NCBI GenBank assembly: GCA_903894755.1
Contig: CAITRH010000117.1
Location: 1 to 62,188 of the forward strand
Length of the DNA stretch: 62,188 nt
Direction of reading: 5' to 3'
DNA from: an uncultured delta proteobacterium
Lineage (GTDB): Bacteria; Myxococcota_A; Polyangia; Polyangiales; Polyangiaceae
Part shown: positions 1 to 62,188 of the stretch, one piece after another
Layout of the letters: the number at the start of each line of letters is the position of its first letter
How positions within the stretch are numbered: position 1 is the stretch's first letter
The notes under the pieces: model-generated
Told to the model about the DNA's origin: nothing
The model's database searches: none
What the model saw: only the letters and a program-made list of their open reading frames with translations
Position numbers and translations under genes: made by a program

Positions 1-147
1 GCTCGGAACCGCGGCTCTCCTCCCCCCTCGCTCGAAGACGATTTTCCTTGCCCGAATGGGCAAGGAAGATGTCGAGGGAGAGGGGGGCCGGGGGGGGTGA
101 GGTCTGCGCGAGCGGAAACCTGCGGTTTTCAAGATGGGGTTGGTTTA
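1..147. repeat. Palindromic intergenic repeat, left end cut by window
   Basis: A long hairpin with CCTTGCCC-GAAT-GGGCAAGG at its tip and C-rich/G-rich outer arms is followed by GTGAGGTCTGC and then CCTGCGGTTTTCAAGATGGG-GTTGGTTTAG. Read on the minus strand, this terminus begins CTAAACCAACCCCATC and its TAA is the stop codon of the flanking HD-GYP gene. The hairpin recurs near 54.6 kb and the terminus near 12.2, 34.9, 49.5 and 52.7 kb. It could act as a transcription terminator or be a non-autonomous mobile repeat. Confidence 0.7.
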
Positions 148-1626
148 GTCGGGGATTTTGGTTCCTTTGGACTTGAGGTCTTCTCGAAAGGCGTCGAGGC
201 CCTCGTTGAAAAGGGCGGCGATCTCGGGGTCGAACTGTGAGCCGGAGCAACGCTCGATTTCGTCGAACGCTACTTCGTGGGGAAGCGCTGCGCGGTACGC
301 GCGATCGCTGGTCATCGCGTCGTAGGTGTCGGCCACCGCAATGATGCGTGCCATCAGCGGGACATCGTTGCCCTTGATGCGAAGCGGATAGCCGCGACCA
401 TCCCAGCGCTCGTGGTGAAGATGCACCCCTGGGATCAGTGGATGGAGAAACTTGATGGGCTCCAGAATGTCGCGCCCGTAGACCGTGTGCCGTTTGAAGG
501 TTTCGTATTCGTCGTCCGTGAGCTTGCCGGGCTTGTTGAGGTTGATGACACACCCGATCTTGCCAACATCGTGCATCAGCGCGCTCTGACGGATCAGGAT
601 GACGGTGTCTTCGGCAAGCCCTAAACGCACGGCGAGGTAGGTCGCATAAAGAGCCACTCGCTCCGAATGACCCGAGGTGTACCGGTCCATCTTGTCAATG
701 GCTTTCGCAAGGCCTTCGATAGTCTGTTGAAAGGTTGCTCGAAGGTCCTCGTAGAGCCTCGCATTTTCGATGGCCGCCGCCGCACGCGAGCCGACAATCG
801 AAAGAAGCTTCCGGTGCCCATCGTTGAACCGCTTGGTCTTGGTCACACTCGCTACCGCAATCCATCCTAGCAGCCGCCGCTTCATCCTCAGGGGGACCGA
901 CACCAGCGAAATCAACGGTCGCTCAGGCTGCTCCAGGAAAAACCGAGCTCCCCGTGGCCCATGTTCCAACACGAAGGGGCTCTCCTGGAAAAAGGAGACG
1001 AACGCCTCCGACGACAGCTCGCCAAGCTTCCCCTCGATCCCGGCCCCGATGCGGCGCTGACGTTCGAAGTAGCCCCCTTCGTTGTCGTCAAGCCAGGTCG
1101 ACACCAGATCCCCCTTGACCTCGTCGAGCGCCGTGTGGCCAAGCGTGTCGAGGACTTCCTCGAGCGACAAGCTGGCTGCGATGGCTTCGCTCACCTTGTG
1201 CAGCGACAAGGCTTCGCGCAGACGAAGGTTTTCGGCCATCAGACGCTGCTTTTCGAGGCCGCGTTCGACGACCCTGATGACCTCCTCGACCTTGAAAGGC
1301 TTCAGAATGTAGTCGTAGGCCCCTCGCTTCATCGCGTCGATGGCCGTTTCTACCGTGCCGAAGCCCGTCATGATCACCGTGACGGCATTGGGAGCCACCG
1401 TCCCGGCAGCGTCGAGAAGCTCGATCCCCCCCATGCGAGGCATCTTCAGGTCGCTGATGATCAGGTCGTAGTGCGCATTGCTAAGCTCGCTAAGCGCCGC
1501 AACCCCGTCCTCGGCAGTGCGCACGATGTAGCCTTCCATGCCTAGGAAGTCCGCCAAAATATCGCGTATGAACTTCTCGTCGTCCACCACGAGAACCCGC
1601 GCCCTGTCTTGCTGCCTTGCACTCAT
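145..1626 (-). CDS. Response regulator, REC-GAF-HD-GYP (c-di-GMP phosphodiesterase)
   Basis: Predicted cytoplasmic two-component output protein that hydrolyses cyclic di-GMP. An N-terminal receiver has the acidic pair in VVDDE, the phospho-acceptor Asp in IISDLKMP and the conserved Lys in ILKPF. A central GAF-like sensor region follows (about residues 135-290), then a C-terminal HD-GYP domain with HDVGKIG and the diagnostic HHERWDGRGYP. All HD-GYP metal and GYP residues are visible, so activity is likely. The ATG at 1626 is preferred; an in-frame GTG at 1650 would add eight residues. The TAA stop lies inside the palindromic repeat. No kinase is adjacent, so the partner is unknown. Confidence 0.9.
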   Translation of the reverse strand: MSARQQDRARVLVVDDEKFIRDILADFLGMEGYIVRTAEDGVAALSELSNAHYDLIISDLKMPRMGGIELLDAAGTVAPNAVTVIMTGFGTVETAIDAMKRGAYDYILKPFKVEEVIRVVERGLEKQRLMAENLRLREALSLHKVSEAIAASLSLEEVLDTLGHTALDEVKGDLVSTWLDDNEGGYFERQRRIGAGIEGKLGELSSEAFVSFFQESPFVLEHGPRGARFFLEQPERPLISLVSVPLRMKRRLLGWIAVASVTKTKRFNDGHRKLLSIVGSRAAAAIENARLYEDLRATFQQTIEGLAKAIDKMDRYTSGHSERVALYATYLAVRLGLAEDTVILIRQSALMHDVGKIGCVINLNKPGKLTDDEYETFKRHTVYGRDILEPIKFLHPLIPGVHLHHERWDGRGYPLRIKGNDVPLMARIIAVADTYDAMTSDRAYRAALPHEVAFDEIERCSGSQFDPEIAALFNEGLDAFREDLKSKGTKIPD

Positions 1627-1702
1627 TCGGGGCACCCATCCACTGCGCACATCGCGTGGAAACTCTATCAGAGTTGATCCAAAACAAGCGGCTTGTGCTG
1701 GG

Positions 1703-2215
1703 CTATCTGCTCAGAGAGGCGTGAGCGAAGGCAAGACGCTTCGGGGCGTGTTGAAGATGCGTCAGGGCTACGGCAAGCGCGTCGGCGGCGTCGAACACGG
1801 GCTCGTCGGCAAGCCCCAGTAGGACCCGCACCATGCGCGCGACTTGGTCCTTTTCGGCCCTTCCGCTCCCCACCACGGCGCGTTTGACCAGGGCCGGCGG
1901 GTATTCGGCGATGGAAAGACTCGCCCTTGCGCATACGAGAAGCGCAACCCCTCGGGCGTGTCCCAGCTTTGATGCCGCTTGCGGGTCTTTCGCAAAAAAC
2001 AGGCTCTCGGCGCTGGCTTCCGTGGGGACGTGGAGACGAAGGATCTCCGCGAGCTCCCTTTCGAGTTGCACGAGACGCATCGCCAGCACCTGGTGCTCGT
2101 CAAGTCGGATCACGCCGTGGGCGCGATGGAGGAGACGCGTGCCTTGTTGGGAGACCACCCCCCAGCCAAAGCGTCGCGTGCCTGGGTCGAGACCGAGGAC
2201 CGTGGCGTTGGGCAT
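1703..2215 (-). CDS. ruvC: Holliday junction resolvase RuvC
   Basis: Endonuclease that cuts Holliday junctions symmetrically with the RuvAB branch-migration motor. At 170 residues it has the usual family length. The four catalytic acids are present: Asp10 in LGLDPG, Glu70 in SAESLFF, and Asp142 and Asp145 in FDAADALAVA. The ATG is 3 bp past the yebC stop, so the two genes are probably cotranscribed, the common yebC-ruvC order. No ruvA or ruvB is in the window. Confidence 0.96.
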   Translation of the reverse strand: MPNATVLGLDPGTRRFGWGVVSQQGTRLLHRAHGVIRLDEHQVLAMRLVQLERELAEILRLHVPTEASAESLFFAKDPQAASKLGHARGVALLVCARASLSIAEYPPALVKRAVVGSGRAEKDQVARMVRVLLGLADEPVFDAADALAVALTHLQHAPKRLAFAHASLSR

Positions 2216-2218
2216 GGA

Positions 2219-2968
2219 TTACTTTGAAAGACGCGCGAGCTCGTCGTCGGACACGTCGAAGTCGGCAAAGACATGCTGGACATCGTCGTGGTCGTCGAGC
2301 GCCTCGACAAGGTTGAGAGCGACTTCGGCGTCGCGTCCTGCGATGGGTTTCTTGGTCTTGGGGATAAACTCGAGGTTGGACTCTTTGACCGGGATCTTGG
2401 CCTTCTCGAGCGCATCGCCGACGGCAGAAAGAGCGTCGGCAGGAGTGGTGATCTCCCAGTCGTCGCCCTCCGCTGTGTAGTCTTCGGCCCCGGCGCCCAC
2501 GGCGATGTCCATGAGCTGATCTTCGGTGGCCGAGGTTCTGGCGACCGTGATGATGCCCTTTCGGTCGAAGGCCCATCCTGCTGTGCCGGAGCTTCCGAGG
2601 AGCCCGTTGTTTTTCTCGAAGACCTTGCGGATTTCAGCGACCGTGCGGTTTCGGTTGTCGGTCAGCGCTTCGACAAGGAAAAGCGTGCCGGTGGGACCGG
2701 TTCCTTCGTAGACAATCTCTTCGTAGGCGGCCCCTTCGAGCTCGCCGGTGCCGCGTTTCATGGCGCGCTGGATGGTTTCGTTGGGCATGGACTGCCCTTT
2801 GGCGTCGGTGATCGCCTTACGGAGACGGGGGTTGCCGGAGATGTCGCCGCCCCCGAGGCGGGATGCAACGGTGATTTCCTTGATGAGTTTTGTGAAGAGC
2901 TTGCCGCGCTTAGCGTCGAGAGCCCCTTTTTTGTGTTTGATTGTCGCCCACTTGGAATGGCCACTCAT
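2219..2968 (-). CDS. yebC: YebC/PmpR family protein
   Basis: A 249-residue member of the YebC/TACO1 family. The family signature MSGHSKWATIKHKKG opens the protein, followed by the conserved KLFTKLIKEI segment and the acidic three-domain architecture typical of these proteins. Members are described as DNA-binding regulators and, for some, as ribosome-associated factors that relieve stalling on proline-rich sequences; which role applies here cannot be decided from sequence. It is first in a tight pair with ruvC. Confidence 0.95.
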   Translation of the reverse strand: MSGHSKWATIKHKKGALDAKRGKLFTKLIKEITVASRLGGGDISGNPRLRKAITDAKGQSMPNETIQRAMKRGTGELEGAAYEEIVYEGTGPTGTLFLVEALTDNRNRTVAEIRKVFEKNNGLLGSSGTAGWAFDRKGIITVARTSATEDQLMDIAVGAGAEDYTAEGDDWEITTPADALSAVGDALEKAKIPVKESNLEFIPKTKKPIAGRDAEVALNLVEALDDHDDVQHVFADFDVSDDELARLSK

Positions 2969-3015
2969 GGGGCAGAAGCACTAACGGAGCGCGGCGGCAG
3001 GTTCAAGTCCGCGGC

Positions 3016-3147
3016 TTAGTTTTCGGTCGGTTCGGAGCCCCCTGCGCGTCGGTCCATGGCGTCTTGGAGGCCGCAGCGAAGGCGGACCGAGCGTTTGACG
3101 CGTCTTGGTTTCATCGGCTTGCCTAGCCACTCGTGACGTTTCCTCAT
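3016..3147 (-). CDS. Possible small basic protein, 43 aa
   Basis: A short reading frame between yebC and the outer-membrane gene, starting MRKRHEWLGKPMKPRR and ending in TEN-stop. It is strongly basic with no recognisable domain. It is the only plausible coding stretch in the roughly 300-bp gap 2969-3267, which otherwise shows nothing. It may be spurious; conservation in relatives would be needed to accept it. Confidence 0.22.
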   Translation of the reverse strand: MRKRHEWLGKPMKPRRVKRSVRLRCGLQDAMDRRAGGSEPTEN

Positions 3148-3267
3148 GCTCCATATCGCGCGATTTGCCATCAATTGCTCCGTAGGGGAAAAAGCGCTGC
3201 ACCATCGCTCCGTGGCGAGACAACGTCAAGGTGCTCGACGGAGTTCGTTGCCGCCTCCTGACTCGAC

Positions 3268-3756
3268 TCAGAGAAAAAAGGAGACTCCGATGTCGATCGA
3301 GGGATACCCGAGACGCAAGGTGAGGGCGATGCGTTCGGTGAAGTGGTAGCGCCCGCCGGCGGAAAAGATTGGGTAGATCCCCCCCTTGTCGGAGCCGATG
3401 CCAAAACCGGGCTCTCCAAACACGGACCAGCGGGACGCGAGCCAGAAGTTCCATTGCATCACGACAGGGACCGTGACCCAGTTTCTTTCGGGGATCACGT
3501 CGATGCCGGTGCCGATGCCGACGCTGTTGTTGATGGACTTGATGAACCCGTTGAAAAGGATCGGAAAGGTGGCTCGGAAGCCGACAGCGAGCCCTCCGCC
3601 GGGGTTTCCGTACTCTTTAACGAAGCCGACGATAAGGCGGGGTTCGAGCTCGGCTACGTAGCGGGGATGGTCGCCCGGATGTTTGATGATGGAGTCGGCT
3701 TGGGCGGCTCCAGCCAGGGTTGCACCAAGGAGGAGACCTCGAAAAAAAATGCGCAT
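3268..3756 (-). CDS. Small outer-membrane beta-barrel-like protein
   Basis: 162 residues with a clear signal peptide (MRIFFRGLLLGATLAGAAQA, cleavage after AQA). The mature part alternates Gly and aromatic residues in strand-like stretches such as VPVVMQWNFWLASRW and SAGGRYHFTERIALTLR, and ends in the hydrophobic C-terminus GVSFFL with a terminal Phe-Leu, as seen in barrel proteins of the OmpW/opacity type. It begins 8 bp after the Ser/Thr kinase stop, so it is probably in that operon. The ATG at 3756 is preferred because longer readings run through kinase sequence in another frame. Function unknown. Confidence 0.75.
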   Translation of the reverse strand: MRIFFRGLLLGATLAGAAQADSIIKHPGDHPRYVAELEPRLIVGFVKEYGNPGGGLAVGFRATFPILFNGFIKSINNSVGIGTGIDVIPERNWVTVPVVMQWNFWLASRWSVFGEPGFGIGSDKGGIYPIFSAGGRYHFTERIALTLRLGYPSIDIGVSFFL

Positions 3757-3764
3757 GGCCAACC

Positions 3765-5246
3765 TTAGCGCTCGCGTCGAATGTCGCCTTCTCGCACCGA
3801 GGGCACCGGCATAATTCCCGTTCCAAGCGTTCCAATCGGCACCAGCGGATGCGCCGTGGAGGCCCGCGGCGGAGGCGACGAAACAGAAGGCGCACTCACC
3901 GACCCCGCTACGTCGAGAGGCACCACCGTGCGAGCCGCCGAAGGCACCAACAGGGGGGCCAGCGTGGACCCGCTCGCCGCAATCGAAGTGCTCACCGCCG
4001 GAGGCGTCACCGTGGCTGCTCGACGTCCCAGGAACTGAAGGACCACCAGCGCTATGAGCGCCACGGAAATCACCACCAACGCCGCAGGTACCAGAAGGAA
4101 ACGAGGCCGACCTTGCGCGTCGGTCACGCCATGGGCGCCATTGCCCAGCGTCGAGCTCTGCATCGACAGCTCCCCGAGCAAAGGAGGCGTCGTCACCCTC
4201 GGGTCCGTCTTGGAGCTCGCGAGCTCGGTCCGCACCTTTGGATCGGTCTCGGTCCGCACCTGGCTGCGACTCACCAGGAGGAGGGGCCGTTCCGCACGGG
4301 GCGGGAGCGTCACGGGCACCTGCAGCCCACCGTCGCTCAAGAGCCCCGCCGCGCGAGACAGCTCGGTCGCGCGCTCTACCAACACACGCGACCGACGAGG
4401 CCCAAAAGGCATCAGCGCGACGGCCAGCTCGGCGACACTCTGAAAGCGAGCGCTGCGGTCCTTCTCGAGACACCGGAGCAGGACCGCCTCGAGCTCCGCG
4501 GGAATGTCCTCGCGGAAATCACAAAGCGCCTTGGGAGACCGTTCGAGAATCTCCACCACCAAGTCCGCAAACTCGGCGCTCGTAAACGCCGTTGTCCCGG
4601 TCAAGAGCTCGAAAAGTACCACCCCAAGCGACCAAATGTCGGTCCGGTGATCCACGGTTCGCGACGACCGAAGCTGCTCGGGCGACATGTAATACGGAGT
4701 CCCGACAATGGACGTCGTCACGTTGAGCGCGTCGGCCCCAAGTGCGGCTTTGGAAATCCCAAAGTCCAGAATCTTCACCATCCGCCAATTGAGCGCCCGC
4801 TCGACGAGAAACAGGTTCTCCGGCTTGATGTCCCGATGCACAATTCCTCGCGCATGGGCCTCCGCAAGCCCCTCGCAAGCCTGGATCGTGTACTCCACCG
4901 CCTCTTCGACCGGCAACATCGACTGAAGACGAAGTACATCCGCAAGGTCGTGTCCCTCGAGATACTCCATCACGATGTACGGAACCCCATCGTCGCGGCG
5001 CCCCACGTCGAACACCCTCGCCACGTGCTCGCTCTTCAACTTCGCCGCCGCCCGCGCCTCCCGATCGAACCGCAGCGCGATGTCCGGCCGCAACATCGCT
5101 TCGGGACGAAGAAACTTCAACGCCACCCGCTCGTCGAGCTGCAAATGGGTCGCCTGCACCACGACCCCCATGCCGCCGGAACCTATCACGCGGTCGATCC
5201 GGTACTTTCCCGCGACGACCTCTCCAGTGCGGACCAGCGCGTCCAT
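3765..5246 (-). CDS. Membrane-anchored Ser/Thr protein kinase (Hanks type)
   Basis: 493 residues. The kinase domain (about 14-285) has the Gly loop GSGGMGVVV, Lys44 in ALKF, HRDIKPEN (137-144), DFG (161-163) and the activation segment GTPYYMSPEQ, so it should be active. A Pro/Ser/Thr-rich linker leads to one membrane helix (about 385-408) and a short low-complexity periplasmic tail with no PASTA or other sensor domain. This cytoplasmic-kinase, single-helix plan is typical of myxobacterial kinases. The outer-membrane protein gene follows 8 bp downstream. Substrate unknown. Confidence 0.92.
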   Translation of the reverse strand: MDALVRTGEVVAGKYRIDRVIGSGGMGVVVQATHLQLDERVALKFLRPEAMLRPDIALRFDREARAAAKLKSEHVARVFDVGRRDDGVPYIVMEYLEGHDLADVLRLQSMLPVEEAVEYTIQACEGLAEAHARGIVHRDIKPENLFLVERALNWRMVKILDFGISKAALGADALNVTTSIVGTPYYMSPEQLRSSRTVDHRTDIWSLGVVLFELLTGTTAFTSAEFADLVVEILERSPKALCDFREDIPAELEAVLLRCLEKDRSARFQSVAELAVALMPFGPRRSRVLVERATELSRAAGLLSDGGLQVPVTLPPRAERPLLLVSRSQVRTETDPKVRTELASSKTDPRVTTPPLLGELSMQSSTLGNGAHGVTDAQGRPRFLLVPAALVVISVALIALVVLQFLGRRAATVTPPAVSTSIAASGSTLAPLLVPSAARTVVPLDVAGSVSAPSVSSPPPRASTAHPLVPIGTLGTGIMPVPSVREGDIRRER

Positions 5247-5344
5247 TTCCTCAGGACCGTACCACGACGATCACCGTTCGAACCCCTAAACGCGACGGGA
5301 CACGCTCCCTTGACCTCGCCGCCACGCCGCGATACCCGCGCACC

Positions 5345-6901
5345 ATGCCTATCATGCCCATCATGCCCATCACCACCGCGCTTCTTTCCGTGTCCGACAA
5401 AACAGGTCTGCTCCCCTTCGCCGCGTCCCTCGCCCAACGCGGAGTCCATCTTCTGTCGAGCGGCGGCACCGCCAAAACCCTTGCCGACGGCGGTTTGCTC
5501 GTCGAAACCATCGAGCACTACACCGGCTCGCCCGAGGTCATGGGAGGACGGGTCAAGACGCTGCACCCACGGGTCCACGGCGGAATCCTCTGCCGCGGCG
5601 ATATCGACCGCGCCGACCTCGAACGGCTCGGAGCTCGCGAAATCGACCTCGTCGTCGTCAATCTCTATCCCTTCGAACAGGTCGCCTCGAACCCCGCCTC
5701 GTCTCGCGCCCACGTCATTGAAAACATCGACATCGGCGGCCCCTCCATGGTCCGCTCCGCAGCAAAGAACCACGCCCGCGTCGCCGTGGTCTGCGACCCC
5801 TCGGACTATCCCGTGGTCCTCGCCGAGCTCGCCGAAACCGGCGCCCTCTCCGACGCCACCCGCGCCGCCCTCGCCGCCAAAGCCTTTGCCCACACCGCCG
5901 CTTACGACGCCGCCATCGCCTCGTACCTCACGCAGGACGGCGCATTGCCTCGCTATCTGACCCTCCCGTTCGAGCGTGCCTACGGACTTCGCTACGGCGA
6001 AAACCCCCACCAGCCCGCCGCTTTCTACGTCGAACGCTCCGCGCCCCCGGGCTCTCTCGCCCGCGCCGAAAGCCTCGGGGCCGGCGGCAAGGAGCTCAGT
6101 TTCAATAACCTGGTCGACACCGAAGCCGCCCTCGACGCGGTCCGCGAGTTCGAGGCTCCTGCCGCCGTCGTGGTCAAGCACACCAATCCCTGCGGTGTCG
6201 CGGTCGCTCCAAGTCTTTTCGAAGCCTACAAGGCCGCTCGTGAGGCCGACCCGATCAGCGCCTTCGGAGGCATCGTCGCTCTCAATCGCGAGGTCGACGA
6301 GCCCACAGCGCGCCTTCTGGCCGAAACTTTCCTCGAATGCGTCGTGGCCCCTGCGTTCTCAGAGGCCGCACTTACGGTCCTGCGCACCAAGAAGAACCTG
6401 CGGCTCCTCGCGACGGGCACCTGGCTCGGCGCCGAGCATCAGGCACTCCAGTACAAGCGCGTGGGAGGCGGCCTGGTCGTTCAGGCTCGCGACGCGACGG
6501 CCGGCGGAGAGGTTTCACGCGGGAAGGTGGCCACACGACGTGCTCCAACGGAACAAGAGTTTCGCAGTCTCGAATTTGCCTGGCGCGTCTGCAAGCATGT
6601 CAAGTCGAACGCCATCGTGCTCGCCCAAGGTGAGGTGACCGTAGGGGTGGGGGCCGGACAAATGTCACGAGTGGTGTCGGTGCAGCTCGCGTGCGAGAAG
6701 GCTGGCGAGCGGGCAAAAGGGAGCGTGCTCGCCTCGGACGCGTTCTTCCCGTTCCCCGATGGGCTCGAAGCGGCCATTCGCGCCGGTGCCACGGCCGTCG
6801 CGCAGCCGGGTGGAAGCGTCAAAGACCCCGAGGTCATTGCGGTCGCCGACGCTCACGGAGTCGCGATGGTGTTTACTGGGGTCCGCCACTTCCGGCACTG
6901 A
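5345..6901 (+). CDS. purH: Bifunctional AICAR transformylase / IMP cyclohydrolase
   Basis: Catalyses the last two steps of de novo purine synthesis, from AICAR to FAICAR (10-formyl-THF donor) and then to IMP. At 518 residues it has the normal size. The N-terminal MGS-like cyclohydrolase domain carries ALLSVSDKTG, the LSSGGTAKTL loop and GGRVKTLHP; the C-terminal transformylase carries SFNNLVDTEAAL, VVKHTNPCGVA and SDAFFPFPD. The 5' end is a tandem 9-bp repeat (ATGCCYATC three times) giving three in-frame ATG starts; position 5345 is the first. It diverges from the kinase operon across about 100 bp. Confidence 0.96.
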   Translation: MPIMPIMPITTALLSVSDKTGLLPFAASLAQRGVHLLSSGGTAKTLADGGLLVETIEHYTGSPEVMGGRVKTLHPRVHGGILCRGDIDRADLERLGAREIDLVVVNLYPFEQVASNPASSRAHVIENIDIGGPSMVRSAAKNHARVAVVCDPSDYPVVLAELAETGALSDATRAALAAKAFAHTAAYDAAIASYLTQDGALPRYLTLPFERAYGLRYGENPHQPAAFYVERSAPPGSLARAESLGAGGKELSFNNLVDTEAALDAVREFEAPAAVVVKHTNPCGVAVAPSLFEAYKAAREADPISAFGGIVALNREVDEPTARLLAETFLECVVAPAFSEAALTVLRTKKNLRLLATGTWLGAEHQALQYKRVGGGLVVQARDATAGGEVSRGKVATRRAPTEQEFRSLEFAWRVCKHVKSNAIVLAQGEVTVGVGAGQMSRVVSVQLACEKAGERAKGSVLASDAFFPFPDGLEAAIRAGATAVAQPGGSVKDPEVIAVADAHGVAMVFTGVRHFRH

Positions 6902-6914
6902 TAGCGTTGCCATC

Positions 6915-7433
6915 ATGAAGGTTCTTACGTGGGTATATGTGCTGGGAGTCCTGAGCTGCGGAGGAGCGACCCCCGCGGCTGTGGAGTTGCAGACCGCGCC
7001 ACCCAACGACGACATAGCGCGTCCACCGGAACCGTCGCCAAGCGTGGCAGCGTCGACGCCGCCCGCTCCGCCGCAGGCGTATGTGCAGTCGTGTCCTTTC
7101 GAGTGTGCGGGGATGCCGCCAGGGAGGCGCGATCTTACCGTCGAGGAGACGGCGCGGATTCGGGAGGCGCTGCTACCGACGTTGACGGCGATGTCTCCTT
7201 GTGTTCGCGGTTTTGCGACGCACCATCGGCACGGACCGGTACTCAATCTGCGTTTCGATCCAAGCGGCAAGCTGGTCGACTTGGGGGTTGACGCGGAGGA
7301 CTTTTACGACGCGGAGGCGTGTCTGCAGGGGGCGGTGCGAGGGGGACGAGGGCCGGTGCTCCAGGTCGAGGGCATTGCGACCGTGAGGTGCGCCGAGCGG
7401 TGCGTTCCAGCGAAACGGAAACCAAAGCGTTGA
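6915..7433 (+). CDS. Putative secreted lipoprotein, Cys-containing
   Basis: 172 residues. A short lipoprotein signal (MKVLTWVYVLGVLSCGG, lipobox LSC) is followed by a Pro/Ala-rich spacer and a C-terminal part with cysteines in SCPFECAG, CVRGF, CLQGA and CAERC, which may form disulfides. The segment VLNLRFDPSGKLVDLGV resembles the AgmX/PglI C-terminal-like half-domains of myxobacterial lipoproteins, but this is only an impression. The ATG is 13 bp after the purH stop, so readthrough expression with purH is possible. Function not recognised. Confidence 0.7.
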   Translation: MKVLTWVYVLGVLSCGGATPAAVELQTAPPNDDIARPPEPSPSVAASTPPAPPQAYVQSCPFECAGMPPGRRDLTVEETARIREALLPTLTAMSPCVRGFATHHRHGPVLNLRFDPSGKLVDLGVDAEDFYDAEACLQGAVRGGRGPVLQVEGIATVRCAERCVPAKRKPKR

Positions 7434-7485
7434 ACCCATCGATGGGGAGGGGGAATTTGTAGAGGAGCGCGAAGTTGCGGGGAGG
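7434..7485. repeat. Short intergenic repeat (CCCATCGATGGGG element)
   Basis: Directly after the lipoprotein stop, CCCATCGATGGGG is followed by a G-rich stretch and TTTGTAGAGGAGCGCGAAG. The same sequence, inverted, occurs near 61.34 kb, and a related one forms the centre of the 49.5-kb palindrome. It is a member or fragment of the dispersed palindromic repeat family. Confidence 0.6.
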
Positions 7486-7531
7486 GGCGGCCAGGTGGCC
7501 CTCCTTGTCTCCAAAGGAAAGGAGCTCGTTC

Positions 7532-9139
7532 GTGACCGCCCCTGAGGACCCGAGTCCCGAAAGCCCCGTGCTCGTCGTGGACGACGACCCGTGGACCCTC
7601 GGTGTGCTGGTTGACTTGCTCCATCGCGAGGGGGTCCGCTCGCTCACCGCAAGCAGCGCAGAACAGGCCCTCGAGCTTGTTGAGAACGTCGTGCCCCGGC
7701 TCGCTCTGATCGATGTCGTCATGCCTGGCATGGGCGGGCTCGCCCTCTGCCGCCGCCTCAAGGACGATCCGAGGACCGCCGGGATCCCTGTCGTTCTCGT
7801 GACTGGACGGGTCTATGCCGAGGACGTCGACGCGGGGATGGCGGCCGGGGCGATCGACTACATCAAGAAGCCGTTCGACCGGAGCGAAGCGCGGTTCCGA
7901 ATCCGGACACATCTGCGCCTTCAAGATGCCATCCAAAAACAGCGCATCTACGAAAAGAACCTGCTGGGAATTCTCGAGACCCTCCCGGTCGGCATCGCCA
8001 TCGTCGGCAACGACCGGCGCGTGCGCTGGACCAACAGGGCCACCCAACAGCTCGCGTGCGCGTCGGGCCCGAACGACCTCACCGGACAGCCCTGCAACGA
8101 CGTGTTATGCGGTGCCCCTGACGGCAAGTGTCCTATTCTCGATCTCGGCGAGACGATCGAGAAGGTCGAGATGACGTTCCCGCGCGCCGATGGCTCCTCG
8201 GTTCCGGTGCTCAAGAGCGTGCACGAGGTGGAGTTCGACGGTCACATTGCGCTGCTCGAGGTGTTCGTGGATCTTCGCAAGCGTAAGCAACTCGAGATCG
8301 AGCTCGGACACGCGAGAAAACTGGAGGCCGTCGGTCAGCTCGCGGCCGGTATCGCCCACGAGATCAACACGCCCACCCAGTATGTTGGCGACAGCGTCCA
8401 GTTCCTCAAAGAGGCCTTCGATGGCCTCCAGCGTCTCATGGTCAAGTACCGAGAGACCATCGCGAGCCTCGTTGGCGCAGGCAGCGCACTCTCGGAGGAG
8501 ATCGCGGCGCTCGAGACGGAGGTCGACCTGGACTACCTGCAAGAGAACATCCCCGGCGCCTTCAACGACTGCATTGGCGGGATCTCGCGCATTGCGAACA
8601 TCGTGCGTGCAATGAAGGAGTTTGCCCACCCCGACCAGCGCGAGCAGAGCCTGGCCGACATCAATCAGGCTCTCCTGAACACCCTTACGATCGCTCGAAA
8701 CGAGTACAAGTCCGTGGCCGACGCCGAGTCCGACCTCGCGGAGCTTCCACAGATCATGTGCCACCTAGGCGATCTCAATCAGGTCTTCCTGAACCTCATC
8801 GTCAACGCTGGACACGCCATCGCCGAAGCCGAGCAGGGCACCGGGGCACGCGGCAAGATCCTCCTGAAGACCGCGCTCGAAGGGGATTTTGTTCGCATTG
8901 AAGTGAGCGATACGGGCGCTGGCATTGCCGCGTCCATCCGTGACCGCGTGTTCGACCCGTTCTTCACCACCAAGCCTGTGGGCAAGGGGACTGGGCAGGG
9001 CCTTGCGATTGCCCGCTCCATCGTTGTCGACCGGCACCGTGGGACCCTGACGTTTGACAGCACGGTCGGGGCGGGGACGACGTTCACGGTCCGGCTGCCC
9101 GTTGGAGGGGCACCGGTTTCGGAGAGGGGAGCGCGATGA
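7532..9139 (+). CDS. Receiver-PAS sensor histidine kinase
   Basis: Cytoplasmic histidine kinase with an N-terminal receiver (VVDDD, Asp in LIDVVMPGMGG, Lys in IKKPF), a PAS domain (LPVGIAIVGNDRRVRWTN), an H-box in AAGIAHEINTPTQYV, and a HATPase with N-box NLIVNAGHAI, G1 DTGAGI, DPFFTTK and G2 GQGLAIA. No membrane helix is seen, so input probably comes through the receiver. The GTG at 7532 follows the strong RBS AAAGGAAAGGAG and is preferred over an upstream ATG at 7475. The TGA overlaps the next ATG (ATGA), so it is translationally coupled to the HDOD-type gene. Confidence 0.9.
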   Translation: MTAPEDPSPESPVLVVDDDPWTLGVLVDLLHREGVRSLTASSAEQALELVENVVPRLALIDVVMPGMGGLALCRRLKDDPRTAGIPVVLVTGRVYAEDVDAGMAAGAIDYIKKPFDRSEARFRIRTHLRLQDAIQKQRIYEKNLLGILETLPVGIAIVGNDRRVRWTNRATQQLACASGPNDLTGQPCNDVLCGAPDGKCPILDLGETIEKVEMTFPRADGSSVPVLKSVHEVEFDGHIALLEVFVDLRKRKQLEIELGHARKLEAVGQLAAGIAHEINTPTQYVGDSVQFLKEAFDGLQRLMVKYRETIASLVGAGSALSEEIAALETEVDLDYLQENIPGAFNDCIGGISRIANIVRAMKEFAHPDQREQSLADINQALLNTLTIARNEYKSVADAESDLAELPQIMCHLGDLNQVFLNLIVNAGHAIAEAEQGTGARGKILLKTALEGDFVRIEVSDTGAGIAASIRDRVFDPFFTTKPVGKGTGQGLAIARSIVVDRHRGTLTFDSTVGAGTTFTVRLPVGGAPVSERGAR

Positions 9140-9853
9140 CGACGCCAGCGCCAGCCAAGAGAACGGTACTTTTCGTGGACGACGAGCCGAGTATCCTCGA
9201 CGGTCTCAAGCGTCGGCTTCACCCGCTGCGAAACAAGTGGGACATGCGCTTCGTGCCGAGCGGACGGGCGGCACTTGATGTCCTTGCCAGTGCCTCCATC
9301 GATGTGATACAGGACATGGCCATGTGCGCCAAGGTGCTGCAGATCGTCAATTCCTCCTTCTTCCGGCTGTCTCGGACCATTGGAAGGATCGAAGAGGCGG
9401 TGAGCTATCTTGGGTTTGGTCCGCTCAAGAACATAGTTCTGGCTGAGGAGGTGTTTCGGTACTCGAAGGCAGGGTCGAAGCGACGCGTGTCTCTCGATGA
9501 CCTGCAGTCCCACGCGCTTCTGGTCGGCACGATTGCGTCCAACCTTGTGACTGACAAGCGCGGCAAGGACGATGCGTTTATTGCCGGGTTGCTTCACGAC
9601 ATTGGAAAGCTTGTTCTTGTCACGGAGCTCCCCGATCACCTCGAAAAGGCGCTGGCCGTCACGAAGGCGCGGGTTCCAGGCAACGAGTTTGGAGTCCTTG
9701 CTGCAACCCATGTGGCCAAAGCGCTTGTGCACGAGCACCGGGGACGGGCCGTGGAGTCGCCGCTGGACATGGCGTATCTCACGCATCTGGGGGGGGGACA
9801 AGCTGCCCGAATGGAGAGAGCTGGCACAAAGGCAGATGACGGTGAGGACATGA
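9136..9853 (+). pseudogene. Decayed REC-HDOD response regulator (frameshifted at G9)
   Basis: The first 55 residues are the start of a receiver (VLFVDDEPSILDG) that breaks off before the phospho-acceptor Asp and jumps at IDV into HDOD sequence (MAMCAKVLQIVNSSFFRL). A second join (VTKAR to VPGNEFGVLAATHVA) appears to lack about 45 residues of the HDOD core; both gaps are inferred from memory of the family layout. At 9789-9797 a run of nine G shifts the frame. One G fewer would give DKLPEWRELAQRQM and stop at 9853, overlapping the next ATG. As sequenced, the frame continues to 10761, fused to the GGDEF protein. The cause is either decay or a sequencing or phase-variable indel. Confidence 0.75.
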
Positions 9854-10761
9854 GCGAGAAGATCCTGCTTGTCGACGACGAGCCCAATGTCCTGCGTGGT
9901 CTGATGCGGACATTGCGGGCTTACGATGTGCTCACGTTCGACGACGCGCGCACGGCACTGGTGGCGCTGAAGGCGACCCCTGACATTGCGGTCATCATTG
10001 CCGACCGCAAGATGCCGTATCTGGACGGTGCGAGGTTTCTAGCGCGCGCTGCGGTGATTGCGCCCCACACCTACCGGGTGATGTTGACAGGAGAGGCGGT
10101 CCTGGAGGTTGCCATCGAGGCTGTGAACATTGGAAGGGTCCACAAGTTTCTCACCAAGCCATGCAGCGAGATCATGCTTCGCAAGGCGGTCGAGGAGGGG
10201 CTGACAGCGCATGCGGCCTCGCAGGAAAAGCAGCGAGCTGACGAGCACATGCAGTTTCTCGCGTTGCACGACCCTCTTACGAACCTTCCCAACCGTGCGC
10301 TCTTTTTCGATCGAGTGCAGTACGCCCTTGCTGGCGCGCGTCGGAGCGGCCTGTTAGTTGCGGCGGCGCTCATCGATCTGGACCGCTTCAAGCCGATCAA
10401 CGACACCCTTGGACACGGCGCGGGAGACGAGCTGCTGTTTCAGGTAGCCAACGACGTAAACCTTTGCATTCGAGAAGTGGACACTGTGGCCCGGATTGGG
10501 GGCGACGAGTTTGCAGCAGTTCTCCAAGGGCTTCCGACACGCGCAGTGGCGGAGGCTATTACGGAGCGCATGAGGATTGCAGTTTCGCGGACACGCACGC
10601 TGACATCCGGACAGACCTGCAGCGTTGGGGCGAGCATTGGCCTGACTGTCGTTGCTGGCGGGATGACATCGCCCGAGGAGCTCGTGAAGCGGGCCGACGA
10701 GGCGATGTACGAGGCGAAGCGAGCGGGGGGCGATCGGGTGGTCGTGTGGGCGGGGCCATAA
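9850..10761 (+). CDS. Response regulator diguanylate cyclase (REC-GGDEF)
   Basis: 303 residues from the ATG at 9850. The receiver (ILLVDDEPNVL, Asp in IIADRKMPYLDG, Lys in FLTKPC) is of the RpfG-like kind. It is followed by a GGDEF domain with intact RIGGDEFAA, and a REVD inhibitory I-site five residues upstream, so a product-inhibited, active c-di-GMP synthase is expected. It is the third gene of a kinase / HDOD / GGDEF cascade and would normally start inside an ATGA overlap; with the present G9 tract it is also read as the C-terminal half of a fusion from 9136. Confidence 0.88.
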   Translation: MSEKILLVDDEPNVLRGLMRTLRAYDVLTFDDARTALVALKATPDIAVIIADRKMPYLDGARFLARAAVIAPHTYRVMLTGEAVLEVAIEAVNIGRVHKFLTKPCSEIMLRKAVEEGLTAHAASQEKQRADEHMQFLALHDPLTNLPNRALFFDRVQYALAGARRSGLLVAAALIDLDRFKPINDTLGHGAGDELLFQVANDVNLCIREVDTVARIGGDEFAAVLQGLPTRAVAEAITERMRIAVSRTRTLTSGQTCSVGASIGLTVVAGGMTSPEELVKRADEAMYEAKRAGGDRVVVWAGP

Positions 10762-10829
10762 GCTTGAACCTCGCCGCCTTCAATAAAACGCGTGTCCTCG
10801 GAGCAAACCCCTGACCGTTACGGCGCCCC

Positions 10830-11230
10830 CTCGGCGTGAGTCAGGAGTCGCCTTGTGGCCCACCGACCAGCCGACTCCAGGTCGTTGCAGTCGGCTCGTC
10901 GCTGAACGACCGAGCCCCATCATTCCCAGGAAGTGGCCTTGCCTTGGAGCGACGAGGCAACTCCGGGCCCCAGAGTCGCCTCGTCGCTGAACGACCGTGG
11001 CGCTCCAGTTCCCGGAGTTGCCTTGTCGTCAGCGCCTACGTGGCATCGGAACCCTCGGAGTTGCCTTGTCGCTGAACGACCAAGGTCTTCCGGGCGCTCG
11101 GAGTCGGCTTGTGGCTTAGGCACGGAGCTCCTCTGGCCGTCGAAGTTGCCCCGTCGGTGAGCTTCGAGTCAGGTTCCACTGTCCGGAGCGACCTTGTCGG
11201 CCAACGCCATGGTCGCTCCACACGAATCGA
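10830..11230. repeat. Degenerate dispersed repeats in a non-coding gap
   Basis: The 558-bp gap 10762-11319 holds no convincing gene. It contains several imperfect copies of a unit with the core TCGCTGAACGACC, preceded by GGAGTTGCCTTG or AGTCGCCTCG and followed by a variable stretch ending in CCGG. The core is seen at about 10896, 11007 and 11070, with weaker copies further right, and another beside the repeat at 12.33 kb. Copies diverge too much for a recent tandem array. Confidence 0.55.
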
Positions 11231-11319
11231 CCGCGCCAGATTGCGGCGGTGTCCATCAAAAGCGACGTGGGCGGCAAAAAGCCCTTGAGTGTCCGGTGGA
11301 CTTCGATAGGGTCTTCGCC

Positions 11320-12225
11320 ATGGCCTACCTGACCCTCGATCCGGCGAAAGAGTCGCTGGATACCCTTCGAGCTCGAATCGTGTTCTCCTTGGCTCGGCTC
11401 CTGAGCGATCCCAACGGCGCGCCCTACCGGGCCGATTTTCAAGCGCTCCGCGAGGAGTGGAACACGGTCAACGCCAAGGAGAGCTCACTCGAAGACTTCG
11501 TACTCATCGCCCGCGCCGGAGTCGTGTTTGCCGACCGCGTGCTCGACGCCTTCGTCGAGAAGGTCAAAAACACCATCCACAAGGGGAAAAAACCAGACTT
11601 GACCCTCCCGCTTCACGTACTCTTCTTTGGATCGCTCGCCCCCGCTGTGTTCGAGAGGCCGATCCTGGGCAGTGAGCTCAATGCGTGTATTCCTTGGCCC
11701 GACCTGCTCGCCAAGGCCACGCATCATCCCGAGCTCCAAGCGCTTTCGAGCGAAGGGGCCGAGGTCGTCGCTGCCGGCAGTGTCGCCAGCGCCAAGTCCG
11801 TCACGGCCATCGCCGAGCGGGACGGGTTCCGCAAAGGCGGGGAGCGCGATGCCTTCTTTGCAAAGTTCAACGCACTGTGTGCCAAGGTCCACGGTGGCTT
11901 GACGGCGATGGTCCACGATCATCCCGAGCTCGGGCTCGAAAAGGCCTATGCGGGCTCGTTTTTCATGCACACGACGGCCACTGGATCGGGCAAGCCAACG
12001 ACTGCTGCCACTGCCGCAACCGCGGTCACTCAGCTCACGATGCAGCTCGCCGATGCGCAAAAGCTCCACGACCAACTGGTCGCTGAGGAAGCGCAACGCG
12101 CTGAGGCGCTGAGGTCCCAGGCCGCCGCGGAGACCAAGGCTGCGGAGTTGAGGAAAGTCGCCAAAGAGACCGACAAGGCTGCAAAAGACGCTGAGATTGC
12201 AGCCAAGAAGCTGTCGAAGGGCTGA
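11320..12225 (+). CDS. Uncharacterised protein with C-terminal Ala/Lys-rich coiled coil
   Basis: 301 residues from the ATG at 11320 (MAYLTLDPAKESLD). The first 230 residues look globular with no recognised family; they include a Lys-rich turn (KNTIHKGKKPD) and hydrophobic helices. The last 75 residues are Ala/Glu/Lys-rich (QLADAQKLHDQLVAEEAQRA to KAAELRKVAKETDKAAKDAE) and strongly predict a coiled coil. It has no signal peptide or membrane segment. The fibronectin-like gene at the window's right end has a similar N-terminal helical feel, but no motif links them. Upstream readings are ignored because they run through repeats. Confidence 0.65.
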   Translation: MAYLTLDPAKESLDTLRARIVFSLARLLSDPNGAPYRADFQALREEWNTVNAKESSLEDFVLIARAGVVFADRVLDAFVEKVKNTIHKGKKPDLTLPLHVLFFGSLAPAVFERPILGSELNACIPWPDLLAKATHHPELQALSSEGAEVVAAGSVASAKSVTAIAERDGFRKGGERDAFFAKFNALCAKVHGGLTAMVHDHPELGLEKAYAGSFFMHTTATGSGKPTTAATAATAVTQLTMQLADAQKLHDQLVAEEAQRAEALRSQAAAETKAAELRKVAKETDKAAKDAEIAAKKLSKG

Positions 12226-12239
12226 CGCAGGCGGAAAGC

Positions 12240-12330
12240 TAAACCAAGCCCATCTTGAAAACCGCAGGTCCGACCCACGGTCCGAACGTCGACACCCGCG
12301 ACCCAGGGTTACCCACCCTGGGCTCGTCTT
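12240..12330. repeat. Half copy of the palindromic repeat family
   Basis: Starting 15 bp after the preceding stop, the terminus TAAACCAAGCCCATCTTGAA is followed by ACCGCAGGTCCGACC, a CACGGTCCGAAC segment, and the hairpin ACCCAGGGTTACCCACCCTGGG. This matches the left arm of the 52.4-kb inverted repeat. No right arm follows, so it is a solo half element that may serve as a terminator. Confidence 0.7.
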
Positions 12331-12407
12331 ATCGCTGAACGACCGAGCCCCGCCATTCCCGGAGTGGCCCCGGAGCACCCCGAGAAGAACGCGTCGCCAG
12401 GAACCCG

Positions 12408-14132
12408 TCAGCGCGGACTGGGCGCAGGCGCAGGCGCCTCTTGAAGGTGCTTGCGACGTTTGACCACCTTTCGCTGCAGCTCTCGTACGTACTGGCTTAG
12501 GTCGCTGCCCGGCGCATGTTGCTGCTTGAGCGTCGCCTCCATCGGCCACCAGGCGACAGGACGTTTGTTGATGGCAAACACGATGTCGTAGTGCCCCTCC
12601 TTGGTGGGCATCGGAGGAGGAGACATGCCGCCGCTGTTGACACAAGACCAGGTGTTCTCGGGACGGAGCTCGGCGGTGAGGCAGCCGTCCGAACGGCCGA
12701 CGATCTTTCCGCCCTCGTCGAGGACAAAGGCCGTGATGCTCACGAAGGTGCCGGTCCAACCGCGCGAGCCTCGGGCGAACCACGTGTAGCCAACACGCCT
12801 CGGATAGCTCTTTTCAGCCCACGCCGAGCGGATTCCAAAGAGCGCAAGTGGGTCTTCTCGTCCCCCCTGCGCCACCACGATGTCGACATCGGGGTCTCCC
12901 GTTTCGTCGTCGTCGTCGTGGCTATGGGTCTCTTCTTCGTCGTCGTCGTCGCGCGCCACGGTGACATGGGTGTGCCCGAGGACCCCGTCGTGTTTGGCGA
13001 CCACGCTGTAGTTGCCCGCAGCTTTGGGGCGGAAACGCATGGCGGTGCTGGCGAAACTCACCCGGTCCTTGTCGCTCTTCACGCGGATGGTCACGGTCTC
13101 GCTCGTGAGGACCTTGTCCTCAGGATCGTGGATCTCGAAGGTGACGTCGTGGCTCCCTTTTCCAAGGTTGAAGATCATCGCCACGGCGGGGATGCGAACG
13201 TCTTCGGTGTCGGAGGCGTCGATGTGGGTCGTGTGGCCTAGGATCATGGCGACCTGGTTGTCCTGCGCGTCGCGGCTCACCGAGAGGCGGTCGGTGACGA
13301 AGATGTCTGCGTACTTACGGGTCCGCTGCTCGCGAGCGTACTTGCCCAGGACCGCCTCGATCTCGGGACGACGTCCTGCGATGACCGCCGAGATCTCGTC
13401 GAGGGAGCTGGCACTCGAGATGGGGCCGATGGGGAAAAGACCTCCGCCTGTGAAGAGAATGGCGTGATTGACCCCGACGACATGAGGCTTGCCGTCCTCT
13501 TCAACGGTGACGACCGGACCTCCGGAGAACCCGGGGTAGACGGCAGCATCGAAGAGCAGCAGCTTTGCGCCGAACATCTCGACGATGCCCGAGGCGATGC
13601 CCGCGCTCATGCCCCATGACAGGGCCCAGAAGCCGTGGCCCGTGTGACCGAGGGCCCAGACGCTCTGGCCCACGACGGGCTGCTTGGTGCCGAGGGGAAG
13701 AGGCGGGACATCGTTGAGCGGGGACTTCGGACGCAGCACGGCGATGTCGCGCACTTCGTCTATCTCTTCGAGCTCGGCTTCGACGGTCTCGCCGCGACGG
13801 GTGGTCAATTTGAGGCGATCGGGACGAAGGACCACGTGGGCGGCGGTGATCACGCGAGGTCCCTTGGGGGTGGTGACCATGAAGCCGGTGCCGTGCGGGG
13901 TCGGGTCCTTTCGGAGGGAGACGTCGATGACACGCTTGGGCGTGTGTTTGTCATCGGCGCGCGCCTTGAGCATCTCTTGGATCTCTTGTTCGCGGTCGGA
14001 GCGATCGTCGTTGAGGATGGCGACGACGGAGGGGGCGGCCATTTCGAAGATGGCTTCGGATGTGGGTTTCGGAGACGTAGCGGGTTTGCATGCAACCAGC
14101 AGCAGGAGCAAGACGAAGGCGAGGAAACGCAT
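12408..14132 (-). CDS. Lipoprotein trypsin-like serine protease
   Basis: 574 residues. A signal peptide with lipobox LLVAC (Cys15) is followed by an S1C/trypsin-like domain with His99 in ITAAHVV, Asp129 in VRDIAVLR and Ser203 in GFSGGPVV, the complete triad. After about residue 260 come two or three beta-rich regions, with an Asp/Glu/His run (DDDDEEETHSHDDDDE) that could bind metal, and a basic C-terminus. There is no PDZ domain, unlike DegP. The predicted site is the periplasmic face of a membrane. It is a single gene with repeats on its right and the convergent coiled-coil gene upstream on the map. Confidence 0.85.
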   Translation of the reverse strand: MRFLAFVLLLLLVACKPATSPKPTSEAIFEMAAPSVVAILNDDRSDREQEIQEMLKARADDKHTPKRVIDVSLRKDPTPHGTGFMVTTPKGPRVITAAHVVLRPDRLKLTTRRGETVEAELEEIDEVRDIAVLRPKSPLNDVPPLPLGTKQPVVGQSVWALGHTGHGFWALSWGMSAGIASGIVEMFGAKLLLFDAAVYPGFSGGPVVTVEEDGKPHVVGVNHAILFTGGGLFPIGPISSASSLDEISAVIAGRRPEIEAVLGKYAREQRTRKYADIFVTDRLSVSRDAQDNQVAMILGHTTHIDASDTEDVRIPAVAMIFNLGKGSHDVTFEIHDPEDKVLTSETVTIRVKSDKDRVSFASTAMRFRPKAAGNYSVVAKHDGVLGHTHVTVARDDDDEEETHSHDDDDETGDPDVDIVVAQGGREDPLALFGIRSAWAEKSYPRRVGYTWFARGSRGWTGTFVSITAFVLDEGGKIVGRSDGCLTAELRPENTWSCVNSGGMSPPPMPTKEGHYDIVFAINKRPVAWWPMEATLKQQHAPGSDLSQYVRELQRKVVKRRKHLQEAPAPAPSPR

Positions 14133-14214
14133 AAGTCGAGTGGTATCCGATGGGGCCGGGACGCTTCAACCAAAACAACGTCAAAACCGCCGCGCCCGTG
14201 AGTCGAAGGCGCCG

Positions 14215-15075
14215 CTACCCGGCCTCACACACCTCGCTCGCTGCAAACGCAGCGAGGTCCCCAGAATCGAGGACCACACGGACCAGAAGCCGCATCACAT
14301 CGGTATCCCGCACACGCCCCGGGCCTGACGGCGTATCGACCCGTGCCCCCACCTTGGGCATCTGCTTGCGTTGCTCGCAGTAGTAGTTCTCCTCGTAGCC
14401 AAGACAACAGAGAAGCCGTCCGCACATCCCCGAGATACGCTCGGGATGCAACGGAAGGCCCTGGTCCTTTGCCATCTTGATCGCCACTGGGGCAAACTCG
14501 GGAAGAAACCTGGAGCAACATAGAGTCTGTCCACAAGGGCCAAGTCCTCCCATCGCCTGCGCCCCGTCCCGCGGCCCCGCATGCCGAAGCTCCACGCGCT
14601 CGCGGGTATAACGCGCCAAGGCCCGGTAAATGTCCCGGTACGGCAGACGCTCTTCGGAGCACACCTGCACCACCCACCGTGCGTTTCCAAGAGGCGCCTC
14701 CACCCGCGCCGCCTTCGCCGCCAGTCCTATGTCATGGATCGCGGCCTGCACAGCCCGGCGCACAGCCTGCCCACGCGTGTCCCGTTCGACCTGCGCCGCC
14801 AGGTCCACCTCTGTTGCACGCCGCAAAATCCGACTGAGACGTGTCCGGACTAGCAACCGACGCGACGCAACAGTCACCCTTGCGCAAAAGGCTCCGTTTG
14901 CCGCATCGCAAAGCACCGTTGCGCCGCGCGTCAGCACCAAGTCGCCGGCGTCGTAGTCGACACTGCGGGCAGTCAGTGCTCCAACCCCCGCAGCGTTCAC
15001 AAGGATTGCACCGTCATCGCACCCGGCATCGTCCTCGGGGAGCGCCAATTGCTCTGCAAGGTCCGCGTCGGTCAT
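14215..15075 (-). CDS. ricT: PSP1-domain protein, RicT/YaaT-like
   Basis: 286 residues. The PSP1 domain has the hallmark GGLGPCGQTLCCSRFLPEF and a second cluster GMCGRLLCCLGYE; in the Bacillus RicT complex such cysteines ligate Fe-S clusters and the complex affects RNase Y and RNA maturation. The ATG at 15075 overlaps the holB stop as ATGA, which decides the start over an ATG nine bases upstream. The holB-ricT order is also known in Firmicutes and other phyla and supports the call. A C-terminal segment (VGARVDTPSGPGRV) looks like a KOW-type beta fold. Confidence 0.88.
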   Translation of the reverse strand: MTDADLAEQLALPEDDAGCDDGAILVNAAGVGALTARSVDYDAGDLVLTRGATVLCDAANGAFCARVTVASRRLLVRTRLSRILRRATEVDLAAQVERDTRGQAVRRAVQAAIHDIGLAAKAARVEAPLGNARWVVQVCSEERLPYRDIYRALARYTRERVELRHAGPRDGAQAMGGLGPCGQTLCCSRFLPEFAPVAIKMAKDQGLPLHPERISGMCGRLLCCLGYEENYYCEQRKQMPKVGARVDTPSGPGRVRDTDVMRLLVRVVLDSGDLAAFAASEVCEAG

Positions 15076-16121
15076 GACACCCATACGTCGCGCAGGCCAG
15101 ACAGCAACGTCTCCATCACGAGCTGCGCTGCCCCGTTGTACTCGAGCTGACGCAGCGCGCGAAGGACCAGTCGGTGACGCTCCGCTGCAGCAAGCGCACG
15201 TCCCAAAGGCGCGTCGGGAGCAAGGGCAGCGTCACGAGCCTCGGTTGCAAGGGCGATCGCCAGCGCTCCAAGGACTATGGGAAGCTCGGCGCGCGGTCTT
15301 TTCTTGGCTTCCTCGGCAAGTTCCAGGGACAGCCCAAAGCTCGAAGCTTCGATGGCGGCCAAGGCACGGTCTACGAAGGCCTTTCTCGACGCGGTTTCTT
15401 CCGGGTCGCTCAGCACGAGGCCAGCTTCGACGCTTCCCGAGCAAAGGCTGGCGATCCCTTCGGCTCCTGCGACGCCGCGCTCGGAAAGAATGCGGGCCAC
15501 GATGTCGTCGGCAAGCGGCCCAAAGCGCACCCGAAGCACGCGCGAGCGGATGGTGGGCAAGAGCGCGTCGGGTTGGGACGACAGCAGGACAAACACGGTG
15601 CCTTGTCCTGGTTCTTCGAGGGTTTTGAGGAGCGCGTTGGCGGCCGAAGTGCTGAATTCTTCGGCGCGTCGAACGATCACCACCTTGGCCCGTCCCTCGT
15701 GAGGGGGGAACGCGGCGCGAGAGAGCACCAGGGTGCGCACCTGGTCGACGGAGATGTCTTGGTTTTCGGGGGTACGACGGCCGATCTGCGCCGGCTCGTA
15801 GAGGCCGCGCTCGAGGACGATGACATCGGGGTGAACGGGGCGACGCTCGCCGGGACGGAGCAAGGCACGTCGGCAGGCGTTGCAGGCGGCGCATGCGTGG
15901 TCGACGCCGGGGCCACGTTCGCTGCACACGAGGGCTTGGGCGAAGCCAAACGCGGCGAGCTCTTTGCCAACGCCATCGGGGCCGTCGAAAAGGTACGCGT
16001 GATGAACTCGTCCAGTTGCCAGTGCGCGACGGAGGGTGGTGACGGCGGTGGGCTGGGCGAGCACGGAATCTAGAAGAGGGGCAGAAGGCACGGTGGGCCG
16101 AGGATAGCGCGCCTTGGACAC
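15072..16121 (-). CDS. holB: DNA polymerase III clamp-loader subunit delta prime
   Basis: 349 residues, a AAA+ subunit of the clamp loader. It has the Walker-A-like GPDGVGKE (47-54), a zinc-ribbon with HACAACNACRRAL, sensor-type ALLKTLEEPGQGT and the TIRSR segment of the SRC region, here TIRSRVL with Val where Cys is usual. Delta prime is not expected to be a strong ATPase. The start is GTG at 16121. It is coupled to ricT by a 4-bp overlap. Confidence 0.92.
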   Translation of the reverse strand: MSKARYPRPTVPSAPLLDSVLAQPTAVTTLRRALATGRVHHAYLFDGPDGVGKELAAFGFAQALVCSERGPGVDHACAACNACRRALLRPGERRPVHPDVIVLERGLYEPAQIGRRTPENQDISVDQVRTLVLSRAAFPPHEGRAKVVIVRRAEEFSTSAANALLKTLEEPGQGTVFVLLSSQPDALLPTIRSRVLRVRFGPLADDIVARILSERGVAGAEGIASLCSGSVEAGLVLSDPEETASRKAFVDRALAAIEASSFGLSLELAEEAKKRPRAELPIVLGALAIALATEARDAALAPDAPLGRALAAAERHRLVLRALRQLEYNGAAQLVMETLLSGLRDVWVS

Positions 16122-16129
16122 TTACGACA

Positions 16130-16175
16130 CCCGCTACCCAGGGTGGGCAACCCTGGGTCGCGGATGGCGCGGGCG
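16130..16175. repeat. Short palindrome of the dispersed repeat family
   Basis: ACCCAGGGTGGGCAACCCTGGGT followed by CGCGGATGGCG lies between the divergent holB and histidine kinase genes. The same hairpin occurs at 12.3 kb and twice within the 52.4-kb inverted repeat. It is a fragment lacking the AAACCAA terminus. Confidence 0.6.
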
Positions 16176-16261
16176 TCGTCTGCTCGGCTGCCCGGAGTGT
16201 CCAAGGACTTCCGCCGCGTGCTACTAGGAAGCTCCATGAGCTGCGCCTCCGAACGGTCCCG

Positions 16262-18025
16262 GTGAAGCACACATCCGAAGCCCAAGTTAAGTGGAGTGGG
16301 TCTGCGTTGGCCGTCGGCTTGGTCGCCCTTGCCTTGGTGCTGTTCGGATACGCGGGGATCTGGTTTTACCGGTCCCAGGCGCGTGAGGTCCAGAGTGCAG
16401 CGGAGGGGCAGCTAGAGGCGATTGGACGCATGAAGGTGTCCGAGATCGAACGGTGGAGGCTGGAGCGCTTAGGGGACGGCGAACTGTTGGCGCGAAGCCC
16501 GCTGTTTGTGGAAGGCGTCGCGGGTTGGCTTCAGGGCGGCGGCTCCGAATCCCCTGTTCGGGTCCATCTGCAGGCGCTCTCCGAGAGCTACTCTTACAGC
16601 CATGTGTGCGTGGTCGACTCGGAAGGGCGGGTCCGCCTGGGGGCCGAGACTCCACTCGAACCGCTGGAACGGGAGGGCATCGGTGTTGCGTTGTTGGACG
16701 GGCACGCCCACCTTACGGACATCTTTTCGCACGGTGACCCACGGACCCTCAGTCTGTCGCTGGTGAGCCCGGTCCGAAGGGGGGACATGCCCATCGGTGC
16801 GGTGGTCTTGCGCATCGAGGCTGCGACGTTCCTCTACCGACTCATTGAGTCTTGGCCCACGCAGAGCGAGACGGCGGAAACGCTGCTAGTCCGGAAGGAG
16901 GGCGAGGAGGTGCTTTTCCTCAACGAGCTGCGCCACCGCAAGGGGACTGCGCTCTCGCTGCGCATTCCACTTACCCGGCGGGAGGTTCCAGCGGTCCAGG
17001 CCGTGCGCGGGGTGGGCGGCGTGATCAGGGGAACAGACTACCGTGGGGTCGACGTGTTCTCCTATATCCACAATGTGAGCGGCTGCTCCTGGATCGTGGT
17101 GGCCAAGATCGACTCCGAGGAGGCGCTAGCTGGATGGCGCGCCCGCTCCACGAGCCTCCTCATTGCGTTGTTCGCGATCTTTGGAACAGCCTCGGCGGTC
17201 CTGGTGGTGGCATGGCACGCTCGCGAAAGGCGGCAACTGCTCGTGCTCCTGGACGACAGGAAGCGGACGCAGGAGGCGATTCGAGAGCTCAACGAGGCGC
17301 TGGAGAAGCGGGTAGCGGAGAGGACCGCGGAGCTTACTGCTGCAAACAAAGAGCTCGAGGCGTTTACCTATTCTGTGTCCCACGACCTGCGTGCTCCGCT
17401 GCGCGCGATCGACGGCTTTGCACGGATCCTGGAGGAAGATCTTGGTCCAGCCCTTGGGGAGGCGGGGAACCGTTCGCTGGGAATTGTCCGAGGGGAGGCC
17501 CGGCGCATGGGACAGCTTATCGATGATCTGCTTCAGTTCTCCCGCATCGGAAGGGCGTCGACAGCTTTCCGAGAGGTCGACATGACCGCATTGGTGCGGG
17601 AGGTGGTCGTCGAGCTCCGGAGGCAGTATTGCCGACCCGAGGTAGAATTCCACTGTGGAGATCTTCCGCCGGCCCAGGGGGATGCGAAACTGCTCCGCCA
17701 AGTCTGGATGAACCTCCTCGCGAACGCGTGGAAGTTCTCCGGGAGGCAGCAGTCCCCGAGGATCGATGTGGAAGGGGCGCGCGAGCCAGACGGACGCATC
17801 ACGTACGTGGTACGCGACAACGGAGTGGGGTTCGACATGCGTTATGCGGACAAACTGTTTGGCGTGTTCCAGCGGCTTCATCCACGAGACGCATTTGACG
17901 GGACCGGGGTGGGGCTGGCCATCGTGCAGCGGATCGTACATCGTCACCAGGGGACGGTCGGCGCCGAGGCGAAAGTGGACGGCGGCGCGATGTTTTCCTT
18001 TACGCTGCCCGGAGAGCGAAGATGA
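16262..18025 (+). CDS. Membrane sensor histidine kinase
   Basis: 587 residues, GTG start. A transmembrane helix (about 13-36), a periplasmic sensor region of roughly 255 residues with Cache-like features ([17 protein letters not shown]), a second helix (about 293-315), a coiled-coil linker ([20 protein letters not shown]), and a HisKA domain with [17 protein letters not shown]. The HATPase has N-box [17 protein letters not shown] and GTGVGLAIV. The catalytic part is of the phytochrome-like type often paired with Rcp1 receivers, as here: its stop overlaps the next ATG (ATGA). Confidence 0.9.
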
Positions 18026-18501
18026 ACCAAGACGGTACCGAGACACCCGGAGGGATTGAGCACCCACACGAGCGTCACGCAGTCGAGCTCCTTCTTATCG
18101 AAGACAATCCGTACGACGCGGAGCTGACCATGCGGGCGCTGCGTGGGCACAAAATCGCCAATCGCATCCAATGGGTGAAGGACGGGGCCGAGGCTCTGGA
18201 CGTGCTTTTTCTTCCGAGCGCGGCCCCGGCGCCTCGGCTAATCCTGCTGGATCTAAAGCTGCCCAAGGTGGATGGGCACGAGGTGCTGGCCCGCATCAAG
18301 GCGGACCCACGGACCCGCACCATTCCCGTAATCGTGCTCACCTCCTCGGCGGAGGAGATCGACGTGGTGCGCTCCTATGATCTCGGCGTGAACAGCTACG
18401 TTGTCAAGCCAGTGGCGTTTGAGAGCTTCGCGGACGTGGTGCGGCTACTCGGGATCTATTGGCTGCTTGTCAACACCCCGGTGGACAGGCCCGGTCTCTG
18501 A
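18022..18501 (+). CDS. Single-domain response regulator, Rcp1 type
   Basis: 159 residues consisting of one receiver: [13 protein letters not shown] with the acidic pocket, phospho-acceptor Asp in [13 protein letters not shown], Thr/Ser in VLTSS and Lys in [10 protein letters not shown]. The NP-YDAELT and C-terminal GIYWLLVN features match the Rcp1 family that serves phytochrome-like kinases. It overlaps the kinase gene by 4 bp and precedes a hybrid kinase by 62 bp, suggesting one phosphorelay. There is no output domain. Confidence 0.9.
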
Positions 18502-18563
18502 GCGAATTGGTGCTTGCCAACATGTGCGGAGGCGTACAGTCTCGCGATTGGGGAGAGCGAACC

Positions 18564-21335
18564 ATGAGCAGCGGGGCAATTCTGGCGGGCCGATCTATCC
18601 ACGTGCTCGTCGTAGAGGACTCGACGCTCGACGCCGAGCTCGCGGTGCATGAGTTGAGACGCTGCGGTTTCGAGGTCTTCTTTGAAGTCGTGGCCTCCGA
18701 AGCGGCTCTCGCGGGCGCGCTTGGCAGGGAACACTGGGACCTGGTGCTGTCCGACTACGCGATGCCGCAGTTTGACGGACTCGAGGCGCTTCGAGTCGTT
18801 CGCGCCACGCACGCTCATCTGCCGTTCATTCTCCTGTCGGGGGTGGTCGGGGAAGAGACCGCGGTGGAGGCGATGCGCCGTGGGGCCCAGGATTACGTGC
18901 TCAAGGATCGTCTCGCCCGTCTTGGGCCGGCGGTCGAGCGCGAGCTTCGCGAGGCCGATCGGCGCCAGCAACAGAGGCAGGCCGAACAGGCGCTCGAGAC
19001 CATGCGGCGCCAGACGTTGCTCGTGCTCGACCAGCTCCCGGGGCGGGTCGCCTACCTGTCGAACGACCTGAAGTACGTATTCGTCAATCGGCATTACGAG
19101 CTCGATTTCGGCATGCCACGCGAGCAAATCGTGGGCCAGGGCGTCGAGAAGATCGTGGGGACTGCGACCTTCGCGGACGTTTTGCCGCATTTGCGCGCGG
19201 CCCTGGCGGGTCAGCGCGTGTCTTGGGAGAGGGAGGACACGGGCAACGCGCGGTGGCAAGCCATCACGTACGTTCCCGACTTCGACATCGAGGGGAAAGT
19301 TGCGGGGCTCGTGGTACTGGCGCTTGACATCACGGAGCGCAAGCATGCGGAGATCGCCATGCGCGAGGCGCTGAGCGAGTCCCAGCTCGCGGCGGAGGAA
19401 AACCTGGCGCGTCTCGAGGCCGCGGGGGCGGTGCTGCAGTACAGCGATTTCAAGCAGGCTGCAGCGGCGGTGGTGGCTTGCTGTGCAAGGGTGGTGGGGG
19501 CGTCGGAGGGCCATGTCTGCGCGCAGCGTGACGAAGGCTCGAACGGTGGGACGCTGCGGGCGGAGGCACGCCGTACGAAACGGACGGTCGTCGTCAACCC
19601 CACGGGTTCGGCGAGCCTTCTGTGTGCCCCCCTCATCGATCGCACGGCCGTGGTGGGCTGTCTGGAGCTGTCGGGAAAGGCAGGTGGTTTCACCGAACGC
19701 GACGTGCGGATCGCCGATGCGTTCGCCCAGATCGCAGCCATCGCTCTGCGCAACAGCCACGACCGCCAGGAGCTTGCGTACGCAGAGGAGCGGTTTCGCA
19801 ACGTGGTGCAGACGGCAACGGACGCGGTCATCTCCATCGATCACGACCGCAACATTGTCCTCTGGAACCCCTCAGCCGAGCGCATCTTCGGCTATTCGAA
19901 CGAGGAGATACTCGGGTGGACCGTGGACATCCTCGTGCCGGCGCGCCTCAGGCATGTCCACACGGCGGCGATCGCACGTCGTCTCCAAGCTGGCGCGGCA
20001 ACCCTTCCAGCGCGCATGATCGAGGTCGTGGCCGTGCACAAGGACGGGCGCGAGATCCCAGCGGAGCTCTCGTTGGCTTCGTGGCGGTCCTCCGAGGGGG
20101 ACTTCTTTACCGCCATCGTGCGCGACATTTCCGAGCGCAAGGGGGCCCAGGAGACGGAGCGCAAGCTCCAGGAACGCATCCAGCAGGCGGAGCGGCTCGA
20201 GGCGTTCGGTCGGATTGCGGCCGGTGTGGCGCACGATTTCAACAACCTGCTCGGTGTGATCCTCGGCAACGCCGAGCTCGCCCTTCTGCGGACGCTCCCC
20301 GGCAACAGCATCCACGACGAGCTTAGCGAGATCGCGAAGACCGTGCACCGCTCCGCAGACATCACGCGGCAACTCCTTGCCTTCGCGCGTCGCCAGCCCA
20401 TCCAGCCGCAGAGGGTGGACCTCAATGCGACACTGTCCGCCATGACCAACGTTCTGCGGCATCTGGCTGGCGACCGCATCGAGCTGGTCCTCCGGCTAGA
20501 ACCCGCTCTCTGGCCCGTGCGCATGGACCCTTCCCAGGTGGACCAGCTCGTGACCAACTTGGTGGTCAACGCTCGGGACGCCATCGGTGGAACAGGGATC
20601 ATTGTCCTCGAGACGGCCAATCACAGGGTGACGAGCTCACAGCTCGTGGGGGTCACGGAGCTCGCCGCCGGGGCCTACGTGCGGCTCTCGGTCAGCGACG
20701 ACGGCAGCGGGATGGATGCCAAGACGATCGAGCGCATTTTCGAGCCGTTTTTCACCACGAAAGTGGTTGGGCGCGGCACGGGGCTGGGGCTAGCCACGGT
20801 GTACGGCATCGCTCGCCAGAACGGGGGGGGCATCGCGGTGCACAGCGAGGTGGGGCGCGGAAGCCGCTTCGAGGTGCACCTTCCGCGTTGCGACGGGGAT
20901 CGGCCCGAGCAGCTCGAGTCCACGAGCTGCCAAGCGACGACGGCGTCCGCGGCAGTGGGCGCTCACACGATTTTGGTTGTCGAGGATCATCCAGCCCTTT
21001 TGAAGCTGAGCACCGGGATTCTGGAGGGACACGGTTACGCGGTGGTCCCAACCTCATCGCCGACGGAAGCCGTACGCTTCGCTTCCGAGCATCCAGGTCC
21101 CATCGATCTCGTGCTGATCGACATGCTCTTGCCCGACATGAACGGTAGCGATCTTGCCCTGCGCATCCGCCAGTTTCGACCCAACATCCGGTGTCTCTTC
21201 ACGTCGGGGTATGCGGCGGATATCTCGTCCGGTGAGACGCTTGCCGACGGGACTGCATTCCTGCAGAAGCCGGTATCGGCTGCTGCGCTGGCGCAGGGAG
21301 TCCACTCGCTGCTGGCGGGCCAACCGACGACCTAG
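18564..21335 (+). CDS. Hybrid histidine kinase, REC-PAS-GAF-PAS-HisKA-HATPase-REC
   Basis: 923 residues from the ATG at 18564, which follows GGGGAGAG. Order seen: receiver (VVEDSTLDAEL, Asp in VLSDYAMPQFDG), PAS (about 145-265, RVAYLSNDLKYVFVN), GAF-like (about 290-410, SLLCAPLIDRTAVVGCLEL), PAS (about 420-540, AVISIDHDRNIVLWNPSAER), HisKA H-box AAGVAHDFNNLLGV, HATPase (DDGSGMD, FEPFFTTK, GTGLGLATV) and a C-terminal receiver (VVEDHPALL, Asp in LVLIDMLLPDMNG). The HDFNNLL H-box class typically passes phosphate to its own receiver. It has no membrane segment. It probably forms a relay with the two upstream genes. Confidence 0.9.
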   Translation: MSSGAILAGRSIHVLVVEDSTLDAELAVHELRRCGFEVFFEVVASEAALAGALGREHWDLVLSDYAMPQFDGLEALRVVRATHAHLPFILLSGVVGEETAVEAMRRGAQDYVLKDRLARLGPAVERELREADRRQQQRQAEQALETMRRQTLLVLDQLPGRVAYLSNDLKYVFVNRHYELDFGMPREQIVGQGVEKIVGTATFADVLPHLRAALAGQRVSWEREDTGNARWQAITYVPDFDIEGKVAGLVVLALDITERKHAEIAMREALSESQLAAEENLARLEAAGAVLQYSDFKQAAAAVVACCARVVGASEGHVCAQRDEGSNGGTLRAEARRTKRTVVVNPTGSASLLCAPLIDRTAVVGCLELSGKAGGFTERDVRIADAFAQIAAIALRNSHDRQELAYAEERFRNVVQTATDAVISIDHDRNIVLWNPSAERIFGYSNEEILGWTVDILVPARLRHVHTAAIARRLQAGAATLPARMIEVVAVHKDGREIPAELSLASWRSSEGDFFTAIVRDISERKGAQETERKLQERIQQAERLEAFGRIAAGVAHDFNNLLGVILGNAELALLRTLPGNSIHDELSEIAKTVHRSADITRQLLAFARRQPIQPQRVDLNATLSAMTNVLRHLAGDRIELVLRLEPALWPVRMDPSQVDQLVTNLVVNARDAIGGTGIIVLETANHRVTSSQLVGVTELAAGAYVRLSVSDDGSGMDAKTIERIFEPFFTTKVVGRGTGLGLATVYGIARQNGGGIAVHSEVGRGSRFEVHLPRCDGDRPEQLESTSCQATTASAAVGAHTILVVEDHPALLKLSTGILEGHGYAVVPTSSPTEAVRFASEHPGPIDLVLIDMLLPDMNGSDLALRIRQFRPNIRCLFTSGYAADISSGETLADGTAFLQKPVSAAALAQGVHSLLAGQPTT

Positions 21336-21785
21336 CTAATTGCTGCCCGGCGGCCTCTTCATTGGTACGGCATTCGGAGGGAGCAACTGCGTTGTGATGC
21401 GCATGAACTGGATCCGATGGTCCGCAGACATTGGCTCACGGAATGAGGCAAGCCCTCGGTCCTCCCGTTCAAAATAGAGAAACACTGCCTCATAGGGCGG
21501 CGCGCTAAAGGCGCCATGGACAAATCCAGCGTCCTCGACGCCCAGCAAGAACAGACGCTGCATCACAACCCCCTCGTTGCCAGTCAGATAGGACGCTATT
21601 CTTTGCAGGACGGCCTTGACCTTGGGACGCTTCACGCGCTTCGAGGCGTTCATCAAATCGGGGTCTTCAGCGATGCGCATAAACCGCTCGTGAACGTCAC
21701 CAAAAGATCCCTGTTGATGGGCGTCCGCCTGGATCAGCGCGGCTAGGAGTTCTTGGAGACGGGTCGCTAATTTCTTTGGAGTCAT
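21336..21785 (-). CDS. Uncharacterised 149-aa protein
   Basis: Starts at the ATG at 21785 (MTPKKLATRLQELLAALI) and ends on the base next to the convergent hybrid kinase stop, with no gap. Predominantly helical, with Lys/Arg-rich KRVKRPKVKAVLQRIASYL and then AVFLYFEREDRGLASF. It has no signal peptide or membrane segment, and no family is recognised. A longer TTG start at 21821 is possible. Confidence 0.6.
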   Translation of the reverse strand: MTPKKLATRLQELLAALIQADAHQQGSFGDVHERFMRIAEDPDLMNASKRVKRPKVKAVLQRIASYLTGNEGVVMQRLFLLGVEDAGFVHGAFSAPPYEAVFLYFEREDRGLASFREPMSADHRIQFMRITTQLLPPNAVPMKRPPGSN

Positions 21786-21873
21786 TGCCCTGGCGATGAC
21801 CCAGAGAGGTCCCGAAAGCAAGAATCTCGTACCTCGGACTACGTGATCGACACATGAGAGCTAAGCTGGCGGC

Positions 21874-22197
21874 ATGTCTCCTCGGCGTCCGATCGGCGCA
21901 TTGGCTCTCGTGATTGGGACGACTCTTCTGTTAGCGCCCTGGTGGAGCCAAGCGGGGGTACAGCGCTGCCACGCGCACTGTCAGGAAGAGAAAACGGAAT
22001 GCATCATCCGCTGTGATGGCGATGAGCCCTGTGAAATGACCTGCCAGCAGAAGGGGGAGTCGTGTGCAGAGCAGTGTTTCCTAGAACCCGTCGCACCGGT
22101 AGACGCCGCGACCCGCGACACGTCCCCCCGTGAGGCCAGCCGCGATGCGCTTTCCGACCCGTCCGCGGACACGCGACGCGGCACAAGACGCGATTGA
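21874..22197 (+). CDS. Small secreted Cys-rich protein
   Basis: 107 residues. A signal peptide (about 1-27, ALALVIGTTLLLAPWWSQAG) precedes a 45-residue segment with eight cysteines in CHAHCQEEKTECIIRCDGD and CEMTCQQKGESCAEQC, spaced so that disulfide-bonded helices are likely. The tail is Asp/Arg/Ser-rich and low in complexity. No lipobox. Function unknown; the Cys pattern resembles small periplasmic proteins of myxobacteria in general but no named family. Confidence 0.62.
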   Translation: MSPRRPIGALALVIGTTLLLAPWWSQAGVQRCHAHCQEEKTECIIRCDGDEPCEMTCQQKGESCAEQCFLEPVAPVDAATRDTSPREASRDALSDPSADTRRGTRRD

Positions 22198-22337
22198 GAA
22201 GACGCCCGGACCTTCACGCCGTAGCCCTGTCCTGCAACTCCCGCCCCTCACTCCCTGGCAGCCCTTAAGGGCGAAACCAAAAACAAAACTGCGGCGTCCC
22301 ACGCCCGACAATAGGATGGTGAAGGCTCCAGTTGAAC

Positions 22338-22511
22338 CTTTTCGGTCACCCATGAGCGGCTCGATGTGAGCCCTCGAGGGCGGCCCCTTCTCAGTCACCC
22401 CATGAGTGGCTCGATGTGAGCCCTCCTGGGCGGCCCCTTCTTGGGGCCTTCTCAGTCACCCGTGAGCGGCTCGATGTGAGCCCTCCTGGGCGGCCCCTTC
22501 TTGGGACCTTC
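22338..22511. repeat. Tandem repeat, three copies
   Basis: Three adjacent copies of a unit containing GTCACCC-TGAG-GGCTCGATGTGAGCCCTC and GGGCGGCCCCTTCT. Copy 1 is short (no TTGGGGCC) and copies 2 and 3 carry TTGGGRCCTTC, so the spacing is about 53 to 63 bp. GGCTC...GAGCC is a small inverted repeat inside each unit. On the minus strand the array lies at the end of a possible small gene and repeats its C-terminal codons. Confidence 0.75.
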
Positions 22512-22722
22512 GTCTGCTCCCGGATTCCCCCTGGGCGTCGTTCGCCAGGCGTTCCGGAGCACCGGGTTTTCGTGGGTTGCCATCGTCGTCGTCTCCTTGT
22601 TTGACGTTGGCTTCCACTTCCCCGGGGACCGACTTTTTGCGGCATTTGATAACGCGGCTCCCTTCTTCAGAACCGGTCCTCAAAACTGCACTCCCGGAGA
22701 CGGCGTCCTTACTGCGCGCCAC
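22456..22722 (-). CDS. Possible 88-aa hypothetical protein ending in repeat
   Basis: MARSKDAVSGSAVLRTG opens a hydrophilic protein with KCRKKSVPGEVEANVKQGDDDD and a tail (SQEGAAQEGSHRAAHG) encoded by the first copy of the tandem repeat; the next two copies repeat the same tail beyond its stop. Composition is plausible but no domain is visible, and overlapping frames are also open. Confidence 0.3.
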   Translation of the reverse strand: MARSKDAVSGSAVLRTGSEEGSRVIKCRKKSVPGEVEANVKQGDDDDGNPRKPGAPERLANDAQGESGSRRRSQEGAAQEGSHRAAHG

Positions 22723-23115
22723 GCCTCCGTTCGCTCCCGCCGCGAACCCAAACCCGTCAAACCGTCAAAAACCCGGCCTAACGGGCCTGCCCTCACCCGT
22801 CCTGTCCCGATGGGCAGCCCGAGAATCAACATCGCCCGATCAGACCGCTAGCAGGTGAGATCGCGCGAATCAGGCGAACCAAAAGCACATCGAATGCCAT
22901 CGCCCCCCCCTCGAAACCCAAAGGTTTTTCCACATCGACCCTGTCCGGGACAAACCATCCCCTGTTCTGAACAGACCGCACTCCCACCCGGTGGGACAAA
23001 GCCCGCCCTACGTCCAGAACAACGGAACACGGCCGAAAAACCGCGAGTGAAGCGGAGTTGCATCCTCTGGTGGTGAACGCGGGTTCATGCTGTCTCTCCC
23101 GAAAAGGGTGAGCTG
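22723..23115. other. Intergenic region without recognisable gene
   Basis: About 390 bp of C-rich sequence between the small repeat-containing locus and the end of the methylase gene. I see no convincing reading frame, RNA or large inverted repeat. Confidence 0.4.
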
Positions 23116-24360
23116 CTACCGCCGCTCGAGAAGCAACGCATGCTCGGCTCGTGGACGCTGCCGAAACGCTTGCCCCGCTGCTCCGTACACCTGACCCCGC
23201 GTCTGCGTCGCCCTCGCCACCCGTACAAACAGCGTCGGATCCGCCGCCGCCGCCACCAACTCGTCGGCCCGTAACGCCACCCCCTCCACCGCCGAGTCCG
23301 CTACAACCAGCACCACCTGCCCCCGAGGCCGTACTACCCGCGCAAGACTCCGAAACAACACCTCGAGCTCCCTCCGCCACGCCCCCTGCGCCTCGTCCGA
23401 CGTCAGCCCTAAATACCGACGCCGCGAACCAAATTCCCCCTCGAACAGCGGCGTTGCATCAAGCCCAAGCCACCGAAACCGAAGCTCGTGATGCACCGTA
23501 TAGTCGTAGGTCCCCCCGTACGGCGGCGACGTCACCACCGTCTCCACGCTCCGCTCCGGTACGGTCACCAGCCGCATTGCATCGTCCTGCTCCACGCGAA
23601 CCCTCGGACACGGCTCGGGAAGCGCATCGGCAAGCTCCTCGAGACGATCCACCAGCTCGCTCGTCTTCTTGCGAAATAACTTCGTCGTGTACCCCGCTGC
23701 CGTCCGCCGTGGCCCAAGCTCGCGCGACGTGTCCCCGCGCTTCTTACTCAGTTTCACTAGCAGCGCGCTCAGCACCAGCCACAACGCCCCTCGAAGCTCT
23801 GACTCCACCCCCTCGATGCCCGCCCGTAGCCCGTCCAACTCGAGAAGCACATGAGGCTCGAATACCTCCACGTCCTCCGGTGGATACCGCTTCGTCGACC
23901 CCGCCTTCCGCTCCCGCCGATCCTCAGCCCCGTCCGCAATCACCTCGGCTGCGTCCAATAGACGCGCCCGGTCGTCCACTGTCCCTGGATGCGTCTTGAG
24001 CCTTGTCAGCGCCACTGCCAATGGATTCAAGTCGATCCCAATCGAACGCCGCCCAGCCAGCATCGCTTCCACCGCCACAGTCCCCGACCCCACAAACGGG
24101 TCGAGAACCGTCCCTTGCGACGTCGAAAACGGCTCGATCAGCCTTGCCGCCGTCTGTGGATGCATCCGCGCGGGAAAACTGTGAAACCCGTGAACATGCA
24201 CCCGGTCCGGATCCTCGCCGTGCGAGGTCCCAGGTGGCGGTGGCGGTGGAACATCCAGAGCCCATCCCAGTAGGTTGGCCGACTCTGGATCGCCCGCCAC
24301 CTCAATGGGACCTCCCGTGTTCGTGAGCGACCTGCGTAACGCCTTGTCTCCTCCTATCAC
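23116..24360 (-). CDS. DNA methylase-like SAM methyltransferase (N4/N6 type)
   Basis: 414 residues. An N-terminal HSFPARMHPQTAARLI segment leads into motif I DPFVGSGT (87-94) with GIDLNPLA, and motif IV TSPPYGGTYDYT occurs near residue 280, the signature of amino-methyltransferases (DPPY/SPPY class). About 185 residues, including a helical Lys/Arg-rich stretch, lie between the two motifs and may hold the target-recognition part. There is no neighbouring restriction enzyme, so it is an orphan enzyme; a role in RNA modification cannot be excluded. The GTG start overlaps the upstream stop (GTGA). Confidence 0.75.
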   Translation of the reverse strand: MIGGDKALRRSLTNTGGPIEVAGDPESANLLGWALDVPPPPPPGTSHGEDPDRVHVHGFHSFPARMHPQTAARLIEPFSTSQGTVLDPFVGSGTVAVEAMLAGRRSIGIDLNPLAVALTRLKTHPGTVDDRARLLDAAEVIADGAEDRRERKAGSTKRYPPEDVEVFEPHVLLELDGLRAGIEGVESELRGALWLVLSALLVKLSKKRGDTSRELGPRRTAAGYTTKLFRKKTSELVDRLEELADALPEPCPRVRVEQDDAMRLVTVPERSVETVVTSPPYGGTYDYTVHHELRFRWLGLDATPLFEGEFGSRRRYLGLTSDEAQGAWRRELEVLFRSLARVVRPRGQVVLVVADSAVEGVALRADELVAAAADPTLFVRVARATQTRGQVYGAAGQAFRQRPRAEHALLLERR

Positions 24361-24968
24361 CGTTGCATCCGCCTTTGCTGTTGCTGTTCGGGTTCGTCGA
24401 ATTCCTCGATGCGCACCTGCGTGGGAGCGTACCGGAGCTCGGCGTCGTCACCTACGTCGATACGAATCCGATCGCCCGCCGAAGCGTGCGTCAGAAGACG
24501 TTCCATAAGCGTTGGGTCCAGTCCGAGGGTCATCGCGACCTCGGTTGCAGTCATTCCCGCGCCGCGTTGCTCCACAAGCTGCTCGGCAGCGCGTGTCCAT
24601 CCCTCTTCAAGCTTGGTCCGCGCGTCGTTGTCCCGTCCCCTGGCGCTCTTGAATGCGACAAATGCCCCCCCACCCAGGGAAAGCCCCATCAGGCCCAGCA
24701 CAAGCCCCGCGGTGTGAAACGCGATCGCGACGATCCCCGCCACCAGCACCGTGACCAGTGCTGCCATCACAAGAACAAGCGCCGACGCACGCCACACGAA
24801 CGCTGCGGTCTTCGCGCTCTTGGCCGCTCGCAGTGCCATCAGCTCCGCCCCTGACGCCCCTGGAATCCGTGGAGTCCCGCAGACAGAGCACACCCACCAC
24901 AGCGACGCGTGCCGCTCCACACGCGACAGACTCTGACAATGTGGACAGCCGCTTTGAGGGGCGTTCAT
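24357..24968 (-). CDS. Zinc-ribbon membrane protein with C-terminal helical domain
   Basis: 203 residues from the ATG at 24968, which overlaps the gcvP stop (ATGA). An N-terminal zinc ribbon (CPHCQSL and CSVCGTPR) is followed by two adjacent membrane helices (about 58-102) and a cytoplasmic tail with a wHTH-like segment ([28 protein letters not shown]) and a beta strand. The tail ends in a Gln/Arg run. It is translationally coupled on both sides, so it shares transcription with gcvP and the methylase. Function not recognised. Confidence 0.72.
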
Positions 24969-27829
24969 CGCTCGGTCACCGGTGGACAGGTGCACACGAG
25001 ATTGCGATCGCCTAAGGCGTCGTTGATGCGCCCTACAAAGGGCCAGAACTTGCGCTCTCGAGTCCAAGGTGCAGGAAACGCCGCCGCCTCCCGTGAGTAA
25101 GGATGGCTCCAGTCGCTCGTCACCACCGCCTCCGCAGTGTGTGGTGCGTGCTTGAGTGGATGATCGTCCCTGGGGACACTCCCCTCTTCGATGGCCCGGA
25201 TCTCTCGCCGGATAGCGATCATCGCGTCGCAAAACCGATCGAGCTCCTCTTTGGACTCACTCTCGGTAGGCTCCACCATCATGGTGCTCGCAATGGGAAA
25301 CGAGATGGTCGGCGCATGGAACCCGTAGTCCATGAGACGCTTGGCTACGTCGACCACCTCGATGCCCGCAGTACGCTTGAACGCGCGCAGGTCCAGGATG
25401 CACTCGTGTGCAACCCTTCCATGCGCCCCCCTGTAGAACACTGGGTAGTGCTCGTGAAGACGCGCCGCGATGTAGTTGGCGTTCAGTATAGCTACCGCCG
25501 TGGCGCGACTTAACCCCTCGGCCCCCATCAGCCGAATGTACGCCCAGCTGATCACCAGTATGCTGGCGCTCCCCCAAGGAGCGGCGGAAACGGCTCCCAA
25601 CTGGTGAGTCCCAAGCGGCACCACGGGATGCGACGGGAGAAACGACGACAGATGCGCCGCTACTCCTATGGGTCCCATCCCTGGACCTCCGCCTCCGTGG
25701 GGAATGGCAAACGTCTTGTGGAGATTGATGTGGCAAACGTCCGCCCCGATGTCCGCTGGACGGCACAAGCCAACCTGCGCATTCATGTTGGCGCCATCCA
25801 TGTACACCTGACCACCGTGATCGTGTACCAGGTCGCAGATCGCACGAATGCTCTCCTCGAACACTCCGTGCGTCGACGGATACGTCACCATCAGCGCAGC
25901 AAGCTTTGCCTCGTGCTCCTTCGCGCGTGCCGCCAAGTCTGCAAGGTCAACGTTGCCTTGGCTGTCGCATGCTACGACCACGACCCGCAGTCCTGCCATC
26001 GTGGCCGACGCTGGATTGGTGCCGTGCGCTGACGACGGGATCAAACAGATGTCGCGGTGTCCTTCGGCGCGGCTCTCGTGGTACTTGCGGATCACAAGGA
26101 GCCCTGCGTATTCCCCCTGCGAGCCTGCGTTGGGCTGGAGCGATATCGCGGCAAACCCGGTGATGGCTCGAAGGTCCGCCTCGAGCTCGTCGAACACGAT
26201 GCGATAGCCTGCAGCTTGCTCGGGGGGAGCAAAAGGATGAAGCCGTCCAAACGCTCTCCAGGTCACCGGCATCATTTCCACGGTGGCATTGAGCTTCATG
26301 GTGCACGAGCCGAGTGCAATCATGGAGTGCGTAAGCGACAGATCGCGCGCCTCGAGCCGACGCACGTAGCGGAGCATCTCGGTTTCCGAGTGGTGGCTCT
26401 GAAACACTGGATGGCAAAGATACGCACTGGTGCGGGCAAGGGACGGGGGGATCCGACGCGTGACCTCCTCGGCCAAGACTTCGGCCAGTGGCATCAGCGC
26501 TCCGTCGGGGGCGAAAACCTGTAGAAGGTCGTCGATGTCCTTGGGCGAGGTCGTCTCGTCGACGGTGACCCCGATGGAGGTCGGCGTGAGAAAACGCAGG
26601 TTGATCCGTCGGGACAGGGCACGAGCCATCCAGCGCGCGACCTCAGTGGAGGAGCCGTCCAGACGGAGCGTATCGAAAAAGTAAGGGTAGACCGGGCCGA
26701 TTCCGAGGCGGTCGAGGCCGAGGGCGAGGACACACGCGAGTGCATGGGTGCGGTCGGCGATGGCGCGGATACCGTTGGGGCCGTGGTAGACGGCGTACAT
26801 GCCGGCCATGACGGCGAGCAGGGCCTGCGAGGTGCAGACGTTGCTGGTGGCGCGCTCGCGACGAATGTGTTGTTCGCGGGTTTGAAGGGCCATGCGGAGC
26901 GCGGGGTTGCCGTGAGCGTCGCGTGAGACCCCGATGATGCGTCCAGGAAGCCGCCTTAGCTGCTCGGTGCGTGTGGCGAAGAACGCGGCATGCGGGCCGC
27001 CATAGCCGAGCGGAACTCCAAAACGCTGGGTGCTTCCCACGGCCACGTCGGCCCCGAGCTCACCGGGCGGGACCAGGACCGCTAGCGCCAAAAGATCCGC
27101 GGCGATGGTGACCAACGCACCGCTGGCGTGCGCCTTTTCGATGATGGCGCGCGGGTCTGACAGGGCGCCGTCGGTGGCGGGGTAGGAGAGCAGCACTCCG
27201 AAGACGCGGGTCGAGAAGTCGAAGGTGCTTGGGTCGGCGACGATGACTTGGTGGCCCAAAGCCCACGCGCGGGTCTTGACCACGTCGAGGATCTGCGGGT
27301 GCAGGTCAGGGGCGACGAGAAGCGTTTCGCCCTGTTCGGCGGCGCGGGCGGAGGCCATGAGATGCACGGCTTCAGCGGCGGCGGTAGCTTCGTCGAGGAG
27401 CGACGCGTTGGCGATGGGCAGGGCCGTGAGGTCGCAGACCATGGTCTGGAAGTTGAGGAGCGCTTCGAGCCGTCCCTGGGAGATCTCGGCCTGATACGGG
27501 GTGTATTGGGTGTACCAGCCGGGGTTTTCTAGGATGTTGCGCTGCAGGACCGGCGGGGTGATGCAGTCGGCGTAGCCCGTGCCGAGGAACGATCGAAAGA
27601 TTTGGTTCTTCGAAGCGATGGCCTCGAGACGCTGGAGCACCTGGTGCTCGGTGATCGCGGCCGGGAGGTCGAGCGGAACACGAAGGCGAATGGTGTCGGG
27701 GACGGTCTCATCGAGGAGGGAGTCGATCGAGGGGAGGCCGAGGGTTTGGAGCATGACGTGGACATCATGGTCGCGAGGTCCGATGTGTCTGAGGAGGAAT
27801 TGGTCGGGATGATCGAGGGGAAGGCCCAT
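24965..27829 (-). CDS. gcvP: Glycine dehydrogenase (decarboxylating), P protein
   Basis: 954 residues, the full-length fused form of the glycine cleavage system P protein. It decarboxylates glycine and passes the aminomethyl group to the lipoyl arm of GcvH. The PLP-binding Lys lies in [20 protein letters not shown]. Other family motifs are [10 protein letters not shown] near the N-terminus, and [11 protein letters not shown] and [10 protein letters not shown]-like ([12 protein letters not shown]) in the second half. gcvT and gcvH are not in the window. It heads a coupled operon with the zinc-ribbon protein and the methylase. Confidence 0.97.
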
Positions 27830-27899
27830 AAGTGTTCTCCGGCGCGCGGAGGGTTATAGCCGTCCTTGGGGCCGGGACGTACGAGGAAGAGCGATGTGC

Positions 27900-28619
27900 C
27901 TACGGCGTTGGCGGCGTTGGCGGAGTTGGCGGCGTTGGCGCGGCCGTCTCATCGGTCACCCCCACGACCCGATGAACCTCGGCAAGGTCATCGAAGACCT
28001 CGGACAGCTCGGACAACTTGCCATTCATCCGCAGCACCCCCTCGACCACACTTTTCGCGCTGGCGTACACGAGGAGCCACGCGTCGCGCGCCGCGGCTAT
28101 TTCGGGCGTCATCGACCGACGCTCCGAGCGCGTCTTGCGCACCGACTGGTTGAGCGTATCCAGGGTGTCTTTGGCGGCTTGAAGCTTCGCCTGCCACGCA
28201 GCGATTTCGGGGAGTGATGCAGCGTGTTTTTCCATGCCCACCATTGCGTTGCCCAGTGCGCCGGCAAGTTTGGTGGGGCGACGCTTGATCACGGAACCGA
28301 GCGTGTCGCCGTTGAGCATGTCGCGTACGATCCCCTCCCCCTCGTCGCGCGAAGCTGCGTAGGAGATGCACTGACGCAGCAAGCGACGTCCCTCGGCGAC
28401 GGGGGTCAATCCCGCCGCACTGTAGGTCACCACGTCAAGCTCGCCCGCCTTTTTCAGCATGGCTTCCATGGCGTCGGTGGCCTGGGTGATGCGCTTGGCG
28501 ACAACGGTGAGGATCGGGTCGAGGTCCGGGTCGACTCCGACGACCAGCGAGAGGATCTGCGACGCGGCGAAACGGCCGTAGAGAACGGTCTCGAACTTAT
28601 CGATATAGGGATCTGCCAT
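27900..28619 (-). CDS. Uncharacterised helical protein with Pro/Thr repeat tail
   Basis: 239 residues from the ATG at 28619 (MADPYIDKFETVLYGRF). All-helical composition with conserved-looking stretches VVGVDPDLDPILTVV, KRRPTKLAGALGN and KTRSERRSMTPEIAAARDAW; the C-terminus is a PTPPTPPTPPTP run encoded by a 9-bp microsatellite. It has no signal peptide. The same reading frame continues upstream through the 42-bp array, so some annotations may extend it wrongly. Function unknown. Confidence 0.65.
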   Translation of the reverse strand: MADPYIDKFETVLYGRFAASQILSLVVGVDPDLDPILTVVAKRITQATDAMEAMLKKAGELDVVTYSAAGLTPVAEGRRLLRQCISYAASRDEGEGIVRDMLNGDTLGSVIKRRPTKLAGALGNAMVGMEKHAASLPEIAAWQAKLQAAKDTLDTLNQSVRKTRSERRSMTPEIAAARDAWLLVYASAKSVVEGVLRMNGKLSELSEVFDDLAEVHRVVGVTDETAAPTPPTPPTPPTP

Positions 28620-28670
28620 GAGCGCAGGTTCCGTCGGTCGGCTTTTTTTTGCAAGGGGTTTGTGGTGGCC

Positions 28671-28925
28671 GAGATCCCCTTCGCCGAGGCGACCGAGGCA
28701 CTTCGGGCGACCTAGAGTGACGTGCTCCAATCGGCGGAGGCACTGTAGGCGATCCAAAGTGACGGTTTCCAATCGGCGGAGCCACTTCGGGTGACCCAGA
28801 GTGACCTGTTCCAATCGGCGGAGCCACTTCGGGCCGCCCAGAGTGACCTATTCCAATCGGCGGAGGCACTTCGGGCGACCCAGAGTGACCTGTTCCAAGC
28901 AGCGGAGGCATTTCGGGCGACCCAC
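28671..28925. repeat. 42-bp tandem array A, five units plus partial
   Basis: Units start at 28699, 28741, 28783, 28825, 28867 and 28909 (exactly 42 bp apart). The core reads CACTTCGGGCGACC, then GAGTGACNTNTTCC, then AATCGGCGGAG. A conserved left flank, GAGATCCCCTTCGCCGA, precedes it. Since 42 is divisible by three, the array is open in several frames as a 14-residue repeat. It is the outermost left copy of four arrays and precedes a nuclease remnant. Confidence 0.95.
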
Positions 28926-28969
28926 ATCGCTAGGGCTCCACCTGCGTCATGGCCATCTGCCATGCTCGC

Positions 28970-29143
28970 GGGGGGCGCCGGGACGCTCGATGCCATCCTT
29001 GAGGTCGTCTTCGAGCTGCTCTTTGCGGACTCGAAGAACCGCGGCCTGGGACCTCGCTTGCGACGGCCGCGCACCGCTCGAAGGCTTAGGTAGAACGCGC
29101 CGTCGCTGTCCCCGCGCCGAAGACCTGTTGGCCGAAATCGGCT
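28970..29143 (+). pseudogene. Remnant of Rpn-type nuclease/transposase
   Basis: Sequence matching only the first ~20 codons (ILEVVFELLFADSKNR) and the last ~25 codons (ARLEG-WVER-AVSVPRAEDLLAE region) of the Rpn genes at 35.3 and 43.7 kb, with everything between deleted and frames broken. It is the copy attached to array A. Confidence 0.8.
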
Positions 29144-29149
29144 GCCCGA

Positions 29150-29296
29150 TCCTTGACAGCTTCCGCTTCCGTCTTAAATGGATAGTCGACGGCGTGGTGG
29201 GCGGCGTCGACGTAATTTCGAAGCCCCATTGGAGTGAAGGGGAACAAGGACCGCGGCGACCACAGGGGTTGGCAACTTACCAACGGGGAGCGCACG
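29150..29296 (+). promoter_or_regulatory. Conserved leader of Ser/Thr kinase gene, copy 1
   Basis: This stretch, containing GGCGTGGTGGGCGGCGTCGA, GTAATTTCGAAGCCCC and AAGGACCGCGG, is highly similar to 36320-36465 before the second kinase. Conservation outside coding sequence suggests promoter or leader functions carried with the cassette. ACGGGGAG, 6-8 bases before the ATG, is the likely RBS. I cannot assign -35/-10 boxes. Confidence 0.4.
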
Positions 29297-30880
29297 ATGA
29301 ACCTTGAGCCCGAGGTTGGGGACTACGTAACGCCAAGGCTGCAGCTCGTTCGGCGACTCGGCGTGGGGGGCATGGGTTCGGTGTGGGTCGCGCACAATCT
29401 GAGTCTGCATTCAGATGTCGTGATCAAGTTCATGGCGCCCCAGGTTGCGTCCGATCCCCTGCTACGCGCTCGCTTTGAGCGGGAGGCTGCCGCGGCCTCG
29501 GAGGTCCGCAGCCCTCATGTCATGCAGGTGTTCGACTACGGCCTGACCGCCACCGGGATCCCTTACATCAGCATGGAGCTGCTGGAAGGCGAGGATCTCG
29601 AGATGCGTCTTCGGATGGAACGCGTGATTCCGCTCGGTCACGTAGCGGCGGTGGTCCAGCAAGTGGCGCGGGCGCTTGGACGGGCCCACGAGCGGGGGAT
29701 TATCCATCGCGATATCAAACCTGCCAATATTTTCCTCTGCGAAACCGGCGAAGAGGACGCGTTCGTCAAGGTGCTCGATTTCGGCATTGCCAAGGTCCAG
29801 TGGGATCTCGACGGGGCTACGAAGACCGGGTTGGTGTTCGGGACCCCGTACTTCATGTCGCCAGAGCACACGATGGGGTCCAAGGCACTTGATTGCCGGT
29901 CGGACCTTTGGTCTCTGGGGGTCGTCGCCTACGTGGCGCTGACGGGGGTGTTGCCGTTCGACGGCGACACGGTGAGCGCGGTCTGCATGCGGATCTGTTC
30001 GGGCGCTTTCGCGCCGCCGTCAGCTGTCCAAGGGGGCATTTCGGCTGCGGTGGACTCCTGGTTCAACAGCGTACTGGCACGCGACCCAGCCAAGCGATTT
30101 GCGTCAGCGCGCGAGATGGCGGACGCGCTGGTATGCCTTGCTGGAGGCCCGATGGAAGCGCGGATCCCGTCCAGGATCTCCCTTTCGGCCGTGCGGGCTC
30201 CGGCGACCGTGTCGGGGCCGGATTCGGCATCGGCTTCAGCGGCAGCTCCCCTCTCAAACGCGCACCGGACTCCTCCTCCGAGCGCTCCGCGCCAATCGGT
30301 TCCAGCCCTTGCGAGCGCAGAGCTCCCTCCGTACAGTGTCCCGTCCACAGCACACTTCTATTCGTCCCAACCTCCCGCGCCGCAACGACTCGAAAGAAGC
30401 GTCAACGACCAAGCCGAGCGCGCGCAGAGGCTCCCGGCGGCCATGGACGATCGCAGCTCGCAACCGTACCGGACGAGCGTCTCAAGTGCTCCTCCTCCGC
30501 CTTCCGTGGCTCACGCCATGCCACCTCACTGGACAACGACGGCAGCCGGAGCGCTAGAACGGGCGCCCCGGTCGTCGTTGAAAGCCCAGCTCGCCATTTT
30601 CGTGGGGATGGGCGCGTTGATCACCCTTTCCGCGGGCGGCTTGCTCTTGTTTCTACGCGACCGAAACGACGTTTTCCGTGTTCAGCCACCTCCCACGGTG
30701 ACCATGTCGACTCTTGCGGCCCCGGTGTTGACGCTGCCCGCCGCCCCGTCCTTCGCCCCTTCCACACTGCCGACTCCGTCCTCGACGGCCCCGAAGACAA
30801 CGCCTTTGTCGCGACCGCAGCGACCGGCCCCCATTCCGCGCGCGGTGGCTCCCAAGGCATCCGGAGGAGACGTGTGGTGA
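29297..30880 (+). CDS. Membrane-anchored Ser/Thr protein kinase, cassette copy 1
   Basis: 527 residues from the ATG at 29297 (MNLEPEVGDYVTPRLQL). Kinase domain about 14-285 with GVGGMGSVW, Lys in VVIKFMA, HRDIKPANIF, DFGIAK and GTPYFMSPEH, complete for catalysis. A Pro/Ser-rich linker, one membrane helix (about 430-453) and a short Pro/Thr-rich outer tail follow. It is closely similar throughout to the kinase at 36466-37950; this copy has an extra linker segment (VNDQAERAQRLPAAMDDR). It overlaps the following TPR gene by 7 bp, so the two are translationally coupled. Confidence 0.93.
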   Translation: MNLEPEVGDYVTPRLQLVRRLGVGGMGSVWVAHNLSLHSDVVIKFMAPQVASDPLLRARFEREAAAASEVRSPHVMQVFDYGLTATGIPYISMELLEGEDLEMRLRMERVIPLGHVAAVVQQVARALGRAHERGIIHRDIKPANIFLCETGEEDAFVKVLDFGIAKVQWDLDGATKTGLVFGTPYFMSPEHTMGSKALDCRSDLWSLGVVAYVALTGVLPFDGDTVSAVCMRICSGAFAPPSAVQGGISAAVDSWFNSVLARDPAKRFASAREMADALVCLAGGPMEARIPSRISLSAVRAPATVSGPDSASASAAAPLSNAHRTPPPSAPRQSVPALASAELPPYSVPSTAHFYSSQPPAPQRLERSVNDQAERAQRLPAAMDDRSSQPYRTSVSSAPPPPSVAHAMPPHWTTTAAGALERAPRSSLKAQLAIFVGMGALITLSAGGLLLFLRDRNDVFRVQPPPTVTMSTLAAPVLTLPAAPSFAPSTLPTPSSTAPKTTPLSRPQRPAPIPRAVAPKASGGDVW

Positions 30881-31899
30881 AAAAGGCTTCCCGCATCGCC
30901 TTGCTGCTCGGGCACCTTGCGCTAGCGGCGCCTGCAGCCGCAGTGCTATCTCCCCAATCTTCCCTGGCCCAACAGCGGACACCGGACGAGCAACGGGCGA
31001 GCACTTTGCTCGTGGAAGGTCAGGAGCTCCGTCAGCAGGGGCTACACAAAGAGGCGCTCGAGAAGTTTCGCGAGGCCTATCGAATCTTACAGACGCCGAT
31101 CCTAGGTTTTGCCCTTGCGCAGGGGCAGGTCGCTCTTGGACAGCTTCTCGAAGCCCAGCAAACGCTCAGGGCGGTGCACTATCTGCCCGAGTCCTTGAAA
31201 GAGACGCTAAAGTCGCAGCGGGTCCGGGTCGACGCTGCGCTCCTTCTGGTCGACGTGACCGGGCGGATTCCTGTTCTTCAGGTTTCTGTCAAAGGGCTTC
31301 CAGCGGGACAGGACGCGGTGCTGCAGGTGGCGGGCAAAGCTTTGACACTGGCCGCTGCGGATCAAGGGATATCGCTCAATCCTGGGAGCTACGAGGTCGT
31401 TGCGAAGGCGAGCGGCCGACCGGAACAACATCAGCAGATCCAACTGAATGAAGGGGCCCGTATCCGCATCGACATGGTGTTTCCACTGGATATCCCGGTG
31501 GCGCCCGTTGTCGCAATTCCTGCGGCGACGACGACGGCGCCCATTGTGGTGACGCTGCCGCGTCCTTTGCCGCGTGCTACCAACGAAGGCCCCGGAGCGT
31601 TGCCTTGGATTGTTGGGGGCGTTGGTGCAGCAACGCTCGCAGTCGCCGCGGGGCTCGAGTTGGCACGTTCCAGCAAGAACGACATCATCAGCCAACACTG
31701 CAACACCACGGCCTGCGACCAGGAGGGGATCGACGCGACGAAGTCGGCGAAGTCGCTGCAAACCTTTGGTGCAGTGGCGTGGGTCGTGGGGGGCGTCGGT
31801 GTTGCGACCGGCACTGTGCTCTACTTTACGCTCGGAGGCCGAAAGCACACCACCGTTGCGTTACGTCCAGGAGGCTTTGCGTTGACTACGCAATGGTAG
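30874..31899 (+). CDS. Exported TPR/PEGA-like membrane protein, copy 1
   Basis: 341 residues, GTG start inside the kinase 3' end; two paralogous genes have ATG at the same spot, which fixes the start. A signal peptide (RIALLLGHLALAAPAAAVL) is followed by a TPR-like helical pair (ASTLLVEGQELRQQGLHKEA, LEKFREAYRILQTP), a PEGA-like beta domain (IPVLQVSVKGLPAGQDAVLQ to SYEVVAKASG), a Pro/Thr linker, and two C-terminal membrane helices (PWIVGGVGAATLAVAAGLEL; AVAWVVGGVGVATGTVLYF). The kinase coupling suggests it is a partner or substrate at the envelope. Near-duplicate at 42333-43370. Confidence 0.82.
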   Translation: MVKKASRIALLLGHLALAAPAAAVLSPQSSLAQQRTPDEQRASTLLVEGQELRQQGLHKEALEKFREAYRILQTPILGFALAQGQVALGQLLEAQQTLRAVHYLPESLKETLKSQRVRVDAALLLVDVTGRIPVLQVSVKGLPAGQDAVLQVAGKALTLAAADQGISLNPGSYEVVAKASGRPEQHQQIQLNEGARIRIDMVFPLDIPVAPVVAIPAATTTAPIVVTLPRPLPRATNEGPGALPWIVGGVGAATLAVAAGLELARSSKNDIISQHCNTTACDQEGIDATKSAKSLQTFGAVAWVVGGVGVATGTVLYFTLGGRKHTTVALRPGGFALTTQW

Positions 31900-31903
31900 A
31901 CCG

Positions 31904-32884
31904 ATGCAATTTACCCCTCAGAGTTCTGCGTGGTTGTCGCTGATTGCGGTCTCTTGCAGCCTGGTGAGTCCTCGGGATTACGACCCGTACTACCTATCCG
32001 AGTCCACCACGCACTGCCCCGCCTATTGCAGCAACCATGGCACCTGCGACCTGTCGACGTTCGTATGTTCCTGCACTGCGGGATACGCACCGCCCGACTG
32101 CAGCACGTGCGACACTGGGTATTCGGGGTACCCAAGTTGCGAATCCGATTGCACGGGCGAGGGCTGCACCAACCAGCTCCCGCTGAAGTACACCGAGACA
32201 TTCGATTCAAACGCCAACGGTTGGTTCACGGGAACAAGGTCAAGCTCGGATGGGGGCTCTGTGACTTTCTCGATAGAAGGTGGCGGTTACGTATGGACGT
32301 TGAACTCCATTGGCTGGTCGATGCCTTGGCCGAGGGAGGTCCCCCCGGATGTCTACGTGAGCGTGGACGTGACCGTTGCCAGCGGTACTCCGCCGTATGC
32401 ACTGTCTGCACGATCAGCCAACGGGGACGGCTATTTCTTTCTGGTGTTTTCTTCGGGCTCCACCTGGTCCATCGAAAGGTATGCGAATGTAGATGCGGGA
32501 AGCCCCTGGTCTGTGCTGAAAAAGGGATCAGCGCCCCTTCTGCGCCAAGGACAAACCAACAACATTGCTTTCGCTACTCTGGGAGCGCGCCTCAGGTTTT
32601 TTCTCAACGGGACTATCATCGGCCAGGTGACCGACACGACCTACGGGAGCGGTCACGTCGGGCTCTTGGCGGAAGCCACGGATCAGACCACAGCGCAGGT
32701 CACCTTCGACAACTTCAAGGTGTACTATGCCGAGTCCTTCGCAGGTTGCCCAAACAATTGCAGCGGCCATGGAACGTGCGACACGTCGACGGGGGTCTGT
32801 TCCTGCACCGCGGGATACGCACAGCCGGCGTGCGGTACGTGTGACACTGGAGACGCGGGGTATCCGAATTGTAGCTTACCGTAA
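31904..32884 (+). CDS. EGF-like lipoprotein with jelly-roll domain
   Basis: 326 residues; signal peptide with lipobox AVSC, then SLVSPRDYDPYYLSES, a segment shared with the FGE-like lipoprotein of the second cassette. Two Cys-rich EGF-like modules (CSNHGTCDLSTFVCSCTAGY and CSGHGTCDTSTGVCSCTAGY) flank a beta-sandwich domain of about 180 residues (YTETFDSNANGW, LNGTIIGQVTDTTYGSGHVG, TFDNFKVYY), resembling the laminin-G/DUF1080 fold. Predicted surface lipoprotein that may bind glycans or proteins. It starts 4 bp after the TPR gene stop, same operon. Confidence 0.8.
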   Translation: MQFTPQSSAWLSLIAVSCSLVSPRDYDPYYLSESTTHCPAYCSNHGTCDLSTFVCSCTAGYAPPDCSTCDTGYSGYPSCESDCTGEGCTNQLPLKYTETFDSNANGWFTGTRSSSDGGSVTFSIEGGGYVWTLNSIGWSMPWPREVPPDVYVSVDVTVASGTPPYALSARSANGDGYFFLVFSSGSTWSIERYANVDAGSPWSVLKKGSAPLLRQGQTNNIAFATLGARLRFFLNGTIIGQVTDTTYGSGHVGLLAEATDQTTAQVTFDNFKVYYAESFAGCPNNCSGHGTCDTSTGVCSCTAGYAQPACGTCDTGDAGYPNCSLP

Positions 32885-33050
32885 TCGAGTGGCGGCCAGC
32901 AGCACATGCTGCTTGCAAAGGGGCACGTCTGGCCAACTGTGATGGGAGGTCGAACTAACGTTGCGTTGACGGGATCTGTTGGGTCATCAAGTTCGTGGCA
33001 ATTGCGGCGCAGCCGAGCACGAACCAGTCCAGTCGGAAGGAGAAGCTAAC

Positions 33051-33560
33051 ATGAAAACGACCAACACTTGGCGCACTCGAGTCGGCATTGGACGGAGGTG
33101 TCAGGAACGGCGCACGGTGCTCCGGTGCGTGGGAGCGATGCTCTGCCTGGTGATGAGTTCGTTCCTCGTAGCGGGGTGCTCGCCCAGCCACACTGAGACG
33201 TGTGGAGCGCAGTGCCAGCAGTGCAAGGAGCTCATTGGCACGGTGTGCAATAAGGCATTGGACTGCTTGATTGCGAACAACACAATCTCCGCCTCAAAAC
33301 GCCAAGCTGAGTACGACGGATGCATGTCGAGCAACCTGGAGGATGTGCCATGCTCGAAGGCCGTCGCTGTCGGGAGCTCCTACAACACCTGCCTAACGGA
33401 CATCAAGGCGACCGCGTGCGCGACGTTCGTGACGTCCTCTAGCGGGAATGTAACTCTTTCTCTTCCCAGCACCTGCACCGGCGTGATCAAGATCCCGCAA
33501 TCGTCGCAGTTTGCAGCAGACGGTGCAGGTTTGTCTGCAGCGGTGGAGCGGATCGAGTAG
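33051..33560 (+). CDS. Cys-rich lipoprotein
   Basis: 169 residues from the ATG at 33051, preceded by GGAAGGAGAAG. A long, charged N-region leads to the signal helix (GAMLCLVMSSFLVAGCSPS, lipobox VAGC). The mature part has cysteines in CGAQCQQCKELIGTVCNKALDC, CMSSN, CSKA, CLTD and CATF, then a beta-like TCTGVIKI. No family recognised. It lies between the EGF lipoprotein and the TPR-barrel gene and is probably cotranscribed. Confidence 0.7.
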   Translation: MKTTNTWRTRVGIGRRCQERRTVLRCVGAMLCLVMSSFLVAGCSPSHTETCGAQCQQCKELIGTVCNKALDCLIANNTISASKRQAEYDGCMSSNLEDVPCSKAVAVGSSYNTCLTDIKATACATFVTSSSGNVTLSLPSTCTGVIKIPQSSQFAADGAGLSAAVERIE

Positions 33561-33603
33561 GGCCATCGTCGGTCCCCCCCACAAACAATGGAGGCACGGT
33601 AAC

Positions 33604-34935
33604 ATGGTAAAAACAACTCCGATGAGCCGCGTTGTTGCCGGCTTGGCTCACCTCGCGTGGGCAATTCCAGCAGCCGTCTCGTTGCCATTGGTAGCGTCTG
33701 CCCAGGCGCCGCCCCAGGACGAACCGAAGGCCATTCGACTGATGCTCGAGGGCCAAGAGCTTCGGGACAAGGGCAACCATGCCGGAGCACTGGAAAAGTT
33801 CCGCCAGGCCTACTCGGCATTGCCGAACCCGGTCATTGGTTTGGCACTGGCACAAGAGCTGGTCACACTTGGAAAGCTCCTCGAGGCCAAAGAGACCCTG
33901 ATGAACGCATGCCAACTGCCTGAATCCGACAAGGAGACGGCGAAATCCAAGAAAGCGCGTGTGGACACGGCTTTGCTCTTGGTCGACGTGGCTACCCGAA
34001 TTCCTGTCCTTCAAGTGTCCGTACGTGGGGTTCCGGCGGGACAAGATATGACGCTGGAGGTGGGAGGGAAAACGGTATCGCAGGCGGCGGGCGACCAAGG
34101 AATTCCCCTCGACCCGGGCAGCTACGAGGTCGTTGCGCGGACCGAGACGCGGAGCGAGCAGCGAAAGGAAGTCCAGCTCAGAGAACGGGATCGGCTGCGG
34201 ATCGAGCTAACGTTTTCCAACCCGTCCATGGACCGTGTTGCCATCGCGCCCATTGCTCCGACCGCTTCCACCTCCGTTTCCTCGACCCCGTCCGCTGCCC
34301 CAACCGCTACCAGCGAGCCAACCGAGCCAACCGAGCCAGGAGCTCCTAAGCAGTCCCGGGGCCGACTGGAATTTGGTGTTCGATCCGGATATGGCCTTCC
34401 GCTTGGGGACGTTGACCAAGGCGAAGCCATGAAGGACTTTTGGACCGGCATGGTACCGATCTGGTTGGATGCAGGCTATGAGTTCAACCGGAGCCTCTAT
34501 GTGGGAGCTTACTACCACTATGGCGCCGCTTTCGTTTCGGACAGCCAGTGCGCAAATCTAAGCTGTTCTGGCCGCGTCATTCGATTTGGGGCGATGGTTC
34601 GGTATACTGCTGCCAAGTTAGGTGAACTCTTGCCTTGGGTTGGGGTGGGATTTGGATACGAATCGACGTCGCTCACCGTGACCGCAAACGGCGCCGAAGC
34701 GACCGTGGGGGTAAGCGGCTTGGAATTCCTAAACCTGCAAACTGGTTTTGACTTCGAATTAACGTCGAGCATCAAAATGGGTCCATTCGTAAGCTACTCG
34801 ATGGGTCGTTTCGGGACTTTGAGCGTCAAGAGCCCATCGACCGGAGGCGCGGAGCAGAGTCAGGATATCCCGAACAAGGCGACCCATTCATGGTTCGTCT
34901 TCGGCCTCCGCGGGGCTTACCACATCGACCTCTAA
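33604..34935 (+). CDS. TPR/PEGA-like protein with C-terminal outer-membrane barrel
   Basis: 443 residues. The N-terminal 200 residues parallel the TPR/PEGA-like paralogues (RLMLEGQELRDKGNHAGALE, RIPVLQVSVRGVPAGQD, GSYEVVARTETRSE) after a signal peptide (PAAVSLPLVASAQA). Instead of the two membrane helices, the C-terminal half is a barrel-like region after an EPTEPTEPG linker: LEFGVRSGYGLPLGD, LYVGAYYHYGAAFVS, LPWVGVGFGYEST, VFGLRGAYHIDL with a terminal Leu. So the head domain is joined to a different membrane anchor. The TAA stop lies in a dispersed repeat terminus. Confidence 0.8.
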   Translation: MVKTTPMSRVVAGLAHLAWAIPAAVSLPLVASAQAPPQDEPKAIRLMLEGQELRDKGNHAGALEKFRQAYSALPNPVIGLALAQELVTLGKLLEAKETLMNACQLPESDKETAKSKKARVDTALLLVDVATRIPVLQVSVRGVPAGQDMTLEVGGKTVSQAAGDQGIPLDPGSYEVVARTETRSEQRKEVQLRERDRLRIELTFSNPSMDRVAIAPIAPTASTSVSSTPSAAPTATSEPTEPTEPGAPKQSRGRLEFGVRSGYGLPLGDVDQGEAMKDFWTGMVPIWLDAGYEFNRSLYVGAYYHYGAAFVSDSQCANLSCSGRVIRFGAMVRYTAAKLGELLPWVGVGFGYESTSLTVTANGAEATVGVSGLEFLNLQTGFDFELTSSIKMGPFVSYSMGRFGTLSVKSPSTGGAEQSQDIPNKATHSWFVFGLRGAYHIDL

Positions 34936-34975
34936 ACCAAAACCATTGGAAAACCGCAGGTCCGAATGCGGCCGT
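34933..34975. repeat. Terminus of the palindromic repeat family
   Basis: TAAACCAAAACCATTGGAAA followed by ACCGCAGGTCCGAATG matches the shared terminus; the first three bases are the stop codon of the barrel gene. No matching second arm is seen before array B. Confidence 0.6.
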
Positions 34976-34989
34976 CCAACCTAAGGACC

Positions 34990-35242
34990 TCCCCCTCGCC
35001 GATGCGACCGAGGCACTCTTGGGGGCCCGAAGCCTCCTCGCCGAGCCGACGAAGGCACTTCGGGTGACCCAAAGTGACGCATACCAATCGGCGGAGCCAC
35101 TTCGGGCGACCTAGAGCTACGTGTTCCAATCGGCGGAGGCACTTCGGGCGACCGAGAGCTACGTGTTCCAATCGGCGGAGGCACTTCGGGCGACCGAGAG
35201 CGACGTATTCCAATCGGCGGAGCCACTTCGGGCGACCGAGGT
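34990..35242. repeat. 42-bp tandem array B, four units plus partial
   Basis: Units start at 35056, 35098, 35140, 35182 and 35224. The left flank is CTCGCCGATGCGACCGAGGC and CCTCCTCGCCGAGCCGACGA; the last partial unit runs into ACCGAGGTCGACATGGACC and CTGCGTCATCGCCATCTGC, which also follow array C. The downstream Rpn gene starts 45 bp later. Confidence 0.95.
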
Positions 35243-35287
35243 CGACATGGACCGACCTGCGTCATCGCCATCTGCTACGCTCACCGC

Positions 35288-36313
35288 GTGCGCCGGACAC
35301 TTGATCCCACCCTAGATGTCGTCTTCAAGCTGCTCTTTGCGGACTCGAAGAACCGCGACCTTCTGATCGCTCTGCTCACCGCGGTGCTGCGTCCCAAGTC
35401 GCCGATCCGCTCGGTGACCGTGCTAAACCCAGAGGTCTCGAAGGAGGCGGTGACGGACAAAAGCATCGTGCTGGATATCCTTGTGCTCTGCGAGAACGGC
35501 ACCCAAGCGGACGTCGAGATGCAGGCCGATCGACGTCCTGCGTGGCGGTCCCGTTGCATGTTCTACTGGGCCAAGGTGTATTCGTCGCAGCTGACCCCCG
35601 GTCTCCCCTACACAACACTGAAGCCTGTGAAGGTGGTTGCTTTCTTGGGCTACCAGGAGTTCGAGGGCGACTGGTTGCACTCCGTGTTCCAGGTTCAGGA
35701 CATGCGAACGGGCAAGGTTTTCAGCGACGCGTTGGAGCTGCACACCATTGAGCTCCCGAAGCTTTCCGTCATGGGCGAAGCCGAGCGACAGGAGAACCCG
35801 GCGCTCACCTTGTGGACTCGGTTCTTTGCTGCGACCACGGACGAAGAATTGGAACAATTGGCCAAGGAGGATCCTATGATGCAAGTAGCGCATACGCGCT
35901 TGGTGGACCTGTCGACGCACGAAGAAGCATGGCAGCTGGCCAGGGAGCGGGAGATGTCGCAAGCGACCTACCGGATCGAAATAGGGGCTGCCATCGAGCT
36001 CGGCGAAAAGCGTGGCGAAGAGCGTGGCATCGAGCTCGGCGAAAAGCGTGGTATCGAGGTCGGCGAAAAGCGAGGCATCGAGGTTGGCGAAAAGCGAGGT
36101 ATCGAGGTCGGCGAAAAGCGAGGCATCGAGGTCGGCGAGCGCAACGCCTTGGCCGCGGCAGTTCTCCATGTGCTGCACGCCCGAGCCATCCCGGTGACCG
36201 ACGAAATCCGCGCCGCGATCCTCGCTTGCGGCGACCGCGCACGGCTTGAAGGGTGGGTGCAACGCGCCGTCTCCGTCCCCTGTGCCGAAGACCTGCTGGC
36301 CGAAGGCGCCTGA
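35288..36313 (+). CDS. Rpn-family PD-(D/E)XK nuclease / putative transposase (intact copy)
   Basis: 341 residues, GTG start. The N-terminus (LDPTLDVVFKLLFADSKNRD) and the core D63 in IVLDILVLCENG with E77-M-Q79 in ADVEMQADRR are the PD-(D/E)XK signature of Rpn/PDDEXK_2 proteins, followed by MFYWAKVYSSQL. Characterised Rpn proteins are DNases that stimulate RecA-independent recombination; they are not classic transposases. After residue ~225 an octapeptide GEKRGIEV/L is repeated about five times (24-bp DNA unit), as a probable helical linker. It sits directly behind the 42-bp array. Confidence 0.88.
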   Translation: MRRTLDPTLDVVFKLLFADSKNRDLLIALLTAVLRPKSPIRSVTVLNPEVSKEAVTDKSIVLDILVLCENGTQADVEMQADRRPAWRSRCMFYWAKVYSSQLTPGLPYTTLKPVKVVAFLGYQEFEGDWLHSVFQVQDMRTGKVFSDALELHTIELPKLSVMGEAERQENPALTLWTRFFAATTDEELEQLAKEDPMMQVAHTRLVDLSTHEEAWQLAREREMSQATYRIEIGAAIELGEKRGEERGIELGEKRGIEVGEKRGIEVGEKRGIEVGEKRGIEVGERNALAAAVLHVLHARAIPVTDEIRAAILACGDRARLEGWVQRAVSVPCAEDLLAEGA

Positions 36314-36319
36314 CCCGCG

Positions 36320-36465
36320 CCTTGACATCTTCCGCTTCCGTCCTAGATGGGTAGGTGATGGCGTGGTGGGCGGTGTCAACGTAATTTCGAAGCCCCGTTG
36401 GAGAGTGGGGGGAAAAGGACCGCGGGGACTACAGAAATCGGCAAATTGCCCACGGGGAGGGCGCG
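36320..36465 (+). promoter_or_regulatory. Conserved leader of Ser/Thr kinase gene, copy 2
   Basis: Matches 29150-29296 over most of its length (GGCGTGGTGGGCGGTGTCAA, GTAATTTCGAAGCCCC, AAAGGACCGCGG) and ends with ACGGGGAGGGCGCG before the kinase ATG, the likely RBS. It follows the Rpn stop closely, so the kinase promoter, if here, belongs to the cassette. Confidence 0.4.
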
Positions 36466-37950
36466 ATGAATCTCGAACCCGAGGTCGGGGACTACGTAAC
36501 ACCAAGGTTGCAGCTGGTTCGTCGACTCGGTGCGGGGGGCATGGGTTCGGTGTGGATCGCGCGCAACCTGGGCTTACGTTCAGATGTCGTGATCAAGTTC
36601 ATGGCTCCCCAGGTCGCGTTGGATCCCCTGCTACGCGCCCGCTTCGAGCGTGAGGCTGCAGCGGCTTCGGAAGTCCGCAGCCCCCATGTCGTGCAGGTGT
36701 TCGACTACGGCGTGACCGCCAACGCAATCCCCTATATCAGCATGGAGCTCCTCGAAGGCGAGGATCTCGAGACGCGCCTTCGGACGGAACGCGTGATTCC
36801 GCTCGGGCACGTGGCGGCCATAGTCCAGCAAGCGGCGCGGGCGCTCGGACGTGCCCACGAGCGGGGAATTATCCATCGCGACATCAAACCCGCAAACATT
36901 TTCCTCTGCGAAACCGGCGAAGAGGACGCGTTCGTCAAGGTGCTCGATTTCGGCATTGCCAAGTTCCAATGGGGGCTCGACGGTACGACGAAGACCGGGG
37001 TGGTGTTCGGGACTCCGTACTTCATGTCGCCAGAGCACACGATGGGGTCCAAGGCGCTTGATGGCCGATCGGACCTTTGGTCCTTGGGGGTGGTCGCCTA
37101 CGTTGCGCTCACGGGCGTGCTGCCGTTCGACGGTGACACGGTGATCGCGGTCTGCATGCGCATCTGCTCGGGCACTTTCGTGCCGCCGTCAGCTGTCCAA
37201 GGGGGCATTTCGACTGCGGTGGACTCCTGGTTCAACAGCGTACTGGCACGCGACCCAGCCAAGCGATTTGCCACCGCGCGCGAGATGGCCGACGCGCTCG
37301 TTGGTATTGCGGGGGGGCCTATGGGGGCACGGATCCCCTCGAGGATCTCCCTTTCGAGCATGAGAGCTCCCGCGACCGTGTTGGGGCCGGAATCGACGGC
37401 CCCCGCAGCATCGCGTCCAACTCCGAGCGCTCCACGGCAATCCGGTCCAGCCATTGCGAGCGTGGAGCTCCCTCCGTACAGTGTCCCGTCCACGGCACAC
37501 TTCTATTCGTCCCAACCTCCTGCGCCGCAACGAGTTGAAAAAAGCCTCTCAAGTGCTCCTCCTCCTCCTCCTCCCTTGGCTCACACCATGCCACCTCACT
37601 GGACAACAACGGCTGCCGGAGCCCTAGAACGGGCGCCCCGGCCATCGTTGAAAGCCCAGCTCGCCATGTTCGCAGGGATAGGCGCGTTGCTCACCCTTTC
37701 CGCGGGCAGCTTGCTCTTGTTTCTGCGCGACCGAAACGACGTTTCCAGTGTTCAGCCACCTCCCACGGTGACCCTATCGACCCTTGCGCCGCCAGTGATG
37801 ACGCTGCCCGCTGCCTCGGTCTTCGCCTCTTCCTCACTGTCAACTCCGTCCTCCACGGCCCCGACGGCAACGCCTTCGTCGCGACCGCAGCGACCGGCGC
37901 CCATTCCGCGCGCGGCTACTCCCAACGCATCCACAGGAGACGTATGGTGA
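36466..37950 (+). CDS. Membrane-anchored Ser/Thr protein kinase, cassette copy 2
   Basis: 494 residues, nearly the same protein as the copy at 29297: GAGGMGSVW, VVIKFMA, HRDIKPANIF, DFGIAK, GTPYFMSPEH, one membrane helix (about 398-421) and a Pro/Thr-rich tail ending NASTGDVW. Differences cluster in the linker, which is shorter here. The last 7 bp overlap the start of the FGE-like lipoprotein gene, exactly where copy 1 overlaps the TPR gene, so the kinase is conserved while its coupled partner is swapped. Confidence 0.93.
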   Translation: MNLEPEVGDYVTPRLQLVRRLGAGGMGSVWIARNLGLRSDVVIKFMAPQVALDPLLRARFEREAAAASEVRSPHVVQVFDYGVTANAIPYISMELLEGEDLETRLRTERVIPLGHVAAIVQQAARALGRAHERGIIHRDIKPANIFLCETGEEDAFVKVLDFGIAKFQWGLDGTTKTGVVFGTPYFMSPEHTMGSKALDGRSDLWSLGVVAYVALTGVLPFDGDTVIAVCMRICSGTFVPPSAVQGGISTAVDSWFNSVLARDPAKRFATAREMADALVGIAGGPMGARIPSRISLSSMRAPATVLGPESTAPAASRPTPSAPRQSGPAIASVELPPYSVPSTAHFYSSQPPAPQRVEKSLSSAPPPPPPLAHTMPPHWTTTAAGALERAPRPSLKAQLAMFAGIGALLTLSAGSLLLFLRDRNDVSSVQPPPTVTLSTLAPPVMTLPAASVFASSSLSTPSSTAPTATPSSRPQRPAPIPRAATPNASTGDVW

Positions 37951-39041
37951 AGAAGCGTTCCCGCATTGCCGTGGTGCTCACACACTTTGCCCTGGCCGCA
38001 GCGCTGCTGACTGCGGCATCTTGCAGCCTGTTGAGTCCTCGGGATTACGACCAGTACCGTCTGTCCGAGTCCTCCGCACTCGACGGGGGCAGGGACAGCG
38101 AAGGATGTCCTGGCGCCACGGAGCAGCCATGCGGCAACTGCGGCACGCAAGTGCGTACGTGCGACGGTGCGGGCTGGTCTGCGTGGGCAAGTTGTTCCGG
38201 CGAGGGAACCTGCGCTCCAAACGGTGTCGTCCCCTGCGCAAGCAGCAGCACCCCATCGTGGAGCCAAGTTTGTTCGAGTTCATGCAACTGGCAGGCGTGT
38301 AACCCTGATCAGACTGCGCTCGCGCGAGTGACGCTTGCCGACGGCTCGGGAACCTTTGCCATCGAACAGCACGAAGTGACTCGAAAGCAGTACCAACAGT
38401 TTCTAGAAGCACCTGCCGCGGACGTCGCCCTTGCGGTCGGAACCCCACCTCCCGGCTGCAGCACCGTTTCGAATTTCCCCGATGCGACCTGTTTGGCCGA
38501 CCCATCGGTGTGTGCCTCGAATTGCGACCGTCATCCGCAGGTATGTGTCCACTGGTGCGGCGCCTACGCTTACTGCAAATGGCTCGGTCGCAGGCTCTGT
38601 GGAAAGATCGGGGGTGGTTCCACCGATGCGACCCAGTCCAGGTCGCCGCAGATCAGCCAATGGACCGCGGCTTGTGTCGGCACGCAAGGTTCCGCAGACG
38701 TGTTTCCTTACGGCGCGATCCCGGTCCCAAGGCGATGCAACGACCTGTCAAGCGGCATCAGCACCGTCGAGGTCGCTCAGAAGCGCGATTGCCACGGCGG
38801 GTCCGTCCCCTTCGACAGCATTTACGACCTGTCGGGGAACGTGGCCGAGTGGGGCGATTCATGTGTCGTGGTGGATCCTGCTAACCAGACCGTTCGCTGC
38901 CAGACGCGGGGCGGCTCCTTCAACGACGACCCCGATTCTTCGGAAACAGGCCCATCGCTTCGGTGCGCCGGCTCGATCTTGGACTGGACGGACATGTTTT
39001 CTTGCCTTCCTTATGTTGGATTCCGATGCTGCATGGACTGA
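37944..39041 (+). CDS. Formylglycine-generating-enzyme-like lipoprotein with TSP1-like module
   Basis: 365 residues. MVKKRSRIAVVLTHFALAAA matches the TPR protein start, then the lipobox ASC and SLLSPRDYDQYRLSES match the EGF lipoprotein, so the N-terminus is itself a chimera. A Cys-rich module (CGNCGTQVRTCDGAGWSAWA) resembles thrombospondin type 1. The rest is a SUMF1/FGE-like domain: FAIEQHEVTRKQYQQF, YAYCKWLGRRLCGK, DLSGNVAEWGDSC, TRGGSFNDD, YVGFRCC. True FGE activity is uncertain, as many secreted homologues are non-catalytic or act as lectin-like proteins. Coupled to the kinase by a 7-bp overlap. Confidence 0.82.
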   Translation: MVKKRSRIAVVLTHFALAAALLTAASCSLLSPRDYDQYRLSESSALDGGRDSEGCPGATEQPCGNCGTQVRTCDGAGWSAWASCSGEGTCAPNGVVPCASSSTPSWSQVCSSSCNWQACNPDQTALARVTLADGSGTFAIEQHEVTRKQYQQFLEAPAADVALAVGTPPPGCSTVSNFPDATCLADPSVCASNCDRHPQVCVHWCGAYAYCKWLGRRLCGKIGGGSTDATQSRSPQISQWTAACVGTQGSADVFPYGAIPVPRRCNDLSSGISTVEVAQKRDCHGGSVPFDSIYDLSGNVAEWGDSCVVVDPANQTVRCQTRGGSFNDDPDSSETGPSLRCAGSILDWTDMFSCLPYVGFRCCMD

Positions 39042-39066
39042 ATTTGTCCAGACAGGAGACGCTATC

Positions 39067-42000
39067 ATGAGTACCCTGGGATGGTCCCTTCGAACGAGTT
39101 CCTTCTTATCGCTTGCGGGCATAACGACGCTTGCAGCTGGCTGCTCCAGCCCGTCGAGGACCGCTACCACGTCGGACCCTGAAGCCGACGCAGGCGCAGG
39201 CGCCGACAGCTCCATGGACACGACCGTTGACGACGACATTGCGATCCCGAGCCCATCGGGCATGGGAGCCGCTGCGGGGTGTGGCACGGTGTTAGGCGCC
39301 TACCGAACCGTCGCGGTGTTTAGCAATGGTGCGGACACCCGCTCCAACCTTTGCACGCAGCAAGGCCAATGCGAGGCGGGCTACAAGAGCGCCTATGGGG
39401 CCTCGCTCACCTGCGGAACGCAAAGCGGCTTGGGGCAATGTGGCACAGGACGCGACATGCGTCTGCGCACGGACTTCGGACTTGCGTTCCAGTGTGTCGA
39501 GTTTGCTCGCCGCTTTTTAGGCCAACGCTACCACCGGGGCTCGTCGCTGGGCCTTCCGTGCCTAGGCAATGGCAACGCCATCGACCTTTGGAGGACCCCT
39601 TCGGCCTATTTCCGCGAGAAGTACCGAAACAGCGAGTCCGCCACTCCACCTCGTCCCGACGACATCGTGGTGTTCTACGACGCCGCCAGCGGCGCCTTCG
39701 ACCAAATCGGCCACGTTGCCGTGGTGCGCAAGGTCACTGCGGACCGTGTGTTTGTCGCGCAGCAAAATGCAACAGGACGGGCGCTCGACGCGAACTATCC
39801 CCTGAGCATCTCGATTGGATCCGGGGGCAAAGTGAGCTTGGCCGACGCTGGCGGGGCGCTCAACGGCATGGCGGTGGTAGGATGGATTCGCAATCCTGAC
39901 AACGACCCCTTCAACTGCGCTGCGGACGCTACATGTCCCGACGACTACTCGTGTGCTCAAGGGAAGTGCGTCCTTTGCAGCGCCCCCGAGAGCGACGCCA
40001 ACATGTGCACCAGGCTGGGCACGACGTGCGGAACGCTCAATGCGACGGACCTGTGCGGAACCGCGAGGACGGTGAACTGCGGCATCTGCGATTCCTGCCC
40101 AAGCAACTGCAGCAGCCACGGGACATGCAACGCGGGGACCTGCACGTGTACCACGGGCTTCGCCGGAACTGCGTGCAATACGTGCGATACGGGCTACGCG
40201 GGGTATCCCAATTGCCAGCCATCGACGTGCAGCGGAGCAAGCTCCGAGGCGTGTGGAAATTGCGGAACGCGAAGCCGCACATGCAACGCCGGCGTCTGGA
40301 CCGCGTGGTCCGCATGCACCGGGGAAGGGGTCTGCGCCCCTTCGGACACCCAACCTTGTGGAGCGGGGGGAATCCAGACCTGCGGCAACACTTGCCAGTG
40401 GGGGACGTGCAGCGGCGGCATCTGCGCCGGAGGCTGCGACGACGGGCTTGCATGCACCACGGACACCTGCGACGCGGGCACGTGCAAACACGCCCTCGCC
40501 AACGGTCGCTGCGTCATCGCCAACGCCTGCTATTACGACGGGGACAGCAACCCCGCGGACCCGTGCCAGGGGTGCATCACCCCCACCGCGACCACATCGT
40601 GGTCCGCGCGACCGGAGGGGGCGACCTGCGATCTCTCCAAGTCGTGCCAGGGCGGTCAGTGCAAACCGTGCGGAGCGCTGGGACAGGTGTGCTGCACGGC
40701 GACGGCCTCCAAGTGTGCTATCGGTGCCACGTGCAACGGATCAAACCTCTGTGAGGCGGACCAGGCGGTGAGCATTTCCATGGGTGGGTCCAATGCATGC
40801 GCCCTCTTCAGATCGGGACGCGTGCGATGCTGGGGGAACACCGGGGCGATGTTGGGGACGGGACAGACTTCGGGGAGCTCCGCGCCTGCAGCCCCCGTAT
40901 CGGGGCTCAACGATGCCACGAAGGTTGTCGTTGGATATTATGGGGCCTGTGCGATCCGGGCAACGGGAAACATTGTCTGCTGGGGGTCCGTTGCCGGGAA
41001 CAACAGCAGCGCCGTACCGGTGGTAGTCCCAGGACTGAGCACTGCCACGGACGTCGCTGTCGGCTCCTCCCACGTGTGCGCTCGGGTGGCGGGAGGCCAG
41101 GTGATGTGTTGGGGAACCAGTAACAGCAGTGGCCAACTTGGCGATGGTACGAGCATTGCGCATTCCGCCCCTGCAGCTGTGCAGAATCTGACCGATGCAG
41201 TCAGCGTGGCGTCCGTCGGCGACACCACCTGTGCGGTTGTATTGGGAGGAGCCGTTCGCTGCTGGGGAAGCAACTTTTTTGGGGCTCTCGGCAACAACAC
41301 CAGCAGCATGGCATCTAGCAACACACCCGTGGCGGTTTCGTGGTTGTCCGATGCGATCGCCGTGATTCCTGCTAATGCTGGCTACAGTACGTTCGTCGCC
41401 TTGCGCCAGTTCGGCTACCTCGTTGAATGGGGTGGTAACCGGTCCGCACCGGTTCCCGTGGCTGGTCTTGCACAGGCGGTCGGGGTAGGCGCCGGCTCCC
41501 GTCACAGATGCGCAATCGTTACCGGCGGGAGCGTGCAATGCGTGGGAACGAACACGAATGGTATCCTCGGCGATGGCACCTTTGTATCCCCTGCCACAGG
41601 CCAAGCCACCAGTTCGAGGCTACTTCACGGCGGCCTGGTCGCGAACGCGGTTTCGATTGCAGCCAACAGCCATAGTACCTGCATCGTGCTAAGCAATGGC
41701 GCTGTGTACTGCACGGGTGAGGGGTCCCTCATGCTCGGCGATGGCCAGCAATCATCCGCAAGCCTCCGAAATCTTTTCACTCCTGCGGTGGGCATCCTCC
41801 CCGTCGGAAGCGAGGACGGCCAGTGTGCCGATGGTGTGGACAACGACGGCAATGGCAAGACGGACCTTGACGACCCCGCCTGCGCGACGGACCTCGGATC
41901 CGCTGTCGGGTCCAACGTGGGGGGCTTCTTGTGGAACGGCAGCCAAGGGAACTACAACCGCGGCTCGTGTATGAGCAGCGGCAGCTACGGAGGTCCCGAC

Positions 42001-42264
42001 GCGGTGTTTACTTGGACTGCACCCGCAGGTGGAACGTACACCATCGACACCGCCGGCAGCGGGATGGACACAGTGCTCTACGCTCTCAAGGGGAACCTTG
42101 CGACCGGCGTCGAGCTGGGTTGCAACGACAATGGATCGACCCTATCGAACGGCGCTTCTTCCATCGACGTGCAGGTCGTGACTGGGGACAAGTTGGCCAT
42201 CGTCGTCGACAGTAAGAGCTTCCAGCAGGGGAAGTCGGCCGCGCTCAACATCACGCAGAAGTAG
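39067..42264 (+). CDS. Mosaic surface lipoprotein: CHAP, EGF, TSP1, RCC1 repeats
   Basis: 1,065 residues; lipobox LAAGC. About residues 60-280: CHAP-type amidase region with Cys in FQCVEFARRFLG and His in DQIGHVAVVRKV. About 330-400: EGF-like (CSSHGTCNAGTCTCTTGFAG) and TSP1-like (CGNCGTRSRTCNAGVWTAWS). About 450-560: further Cys-rich modules. About 570-900: RCC1-type blades (CALFRSGRVRCWG, CARVAGGQVMCWG, CAVVLGGAVRCWG). Near 915: calcium-loop-like DGVDNDGNGKTDLDD. The C-terminal 110 residues are a PPC-like beta sandwich. Likely a surface adhesin with peptidoglycan hydrolase potential. It follows the FGE-like gene by 25 bp. Confidence 0.85.
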   Translation: MSTLGWSLRTSSFLSLAGITTLAAGCSSPSRTATTSDPEADAGAGADSSMDTTVDDDIAIPSPSGMGAAAGCGTVLGAYRTVAVFSNGADTRSNLCTQQGQCEAGYKSAYGASLTCGTQSGLGQCGTGRDMRLRTDFGLAFQCVEFARRFLGQRYHRGSSLGLPCLGNGNAIDLWRTPSAYFREKYRNSESATPPRPDDIVVFYDAASGAFDQIGHVAVVRKVTADRVFVAQQNATGRALDANYPLSISIGSGGKVSLADAGGALNGMAVVGWIRNPDNDPFNCAADATCPDDYSCAQGKCVLCSAPESDANMCTRLGTTCGTLNATDLCGTARTVNCGICDSCPSNCSSHGTCNAGTCTCTTGFAGTACNTCDTGYAGYPNCQPSTCSGASSEACGNCGTRSRTCNAGVWTAWSACTGEGVCAPSDTQPCGAGGIQTCGNTCQWGTCSGGICAGGCDDGLACTTDTCDAGTCKHALANGRCVIANACYYDGDSNPADPCQGCITPTATTSWSARPEGATCDLSKSCQGGQCKPCGALGQVCCTATASKCAIGATCNGSNLCEADQAVSISMGGSNACALFRSGRVRCWGNTGAMLGTGQTSGSSAPAAPVSGLNDATKVVVGYYGACAIRATGNIVCWGSVAGNNSSAVPVVVPGLSTATDVAVGSSHVCARVAGGQVMCWGTSNSSGQLGDGTSIAHSAPAAVQNLTDAVSVASVGDTTCAVVLGGAVRCWGSNFFGALGNNTSSMASSNTPVAVSWLSDAIAVIPANAGYSTFVALRQFGYLVEWGGNRSAPVPVAGLAQAVGVGAGSRHRCAIVTGGSVQCVGTNTNGILGDGTFVSPATGQATSSRLLHGGLVANAVSIAANSHSTCIVLSNGAVYCTGEGSLMLGDGQQSSASLRNLFTPAVGILPVGSEDGQCADGVDNDGNGKTDLDDPACATDLGSAVGSNVGGFLWNGSQGNYNRGSCMSSGSYGGPDAVFTWTAPAGGTYTIDTAGSGMDTVLYALKGNLATGVELGCNDNGSTLSNGASSIDVQVVTGDKLAIVVDSKSFQQGKSAALNITQK

Positions 42265-42267
42265 GCT

Positions 42268-42332
42268 CAGGCAGCGACCGGCGTCCATTGCGTGTGCGGT
42301 CGCTCCCAAGGCATCCACTCCACAGGAGACGT
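42268..42332 (+). pseudogene. Duplicated 3' end of a cassette Ser/Thr kinase gene
   Basis: CAGCGACCGGCGTCCATTGC and then CCCAAGGCATCCACTCCACA before GGAGACGTATGG match the last ~20 codons of both kinase genes (30825-30877 and 37895-37947). No kinase body is present. The fragment travelled with the TPR gene that follows, showing that the TPR gene was once joined to a kinase as in copy 1. Confidence 0.8.
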
Positions 42333-43370
42333 ATGGTGAACAAGCTTTCCCGCATTGCCTTGCTGCTCTCACACGTCGCGCTTGCAGCGCCTCCTGCCGC
42401 AGCGCTACTTCCCCAGCCTTCCCTGGCCCAAACAAGGACACCGGACGAGCAACGGGCAAGCAAGTTGCTCGTGGAAGGCCAAGAGCTCCGTCAGAAAGGG
42501 CAACACACCGAGGCGCTCGAAAAGTTTCGCGAGGCCTACCGAATCTTGCAGTCGCCGATCCTCGGTCTTGCCCTTGCGCAGGGGGAGCTTTCCGTTGGAC
42601 AGCTTCTCGAGGCCCAACAATCGCTCCTTGCGGTGAGCCGCCTGCCGGAGTCTCCAAAAGAAAAGCCCAAGTCGAAACGGGCGCGGGTCGACGCTGCGCT
42701 TCTTCTGGTGGACCTGACCGGCCGGATTCCTGTCCTTCAGGTTTCTGTCAAAGGGCTTCCAGTCGGACAGGACGTCGTGCTGCGTGTGGCGGGCAACACG
42801 CTGACGCTGCCCGCTGCGGATCACGGCGTATCTCTCAATCCTGGGAGCTACGAGGTCGTTGCCAAGGCGAGCGGTCGACCGGAACTGCATCGGCAGGTCC
42901 AACTGGACGAAGGGGCCCGTATCCGCGTCGAGATGGTGTTTCCACCGGATGTCCACGTGGCCCCCATGCCAGCGACGCTGCCATCTGTTGCATCGGTGAC
43001 GGCGACGGTCCCCATTGTGGTGACGCTGCCGCCTCCTGTACCGCCTGCTGCCAACGAAGGTCCCGGAGCCTTGCCATGGATCGTGGGGGGCGTTGGTGCA
43101 GCTGCGCTTGCAGGGGCCGTGGGGCTGGAGTTGGCACGTTCCAGCAAGAACGACGTCATCAACCAACACTGCAACGCCACGGGGTGCGACCAAGACGGAA
43201 TCGACGCGGCAAGGTCGGCCAAGTCGCTGCAGACCTACGGCGCTGTGGCGTGGATCGTGGGGGGCGTCGGGGTTGCGACTGGGACCGTGCTGTACTTTAC
43301 GCTCGGAGGCCAAAAGAACACCACCGTTGCGTTGCGTCCAGGCGGCTTTGCGTGGACCACGCATTGGTAG
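42333..43370 (+). CDS. Exported TPR/PEGA-like membrane protein, copy 2
   Basis: 345 residues, near-duplicate of the protein at 30874: signal peptide (RIALLLSHVALAAPPAAALL), TPR-like pair (SKLLVEGQELRQKGQHTEAL), PEGA-like domain (IPVLQVSVKGLPVGQDVVLR), Pro-rich linker, two membrane helices (PWIVGGVGAAALAGAVGLEL; AVAWIVGGVGVATGTVLYF). The ATG matches the GTG of copy 1. The leader carries the kinase-tail fragment, and the RBS is GGAG 4 bp before the ATG. Confidence 0.82.
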   Translation: MVNKLSRIALLLSHVALAAPPAAALLPQPSLAQTRTPDEQRASKLLVEGQELRQKGQHTEALEKFREAYRILQSPILGLALAQGELSVGQLLEAQQSLLAVSRLPESPKEKPKSKRARVDAALLLVDLTGRIPVLQVSVKGLPVGQDVVLRVAGNTLTLPAADHGVSLNPGSYEVVAKASGRPELHRQVQLDEGARIRVEMVFPPDVHVAPMPATLPSVASVTATVPIVVTLPPPVPPAANEGPGALPWIVGGVGAAALAGAVGLELARSSKNDVINQHCNATGCDQDGIDAARSAKSLQTYGAVAWIVGGVGVATGTVLYFTLGGQKNTTVALRPGGFAWTTHW

Positions 43371-43426
43371 CACCTGGGAACCTTAGTCGTCCCACCACGA
43401 AGTCCGGGGGCCTCTTGCTGACACGG

Positions 43427-43458
43427 AATCTTGCAGCCTGGTGAGTCCTCGGGATTTC
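43427..43458 (+). pseudogene. Fragment of the EGF/FGE lipoprotein leader
   Basis: TCTTGCAGCCTGGTGAGTCC followed by TCGGGATT is identical or nearly so to the lipobox region of the EGF lipoprotein (31949) and of the FGE-like lipoprotein (38019). It encodes SCSLVSPRD only and then runs into the flank of array C. Confidence 0.75.
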
Positions 43459-43462
43459 GGCG

Positions 43463-43695
43463 TCGAGGCTTTCGGGGACCCGAAGTCTCCTCGCCGAGCC
43501 GACGATGGCACTTCGGGTGACCCAAAGTGACGCATACCAATCGGCGGAGCCACTTCGGGCGACCGAGAGTGACGTGTTCCAATCGGCGGAACCACTTTGG
43601 GCGGCCCAGAGTGACGCGTTCCAATCGGCGGAGGCACTTCGGGCGACCGAGAGTGACGCATACCAATCGGCGGAGGCACTTCAGGCGACCGAGGT
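43463..43695. repeat. 42-bp tandem array C, four units plus partial
   Basis: Units start at 43509, 43551, 43593, 43635 and 43677. The left flank CTCCTCGCCGAGCCGACGA and the right junction ACCGAGGTCGACATGGACC are as in array B. The next gene is the catalytically deleted Rpn copy. Confidence 0.95.
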
Positions 43696-43740
43696 CGACA
43701 TGGACCGACCTGCGTCATCGCCATCTGCTACGCTCACCGC

Positions 43741-44616
43741 GTGCGCCGGACACTTGATCCCACCCTTGACATCGTCTTCAAGCTGCTCTTTGCGGACTCG
43801 AAGAACCGCGACCTTCTGATCGCTCTGCTCACCGCGGTGCTGCGTCCCAAGTCGCCGATCCGCTCGGTGACCGTGCTCAATCCGGAGGTCTCGAAGGAGG
43901 CGGTGACGGACAAGAGGTTGCACTCGGTGTTCCAGGTTCAGGATGCGCGAACGGGCAAGGTTTTCAGCGACGCGTTGGAGCTACACACCATCGAGCTCCC
44001 GAAGCTTTCCGTCATGGGCGAAGCCGAGCGACAGGAGAACCCGGCGCTCACCTTATGGACTCGGTTCTTTGCGGCGACGACGGACGAAGAATTGGAACAA
44101 TTGGCCAAGGAGGATCCTATGATGCAAGTAGCGCATACGCGCTTGGTGGACCTGTCGACACGCGAAGAAGCATGGCAGCTCGCGAGGGAGCGGGAGATGT
44201 CGCAAGCGACCTACCGGATCGAAATGGGGGCTGCTATCGAGCTCGGCGAAAAGCGTGGCGAAGAGCGTGGCATCGAGCTCGGCGAAAAGCGTGGTATCGA
44301 GGTCGGCGAAAAGCGAGGCATCGAGGTTGGCGAAAAGCGAGGTATCGAGCTTGGCGAAAAGCGTGGTATCGAGCTTGGCGAAAAGCGAGGCATCGAGCTT
44401 GGCGAAAAGCGTGGCGAAGAGCGAGGAATCGAGCTCGGCGAGCGCAACGCCTTGGCTACGGCAGTTCTCCGCGTACTGCACGCCCGAGCCATCCCGGTGA
44501 CCGACGAAACCCGCACTGCGATCCTCGCTTGCTACGACCGCCCCCGCCTCGAAGGCTGGGTAGAACGCGCCGTTTCTGTCCCCCGCGCCGAAGACCTGTT
44601 GGCCGAAGCCGGCTGA
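43741..44616 (+). CDS. Rpn-family protein with catalytic core deleted
   Basis: 291 residues. Identical in plan to the Rpn protein at 35288 and almost identical in sequence, except that about 70 residues after EAVTDK are missing; the frame resumes at LHSVFQVQD. The loss removes D63, E77 and Q79, so nuclease activity is not expected. The GEKRGIEL/V octapeptide tract is longer here (about seven to eight units against five). The reading frame is open, so it may still be made and might act as a regulator or be dying. Confidence 0.85.
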   Translation: MRRTLDPTLDIVFKLLFADSKNRDLLIALLTAVLRPKSPIRSVTVLNPEVSKEAVTDKRLHSVFQVQDARTGKVFSDALELHTIELPKLSVMGEAERQENPALTLWTRFFAATTDEELEQLAKEDPMMQVAHTRLVDLSTREEAWQLAREREMSQATYRIEMGAAIELGEKRGEERGIELGEKRGIEVGEKRGIEVGEKRGIELGEKRGIELGEKRGIELGEKRGEERGIELGERNALATAVLRVLHARAIPVTDETRTAILACYDRPRLEGWVERAVSVPRAEDLLAEAG

Positions 44617-44639
44617 CCGTTTGAAACCAAACCTAGTTC

Positions 44640-45011
44640 GTCGTACACAAAGCCAAATAAGCGATAGCTCCTGCCGATCCCCTCTTGATACCCTGACTCC
44701 TCGGCAAGCGTGGCGGCCTCTCGGCTCCGCTCCATCGACGCCTAGTACTTGGCCTCGAGCGACTGCAGCCTCCCTGATCGGAAAGCAACAGATCCACCAG
44801 CACCTTGGGATCCTTGGCACGCCTAGCCGCAGCGATTCCCTCTCGGCGGCCTCGGCCCACTTGGCGCGGTTCGCCACCTTTTCGTACGCCCGCGCCTGGC
44901 CAAGCGCCTGTTGGGCCACATCGAGGTCCGAGCTCGCGCCTGGGCGCCTCCGCAGGCGACGAGAGCCCAGACCATCAGAAGACAGACAAAGGACAGTCTA
45001 CTTGCATGCAT
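44640..45011 (-). pseudogene. Frameshifted lipoprotein (DUF4398-like helical protein)
   Basis: Starts MHASRLSFVCLLMVWALVACG, a good lipoprotein signal. The mature helical sequence is readable only by changing frame at least three times: LDVAQQALGQARAYEKVANR, then AAARRAKDPKVLVDLLLSD, then MERSREAATLAEESGYQEGI ending ELGLVSN. The repeated AxxAL/AEAA pattern resembles DUF4398 lipoproteins. Multiple indels show long decay. Confidence 0.7.
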
Positions 45012-45330
45012 GGGGAGCCTCCGTGAGCTGCGCGGCCAGTTTGCTTGCGCTGGACGTATCGGGCCCCTCGAGCAGTCTCACGAGCTTTCGCTGCTGGTCG
45101 AGGCGGTCGTCGAAGCACTTCACCTGGCGCTGGGTGTCGTCTTGGGTGATGAGCTTACGCTTGTAGCAGTCGTTGCAGACCGCGAGGCGTAGGCGCCCCC
45201 AGTCTTCGCTGATGGCGTCCATTTCGTTGACGATGGCCTGGTGCTCGCCCGCCTCGATCCCTCCGCCGTCTCCGGCAAATTGGGTCCACTCCGATGAGAA
45301 GCGAGAGGTCTTGCTGTCCGAGATCCCCTT
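44998..45330 (-). pseudogene. 5'-truncated gene joined to array D
   Basis: Coding sequence from about SKTSRFSSEWTQFAGDGGG to SKLAAQLTEAPHACK, with VCNDCYKRKLITQDDTQRQV in the middle; helical with two Cys-x-x-Cys residues. Its 5' end is lost at the left flank of array D, and the frame continues upstream through the array as 14-residue repeats (LGRPKWLRR...) to 45531. The stop overlaps the start of the lipoprotein pseudogene, so they were an operon. Confidence 0.65.
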
Positions 45331-45530
45331 CGCCGATGCGACCGAGGCTCTTGGGAGGCCCGAAGTCTCCTCGCCGAGGCGACGAAGCCACTTCGGGCGA
45401 CCGAGATTGACGTGTTCCAATCGGCGGAGCCACTTCGGGCGACCGAGAGTGACGTATTCCAATCGGCGGAGGCGCTTCGGGTGACCGAGGTTGACGTATT
45501 CCAATCGGCGGAGCCACTTCGAGCGACCCA
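45320..45530. repeat. 42-bp tandem array D, three units plus partial
   Basis: Units start at 45389, 45431, 45473 and 45515. The left flank GAGATCCCCTTCGCCGATGC matches array A; no Rpn gene follows, and the array ends 75 bp before proC. This is the right boundary of the mosaic region. Confidence 0.95.
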
Positions 45531-45605
45531 CCCACTTCGGCTGCGAGTCGGTCGGGGCGGCGAAGGGCCGAGACGTCGAGCACCTTGTCGTGCTATCGAC
45601 GCCGC

Positions 45606-46433
45606 ATGATCATCGGCTTCGTAGGGGCGGGCAACATGGCGACGGCGCTGATCCAGGGTTTGCTCGCGGCGAAAGTCGCCCTGGCGTCGAACATCCTGGC
45701 TGCCGACATCGACGATGCGAGGCTTTCTCGCCTACGTAACGCCTACGGCATCACCATCGCCGAAGACAATCTCGCGCTGGTGAAACGTGCTGACGTCGTG
45801 ATCCTCGCCGTCAAACCTCAGGTGCTCGACTCCTTGCTCTCGGAGATTGGACCTCACGTGCCAGCCGAGTCTTTGGTGGTGTCGATTGCTGCTGGCGTGC
45901 CACTTGCCGCACTTGAATCCCGGTTTTTGCCTGGCGCGAGGCTTGTGCGCGCGATGCCGAACACTGCGGCTACGGTCCTTACTTCAGCGACGGCCCTCGC
46001 GGCGGGCACTCACGCAACCCAGGCCGATCTCGACGCCGTCAAGGTTCTTTTCGAGGCGGTGGGCAAAGTCGTGCTCGTCAACGACGCCGACCTCGACGCG
46101 GTCACCGGGCTCTCGGGGAGCGGCCCTGCCTATGTATTGGTCATGATCGAGGCGCTCGCCGATGCGGGAGTACGGGCCGGATTGCAACGTCCAACGGCGC
46201 TTCTCTTGGCTGCGCAGACCGTCTATGGGACCGCGAAGCTCGTACTGGAAACGGGGGAGCATCCCGCGCGTCTCAAAGACCTGGTGACCAGTCCAGGCGG
46301 GACCACCCTTGCAGGCCTGTATGCCCTCGAGGCGGGCGGCCTGCGCAAGGCTGTCATGGATGCCGTGGACGCTGCCACGAAGCGCTCCGCCGAGCTCGCC
46401 AAGGTTGCATCCACCCGTCTTCACCGGTCCTGA
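45606..46433 (+). CDS. proC: Pyrroline-5-carboxylate reductase
   Basis: 275 residues from the ATG at 45606. NAD(P)H-dependent last step of proline synthesis. The N-terminal Rossmann motif is GFVGAGNMATALIQGL; AVKPQ, RAMPNTAA and the C-terminal dimerisation signature SGSGPAYVLVMIEALADAGV and TSPGGTT are present. Normal length. lnt starts 5 bp downstream, suggesting cotranscription. Confidence 0.95.
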   Translation: MIIGFVGAGNMATALIQGLLAAKVALASNILAADIDDARLSRLRNAYGITIAEDNLALVKRADVVILAVKPQVLDSLLSEIGPHVPAESLVVSIAAGVPLAALESRFLPGARLVRAMPNTAATVLTSATALAAGTHATQADLDAVKVLFEAVGKVVLVNDADLDAVTGLSGSGPAYVLVMIEALADAGVRAGLQRPTALLLAAQTVYGTAKLVLETGEHPARLKDLVTSPGGTTLAGLYALEAGGLRKAVMDAVDAATKRSAELAKVASTRLHRS

Positions 46434-46438
46434 CCTCC

Positions 46439-48082
46439 ATGTGGTTCGCCCCGCATCCAGCGACGCTCCTGTCAGGCGTACTCATCTTCTTCTTCTTGCC
46501 ACCGCTGGACGTGTACCCATTGGGGTGGGTTTGTCTGGTCCCTTGGCTGGTGTTGCTCCCGAGGCTTCCCAGTTTGGCAAGAGCGCTTCTTCAGGGGGCG
46601 TGGCTTAGTCTGATCGTTGGGCTGACCACCTACAGCTGGATCTTCAGGACCCTTCGGGAGTTCGGGCAGCTTCACTGGGCTCCTTCGATGACGGGGTGGG
46701 TGCTGTTTGCGCTTTTTTGCCAGCCTCAGTTTTTGCTGCTCGGTCCTCTGTACCGCTGGCTGCTCCTTCGTATCCCGACCCCGGGACTTTCTCCTGCGGT
46801 GCAGCTTCTGCGGGTGTTCGGTCTGACAGTGTTGTATGGCGCAACCGAGGCGGTGGTTCCCAAGCTGTTTACTGACACGCTTGGACACGGCTTGATCGCT
46901 GCCAACAACGTTCGCCAGGTGGCGGACATTGGTGGCACGCCACTGCTGACGTTTCTCGTGGTTGTCGGAAACTTTGGGTTTGCGCAGCTCTGGGAGCACC
47001 GAAGGGAGTGGCGCAGGTTTCTAGCTCCCGTCCTGCTGGCAGCAGGGCTTCTGCTTCTTGCCTGGGGCTACGGCTTCTGGCGTCGTCGCGACATCGAGCG
47101 CCTGATGGCAACGTCCGCGACCTGGGTCACGGCGGCGATGGTCCAGGGAAACATCGGGAGTCCTCAGAAGTACGCCGCGGAGCATGGACGGACCGGTGTC
47201 GCGGAGGCTATTTTGCGCACCTACCTCGATCTGTCCACAGAGGCATTGCGCAAGGAGCCCAAGGCAGACTTCGTAGTGTGGCCCGAGACAGCGTACCCAG
47301 CGCGTTTCCGTTCCCCCAGGTCTTCCTTCGATCTGAGGTTAGAGCGTAGGGTGGAAGCTTTTGTGTTTGGCCAGCAGACTCCGCTGGTTTACGGAGCGTA
47401 CACCTGGGATGGCCACAAGGAGTACAACTCACTTCTAGTCCTTTTGCCTCCTGGGCTCAGGGGAGAGGAGCCTCCGTTGCCGGATGTTCAGGCCTACTCG
47501 AAGCACCGGCTTTTGGCGTTTGGAGAGTACCTTCCAGGAGCAGAGACCTTTCCGAGCCTAGCCAAACTGGTACCCACGGTGGGACATCTCGGAGCGGGTC
47601 CCGGCTCGGCGGTACTGACCCTAGCGACCCACAATCCGCAAGCGCCGCGGATTCGATTGGTGCCTCTGATTTGCTACGAGGCGCTGTTTCCGGACTATGT
47701 GCTGGAGGTTCTGCCCAAGGAGCCTCAACTATTGCTGACCATTGCCAACGACTCCTGGTTTGGCGACATGCTCGAACCCCAGCAGCACCTCGAATTGAGC
47801 AGCTTTCGCACCATCGAGACGCGTCTACCGCTCCTTCGGGTCACCAACACGGGGGTCACCGCCTTGGTGTCACCAACAGGGGACATTCTCGAGACCATGC
47901 CAGCCAGGCAGGCGGTGGCACGCACCGTTCGGGTGCCACTGACCAAGGCACCGAGGACTTTTTTTGCGGGGGTTGGTCACTGGTTTGGCAAGCTGCAGGT
48001 GCTTTTGGCGCTCGTGAGCGTGCTGGGACTGCTCCGAGTAGTGAAGAAGGGGCGATTGCGCTCCGAGTCCGTTACACCCTGA
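46439..48082 (+). CDS. lnt: Apolipoprotein N-acyltransferase
   Basis: 547 residues. Transfers the third acyl chain to the N-terminal Cys of lipoproteins in the inner membrane. Six or so N-terminal helices (about 5-215) precede a nitrilase-like domain with catalytic Glu283 in VVWPETAYP, Lys355 in [15 protein letters not shown] and Cys412 in LICYEALFP. One C-terminal helix follows. The many lipoproteins in this window would be its substrates. The last 11 bp overlap the convergent scoB gene. Confidence 0.93.
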
Positions 48083-48740
48083 TGGTGCTGAGGTCGCTCG
48101 CGACCTTCAGGGTCGGTTCAGTGCGCTCCTGGATCTCCCGCGCGCTGACCCCTGGTGCAACCTCGCGAAGCAGCAGCCCCTCGGGCGTTACATCGAGCGT
48201 TGCCAGCTCCGTGATGATCCGGTGCACCACGCGCCGTCCTGTCAGCGGAAGGGTACACTCTTTCAGGATCTTAGGACTCCCGTCCTTTGCCGTGTGCTCC
48301 ATGATCACGACCACCCGCCGTGCACTGGCAACCAGGTCCATGGCGCCTCCCATCCCCTTGACCATCTTGCCTGGGATCATCCAGTTTGCCAGATCGCCCC
48401 GCTCGGTCACCTGCATCGCCCCCAGGATTGCGAGATCAATGTGCCCTCCACGGATCTGCACGAAGCTCTCGGCGCTCGAGAAGATCGACGCTCCCTGCAC
48501 CATGGTCACCGTCTCTTTGCCCGCGTTGATGAGATCAGGATCCACTTCAGCGTCGGTCGGGTAAGGCCCAATGCCAAGGAGTCCGTTCTCACTTTGGAGA
48601 GTGACCTCCACACCTGCGGGGATATAGTTGGCCACCAGTGTGGGCATGCCGATGCCGAGGTTGACATAGTAGCCATCGCGGAGCTCCTGCGCGGCGCGTT
48701 GGGCCACCTGCTCGCGTGTAAGTCCCGTTAGCTGTTTCAT
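48072..48740 (-). CDS. scoB: 3-oxoacid CoA-transferase subunit B
   Basis: 222 residues. With subunit A it moves CoA from succinyl-CoA to acetoacetate or a similar 3-oxoacid. The catalytic Glu lies in [30 protein letters not shown] and [13 protein letters not shown] are family features. The ATG overlaps the scoA stop (ATGA). The 3' end overlaps lnt tail-to-tail. Confidence 0.93.
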
Positions 48741-49486
48741 GCTTTCCTCGTCATGCGCCGTTCGATGCGCTTCTCGTAGCTAGGTCCCTTGAAAATGCGC
48801 TTCACGAAGATCCCCGGCGTATGGATATGTTCGGGCCTCAGCTCCCCCACCTCGACGAGCTCCTCGACCTCGGCGATGGTCACCTTGGCTGCGGTCGCGA
48901 TCATGGGGTTGAAGTTCATGGCGGTGTGCCGGTAGACGAGGTTTCCAAAGCGGTCGCCTTTCCAGGCCTTGACCAGTCCGAAGTCGCCGGTGATCGCGTG
49001 CTCGAGCACGTACAGTCGCCCGTCGAACTCGCGGGTCTCTTTCTTTGGTGACGCCTTGGCCACGGAACCATCGGACGCGTACCTGAGGGGCAAGCCCCCG
49101 TCGCTCACCATGGTCCCCGCGCCGGTGGGCGTATAAAACGCTGGGATTCCTGCGCCGCCCGCGCGAAGACGTTCCGCGAGGGTCCCCTGGGGACAGAGCT
49201 CCACTTCGAGCTCGCCGGACAAATACTGACGTTCAAACTCCTTGTTTTCCCCCACGTAGCTCGAGAGCATCTTTGCGATCTGACGATTGCGAAGCAAAAT
49301 CCCGAGGCCGAAGTCATCCACCCCGCAGTTGTTCGACACGACCGAAAGGTTCTTCTGCCCAAGCTCGCGCAAGGCAGCGATGCAGTGTTCGGGTATGCCG
49401 CACAGCCCAAAACCACCCGAAAGGAGCGTTGCCCCGTCGGGAATGTCAGCACACGCCTCGCGCGCCGACCCAATGACCTTGTTCAT
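48737..49486 (-). CDS. scoA: 3-oxoacid CoA-transferase subunit A
   Basis: 249 residues. [14 protein letters not shown] near the N-terminus and [19 protein letters not shown]-like sequence place it in the class I CoA-transferase alpha family. It forms the heteromer with the coupled subunit B. Ketone-body or acetoacetate metabolism fits the nearby enoyl-CoA hydratase, though that gene is separated by a repeat. Confidence 0.93.
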
Positions 49487-49532
49487 AGGTTCGAGACCCT
49501 ACCCGAAACCCAGCGCAGCAGGAACTGATCGG

Positions 49533-49726
49533 TCAAACCAACCCCCATCTTGAAAACCGCGACTTCGGCGCTGGCGACCCCGCAGACCTCACCCCCCAGC
49601 GATTTCGCTCTCCTACAACTTCCCCCTCCCCATCGATGGGGGAGGGGGACGCCGTGAAAGGGCCGAATCGATGGGGGGTGAGGTCTGCGGCGCGGACCTA
49701 TGGTTCTCAATCTGGGTTTGGTTCAA
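49533..49726. repeat. Complete palindromic repeat element (MITE-like), ~194 bp
   Basis: Termini TCAAACCAACCCCCATCTTG and, inverted, TTGAACCAAACCCAGATTGA flank inner arms GCAGACCTCACCCCCC and GGGGGGTGAGGTCTGC, with CCCCCTCCCCATCGATGGGG at the centre. The right terminus contains the TGA stop of the enoyl-CoA hydratase gene. It is one of the two most complete members in the window. No coding capacity. Confidence 0.8.
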
Positions 49727-50505
49727 TGTCCTTGAAAAACGGGCTTGCGCTTCTCGAGGAACGCTCCGTAGCCCTCCTGGTAGTCGGAGCTTGCAAAGCA
49801 CTGCTCCATGGCCTCGGCGATCTTGGTTTCGTTGCGGTCGGCCGGGTCTTTCAAGTACTCGTCGATGGCAATTTTCACCGACGAGAGGGTCAACGGCGCG
49901 TTGTCGGCCATGGCGCGGACATAGCTGCGAGTAAACCCCTCGAGGTCCTGAGCGGGGACCCGCTGATGAACAAGGCCCATGCGAAGGGCTTCTTCCGAGT
50001 CGTAGACGCGGGCTGTGTAGAGCATCTCGCGGGCGAATGCGGGGCCGACGACGTGGATCACTTGTTTGACCCCTTCGTAGCCATAGGCGATGCCCAATTT
50101 GGCTGCGGGGATACAGAAGCGAGCGTCGTCGGCGGCGATGCGAAGGTCGCAATGGAGCGCGATGGCGCATCCTCCACCGAAGCAGAAGCCACGGATCATG
50201 GCGACCACGGGCTTGCTAGCGTTCTTGAGGGACAAAAACGCAGCATTTGTAGCGTGGTTATAGACTTGGGCGGCATCCGGATCGGTGCGCAGCGTTTTGA
50301 ACTCGGAGATGTCGGCCCCCGCCACGAAGGCCTCGTCGCCTGCGCCCCGAAGGACCACCACACGCACCGTGTCGTCGCGGGCGAAGTCGTCGAGGATCCC
50401 CGGGATCGCGCGCCACATGTCGAGGGTGACGGCGTTACGTCGTTCGGGGTTGTGGAAGGTGAGCCAGCCAATAGGAGCTTCGCGTTCGACGAGCAGGTTT
50501 GCCAT
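49723..50505 (-). CDS. Enoyl-CoA hydratase/isomerase family protein
   Basis: 260 residues, crotonase fold. The CoA-oxyanion loops are VVLRGAGDEAFVAGADISEF and GFCFGGGCAIALHCD; the second acidic position (about KLGIAYGYEGVKQVI) lacks an obvious catalytic Glu, so the exact reaction (hydratase, isomerase or related) is uncertain. C-terminal helices are normal. It probably acts in fatty-acid or amino-acid acyl-CoA breakdown. Its stop is within the adjacent repeat. Confidence 0.88.
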   Translation of the reverse strand: MANLLVEREAPIGWLTFHNPERRNAVTLDMWRAIPGILDDFARDDTVRVVVLRGAGDEAFVAGADISEFKTLRTDPDAAQVYNHATNAAFLSLKNASKPVVAMIRGFCFGGGCAIALHCDLRIAADDARFCIPAAKLGIAYGYEGVKQVIHVVGPAFAREMLYTARVYDSEEALRMGLVHQRVPAQDLEGFTRSYVRAMADNAPLTLSSVKIAIDEYLKDPADRNETKIAEAMEQCFASSDYQEGYGAFLEKRKPVFQGH

Positions 50506-50571
50506 GGCGCAGTCTTGTAGTCTCCCCGCAGGAAGGGGTAGCGACCAACGGGAGCGTAGGGGCGAAGCCCC

Positions 50572-51606
50572 TTATTTGCCCCCCCGCAGGGGGGGGCACA
50601 GACGCATCAACATGTCCTCTAAGATCGCTTCGGGGGGACGGCGCGAGCCCTTCAGAGCCAAGTCCGTCTCGCCCAATACCACGAGCCAACGTTCGACCTC
50701 CCGAGCGCTCACCGCCTTCGCGTTGGACGCGAACTCCCTCGCCTGCCCCCCGAACACCCCAGCCCGTTTCAGCGCCTGCTCTGGTCCCATCCCCGACTCC
50801 AAAGCCGCATGGTAGCGCGCCAGCTGACGTACCGACCACGCCACCGCCCCGAGCAAAGGAAGCCCCCGATCCCTCGGGTCGTAGACATCCGATAGCAAGC
50901 GAAGCGCCTCGCCAAGCTTTCGCCCCGCCACCGCGCGCACCAACGCCCAAACATCCGCGAGCCGCGTCCGCACCACGCACACACTCACCACGTCTTCCGT
51001 TATCGACGCGCCAACTCCCGCGTACAGCGTCAGGCGCTCGACTGCATCCTGCAACGACGACAGCTCGGGTCCCGCCAGCTCGGCGACGAACTCCGCGACC
51101 CCCCGCTCGATCGCGCTCCCTCGCTGCGTGCACTGCTCGACAATCCAGTTGGCAAGCTCGTCGCGTCCCAAGAGATCGCAAGTCACCACACACGACGCCT
51201 TCTTCGCCGCGGTAGCGAGACGCCTTCGGCCGTCCAGTTTCCCCGCCACCAGGACCAAGCAGGTCGATGCGATCGGCGCCGCGACGTACTCGGCGAGCCG
51301 ATCGAGAGGCCCCTTGGACGCTTCCGCGCCTTCCTCGCCTTGTTCCCATCGATCGACCGCCCGCACCACGACAAGGCGACGACGCGCCATCATCGGAACC
51401 GTGCGCAACGCCTCGAAGACCCGATCGATGGGGACCTCCCCACCTGAAAAGCGGTCTTCGTTGAAGTCTGCGAGGCCCCCGACGAGCGCCGCACTGCGAA
51501 GCGCCGCGACCACCCGATCGCGCAAGTACACCTCTTCACCCACCACGAGGTAGACGGGACGCAGTTTGCCGCGTTCGGCCTCGCGCAACGCCTCTTCGGG
51601 TTTCAC
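50572..51606 (-). CDS. holA: DNA polymerase III clamp-loader subunit delta
   Basis: 344 residues from a GTG at 51606 that overlaps the upstream TGA (GTGA); this coupling decides the start over a longer reading. LRPVYLVVGEEVYLRDRVV at the N-terminus, VPMMARRRLVVVRAVDRW and a C-terminal helical collar with RQLARYHAALESG match HolA. The region has no Walker motif, as expected for delta. The gene ends near a Gly/Pro-rich spacer before the hydratase. Confidence 0.87.
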   Translation of the reverse strand: MKPEEALREAERGKLRPVYLVVGEEVYLRDRVVAALRSAALVGGLADFNEDRFSGGEVPIDRVFEALRTVPMMARRRLVVVRAVDRWEQGEEGAEASKGPLDRLAEYVAAPIASTCLVLVAGKLDGRRRLATAAKKASCVVTCDLLGRDELANWIVEQCTQRGSAIERGVAEFVAELAGPELSSLQDAVERLTLYAGVGASITEDVVSVCVVRTRLADVWALVRAVAGRKLGEALRLLSDVYDPRDRGLPLLGAVAWSVRQLARYHAALESGMGPEQALKRAGVFGGQAREFASNAKAVSAREVERWLVVLGETDLALKGSRRPPEAILEDMLMRLCPPLRGGK

Positions 51607-52382
51607 CGTCCCCGCCGACGCCAGACCGCCAAGGCCGCCGCAATGGACGTCATCACAGCGGCGAGTCCGCCTTCCGCGCCTCCGGCGTCTGTGCATCCGC
51701 AGCCCCGAGGACGGGTTTTCATTTCTTCTTCGGGGCTCCTTTCGAACGCCTCCGGTCTCAACATGGGGGCGCCCGAACCGACCGGTGCTACTTCCGTCGA
51801 CACAGGAGCGGAAGGCGCGGCGTCGGTTCCCGCGTCCTTCTTTGCAGGCGCCTCAAAGGTGATAGGGGCGCGGTTGACCGGCTCGTTGTTGCCGTTCAGG
51901 ACCAGCTTTTGCGGCGTGCCCACGTCGCCATCGGGACCTGAAAGCGAGACCATGTACTCGCCGGCTTCGAAGAACTCCCTGGAGCGTTTCACATCGAACT
52001 CGTAGTTGGCGCGCGGATGGACGGTGCCGCGCGCGTCGGCAAAGTGGACCTCCAACGCGACCACCCCTTTGACCGGGTCTGGGAGCGGCTTGCGGGTCAG
52101 GACTGGCTCCTTGCCGCGCTCGACGATGGTGCGTTCGAACACCACGGTCTTCAAGAAGACGAAGCGCATGGTGACGTCCATCATCGAGGGGGGCTTGCGC
52201 ACGTCGATGAACGCCTTGATTCTCCATCCGCCGTCGCGCTCCTCGACCACGTCGGGGGTGAGTCGAAAGGTCCCCGCCGCGTGTGCATCGGTGGGCCTCC
52301 ATAAAGTCCAGCACGCTACTGCGAGCATTCCAAAGGCAGCCCGACGCCCGATGCCACAACCACGACTTCTGACCGGTTCCAC
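51603..52382 (-). CDS. MYXO-CTERM-type surface protein
   Basis: 259 residues, GTG start. A signal peptide (FGMLAVACWTLWRPTDAHA) precedes a beta-rich domain with DVTMRFVFLKTVVFERTIVE and a Pro/Ala linker (about 175-215). The C-terminus has GCGCTDAGG, a membrane helix and WRRRGR, the layout of the MYXO-CTERM sorting signal of Myxococcota, in which Cys next to the helix is processed by a rhombosortase/myxosortase. It is coupled to holA, an unexpected pairing. Confidence 0.82.
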   Translation of the reverse strand: MEPVRSRGCGIGRRAAFGMLAVACWTLWRPTDAHAAGTFRLTPDVVEERDGGWRIKAFIDVRKPPSMMDVTMRFVFLKTVVFERTIVERGKEPVLTRKPLPDPVKGVVALEVHFADARGTVHPRANYEFDVKRSREFFEAGEYMVSLSGPDGDVGTPQKLVLNGNNEPVNRAPITFEAPAKKDAGTDAAPSAPVSTEVAPVGSGAPMLRPEAFERSPEEEMKTRPRGCGCTDAGGAEGGLAAVMTSIAAALAVWRRRGR

Positions 52383-52403
52383 GGCGACGACGCTACACTA
52401 GCG

Positions 52404-52746
52404 ACCCCATTTTGAGAACCGCAGGTCCGATCCACGGTCCGAACCGCCACGGCGACACCCGCGACCCAGGGTTGCCCACCCTGGGCTGTTTTGATTCGCC
52501 CCTTCGGGGCTGCCAATCAACGCGTGGGGTCGTTCCATCGAAGGGAAAAACTGGGGTTCCCCCGCTGCAACGGCGCACGCGCACGCGCATCAGATGATGA
52601 CGACATGGCTTGATTGGCAGCCCCGAAGGGGCGAATCAGAACAGCCCAGGGTGGGCAACCCTGGGTCGCGGGTGTCGCTGTGGCGGGTCGGACCGTGGAT
52701 CGGACCGTGGGTCGGACCTGCGGTTATCAAAGTAGGTTTGGTTTAG
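52404..52746. repeat. Large imperfect inverted repeat with 89-bp loop
   Basis: Left arm 52404-52520 and right arm 52610-52746 are near-perfect inverted copies: CCGCAGGTCCGA, CGACACCCGCGACCCAGGG, CCCACCCTGGGC, TTCGCCCCTTCGGGGCTGCC and CCAATCAA pair with their complements. The right arm has an extra ~15 bp (repeated GGACCGTGGRTC). Loop 52521-52609 has no motif. The right end TTTGGTTTAG is 1 bp from the start codon of the next gene. Confidence 0.85.
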
Positions 52747-52747
52747 C

Positions 52748-54496
52748 GTGGTGCGTACCGGGGCCGCATTTCTGTTTGTCGCCCTGGCCGCGGCTTGCGG
52801 GGGAGGTCCGACCCCAGCGAACTTGTTTGCGTCGCGATGGAAACTCGACGAGGCCGCGTCGCTGTCCCGAGTTCGCCAGCGTCTCGGCGTTCGTCCCGTC
52901 AGGGGGGCGGATCTTGCCGTTGCCGTAGTCCGCCATGGCGACGCGCTCGCGGGGCTTCCCCTGGGCCCTGGGGCCTCCTGGACATTCCTCCACGCTTTGG
53001 ACACACGCCCCGTGGTGGCCGGACATGTCGTGGTGGGGTCTGGCGGGGGCGAGGTGTTTGCCCTCGATGCGCTCACGGGAAAGCTCCTCTGGACCCGTCC
53101 CACCGGTGGACTTCCGCTCGTCGGCGCCGGCGACGACGAAGAGGTGACGGTATTGACCTTCCGACGGGGGGCCGAGGGGAACTCGACGATGCTCGCGGTT
53201 TTGCGCGATGGAACCAGCATACGTCAGGTCGAAAGCGACGCGCGTCTTGGGAGCCCGGCGGTCGTACGGGGGCTAGCGTTTGTCCCGTGGTCCGAGACGC
53301 TCGTATCTGTTCTGGATCTTTCCAATGGAGATGAAGCAGGACGATTTACCTTGCCTTCGGTGACGCACGCGATCGCGTCGCAAGGGATGCTCTTTTTTGC
53401 GGGCAAGGGGTTCTCCTCGTTCGACCCGGTGACGTCGTTGCCGTTGGTAGCGACGCGAGCTCCGTCACGGTCGGCGCTCCTTGCGACCGACGCGACAGAG
53501 AAGTGGACTCGATCGAACGAGCGTATCGCGCCGATCACGCTCCCCGGGACCGCGGACCAGGTGCTGGCGCGTCCGACCCCCGCGGGCTTCGACAGCGGGC
53601 TCGTGTACGCGACGCGGGGGCGACTCTTGATGGCGGTGGATGCGTTGTCTGGAGGGCTCACGTGGCTACGTCGTCTGGACGTGGGGCCGCTTGGTGGGAC
53701 GGCGTCGTCTGGGGGGGTTCACATTTGCGATCGGTCGGGGCGGGTGTTGGGATTTACGTCGCGTGGGGCGGACGCTGGCACGTGGGATTTTGGGCAGCGC
53801 ATCGACTCTTGCGTGGTGTCGACCGACGGGCTCGAGGTGGTGGCCAACGCGGGGCCACCGTCGTTTGCAGAGAGCCTGGCGGACGCACTTCGTGTAGCGG
53901 ACCCGGAGCTGGTGTCGACGCAAGGGATGTTGGCGCGTTTGCTTTCACGGCTGGACGCACCGGAGGCGACGCGAGCGCTCTTGACGTTGGTGGAGGATCC
54001 TGCGTTACCGCCGGTGCTTCTCAAAGAGGTGACAGCGGCACTCGTGGGACACCGTGCGGGGGTGGGGAACCTTTTGGCGATAGCGGCGACGTGTTCGGAC
54101 GCGCACGGGTCTCCTCCGATTGGGCTGCTTGCGCGGACGTTACTGGCGATGGGGGAAAGGCGAGCGGCGGGGCCTTTGGCGGCATGTTTGACGGCACCGA
54201 GTCTTCAAGACCAGGACCTTACGGATCTTGCGTCAGCGCTTCGGGCGCTCGGGTCTGCGGCGCAGGCGGCGACGGTGGCGAGGTACCTTCGAAGCGCACG
54301 AACGACGGTGAAGCGCGGGGCGGGTTGCGAGGCGCTTTTAGTTTTGGCGAGGACCCTGAGTGGCTGGCCGCTGCCGAAGGAGAGTGGGTTTGCCAACGGT
54401 GCAGATTTCCTTGCGTCCTTGGCGAAGGAGCGGACGACGGGTGGGTGTCTTCGGGAGGGGTTGCGGAGCCTGGCCTCCGTGACCCGCCCTAAATAG
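52748..54496 (+). CDS. Lipoprotein with PQQ-like beta-propeller and helical repeats
   Basis: 582 residues, GTG at 52748 or 52751. Lipobox LAAACGG. About residues 60-360 carry propeller motifs such as VVVGSGGGEVFALDALTGKL, GLVYATRGRLLMAVDALSGG and VHICDRSGRVLGFTS. The last 200 residues are HEAT/Armadillo-like (ATRALLTLVEDPALPPVLLK, LARTLLAMGERRAAGPLAAC). The start codon is 1 bp from the inverted repeat, so promoter and RBS must lie in or across that element. Related to BamB by fold only; function unknown. Confidence 0.78.
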   Translation: MVRTGAAFLFVALAAACGGGPTPANLFASRWKLDEAASLSRVRQRLGVRPVRGADLAVAVVRHGDALAGLPLGPGASWTFLHALDTRPVVAGHVVVGSGGGEVFALDALTGKLLWTRPTGGLPLVGAGDDEEVTVLTFRRGAEGNSTMLAVLRDGTSIRQVESDARLGSPAVVRGLAFVPWSETLVSVLDLSNGDEAGRFTLPSVTHAIASQGMLFFAGKGFSSFDPVTSLPLVATRAPSRSALLATDATEKWTRSNERIAPITLPGTADQVLARPTPAGFDSGLVYATRGRLLMAVDALSGGLTWLRRLDVGPLGGTASSGGVHICDRSGRVLGFTSRGADAGTWDFGQRIDSCVVSTDGLEVVANAGPPSFAESLADALRVADPELVSTQGMLARLLSRLDAPEATRALLTLVEDPALPPVLLKEVTAALVGHRAGVGNLLAIAATCSDAHGSPPIGLLARTLLAMGERRAAGPLAACLTAPSLQDQDLTDLASALRALGSAAQAATVARYLRSARTTVKRGAGCEALLVLARTLSGWPLPKESGFANGADFLASLAKERTTGGCLREGLRSLASVTRPK

Positions 54497-54555
54497 CTCG
54501 AGCCTCGCCGAAAAGCGTCGCGAGCAACGCACCGCTTCCAGCGCCCCAATTTCGC

Positions 54556-54658
54556 GCAGACCTCACCCCCAACCCCCCTCTCTCGAAGACGATCTTCCTT
54601 GCCCGAAGGGGCAAGGAGGATGTCGAGGGAGAGGGGGGTTGGGGGGGGGAGGTCCTCC
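54556..54658. repeat. Palindromic repeat, central hairpin type
   Basis: GCAGACCTCACCCCC at left and a G-rich GAGGTCCTCC at right flank ATCTTCCTTGCCC-GAAG-GGGCAAGGAGGAT. The inner part is nearly identical to the hairpin at the left window edge. The outer AAACCAA termini are not seen. It lies 60 bp after the propeller gene and may work as its terminator. Confidence 0.7.
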
Positions 54659-55221
54659 CGAAACGTATTTCTCACGTCAAATTGGTTGCATGCCCAGCGG
54701 TTCTCCGTCACCATAGGGCCGCTTCATGGTCGAGCGCGCGGATCCTGCGCGCAAACTTGAGTTTACGAGGCAACGTCGGTACGCCGACGGCAAACGAAAG
54801 GAGGGAGCGGAGATTTCCGCGTGGTTGTAGGAACCTCGCACGCGACGAAGCAGCATCGTGCCGCTTGCCGGGAGCGTATCTGGCCCATTTGCATCGATTC
54901 ACTTGAACCGGTCCGAGGGATCCGTTAGACGTACCCGACAGGCCACATGGATGGGGCAGAGGTAGCGAGAATCCAAAAGGAGAGCCCGCGGTCGCTAGTG
55001 TGGGGGCTGTCGAGACAACCATCCGAGAGCAAACCGAATTCCCAACCAAGGAGCAATCTTAGTCGATCGAGTCTGGTCCGTTGTTCAGGTTACCGCATCA
55101 GGATCGCTTAATATATGGAGAAACGGCAACCCATTTTGGGCCCGTCCTCCGCGTCACCGGTCCCCCTAGGGGGCGGTTCTTTGGGCGCTTTTGATCCGAA
55201 TAGACACGAAGGGGCGTCATT
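54659..55221. other. Intergenic region upstream of the large lipoprotein
   Basis: About 560 bp with no convincing gene and lower GC than the neighbours in places (GCTTAATATATGGAG near 55.11 kb, a possible -10). A perfect palindrome CCCCCTAGGGGG lies at 55162-55173, 50 bp before the start codon. It probably holds the promoter and a long leader of the 1,556-residue gene. Confidence 0.4.
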
Positions 55222-58200
55222 ATGGCGTGGAATAGTTTTTGGAGATTAGGCGGCGGGGTCGGGTGGACAGCCCGTGCTCTCGTCATCACGTTGGCCTTGC
55301 TCGGTATTTCCGTAGCGGGCTGTGGAAGCGACTCGGGAGGCGGAACCACCCCAGTCGCGGATTCCGGCACGACGGACGCGAAGGCGGACGTCACGGTTGT
55401 CGACGCGGGTGGCGGCGACGTTCAGGCAGGACAGGTTTCACCGCCGGCGTTCAGTCCGCTCGGGGGAACCTACAAGGCGTGGCAGAACGTAAAGCTCACG
55501 TCGGTCACCCCGAACGCGCAGATTTGGTACACGGTCTCCTTCACTGCGGTGGATCCTTCCGATCCCGTTCCCAGTGCGGGCTCCTCGTACCTCTACACGG
55601 AGACCGGTGCGAACCCGACCGGGCCGATCCCGGTCCAGACCGACGTCACCATCGTCAAGGCCATCGCGGTAGCTCCCGGCCTCACGAACTCCGTCGTCGT
55701 GACTCAGCGCTATACGCTCGACCTCGCGCAGGCCGCGGCGCCGAGCTTCATTCCTGAGCCCCCCGCTGCCATCACCACCACGACCTTCCTCGTGAGCCTG
55801 ACGACAACCGAGCCGGCCGCGACCATCTACTACACAACGGATGGCGCGACGCCCGTCCCCTACGGCTCCAACGTCTACCAGACTCCGCTCACGCTCCGGG
55901 CCACGACGATCATCAAGGCTCTCACCTACGCGGCGCAGCGCAAACCGTCTGTGGTGGCGTCGCGTACCTACACGTTCCAGCAGCAGACAGTTGCACCCAT
56001 CGTGTTTACCCCCCCCGCTGGCACCTACAGCGGTACGCAGAACGTCGTGCTGTCGACGGCAACGGCTGGGGCTACCCTCTTTTATACGACCGATGGCAAC
56101 GGCGCGACCGAGAGCAGCCAGCAGTACTCGACCGCGATTGTCGTCGGTTCGAACACTCGAATCAACGTCTTGGCGACTGCGCCTAACTACCTGCCAGCTC
56201 GTGGCAGCGCGGATTACGTTGTGTCGTCTGCGGTCGCCGACGTGCGCTTCATCGTAAGCCAGGAATACCCGAACAACGACTTCCGGCTCACGCTGGCCTC
56301 CGATACGCAGGGCGTCAACATCTGCTACAACGTTGCCCCCATTACGGACCCGAACATCTCGAGTACCCCGAACGTTGCCGATCCGACCTGCAACGATATC
56401 ACCGGCGTTTGCTCTAACGGCTCTACGCTCTTCGTCCCGTCGACGCCGATCCCCTTCACCTATTCCGCGGTAGTCAAGGCCGTCGCGTGCAAACTTTCGT
56501 CCAAGTCGGCCGTCAGTGCGCCCCAGACCTACACCCTCCAGGCCGCCAGCGTCACCTTCTCGAGCACCGGCCCCGGAACCTTCGTCGACCAGGCCTTCAC
56601 GACCATGTCGACCAAGACCTTCGGTTCCGACATCTACTTCACCCTCGATGGAAGCGCGCCGGTCTGTCCCAGTGCATTCAAAATCGGGAGCCCTGGTCCG
56701 ACCTCCTACACACAGGCATCTTTCAAGATTACCGAAGGCACGCTGCAGTGGTCCAAGTGGGACACAGCGGGATACACGGACATTGGCACATCAAAGGGGA
56801 GCCAGCACTTCCGCGCCATCGCTTGCAAAGGGGGTTACAAAAACTCCACCGGCGAAGCCGATGCGACCTTCTTGTTGCAGGCGCGTCCGCCGTCCATTAG
56901 CCCAGTCACCGCGACCTACGCGAGCGACCAGGACGTTGCATTCAAGAACAACTCCGTTCCTGTGGTAGAGACTACCACCGTCTGCTTCAGCTTGACCACG
57001 ACGCCGAGCTGCGCGACCGCTACCAACGCCGACACCAACCTCGTTGTGGCAACAGGCGAATGCGCTGTCGGGACAGCGTCAAGCACCACAGGGGTTGCCA
57101 TCAGCAGCTCCCCGACCCTCCTCAGCCCCTCCTCTACCACCATACGGGCGATCACCTGCCACGCTGGCATGATCGCGTCCGTGGGCGCGCTCGAGACCCA
57201 CAGCTTCAGCGCCGTGTCGGGCCACCAGCCGCCGACGTCGCTCGCAATCCGACCGGGTGACTCCGTCTTCGTGACCATCTCCACGAGCGCAAACCTCGGG
57301 GGACACCTCTCGACGACCCCAGGCATTCTCTGCACCGCCCAGACCAGCACCCCGCTTGCCTGCAACGCAACTAAGAGCGGCTGCACCCTAAATGGTATCG
57401 CCCTGGCCAGCGTCAGCCCGGCTACCACCAATGGCGTCGCGCCTAGCAGTACCCCGCTGACGAACGGCAATAACAGCGCGATCGTCAACACGCAAATCGT
57501 CACCGGCCAGTACAACACCTCAACGTACTACGTCTCGGGAATCGTGTGCATCCAGGGTTACCCCGATACACCCGTCCCGTTGGTCTATGGCGTCTCCGGT
57601 ACCGTGCTCGTGCCTGACAAGATCTACGACACCACCTCGTCAACTGAGCTCGTCTCGGGGACGAAGCTGAGCAACGCTACGGATTTCTATATCCCGACCG
57701 CGACGCTGTCGTCTTCGTACGTTTGCGCGACCATCGACGGCACCGAGCCGACTTGTGGAGCGCCCGGCCAGAACACCACAACGCCGACCAGCTCGTCGCC
57801 GTTGAACACCACGGTTGCCCTCGGATACTCGACCACCGCCGCTATCTACTGCAGCGGAGCGTCGTCAACGGACTACGGCGTCGTCTATGCGCCCTATCTC
57901 ACCCTCAAGGGCGTTGAGCCGACGCTAAGTACCACGGTCACTTCAGTCACAGTATCGACAACCCGCCGAATACGGGCCATTGGTTGCAGCCTCACCTTGG
58001 CTAACTCGGTGGCGACCGGTGTAGACCAATTCAAATACACCTACAAGGTTGCCTCCTTGAGCGGAGTTCCAGGAAATGGGACTACCGTGATCACCGGAAG
58101 CTCCACAGGCCCCGTCACCTCAATCACGGGTGCGTCTACGGGAAGCTGGACCAGTAGCGACAGCACGCACCCAGGTGTCGCATACTTGAAGTACAAATGG

Positions 58201-59892
58201 ACCACCTCCAACTCAACATCGGTGGCTTGCGATTATACCGGGACCACGCAAAGTACGTCCGTCAACACTCTGCTCCAGGTCCAGGCAACCAACTCGACCT
58301 CCGCAGCGTACCTCTACGTGACCGGGTGCAAGAACAACTACGAAGCGGCTACTGCCACGAGCTCGTTGTCAGTTCACCTGCCGCCTGCACTTTTCAATGC
58401 AAAGGACGGGGCTGGGCTGACTGGGTCTGTTGCCGTGACCAAGTCCGGCGGCGTGTTCCGCGCGTGGAGCTCCATCGCGCCGAGCTCGACTGACTTCCTG
58501 GCGCCGCAGTCCTCTGCGGGAACCCGCTGGGGCTGCTACAACGAGGGGAGCACCAGCGCCACCACGGCTTCGTGCTCCACCACCGTAAACACGTGCGTTA
58601 CTGGAGCCCTGGTGCCCAGTACCAGTACCACCCTCGGGCTCATCACCCGGAATTCCCATGCTGCCAACGGAACGTATGCGGCCATGGTGCAGTGCAGCGA
58701 CATCTTCGCACCGTCCGAAGTGGTCACGGAGCAATTTGTCCTTCAGGTTGCGCCGTACAAATACACCGCATGGGCGGGCACGCCTGACTACCCCTCAGGT
58801 AGCACCCAGGTGTACACGGACCAGGCCGGTGGATTCAATGGACCGGTCACGCTCAAGTTCGGCGTGGGCGATCCGGCAGCGATCGGAACCCTCACCACGA
58901 CGGCAGATACCATCTGGTGCTGGTCGTCCGATCCAACGACCGCGAGCTCGACACTACAGACTGCCTGTGGTTCGGCCAGCTCGACTCCTCGACAGCTAGC
59001 GTCGCGCGGCCAGACCTGCAGTACCTATCCGCTTCCCCAAGTTGCGGTTCAGGCGGGTAGCGGCTTTACCACGAGCAGTACGGGGCCCGTCTTCTTCACC
59101 GGCCCGGTTCTGACCGTGGCCTGCAAGGACGGCTATCTGCCTCAGTACTACGTGCAGAGCCCAGTGCAGAATACGTTCACCTTCAACAATTACACCCGTC
59201 GCAACGCTACGGGAGTCGCCACGACGTGGACCTCCACTACGTTGGCGAAGTCCGACTTCGTGACGAGTGGGCCGTTCCGTGAGGACTCGCTCAGCTCCAC
59301 GACGGACGGCAAGGCGGCGATCTTCTTCAATTGGAACGACACCAATCTGAACGTCGGGATTTCCTCCTCGGTAACCCTGAGCACCACCGGCGTGTTTGGT
59401 GTAGGCGTGTATCTGTCTTCCGAGACGAGCACAATCAGCCAGACGAGGACGCTATACCCAGGCAGCGGGACAACTGAGCTGGATAGCCTGCCATTCGACG
59501 CACGCTACTACCTTGAGTGGTCTACGGCGTCTTCGACGTCGGATGTGTCGCTCTTCACGTTCGTTGCGGGAGCATGGGTCAGCGCTGGCAATCTGCCCCA
59601 GACGTTGCTGGGCGCCGCAGCGTATAGCGACACGAACTTTGTTCTAAAGCTGGCCATCCCGCGCGAGAAGGTGGGGGTCCAACTGACGGACATCAAGGTG
59701 CTTGGCGTGATCTATAAGAGTGCATCGCGTGCCAGCCACGTGGCGTTCCCGCAGCAAGTGGGCACCCTCCCCCAGCATAACAACTATGGCCATTTCTATC
59801 TTGGTACCCTTGGCACCACTGCTAACCCGTTGATTCCGGTCGCTGGACCTGGGGCGGGTCTCGTGGCGCTGGGTCTCGGCCTCCCCTTATGA
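55222..59892 (+). CDS. Giant lipoprotein with chitobiase-C-terminal-like repeats
   Basis: 1,556 residues; lipobox SVAGC after a membrane-like helix. At least a dozen beta modules of about 85-110 residues follow. The first ones match the chitobiase/beta-hexosaminidase C-terminal repeat (PPAFSPLGGTYKAWQNVKLT, ATIYYTTDGATPVPYGS, ATLFYTTDGNGATESS, DIYFTLDGSAPVCPS). Ser/Thr-rich strands dominate throughout, with pairs of Cys in later modules. The last ~190 residues (FFNWNDTNLNVGIS, YYLEWSTASSTSDVSLFTF, KLAIPREKVGVQ) resemble a CBM9-like sugar-binding fold. Predicted surface fibre or adhesin. Terminated by a hairpin. Confidence 0.85.
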   Translation: MAWNSFWRLGGGVGWTARALVITLALLGISVAGCGSDSGGGTTPVADSGTTDAKADVTVVDAGGGDVQAGQVSPPAFSPLGGTYKAWQNVKLTSVTPNAQIWYTVSFTAVDPSDPVPSAGSSYLYTETGANPTGPIPVQTDVTIVKAIAVAPGLTNSVVVTQRYTLDLAQAAAPSFIPEPPAAITTTTFLVSLTTTEPAATIYYTTDGATPVPYGSNVYQTPLTLRATTIIKALTYAAQRKPSVVASRTYTFQQQTVAPIVFTPPAGTYSGTQNVVLSTATAGATLFYTTDGNGATESSQQYSTAIVVGSNTRINVLATAPNYLPARGSADYVVSSAVADVRFIVSQEYPNNDFRLTLASDTQGVNICYNVAPITDPNISSTPNVADPTCNDITGVCSNGSTLFVPSTPIPFTYSAVVKAVACKLSSKSAVSAPQTYTLQAASVTFSSTGPGTFVDQAFTTMSTKTFGSDIYFTLDGSAPVCPSAFKIGSPGPTSYTQASFKITEGTLQWSKWDTAGYTDIGTSKGSQHFRAIACKGGYKNSTGEADATFLLQARPPSISPVTATYASDQDVAFKNNSVPVVETTTVCFSLTTTPSCATATNADTNLVVATGECAVGTASSTTGVAISSSPTLLSPSSTTIRAITCHAGMIASVGALETHSFSAVSGHQPPTSLAIRPGDSVFVTISTSANLGGHLSTTPGILCTAQTSTPLACNATKSGCTLNGIALASVSPATTNGVAPSSTPLTNGNNSAIVNTQIVTGQYNTSTYYVSGIVCIQGYPDTPVPLVYGVSGTVLVPDKIYDTTSSTELVSGTKLSNATDFYIPTATLSSSYVCATIDGTEPTCGAPGQNTTTPTSSSPLNTTVALGYSTTAAIYCSGASSTDYGVVYAPYLTLKGVEPTLSTTVTSVTVSTTRRIRAIGCSLTLANSVATGVDQFKYTYKVASLSGVPGNGTTVITGSSTGPVTSITGASTGSWTSSDSTHPGVAYLKYKWTTSNSTSVACDYTGTTQSTSVNTLLQVQATNSTSAAYLYVTGCKNNYEAATATSSLSVHLPPALFNAKDGAGLTGSVAVTKSGGVFRAWSSIAPSSTDFLAPQSSAGTRWGCYNEGSTSATTASCSTTVNTCVTGALVPSTSTTLGLITRNSHAANGTYAAMVQCSDIFAPSEVVTEQFVLQVAPYKYTAWAGTPDYPSGSTQVYTDQAGGFNGPVTLKFGVGDPAAIGTLTTTADTIWCWSSDPTTASSTLQTACGSASSTPRQLASRGQTCSTYPLPQVAVQAGSGFTTSSTGPVFFTGPVLTVACKDGYLPQYYVQSPVQNTFTFNNYTRRNATGVATTWTSTTLAKSDFVTSGPFREDSLSSTTDGKAAIFFNWNDTNLNVGISSSVTLSTTGVFGVGVYLSSETSTISQTRTLYPGSGTTELDSLPFDARYYLEWSTASSTSDVSLFTFVAGAWVSAGNLPQTLLGAAAYSDTNFVLKLAIPREKVGVQLTDIKVLGVIYKSASRASHVAFPQQVGTLPQHNNYGHFYLGTLGTTANPLIPVAGPGAGLVALGLGLPL

Positions 59893-59923
59893 TAGCCGCT
59901 CTTTTCATCCTCGCCTAAGACAG

Positions 59924-59966
59924 CGACGCCGTGTGGCCTTCGGGCCCCGGCGTCGTTTCCTTTTTT
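59924..59966 (+). terminator. Rho-independent terminator
   Basis: Stem CGACGCCG ... CGGCGTCG with inner GGCC-TTCG-GGCC, followed by TTTCCTTTTTT, 31 bp after the stop of the giant lipoprotein gene. Confidence 0.85.
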
Positions 59967-60014
59967 GTCGCTGCGGGTTTTCCAAGGGGGAGGGACGAAG
60001 GGTTCTACGGCCCT

Positions 60015-60139
60015 TTCGAATAGGAAGACGTGAAGGCGGAGGCCAACCTCTGCGATCACGGCATCTCGTTCGAGGAGTCTGCGACCGTCTTCGATGATCC
60101 TTATGCCCTCGAAATGGCCGACATGACTCACACTTCCTT
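60015..60139 (+). pseudogene. brnT: Truncated BrnT-type toxin
   Basis: Reading FE-stop-EDVKAEANLCDHGISFEE followed by SATVFDDPYALEMAD, the start of the BrnT ribonuclease toxin. The expected FEW has TAG in place of TGG at 60021-60023, and the sequence ends after ADMTHTS, so the C-terminal half with catalytic residues is missing. Confidence 0.75.
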
Positions 60140-60167
60140 GACTTTATATGTTACCACATGTCTCGCC

Positions 60168-60196
60168 TTGTCAAGTCGTGTCGCGCTGTCTACATT
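60168..60196 (+). promoter_or_regulatory. Possible promoter for the ribbon-helix-helix gene
   Basis: TTGTCA (60168-60173) and TACATT (60191-60196) are separated by 17 bp. The next ATG is only 6 bp after the -10, which would give a leaderless or nearly leaderless transcript. A second, weaker TTGACT lies upstream beside the ATGT-TACC-ACAT inverted repeat, a candidate operator. Confidence 0.35.
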
Positions 60197-60202
60197 CCGC
60201 CA

Positions 60203-60520
60203 ATGGCAACGAAGATAGGGCGTCCGCCGAAACTTGGTGACGTATCAATGGTTCACCTGCGCCTCCCAGACAGGGTGATCGATGGCCTTGACGCGTGGGT
60301 GGAGCAGGCGGCCGCGTCGACTCCTGGCGGGAGCGGCATCACACGCTCCGACCTAATTAGGGACATCCTGGCGCGGGCGGTAGCGGAGCGGGGCACCCCG
60401 GAGGCGCGGCGTTACGCGGAGGCGTACCGAGCGCAGGCTGAGACGGAAGACGAACGCGTCGGACACGAGGCATTCTTGAAAGCGGCCATTGAGAGCGCTG
60501 CCCCGTGGGAGGGGGCGTGA
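60203..60520 (+). CDS. Ribbon-helix-helix antitoxin
   Basis: 105 residues from the ATG at 60203 (MATKIGRPPKLGDVSMVHLR). The RHH fold shows the beta strand VSMVHLRLPDRVIDGL and helices with SDLIRDILARAVAER. The C-terminal half (RRYAEAYRAQAETEDE) is the likely toxin-binding tail. It overlaps the next gene by 4 bp (GTGA), the common arrangement with MazF/PemK toxins. Confidence 0.8.
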   Translation: MATKIGRPPKLGDVSMVHLRLPDRVIDGLDAWVEQAAASTPGGSGITRSDLIRDILARAVAERGTPEARRYAEAYRAQAETEDERVGHEAFLKAAIESAAPWEGA

Positions 60521-60809
60521 AGCGGGGCGAGGTGTGGTGGGCGAGCTTTCCGGCTCCTGCGGGACGAAGGCCCGCGCTTATCGTGTCACGTCAGACGTTG
60601 CCAGCGTAGTGGAGCTCTCGACGGTGATCCGGGACCTTCCGACCGAGGTACGCCTGGGCAAAGCCGAAGGGCTCCCGCTGCCCTGCGTGGCGAACACGGA
60701 CAACCTGGTCACGGTGCCGAAGGCGTGTTTGACGGACCGACTCAAAATGCTGCCAGCGGCGAAGGTAGCGGAGCTCGACGCTGCGCTCCGGTTCGCGTTG
60801 GGGTTATAA
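60517..60809 (+). pseudogene. Frameshifted MazF/PemK-type toxin
   Basis: From the GTG at 60517 the frame reads KRGEVWWASFPAPAGRRPAL then IVSRQTLPA-stop. A +1 shift near 60588 restores DVASVVELSTVIRDLPTEVR then LGKAEGLPLPCVANTDNLVT and TVPKACLTDRL, the rest of a MazF-like endoribonuclease. The join is also a few residues short of a normal toxin. So the toxin is inactivated next to an intact antitoxin. Confidence 0.75.
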
Positions 60810-60831
60810 GATATAAGATGCCCGCGGTTGG

Positions 60832-61113
60832 TCACATCAGGACCTCGCGGGGATCCTTCGATGCCCCCGACAGGAGGTATTTGCGGAGGAACTTCACTTC
60901 ATGCCCGGTGAATCGAGACCGCTTGTGAATGAGTGCCATAGCGATGATCTTGTGTAGGGGCTCGATTGCTGGGATAACGACCTCAGTTTCGCGACAAGCA
61001 AGACACATTCGCACCTCCACGTCGTGGAGGAGGACCTTTGGTAGTCCGCTCTCCATATAGGGATGGCTCTGGCGGACCGATGCCATGTCGTGGCCGCATT
61101 CAAAGCACTTCAT
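60832..61113 (-). CDS. MqsA-type zinc-finger antitoxin, C-terminally truncated
   Basis: 93 residues from the ATG at 61113. The zinc finger has MKCFECGHDM and CLACRETEVV, followed by a helical segment KIIAMALIHKRSRFTG and FLRKYLLSGAS, where the HTH_XRE DNA-binding part should begin; the protein then ends in KDPREVLM. The HTH is therefore missing. ATGA overlap with the toxin fragment upstream. Confidence 0.7.
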   Translation of the reverse strand: MKCFECGHDMASVRQSHPYMESGLPKVLLHDVEVRMCLACRETEVVIPAIEPLHKIIAMALIHKRSRFTGHEVKFLRKYLLSGASKDPREVLM

Positions 61114-61233
61114 GTTGGAAACCTCCATGCGGTAATGACTCTCAACTCGTTCTCGGACCGGAACGCCACGACGACGCACATGGTGCGTGTTCGAACACGA
61201 TAAACCACGTCCAGATCGAGCCCCGCCATTTCT
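61110..61233 (-). pseudogene. 3' fragment of a small toxin (DUF4258-like)
   Basis: Frame GLDLDVVYRVRTRTMCVVVA-FRSENELRVITAWRFPT-stop, matching the C-terminal beta strands of DUF4258-type toxins that pair with zinc-finger antitoxins. The 5' end is cut by the palindromic element at 61217-61333. Overlaps the antitoxin ATG by 4 bp, as expected for a real pair. Confidence 0.65.
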
Positions 61234-61333
61234 GCCAGACGAGGCTTTGGCCGAGGAGCCCGCGCAGCGTACTCAAAGTACGTGAGCAGGCACCGGAGGC
61301 CAAAACGGAGTATGGCGGGAATGGCGGGGCTCG
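61217..61333. repeat. 117-bp element with 14-bp perfect terminal inverted repeats
   Basis: CGAGCCCCGCCATT at 61217-61230 and AATGGCGGGGCTCG at 61320-61333. The interior includes CTTTGGCCGAGGAGCCCGCG and a small hairpin GTACT-CAA-AGTAC (61269-61281). It interrupts or abuts the toxin fragment. No coding capacity. Confidence 0.75.
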
Positions 61334-61335
61334 AG

Positions 61336-61375
61336 ACTTCGCGCTCCTACAAATTCCCCCTCCCCATCGATCTAA
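61336..61375. repeat. Copy of the CCCATCGAT repeat
   Basis: ACTTCGCGCTCCTACAAATT followed by CCCCCTCCCCATCGAT, the inverse of the 7.44-kb element and similar to the centre of the 49.5-kb palindrome. It ends at CGAT without the second arm. Confidence 0.65.
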
Positions 61376-61430
61376 AGGCGTAGGCTCGACGTCCGTACAC
61401 CGCACGAGCAAGCATCACCCCTCGCACGCC

Positions 61431-62060
61431 TCACCGCACCAACAGCATCACCCTACCGTGCCATTCCCCCGTCTCGCCGCCCACGGTCAGACAGACCTCG
61501 AATACAACTTCGGTCGCGGTGGGAAGCCCCTCGATTTCCCCGTGGGCGTAGTTGCTCCCCTGGGTTTGCATCCAGGTCTTGCCACCGTCGAGGCTGTAGC
61601 GAACTTCGTAGAAAACCTTCTTCCCATGCGGACCGGCCTTCGCGCGCCACTCCGCACAACCCAATTTGGTCCCCTGCTTGACCGCCAAGGGAGGGACAAT
61701 ATGAACTCCGACCGCTCGCTCACCGAACCCCGAAGCCGCGAGCATCGCCTTGGCCTCGGCTGGGTTGGCGTTCATGAGCGATTGGATCTTCCCGGCGAGT
61801 TCTTTCAGTAGCTCCCGCAACGCCTGTTCCTTTGGCTTGCGCGCCGCGACGGCCCCCATGACCTTCGTGCGCGCGAGCGTGTGCGCCTTTTGGAGATCGG
61901 CAATGGCCGCCATGATTGGAGGAAGCTGCGGGCTGAGTGATCCGAACCATTGCGCATGTGCCGGGTCTCCCACAGCGGTCACGATGCTCGTCGCCTGCGC
62001 ACTGAGATGGTCAATCGATGTCTGGAGCTTGAGAGTGAGGAGGACATGTCGATCCGGCAT
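61431..62060 (-). CDS. Helical plus fibronectin III-like protein
   Basis: 209 residues, starting MPDRHVLLTLKLQTSIDHLS. The first ~110 residues are helical (QKAHTLARTKVMGAVAARKP, RELLKELAGKIQSLMNANPA). The rest is a beta domain with KVFYEVRYSLDGGKTWMQTQ and VVFEVCLTVGGETGEWHGRV, typical of a fibronectin type III module in myxobacterial proteins of unknown role. No signal peptide. Similar proteins often occur as isolated genes in these genomes. Confidence 0.7.
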   Translation of the reverse strand: MPDRHVLLTLKLQTSIDHLSAQATSIVTAVGDPAHAQWFGSLSPQLPPIMAAIADLQKAHTLARTKVMGAVAARKPKEQALRELLKELAGKIQSLMNANPAEAKAMLAASGFGERAVGVHIVPPLAVKQGTKLGCAEWRAKAGPHGKKVFYEVRYSLDGGKTWMQTQGSNYAHGEIEGLPTATEVVFEVCLTVGGETGEWHGRVMLLVR

Positions 62061-62130
62061 GAAAGCATAGTCGGATTGTGAGCTGGGAGTGTCAAGAGAG
62101 ATTCGGTACTTCCGTCCATTTTTGTTGGGA

Positions 62131-62188
62131 TCGTCGTCAGGGCAGCCTAGGTCGTCGTCAGGGCAGCCTAGGTCGTCGTCAGGGCAGC
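62131..62188. repeat. 21-bp tandem array reaching window end
   Basis: Units start at 62131, 62152 and 62173 with the sequence TCGTCGTCAGGGCAGCCTAG(G). The first two are identical and the third runs off the window. The array lies upstream of the fibronectin-like gene. Total copy number is unknown. Confidence 0.9.

Follow-up and report, generated by a model that had tools for sequence, protein, structure and literature searches.

Between a gene for an HDOD regulator and the diguanylate cyclase gene that follows it lies a tract of nine Gs (9789-9797, + strand), and at this length the tract carries the first reading frame past its stop and into the second gene. The question is whether such a tract serves to switch between separate and fused proteins, or whether the fusion reflects a mutation or an error of sequencing or assembly. 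We approached it by comparing the locus with related REC-HDOD genes and with the rest of the window, by which we mean the whole 62,188-nucleotide stretch analysed.

The operon and its open frames

The operon comprises three genes, all on the + strand. The first encodes a REC-PAS-histidine kinase (7475-9139; Pfam Response_reg and HATPase_c, with PAS_4 slightly under its cut-off), and its stop overlaps the HDOD start in an ATGA at 9136-9139, read directly. The truncated REC-HDOD frame extends from 9136 through the tract end at 9797, matching positions 29-151 of the 196 in the Pfam HDOD profile and, by phmmer, part of a REC domain. A tract search and the sequence itself place the nine Gs at the point where the frame shifts; reading frames and Pfam show that the HDOD frame is thereby joined to REC-GGDEF as a single open frame of 541 amino acids (9136-10761). 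In the other frame the native HDOD stop (9851-9853) overlaps the cyclase ATG (9850) in a second ATGA (9850-9853). The first-pass annotation had described both the fused frame and this overlap; direct reading of the sequence agrees with it on each, and all of its coordinates are correct. By gene neighbours, Pfam and phmmer, the REC-HDOD gene thus sits between an upstream histidine kinase gene and a downstream REC-X gene.

The third gene (9850-10761) has its own ATG and encodes Response_reg and GGDEF domains matching Pfam profile positions 1-111 of 111 and 1-160 of 161, respectively. Its translation contains a GGDEF motif with RxxD five residues ahead of it, which we take as marks of a diguanylate cyclase; on the motif and the complete GGDEF domain the product looks complete, and is predicted to be an active REC-GGDEF diguanylate cyclase. 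Its frame is open for 792 nt on the 5' side of its own start, and the third frame has a stop at 9837-9839, ten bases 5' of that start (by eye). The sole purine stretch near the ATG, GAGG at 9844-9847, is very close to it, so that independent initiation of the cyclase may be weak.

Directly 3' of the cyclase gene, at 10843-11219, is an array of 16-nt motifs, mostly 42-43 nt apart and including inverted copies, in which no Rfam match was found. Its 26-base core occurs, with at most three mismatches, at 14 places on 9 contigs of the genome; the copy on contig C110 resembles the array, by eye, over about 400 nt. Further along the window are two matches to Acido-Lenti-1 RNA (RF01687), at 52465-52511 (+) and 52619-52665 (-), in opposite orientation and 107 nt apart.

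Separate genes and a native tail in relatives

For comparison we picked by hand, from more than 100 listed, 20 high-scoring REC-HDOD places in 15 genomes of the same order; these include the genome's own other copy (L109, on contig C206), some places ranked among them were omitted, and an in-frame stop inside the HDOD region of one, L098, was read as X for the alignment. Comparison with orthologues, proposed in the first-pass annotation as a check on the fusion, found the two genes separate: the HDOD frame enters the next gene in 0 of the 20. A downstream REC gene is present in 13 relatives, 12 identified by phmmer and one (L094) being a GGDEF gene whose REC domain was read by eye, and in 10 of these 13 the two genes share the same -4 overlap. 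The genome's own other copy is full length and has it too. Separate genes are therefore the ancestral layout. In these kinase / REC-HDOD / REC-X operons gene order, domain order, the C-terminal W(R) and the -4 overlap are as in the window; the window copy differs in having lost parts of its REC-HDOD gene, in an end that is out of frame and in being fused. The downstream frame is open for at least 66 nt 5' of its start in nine of the ten relatives with the -4 overlap, and for 42 nt in the tenth (L109). Given this overlap and a downstream frame that is already open, fusion is the expected outcome of almost any +1 slip near the joint.

The native HDOD C-terminal tail (DKLPEWRELAQRQMTVRT, then stop) is encoded in the other frame at 9798-9853 and matches the C-termini of relatives. 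The proposal that the alternative tail, LPEWRELAQRQM, is the native C-terminus is thus upheld: in the alignment it continues the relatives' C-termini, its Trp being shared by 17 of the 20 and 'WR' by 13 (by eye). The codon-use model applied to the 52-nt tail did not discriminate (0.05 vs -0.05). A native tract of eight Gs, as first proposed, would indeed restore the native frame, but 11 would be as natural a guess as eight. Of the 14 relatives in which a conserved Gly and the tail Trp could be read by eye, 12 have nine residues from the one to the other, both counted; in the window G8 would give eight residues and an 11-base stretch nine. Since the spacing is mostly nine and G8 gives eight, the native tract belongs to the class 3n+2 and need not be eight.

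The tract as such is unremarkable. The window has two G9 tracts where 0.78 are expected, a count of at least two being reached in 19 of 100 shuffles, and the second, at 54641, is intergenic (genes drawn from ORF lists). Counts across the genome fall smoothly, from 323 G8 through 57 G9 to 11 G10, and G tracts are not enriched. When 30 of the 57 G9 tracts were surveyed for codon frame, 28 had both flanks scored, and in 16 of these the best frame agreed between the two flanks, judged by eye on weak scores. Over the final 150 nt of the HDOD genes in the 20 relatives, G runs reach six at most. About 56 consecutive Gs form the end of one contig of the genome, C218 (L004, 15908-15963), probably a sequencing artefact, of a kind that we take to be linked with two-colour Illumina chemistry.

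Two in-frame gaps in the REC-HDOD gene

The first-pass annotation had treated the HDOD gene as intact. Alignment with the relatives reveals otherwise: residues are absent at two junctions. At junction 1 (9309/9310), after residue 58, 117 family residues are lacking, comprising the REC phospho-acceptor half, the linker and the HDOD start; at junction 2 (9672/9673), after residue 179, 45 residues of the HDOD C-terminal part are gone. Both missing pieces are present in all 20 relatives and are close to constant in length, the first being exactly 117 residues in 18 of them (the remaining two have 114 and 116) and the second exactly 45 in 17 (the remaining three have 43, 47 and 48). The gene is likewise full length in the nearest named relatives, L029 from an Acidobacteria MAG and L030 from a Nitrospirota MAG. 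The window gene accordingly has an incomplete HDOD domain (123 of 196 Pfam profile positions) and a REC remnant without its phospho-acceptor Asp, the Asp-bearing stretch lying inside the absent 117 residues; the one REC match that Pfam gave for the fused product lies in the cyclase part, with none in the HDOD-gene part.

What is left of the HDOD gene, which we call the stump, shows no sign of decay. In a leave-one-out profile its score per column exceeds that of 17 of the 20 relatives, and it retains 35 of the 37 strongly conserved residues, strong meaning a conservation of at least 80%. The stump and the cyclase gene are similar in their GC at the three codon positions (0.66, 0.41, 0.71 and 0.69, 0.44, 0.73, respectively), and the HDOD frame keeps a positive codon-use score on passing through the two junctions. 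Each deletion has a length divisible by three; without selection, the chance of this for the pair is 1 in 9. Because the remaining residues are undecayed, the damage is either recent or false, or else the stump is still under selection. The search gave no orthologue near enough to put a date on the events: outside its own copy, the cyclase reaches at best 49% local identity, and the genomes searched include no other from the same genus.

Broken REC-HDOD genes were also seen in other genomes: L098 has its in-frame stop around 3800, and in L136 (721-1849) REC and HDOD are in different frames. Hits that seemed to span junction 1 were considered as candidates for a wider half-REC/HDOD family and rejected: L131, L132, L133, L135 and a second HDOD gene of L098 proved to be ordinary HDOD genes with a weak alignment in their upstream part, and L136 has the split frames.

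Elsewhere in the window, a PD-(D/E)XK_2 nuclease copy (43741-44616) has about 70 residues fewer, in frame, than a 94% identical full copy (35288-36313). The gap is clean in the DNA alignment, with no obvious repeat at its ends, and the two copies differ in their number of GEKRGIEV-like repeats. Like the HDOD gene this copy has a clean in-frame internal loss, but it shows no two-gene fusion. Such a loss elsewhere in the contig fits real deletions and an assembly problem alike. It was one of 39 further window ORFs scanned against Pfam for missing stretches; several of these ORFs have no Pfam match and so fall outside the test. A methylase (23116-24360) with a truncated Pfam match was considered as a further deletion and rejected, its motifs being in swapped order; we take it to be of the circularly permuted type.

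Damage, error or switch

The two gaps, the tract and the native tail are plain in the assembly, and the ancestral separation of the genes is plain from the relatives. To account for them we favour, as reasonably probable, a damaged middle gene, with two in-frame deletions and a simple tract indel, or small sequence error, in place of a maintained switch. The kinase, REC-HDOD and REC-GGDEF genes, with ATGA (-4) overlaps at both joints, would be translated serially through those joints. Clean in-frame deletions would have cost the middle gene its REC phospho-acceptor half and HDOD start, and then the HDOD C-terminal part. The tract, one step out of frame, would make the stump miss the stop at 9853 and read on into the cyclase; unless it is an assembly error, it would add a third lesion to a gene already damaged. 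The deletions themselves are probably real, and the stump would no longer be a working regulator; the cyclase probably still works, whether fused to the stump or translated from its own ATG.

An error in the sequence could account for much of this. The true REC-HDOD gene would then be intact as far as the ATGA, and the draft contig would be wrong in missing two pieces and in having too many or too few bases in the tract. We regard this as rather unlikely, though with a real share of the probability: the genome is a draft of 778 contigs, at least one of which ends in poly-G; the retained residues are undamaged; the gaps equal lengths that are nearly constant in the family; and the nuclease copy is a second window gene with a clean in-frame gap. 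It would, however, require an assembler to have dropped about 351 nt and about 135 nt independently from one gene, which is not a usual kind of error, and among the 39 further window ORFs that nuclease copy alone was read as missing a stretch. Either way, that related bacteria keep the two genes separate points to mutation or assembly error, not to a designed switch.

The switch put forward in the first-pass annotation, in which slippage would give separate proteins at G8 and a fusion of HDOD and cyclase at G9, does not fare well, and we consider it very improbable. A tract of this size is long enough to slip, and the third-frame stop at 9837-9839 would make three states possible. But relatives lack the tract, G tracts are in excess neither in the window nor in the genome, the HDOD gene has already lost its phospho-acceptor half, a single tract length is seen in the assembly, and fusion is in any case built into the -4 overlap. 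Slippage in homopolymers is known as a mechanism in bacteria (PMC2831843), and the loci concerned have, like the window, a mononucleotide run in a coding frame; the emphasis of that paper, in the part consulted, is on poly(A) and poly(T) runs at gene 5' ends, whereas the run here is poly(G), near a 3' end, with no length variation seen. In the parts of the literature consulted, including PMC8115180, we found no layout of neighbouring genes fused at a poly-G tract, either in work on HDOD, GGDEF and phase variation or in work on diguanylate cyclases and frameshifts at homopolymeric tracts; the portion of PMC4395418 consulted makes only passing mention of HDOD.

Natural HDOD-GGDEF proteins do exist, a point in favour of a switch and also of the view that the trimmed HDOD core and REC-GGDEF form a functional chimera under selection. 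In L134 (777-2450, on contig C16 of genome G010) both domains are encoded in a single open frame of 557 codons, on one chain as in the window fusion; its HDOD region, however, has about 250 residues, whereas that of the window is a stump, with REC between HDOD and GGDEF. The frame remains open into the cyclase despite both gaps and the tract, and the HDOD core is well conserved, as selection on a chimera would have it. Against this, the part of REC that would carry the phospho-acceptor Asp is gone, HDOD is cut to the 123 profile positions, and none of the 20 relatives has such a form; we judge an adaptive new gene to be improbable. Least credible, in our estimation, is that the middle gene acts as a translated leader whose frame is kept open by translational coupling of the cyclase, the tract setting three outputs: a length of 3n+2 would give coupled, free cyclase, 3n the stump/cyclase fusion, and 3n+1 premature termination ten bases short of the cyclase start.

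The damaged middle gene, the reading we prefer, serves mostly as a warning: where genes overlap by -4, a single slip can be enough to yield a fused two-domain gene in a draft genome, and it is the relatives that expose it. If both in-frame losses are real, the middle regulator of this operon would be in the course of being lost, its frame kept open for the coupled gene that follows.

Follow-up and report, generated by a model that had tools for sequence, protein, structure and literature searches.

Several described systems resemble parts of the locus analysed here. Modular SitA lipoproteins of Myxococcus combine a conserved N-terminal part with different C-terminal domains (PMC8546572), and the gliding lipoprotein GldK/PorK belongs to the FGE-sulfatase family PF03781. 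Recombination-promoting nucleases of the Rpn family (TIGR01784) include the E. coli endonuclease RpnA, which has little sequence specificity. When E. coli Rpn proteins are overexpressed, recombination independent of RecA goes up (PMC5350276); a role of Rpn proteins in phage defence, as toxin-antitoxin systems, has also been described (PMC10327210). Among the 38 relatives that we compared, all from outside the genus, and in other genera of the same family, complete operons of a kinase, a TPR protein and an FGE protein on one strand occur in L137, L140 and L141, and the same order with wider spacing occurs in L142 and L143.

The window is the complete contig C117 (CAITRH010000117.1; 62,188 bp) of a 6.78-Mb draft genome of 778 contigs, and the genes of the three units described below lie on its forward strand. 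Set against the kinase-TPR-FGE operons of L137, L140 and L141, unit A of the window is a kinase-TPR-EGF lipoprotein arrangement, whereas unit B is a kinase-FGE pair in which the TPR body is missing and the TPR leader is fused to the lipoprotein. In our preferred reading, to which we assign a probability of roughly 70%, the window carries a duplicated, partly eroded operon in which a deletion of about 1 kb created the fusion of unit B and a kinase deletion created unit C.

Layout of the units

Unit A starts with a 42-bp tandem repeat array (28663-28925) and a remnant of an Rpn-family nuclease gene of which only the 5' and 3' ends are left (29001-29148). The Ser/Thr kinase A (PF00069; 29234-30880) overlaps with its stop codon the GTG start of its partner TPR1, an exported TPR protein (30874-31899), and holds the TPR1 ribosome-binding site in its 3' end. 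An EGF/LamG-like lipoprotein with a SPRDY leader (31904-32884; 77-bp SPRDY segment at 31939-32015) completes the unit. As for the type of kinase in these units, the score against the PASTA-type PknB model NF033483 is 249.9 bits, below the cut-off of 450 bits, with the match restricted to the kinase domain. Between units A and B, a third TPR gene (33604-34935) encodes an N-terminal part 50% identical to TPR2, and an outer-membrane beta-barrel domain replaces the usual C terminus.

Like kinase A with its Rpn remnant, kinase B is located behind an Rpn-family gene that is itself preceded by a 42-bp array. In unit B, the array (34980-35280) is followed by an intact Rpn gene (35288-36313; PF12784), which scores 105.6 bits against the curated TIGR01784 cut-off of 52.1, and by Ser/Thr kinase B (36466-37950), whose domain is 89% identical to that of kinase A. 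The next gene, with an ATG start (37944-39041), is a fusion of a TPR leader, a SPRDY lipoprotein leader and an FGE-like domain, and precedes a gene for a CHAP/EGF/RCC1 surface protein (39067-42264).

Unit C contains a 62-bp relic of a kinase 3' end without its kinase (42271-42332), TPR2 with an ATG start (42333-43370), a remnant of a SPRDY lipoprotein gene 3' of TPR2 (43416-43459), a 42-bp array (about 43432/43464-43732) and a further Rpn copy (43741-44616). From the latter, about 210 bp of the nuclease domain are deleted, so that most of the domain is missing while the frame is intact, and its 30.3 bits are below the TIGR01784 cut-off. This copy keeps C-terminal 24-bp repeats (GIELGEKR) and has more of them than the intact copy does. 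Divergence between the Rpn copies of units B and C (Ks 0.13-0.19) is younger than that between kinases A and B. This counts against the preferred reading and implies at least two duplications or a degree of homogenisation. Together with a further array at 45312-45570, the 42-bp arrays (the third spanning 43432-43732 at its widest) are mostly positioned before Rpn genes, and they are similar to 42-bp arrays on at least ten other contigs. Contigs C753, C35 and C180 terminate in Rpn copies.

In addition, a MITE-like repeat with the ends CTAAACCAAACCCATCTTGAAAACCGCAGGTCCGAACCG has at least five matches in the window (near 112, 12241, 34934, 49690 and 52398-52744) and, under a stricter pattern, 50 genome-wide; copies often sit close to the ends of contigs, and some form inverted pairs spaced about 100-350 bp. 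We considered this repeat, which is present beside the dispersed fragments described below, as their carrier and rejected the idea as unproven, as the repeat is dense and no clear pair of ends brackets the fragments.

Shared start regions and the test for exchange

The end of the kinase gene and the start of the TPR-protein gene are present at three loci (A, 30817-30929; B, 37887-37999; C, 42271-42388), and the sequence-only reading had correctly recognised both the start regions common to the genes at 30874, 37944 and 42333 and the kinase 3' end lacking a kinase ahead of TPR2, for which it had given about 65 bp. Identity of tail plus leader is 81-82% between A and C and 80.5-84% between B and C (80.5%, gaps included, in an alignment of 118 columns; E 1e-24), and A and B are 86% identical over 457 bp that include this region. 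Over 57 aligned bases the relic, which carries a single 5-bp insertion, shares 86% identity with each of the two kinase tails, and its first 19 bases occur in the window at the three loci only, compared with an average of 0.02 matches in shuffled sequences. Kinase stop and following start overlap as GTGGTGA or ATGGTGA (RTGGTGA), and the motif AGGAG sits inside the kinase 3' end. The relic includes this AGGAG and is thus likely also the translation start region of TPR2, a role that would simply explain its persistence.

From these shared segments the same reading had concluded that partner genes were repeatedly exchanged behind a constant kinase by recombination in short leader and tail sequences. 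The chimeric FGE gene, the 89% identical kinases with different neighbours and the single SPRDY leader with different ectodomains all speak for such exchange. Alignment combined with breakpoint detection, the check proposed with that claim, gave uniform divergence: identities are 85-89% for kinases A and B, 84% for the TPR genes of A and C, 86-88% for the tail and 75-82% for the leader, and tail and leader have diverged about as much as the surrounding genes. Max-chi-square scans of eight triplets detected no breakpoint (p 0.06-0.95) over segments of about 113-190 bp, which limits their power, and the informative sites of the four-copy alignment (0, 2 and 0 for the three splits) are free of conflict, again with low power over short segments; as the shared segments are short, small exchanges could escape both tests. 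Heterogeneity between A and B (p 0.006 in 200-bp windows) tracks a fast-changing linker at about 37270-37500 and the conserved kinase core, not the shared segment, whereas heterogeneity between A and C is absent at 200 bp (p 0.75) and present to some degree at 100 bp (p 0.013), with the lowest value in the TPR body (42576-42675). Even divergence without a breakpoint indicates common ancestry by the very criterion attached to the exchange claim. Furthermore, the genome contains only two intact SPRDY genes, and other genera have FGE behind kinase-TPR. Repeated exchange is therefore improbable, and the shared start regions are best explained as relics of common ancestry rather than as parts of a gene-swapping system. 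The facts behind the claim all stand, closely related kinases with different neighbours among them, but FGE is probably not a swapped-in partner, since TPR-FGE and kinase-TPR-FGE orders recur in other genera.

The same segments allow a second arrangement of events, in which homologous recombination inserted a tail-leader-SPRDY-FGE-CHAP block at the kinase/TPR boundary of a single unit formed by kinase B and TPR2, leaving tail and leader as direct repeats. Such repeats do flank the FGE-CHAP block (37887-37999 and 42271-42388), the Ks values of kinase domains A/B (0.40) and of TPR1/TPR2 (0.37) are similar, as expected if kinase B and TPR2 were one unit, and a fragment of the tail-leader-SPRDY type exists on contig C724. 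Against this, the repeats on either side share 84% identity, little more than A shares with B or C, and the conserved kinase-TPR-FGE order already places FGE behind a TPR gene. The same 84% also weighs against the preferred reading, since it shows that B and C are no recent pair. We regard insertion as unlikely, though it is the most credible of the alternatives considered here. Ka/Ks is low in both cases (0.11 for the kinase domain, 0.34 for TPR), indicating that both units are under selection.

The fusion gene and its ancestry

As proposed from the sequence, the FGE-like protein has a TPR-type leader, after which comes the SPRDY segment known from the EGF lipoprotein, the two SPRDY copies (38006-38080, or to 38084, and 31939-32015) being 84% identical over 77 bp (E 2e-16). 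Unit B shares its junction at about 37997-38010 (GCCGCAGCGCTGCTGACTGCGG) with the fragment on C724. To the left the junction follows the TPR leader of C (GCCGCAGCGCTACT), to the right the lipoprotein leader of A (CGCTGATTGCGG), and a few of its bases occur in both leaders. An assembly artefact is unlikely, since C724 carries an independent copy of the fused tail-leader-SPRDY sequence with the same join at 93% identity over 276 bp. An open frame on the other strand terminates within this fragment (L047 1-446), so that the fragment coincides with the 3' end of that frame.

The predicted fusion product starts with MVKKRSRIAVVLTHFALAAALLTAASCSLLSPRDYD, read by eye as a Sec-type leader with a lipobox-like Cys (LTAASC). 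Its FGE-like domain scores 64.7 bits against PF03781 (gathering cut-off 23.3) and reads RGGSFNDDPDSS after RGGS, without the Cys pair at this position that we take to be the FGE active site. A PDB sequence search with the domain returned no match at E 0.001. GldK, in which an FGE-like domain is likewise part of a predicted lipoprotein, is matched only weakly (26 bits, cut-off 350).

Under the preferred reading of duplication and deletion, the ancestral unit would have consisted of 42-bp repeats, an Rpn nuclease gene, a kinase, an exported TPR protein and a SPRDY lipoprotein. The SPRDY remnants that follow TPR sequence at 43416-43459 and on contig C359 argue for this ancestral kinase-TPR-SPRDY lipoprotein order. 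In copy B, about 1 kb (in A coordinates) would have been lost by deletion at a short match within GCGCTGCTGA, so that the TPR body disappeared and the TPR start came to lie in frame with the lipoprotein signal region, while in copy C deletion would have spared only that part of the kinase from which TPR2 is started. In duplicated operons, a single deletion each may suffice to join leader and SPRDY segment and to leave a kinase tail without its kinase. As the fusion still overlaps the kinase stop and retains the Sec-type leader with its lipobox-like Cys, the kinase is now directly followed by an FGE-like lipoprotein, which would be expressed from the TPR start, translationally coupled to the kinase and secreted.

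Gene order in relatives bears on the origin of the FGE gene. A kinase on the same strand lies directly upstream of TPR2-type genes in 11 of the 19 best loci of relatives, and contig C319 of the same genome encodes a kinase followed by a TPR protein. TPR followed by FGE within about 1.2 kb on one strand was identified at eight loci in six genomes (L113, L134, L137-L140 and two in L141), compared with 0.32 expected by chance from match counts, whereas a kinase directly before FGE was found at none of the 25 FGE loci of relatives (flanks of at most 1.5 kb). In this genome, contig C497 encodes, in order, a gene with a TPR-like C terminus, an FGE lipoprotein (53% amino acid identity) and a CHAP/EGF gene (58%), so that a gene of the same kind follows FGE there as in unit B. 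Inheritance is therefore the simplest account of an FGE gene placed after kinase and TPR. Rather than a newly recruited partner, the FGE protein is probably the third gene handed down with the operon; the missing TPR body would be the unusual feature of unit B, which appears to be a decayed member of the kinase-TPR-FGE operons. A scan of GTDB genome contigs with TPR2 confirmed no relative. On contig C635 (L135 2402-5499), an FGE gene and its CHAP/EGF neighbour point in opposite directions, suggesting that the FGE-CHAP pair was locally inverted.

Past the SPRDY segment, the proteins of A and B are unrelated, with EGF and LamG-like domains in A and the FGE domain in B, and here one real swap or replacement is likely. 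The EGF/LamG-like ectodomain of A has no other copy in the genome and marginal matches in two of the 38 relatives, while the FGE of B is seen in related operons, so that replacement in A is the simpler reading and A most likely acquired the EGF/LamG type. With only two intact SPRDY genes, this would be one event and no system. The SPRDY leader is convincing in this genome only; a search of the 38 relatives gave no convincing match (best E about 0.01). In contrast to SitA, both intact genes carry surface-type domains: Pfam assigned EGF/LamG-like and FGE domains behind the leader, and neither a nuclease nor another toxin was recognised.

Dispersed remnants and a possible contribution of Rpn nucleases

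Further remnants are found on other contigs; like the SPRDY remnant of unit C, the C724 copy and the Rpn genes and 42-bp arrays beside the units, they had escaped the sequence-only reading. On C359, 138 bp of TPR sequence are followed by a 12-bp piece that belongs about 135 bp farther along the TPR gene, and then by the SPRDY remnant and repeats. C584 contains 107 bp of TPR sequence and, behind it, collinear Rpn pieces between which about 19 bp (13 exact) are left. The short pieces, 12 bp on C359 and 13 exact bases within about 19 bp on C584, are rarely matched by shuffled sequences. Residual pieces retained in order are what stepwise deletion of longer copies would leave behind, unlike transfer of short segments.

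Rpn genes or remnants and 42-bp arrays accompany the units, and adjoining Rpn nucleases could have promoted illegitimate recombination independent of RecA and thereby the duplications, the deletions and the dispersal of fragments, which would add a cause to the deletion model without replacing it. The Rpn pieces on C584, the junctions that share a few bases only and the properties of the E. coli enzymes fit this idea; against it, the link is one of adjacency, similar junctions arise without Rpn, and the proteins have also been assigned the anti-phage role cited above. We consider an Rpn contribution doubtful, if slightly less so than repeated partner exchange. Least probable of all, and at best speculative, is an extension in which Rpn-flanked units generate kinase/lipoprotein combinations, with the fixed kinase tail and SPRDY leader as a landing pad for surface domains (EGF/LamG, FGE and others since lost) placed by Rpn-promoted illegitimate recombination.

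Rearrangement by ordinary evolution is the best explanation of the locus. Judged from domains and gene order, the membrane kinase, exported TPR protein and surface lipoprotein would work together as a signalling unit of the envelope; in unit B, translation of the lipoprotein would begin at the TPR start, immediately after the kinase. Leaders common to paralogous neighbours can thus stem from duplication and deletion, not from active gene swapping, a caution for the interpretation of similar loci. A single contig would document how a three-gene signalling operon may become a direct kinase-lipoprotein pair through loss of the middle gene, with the overlapping start and the export signal kept.
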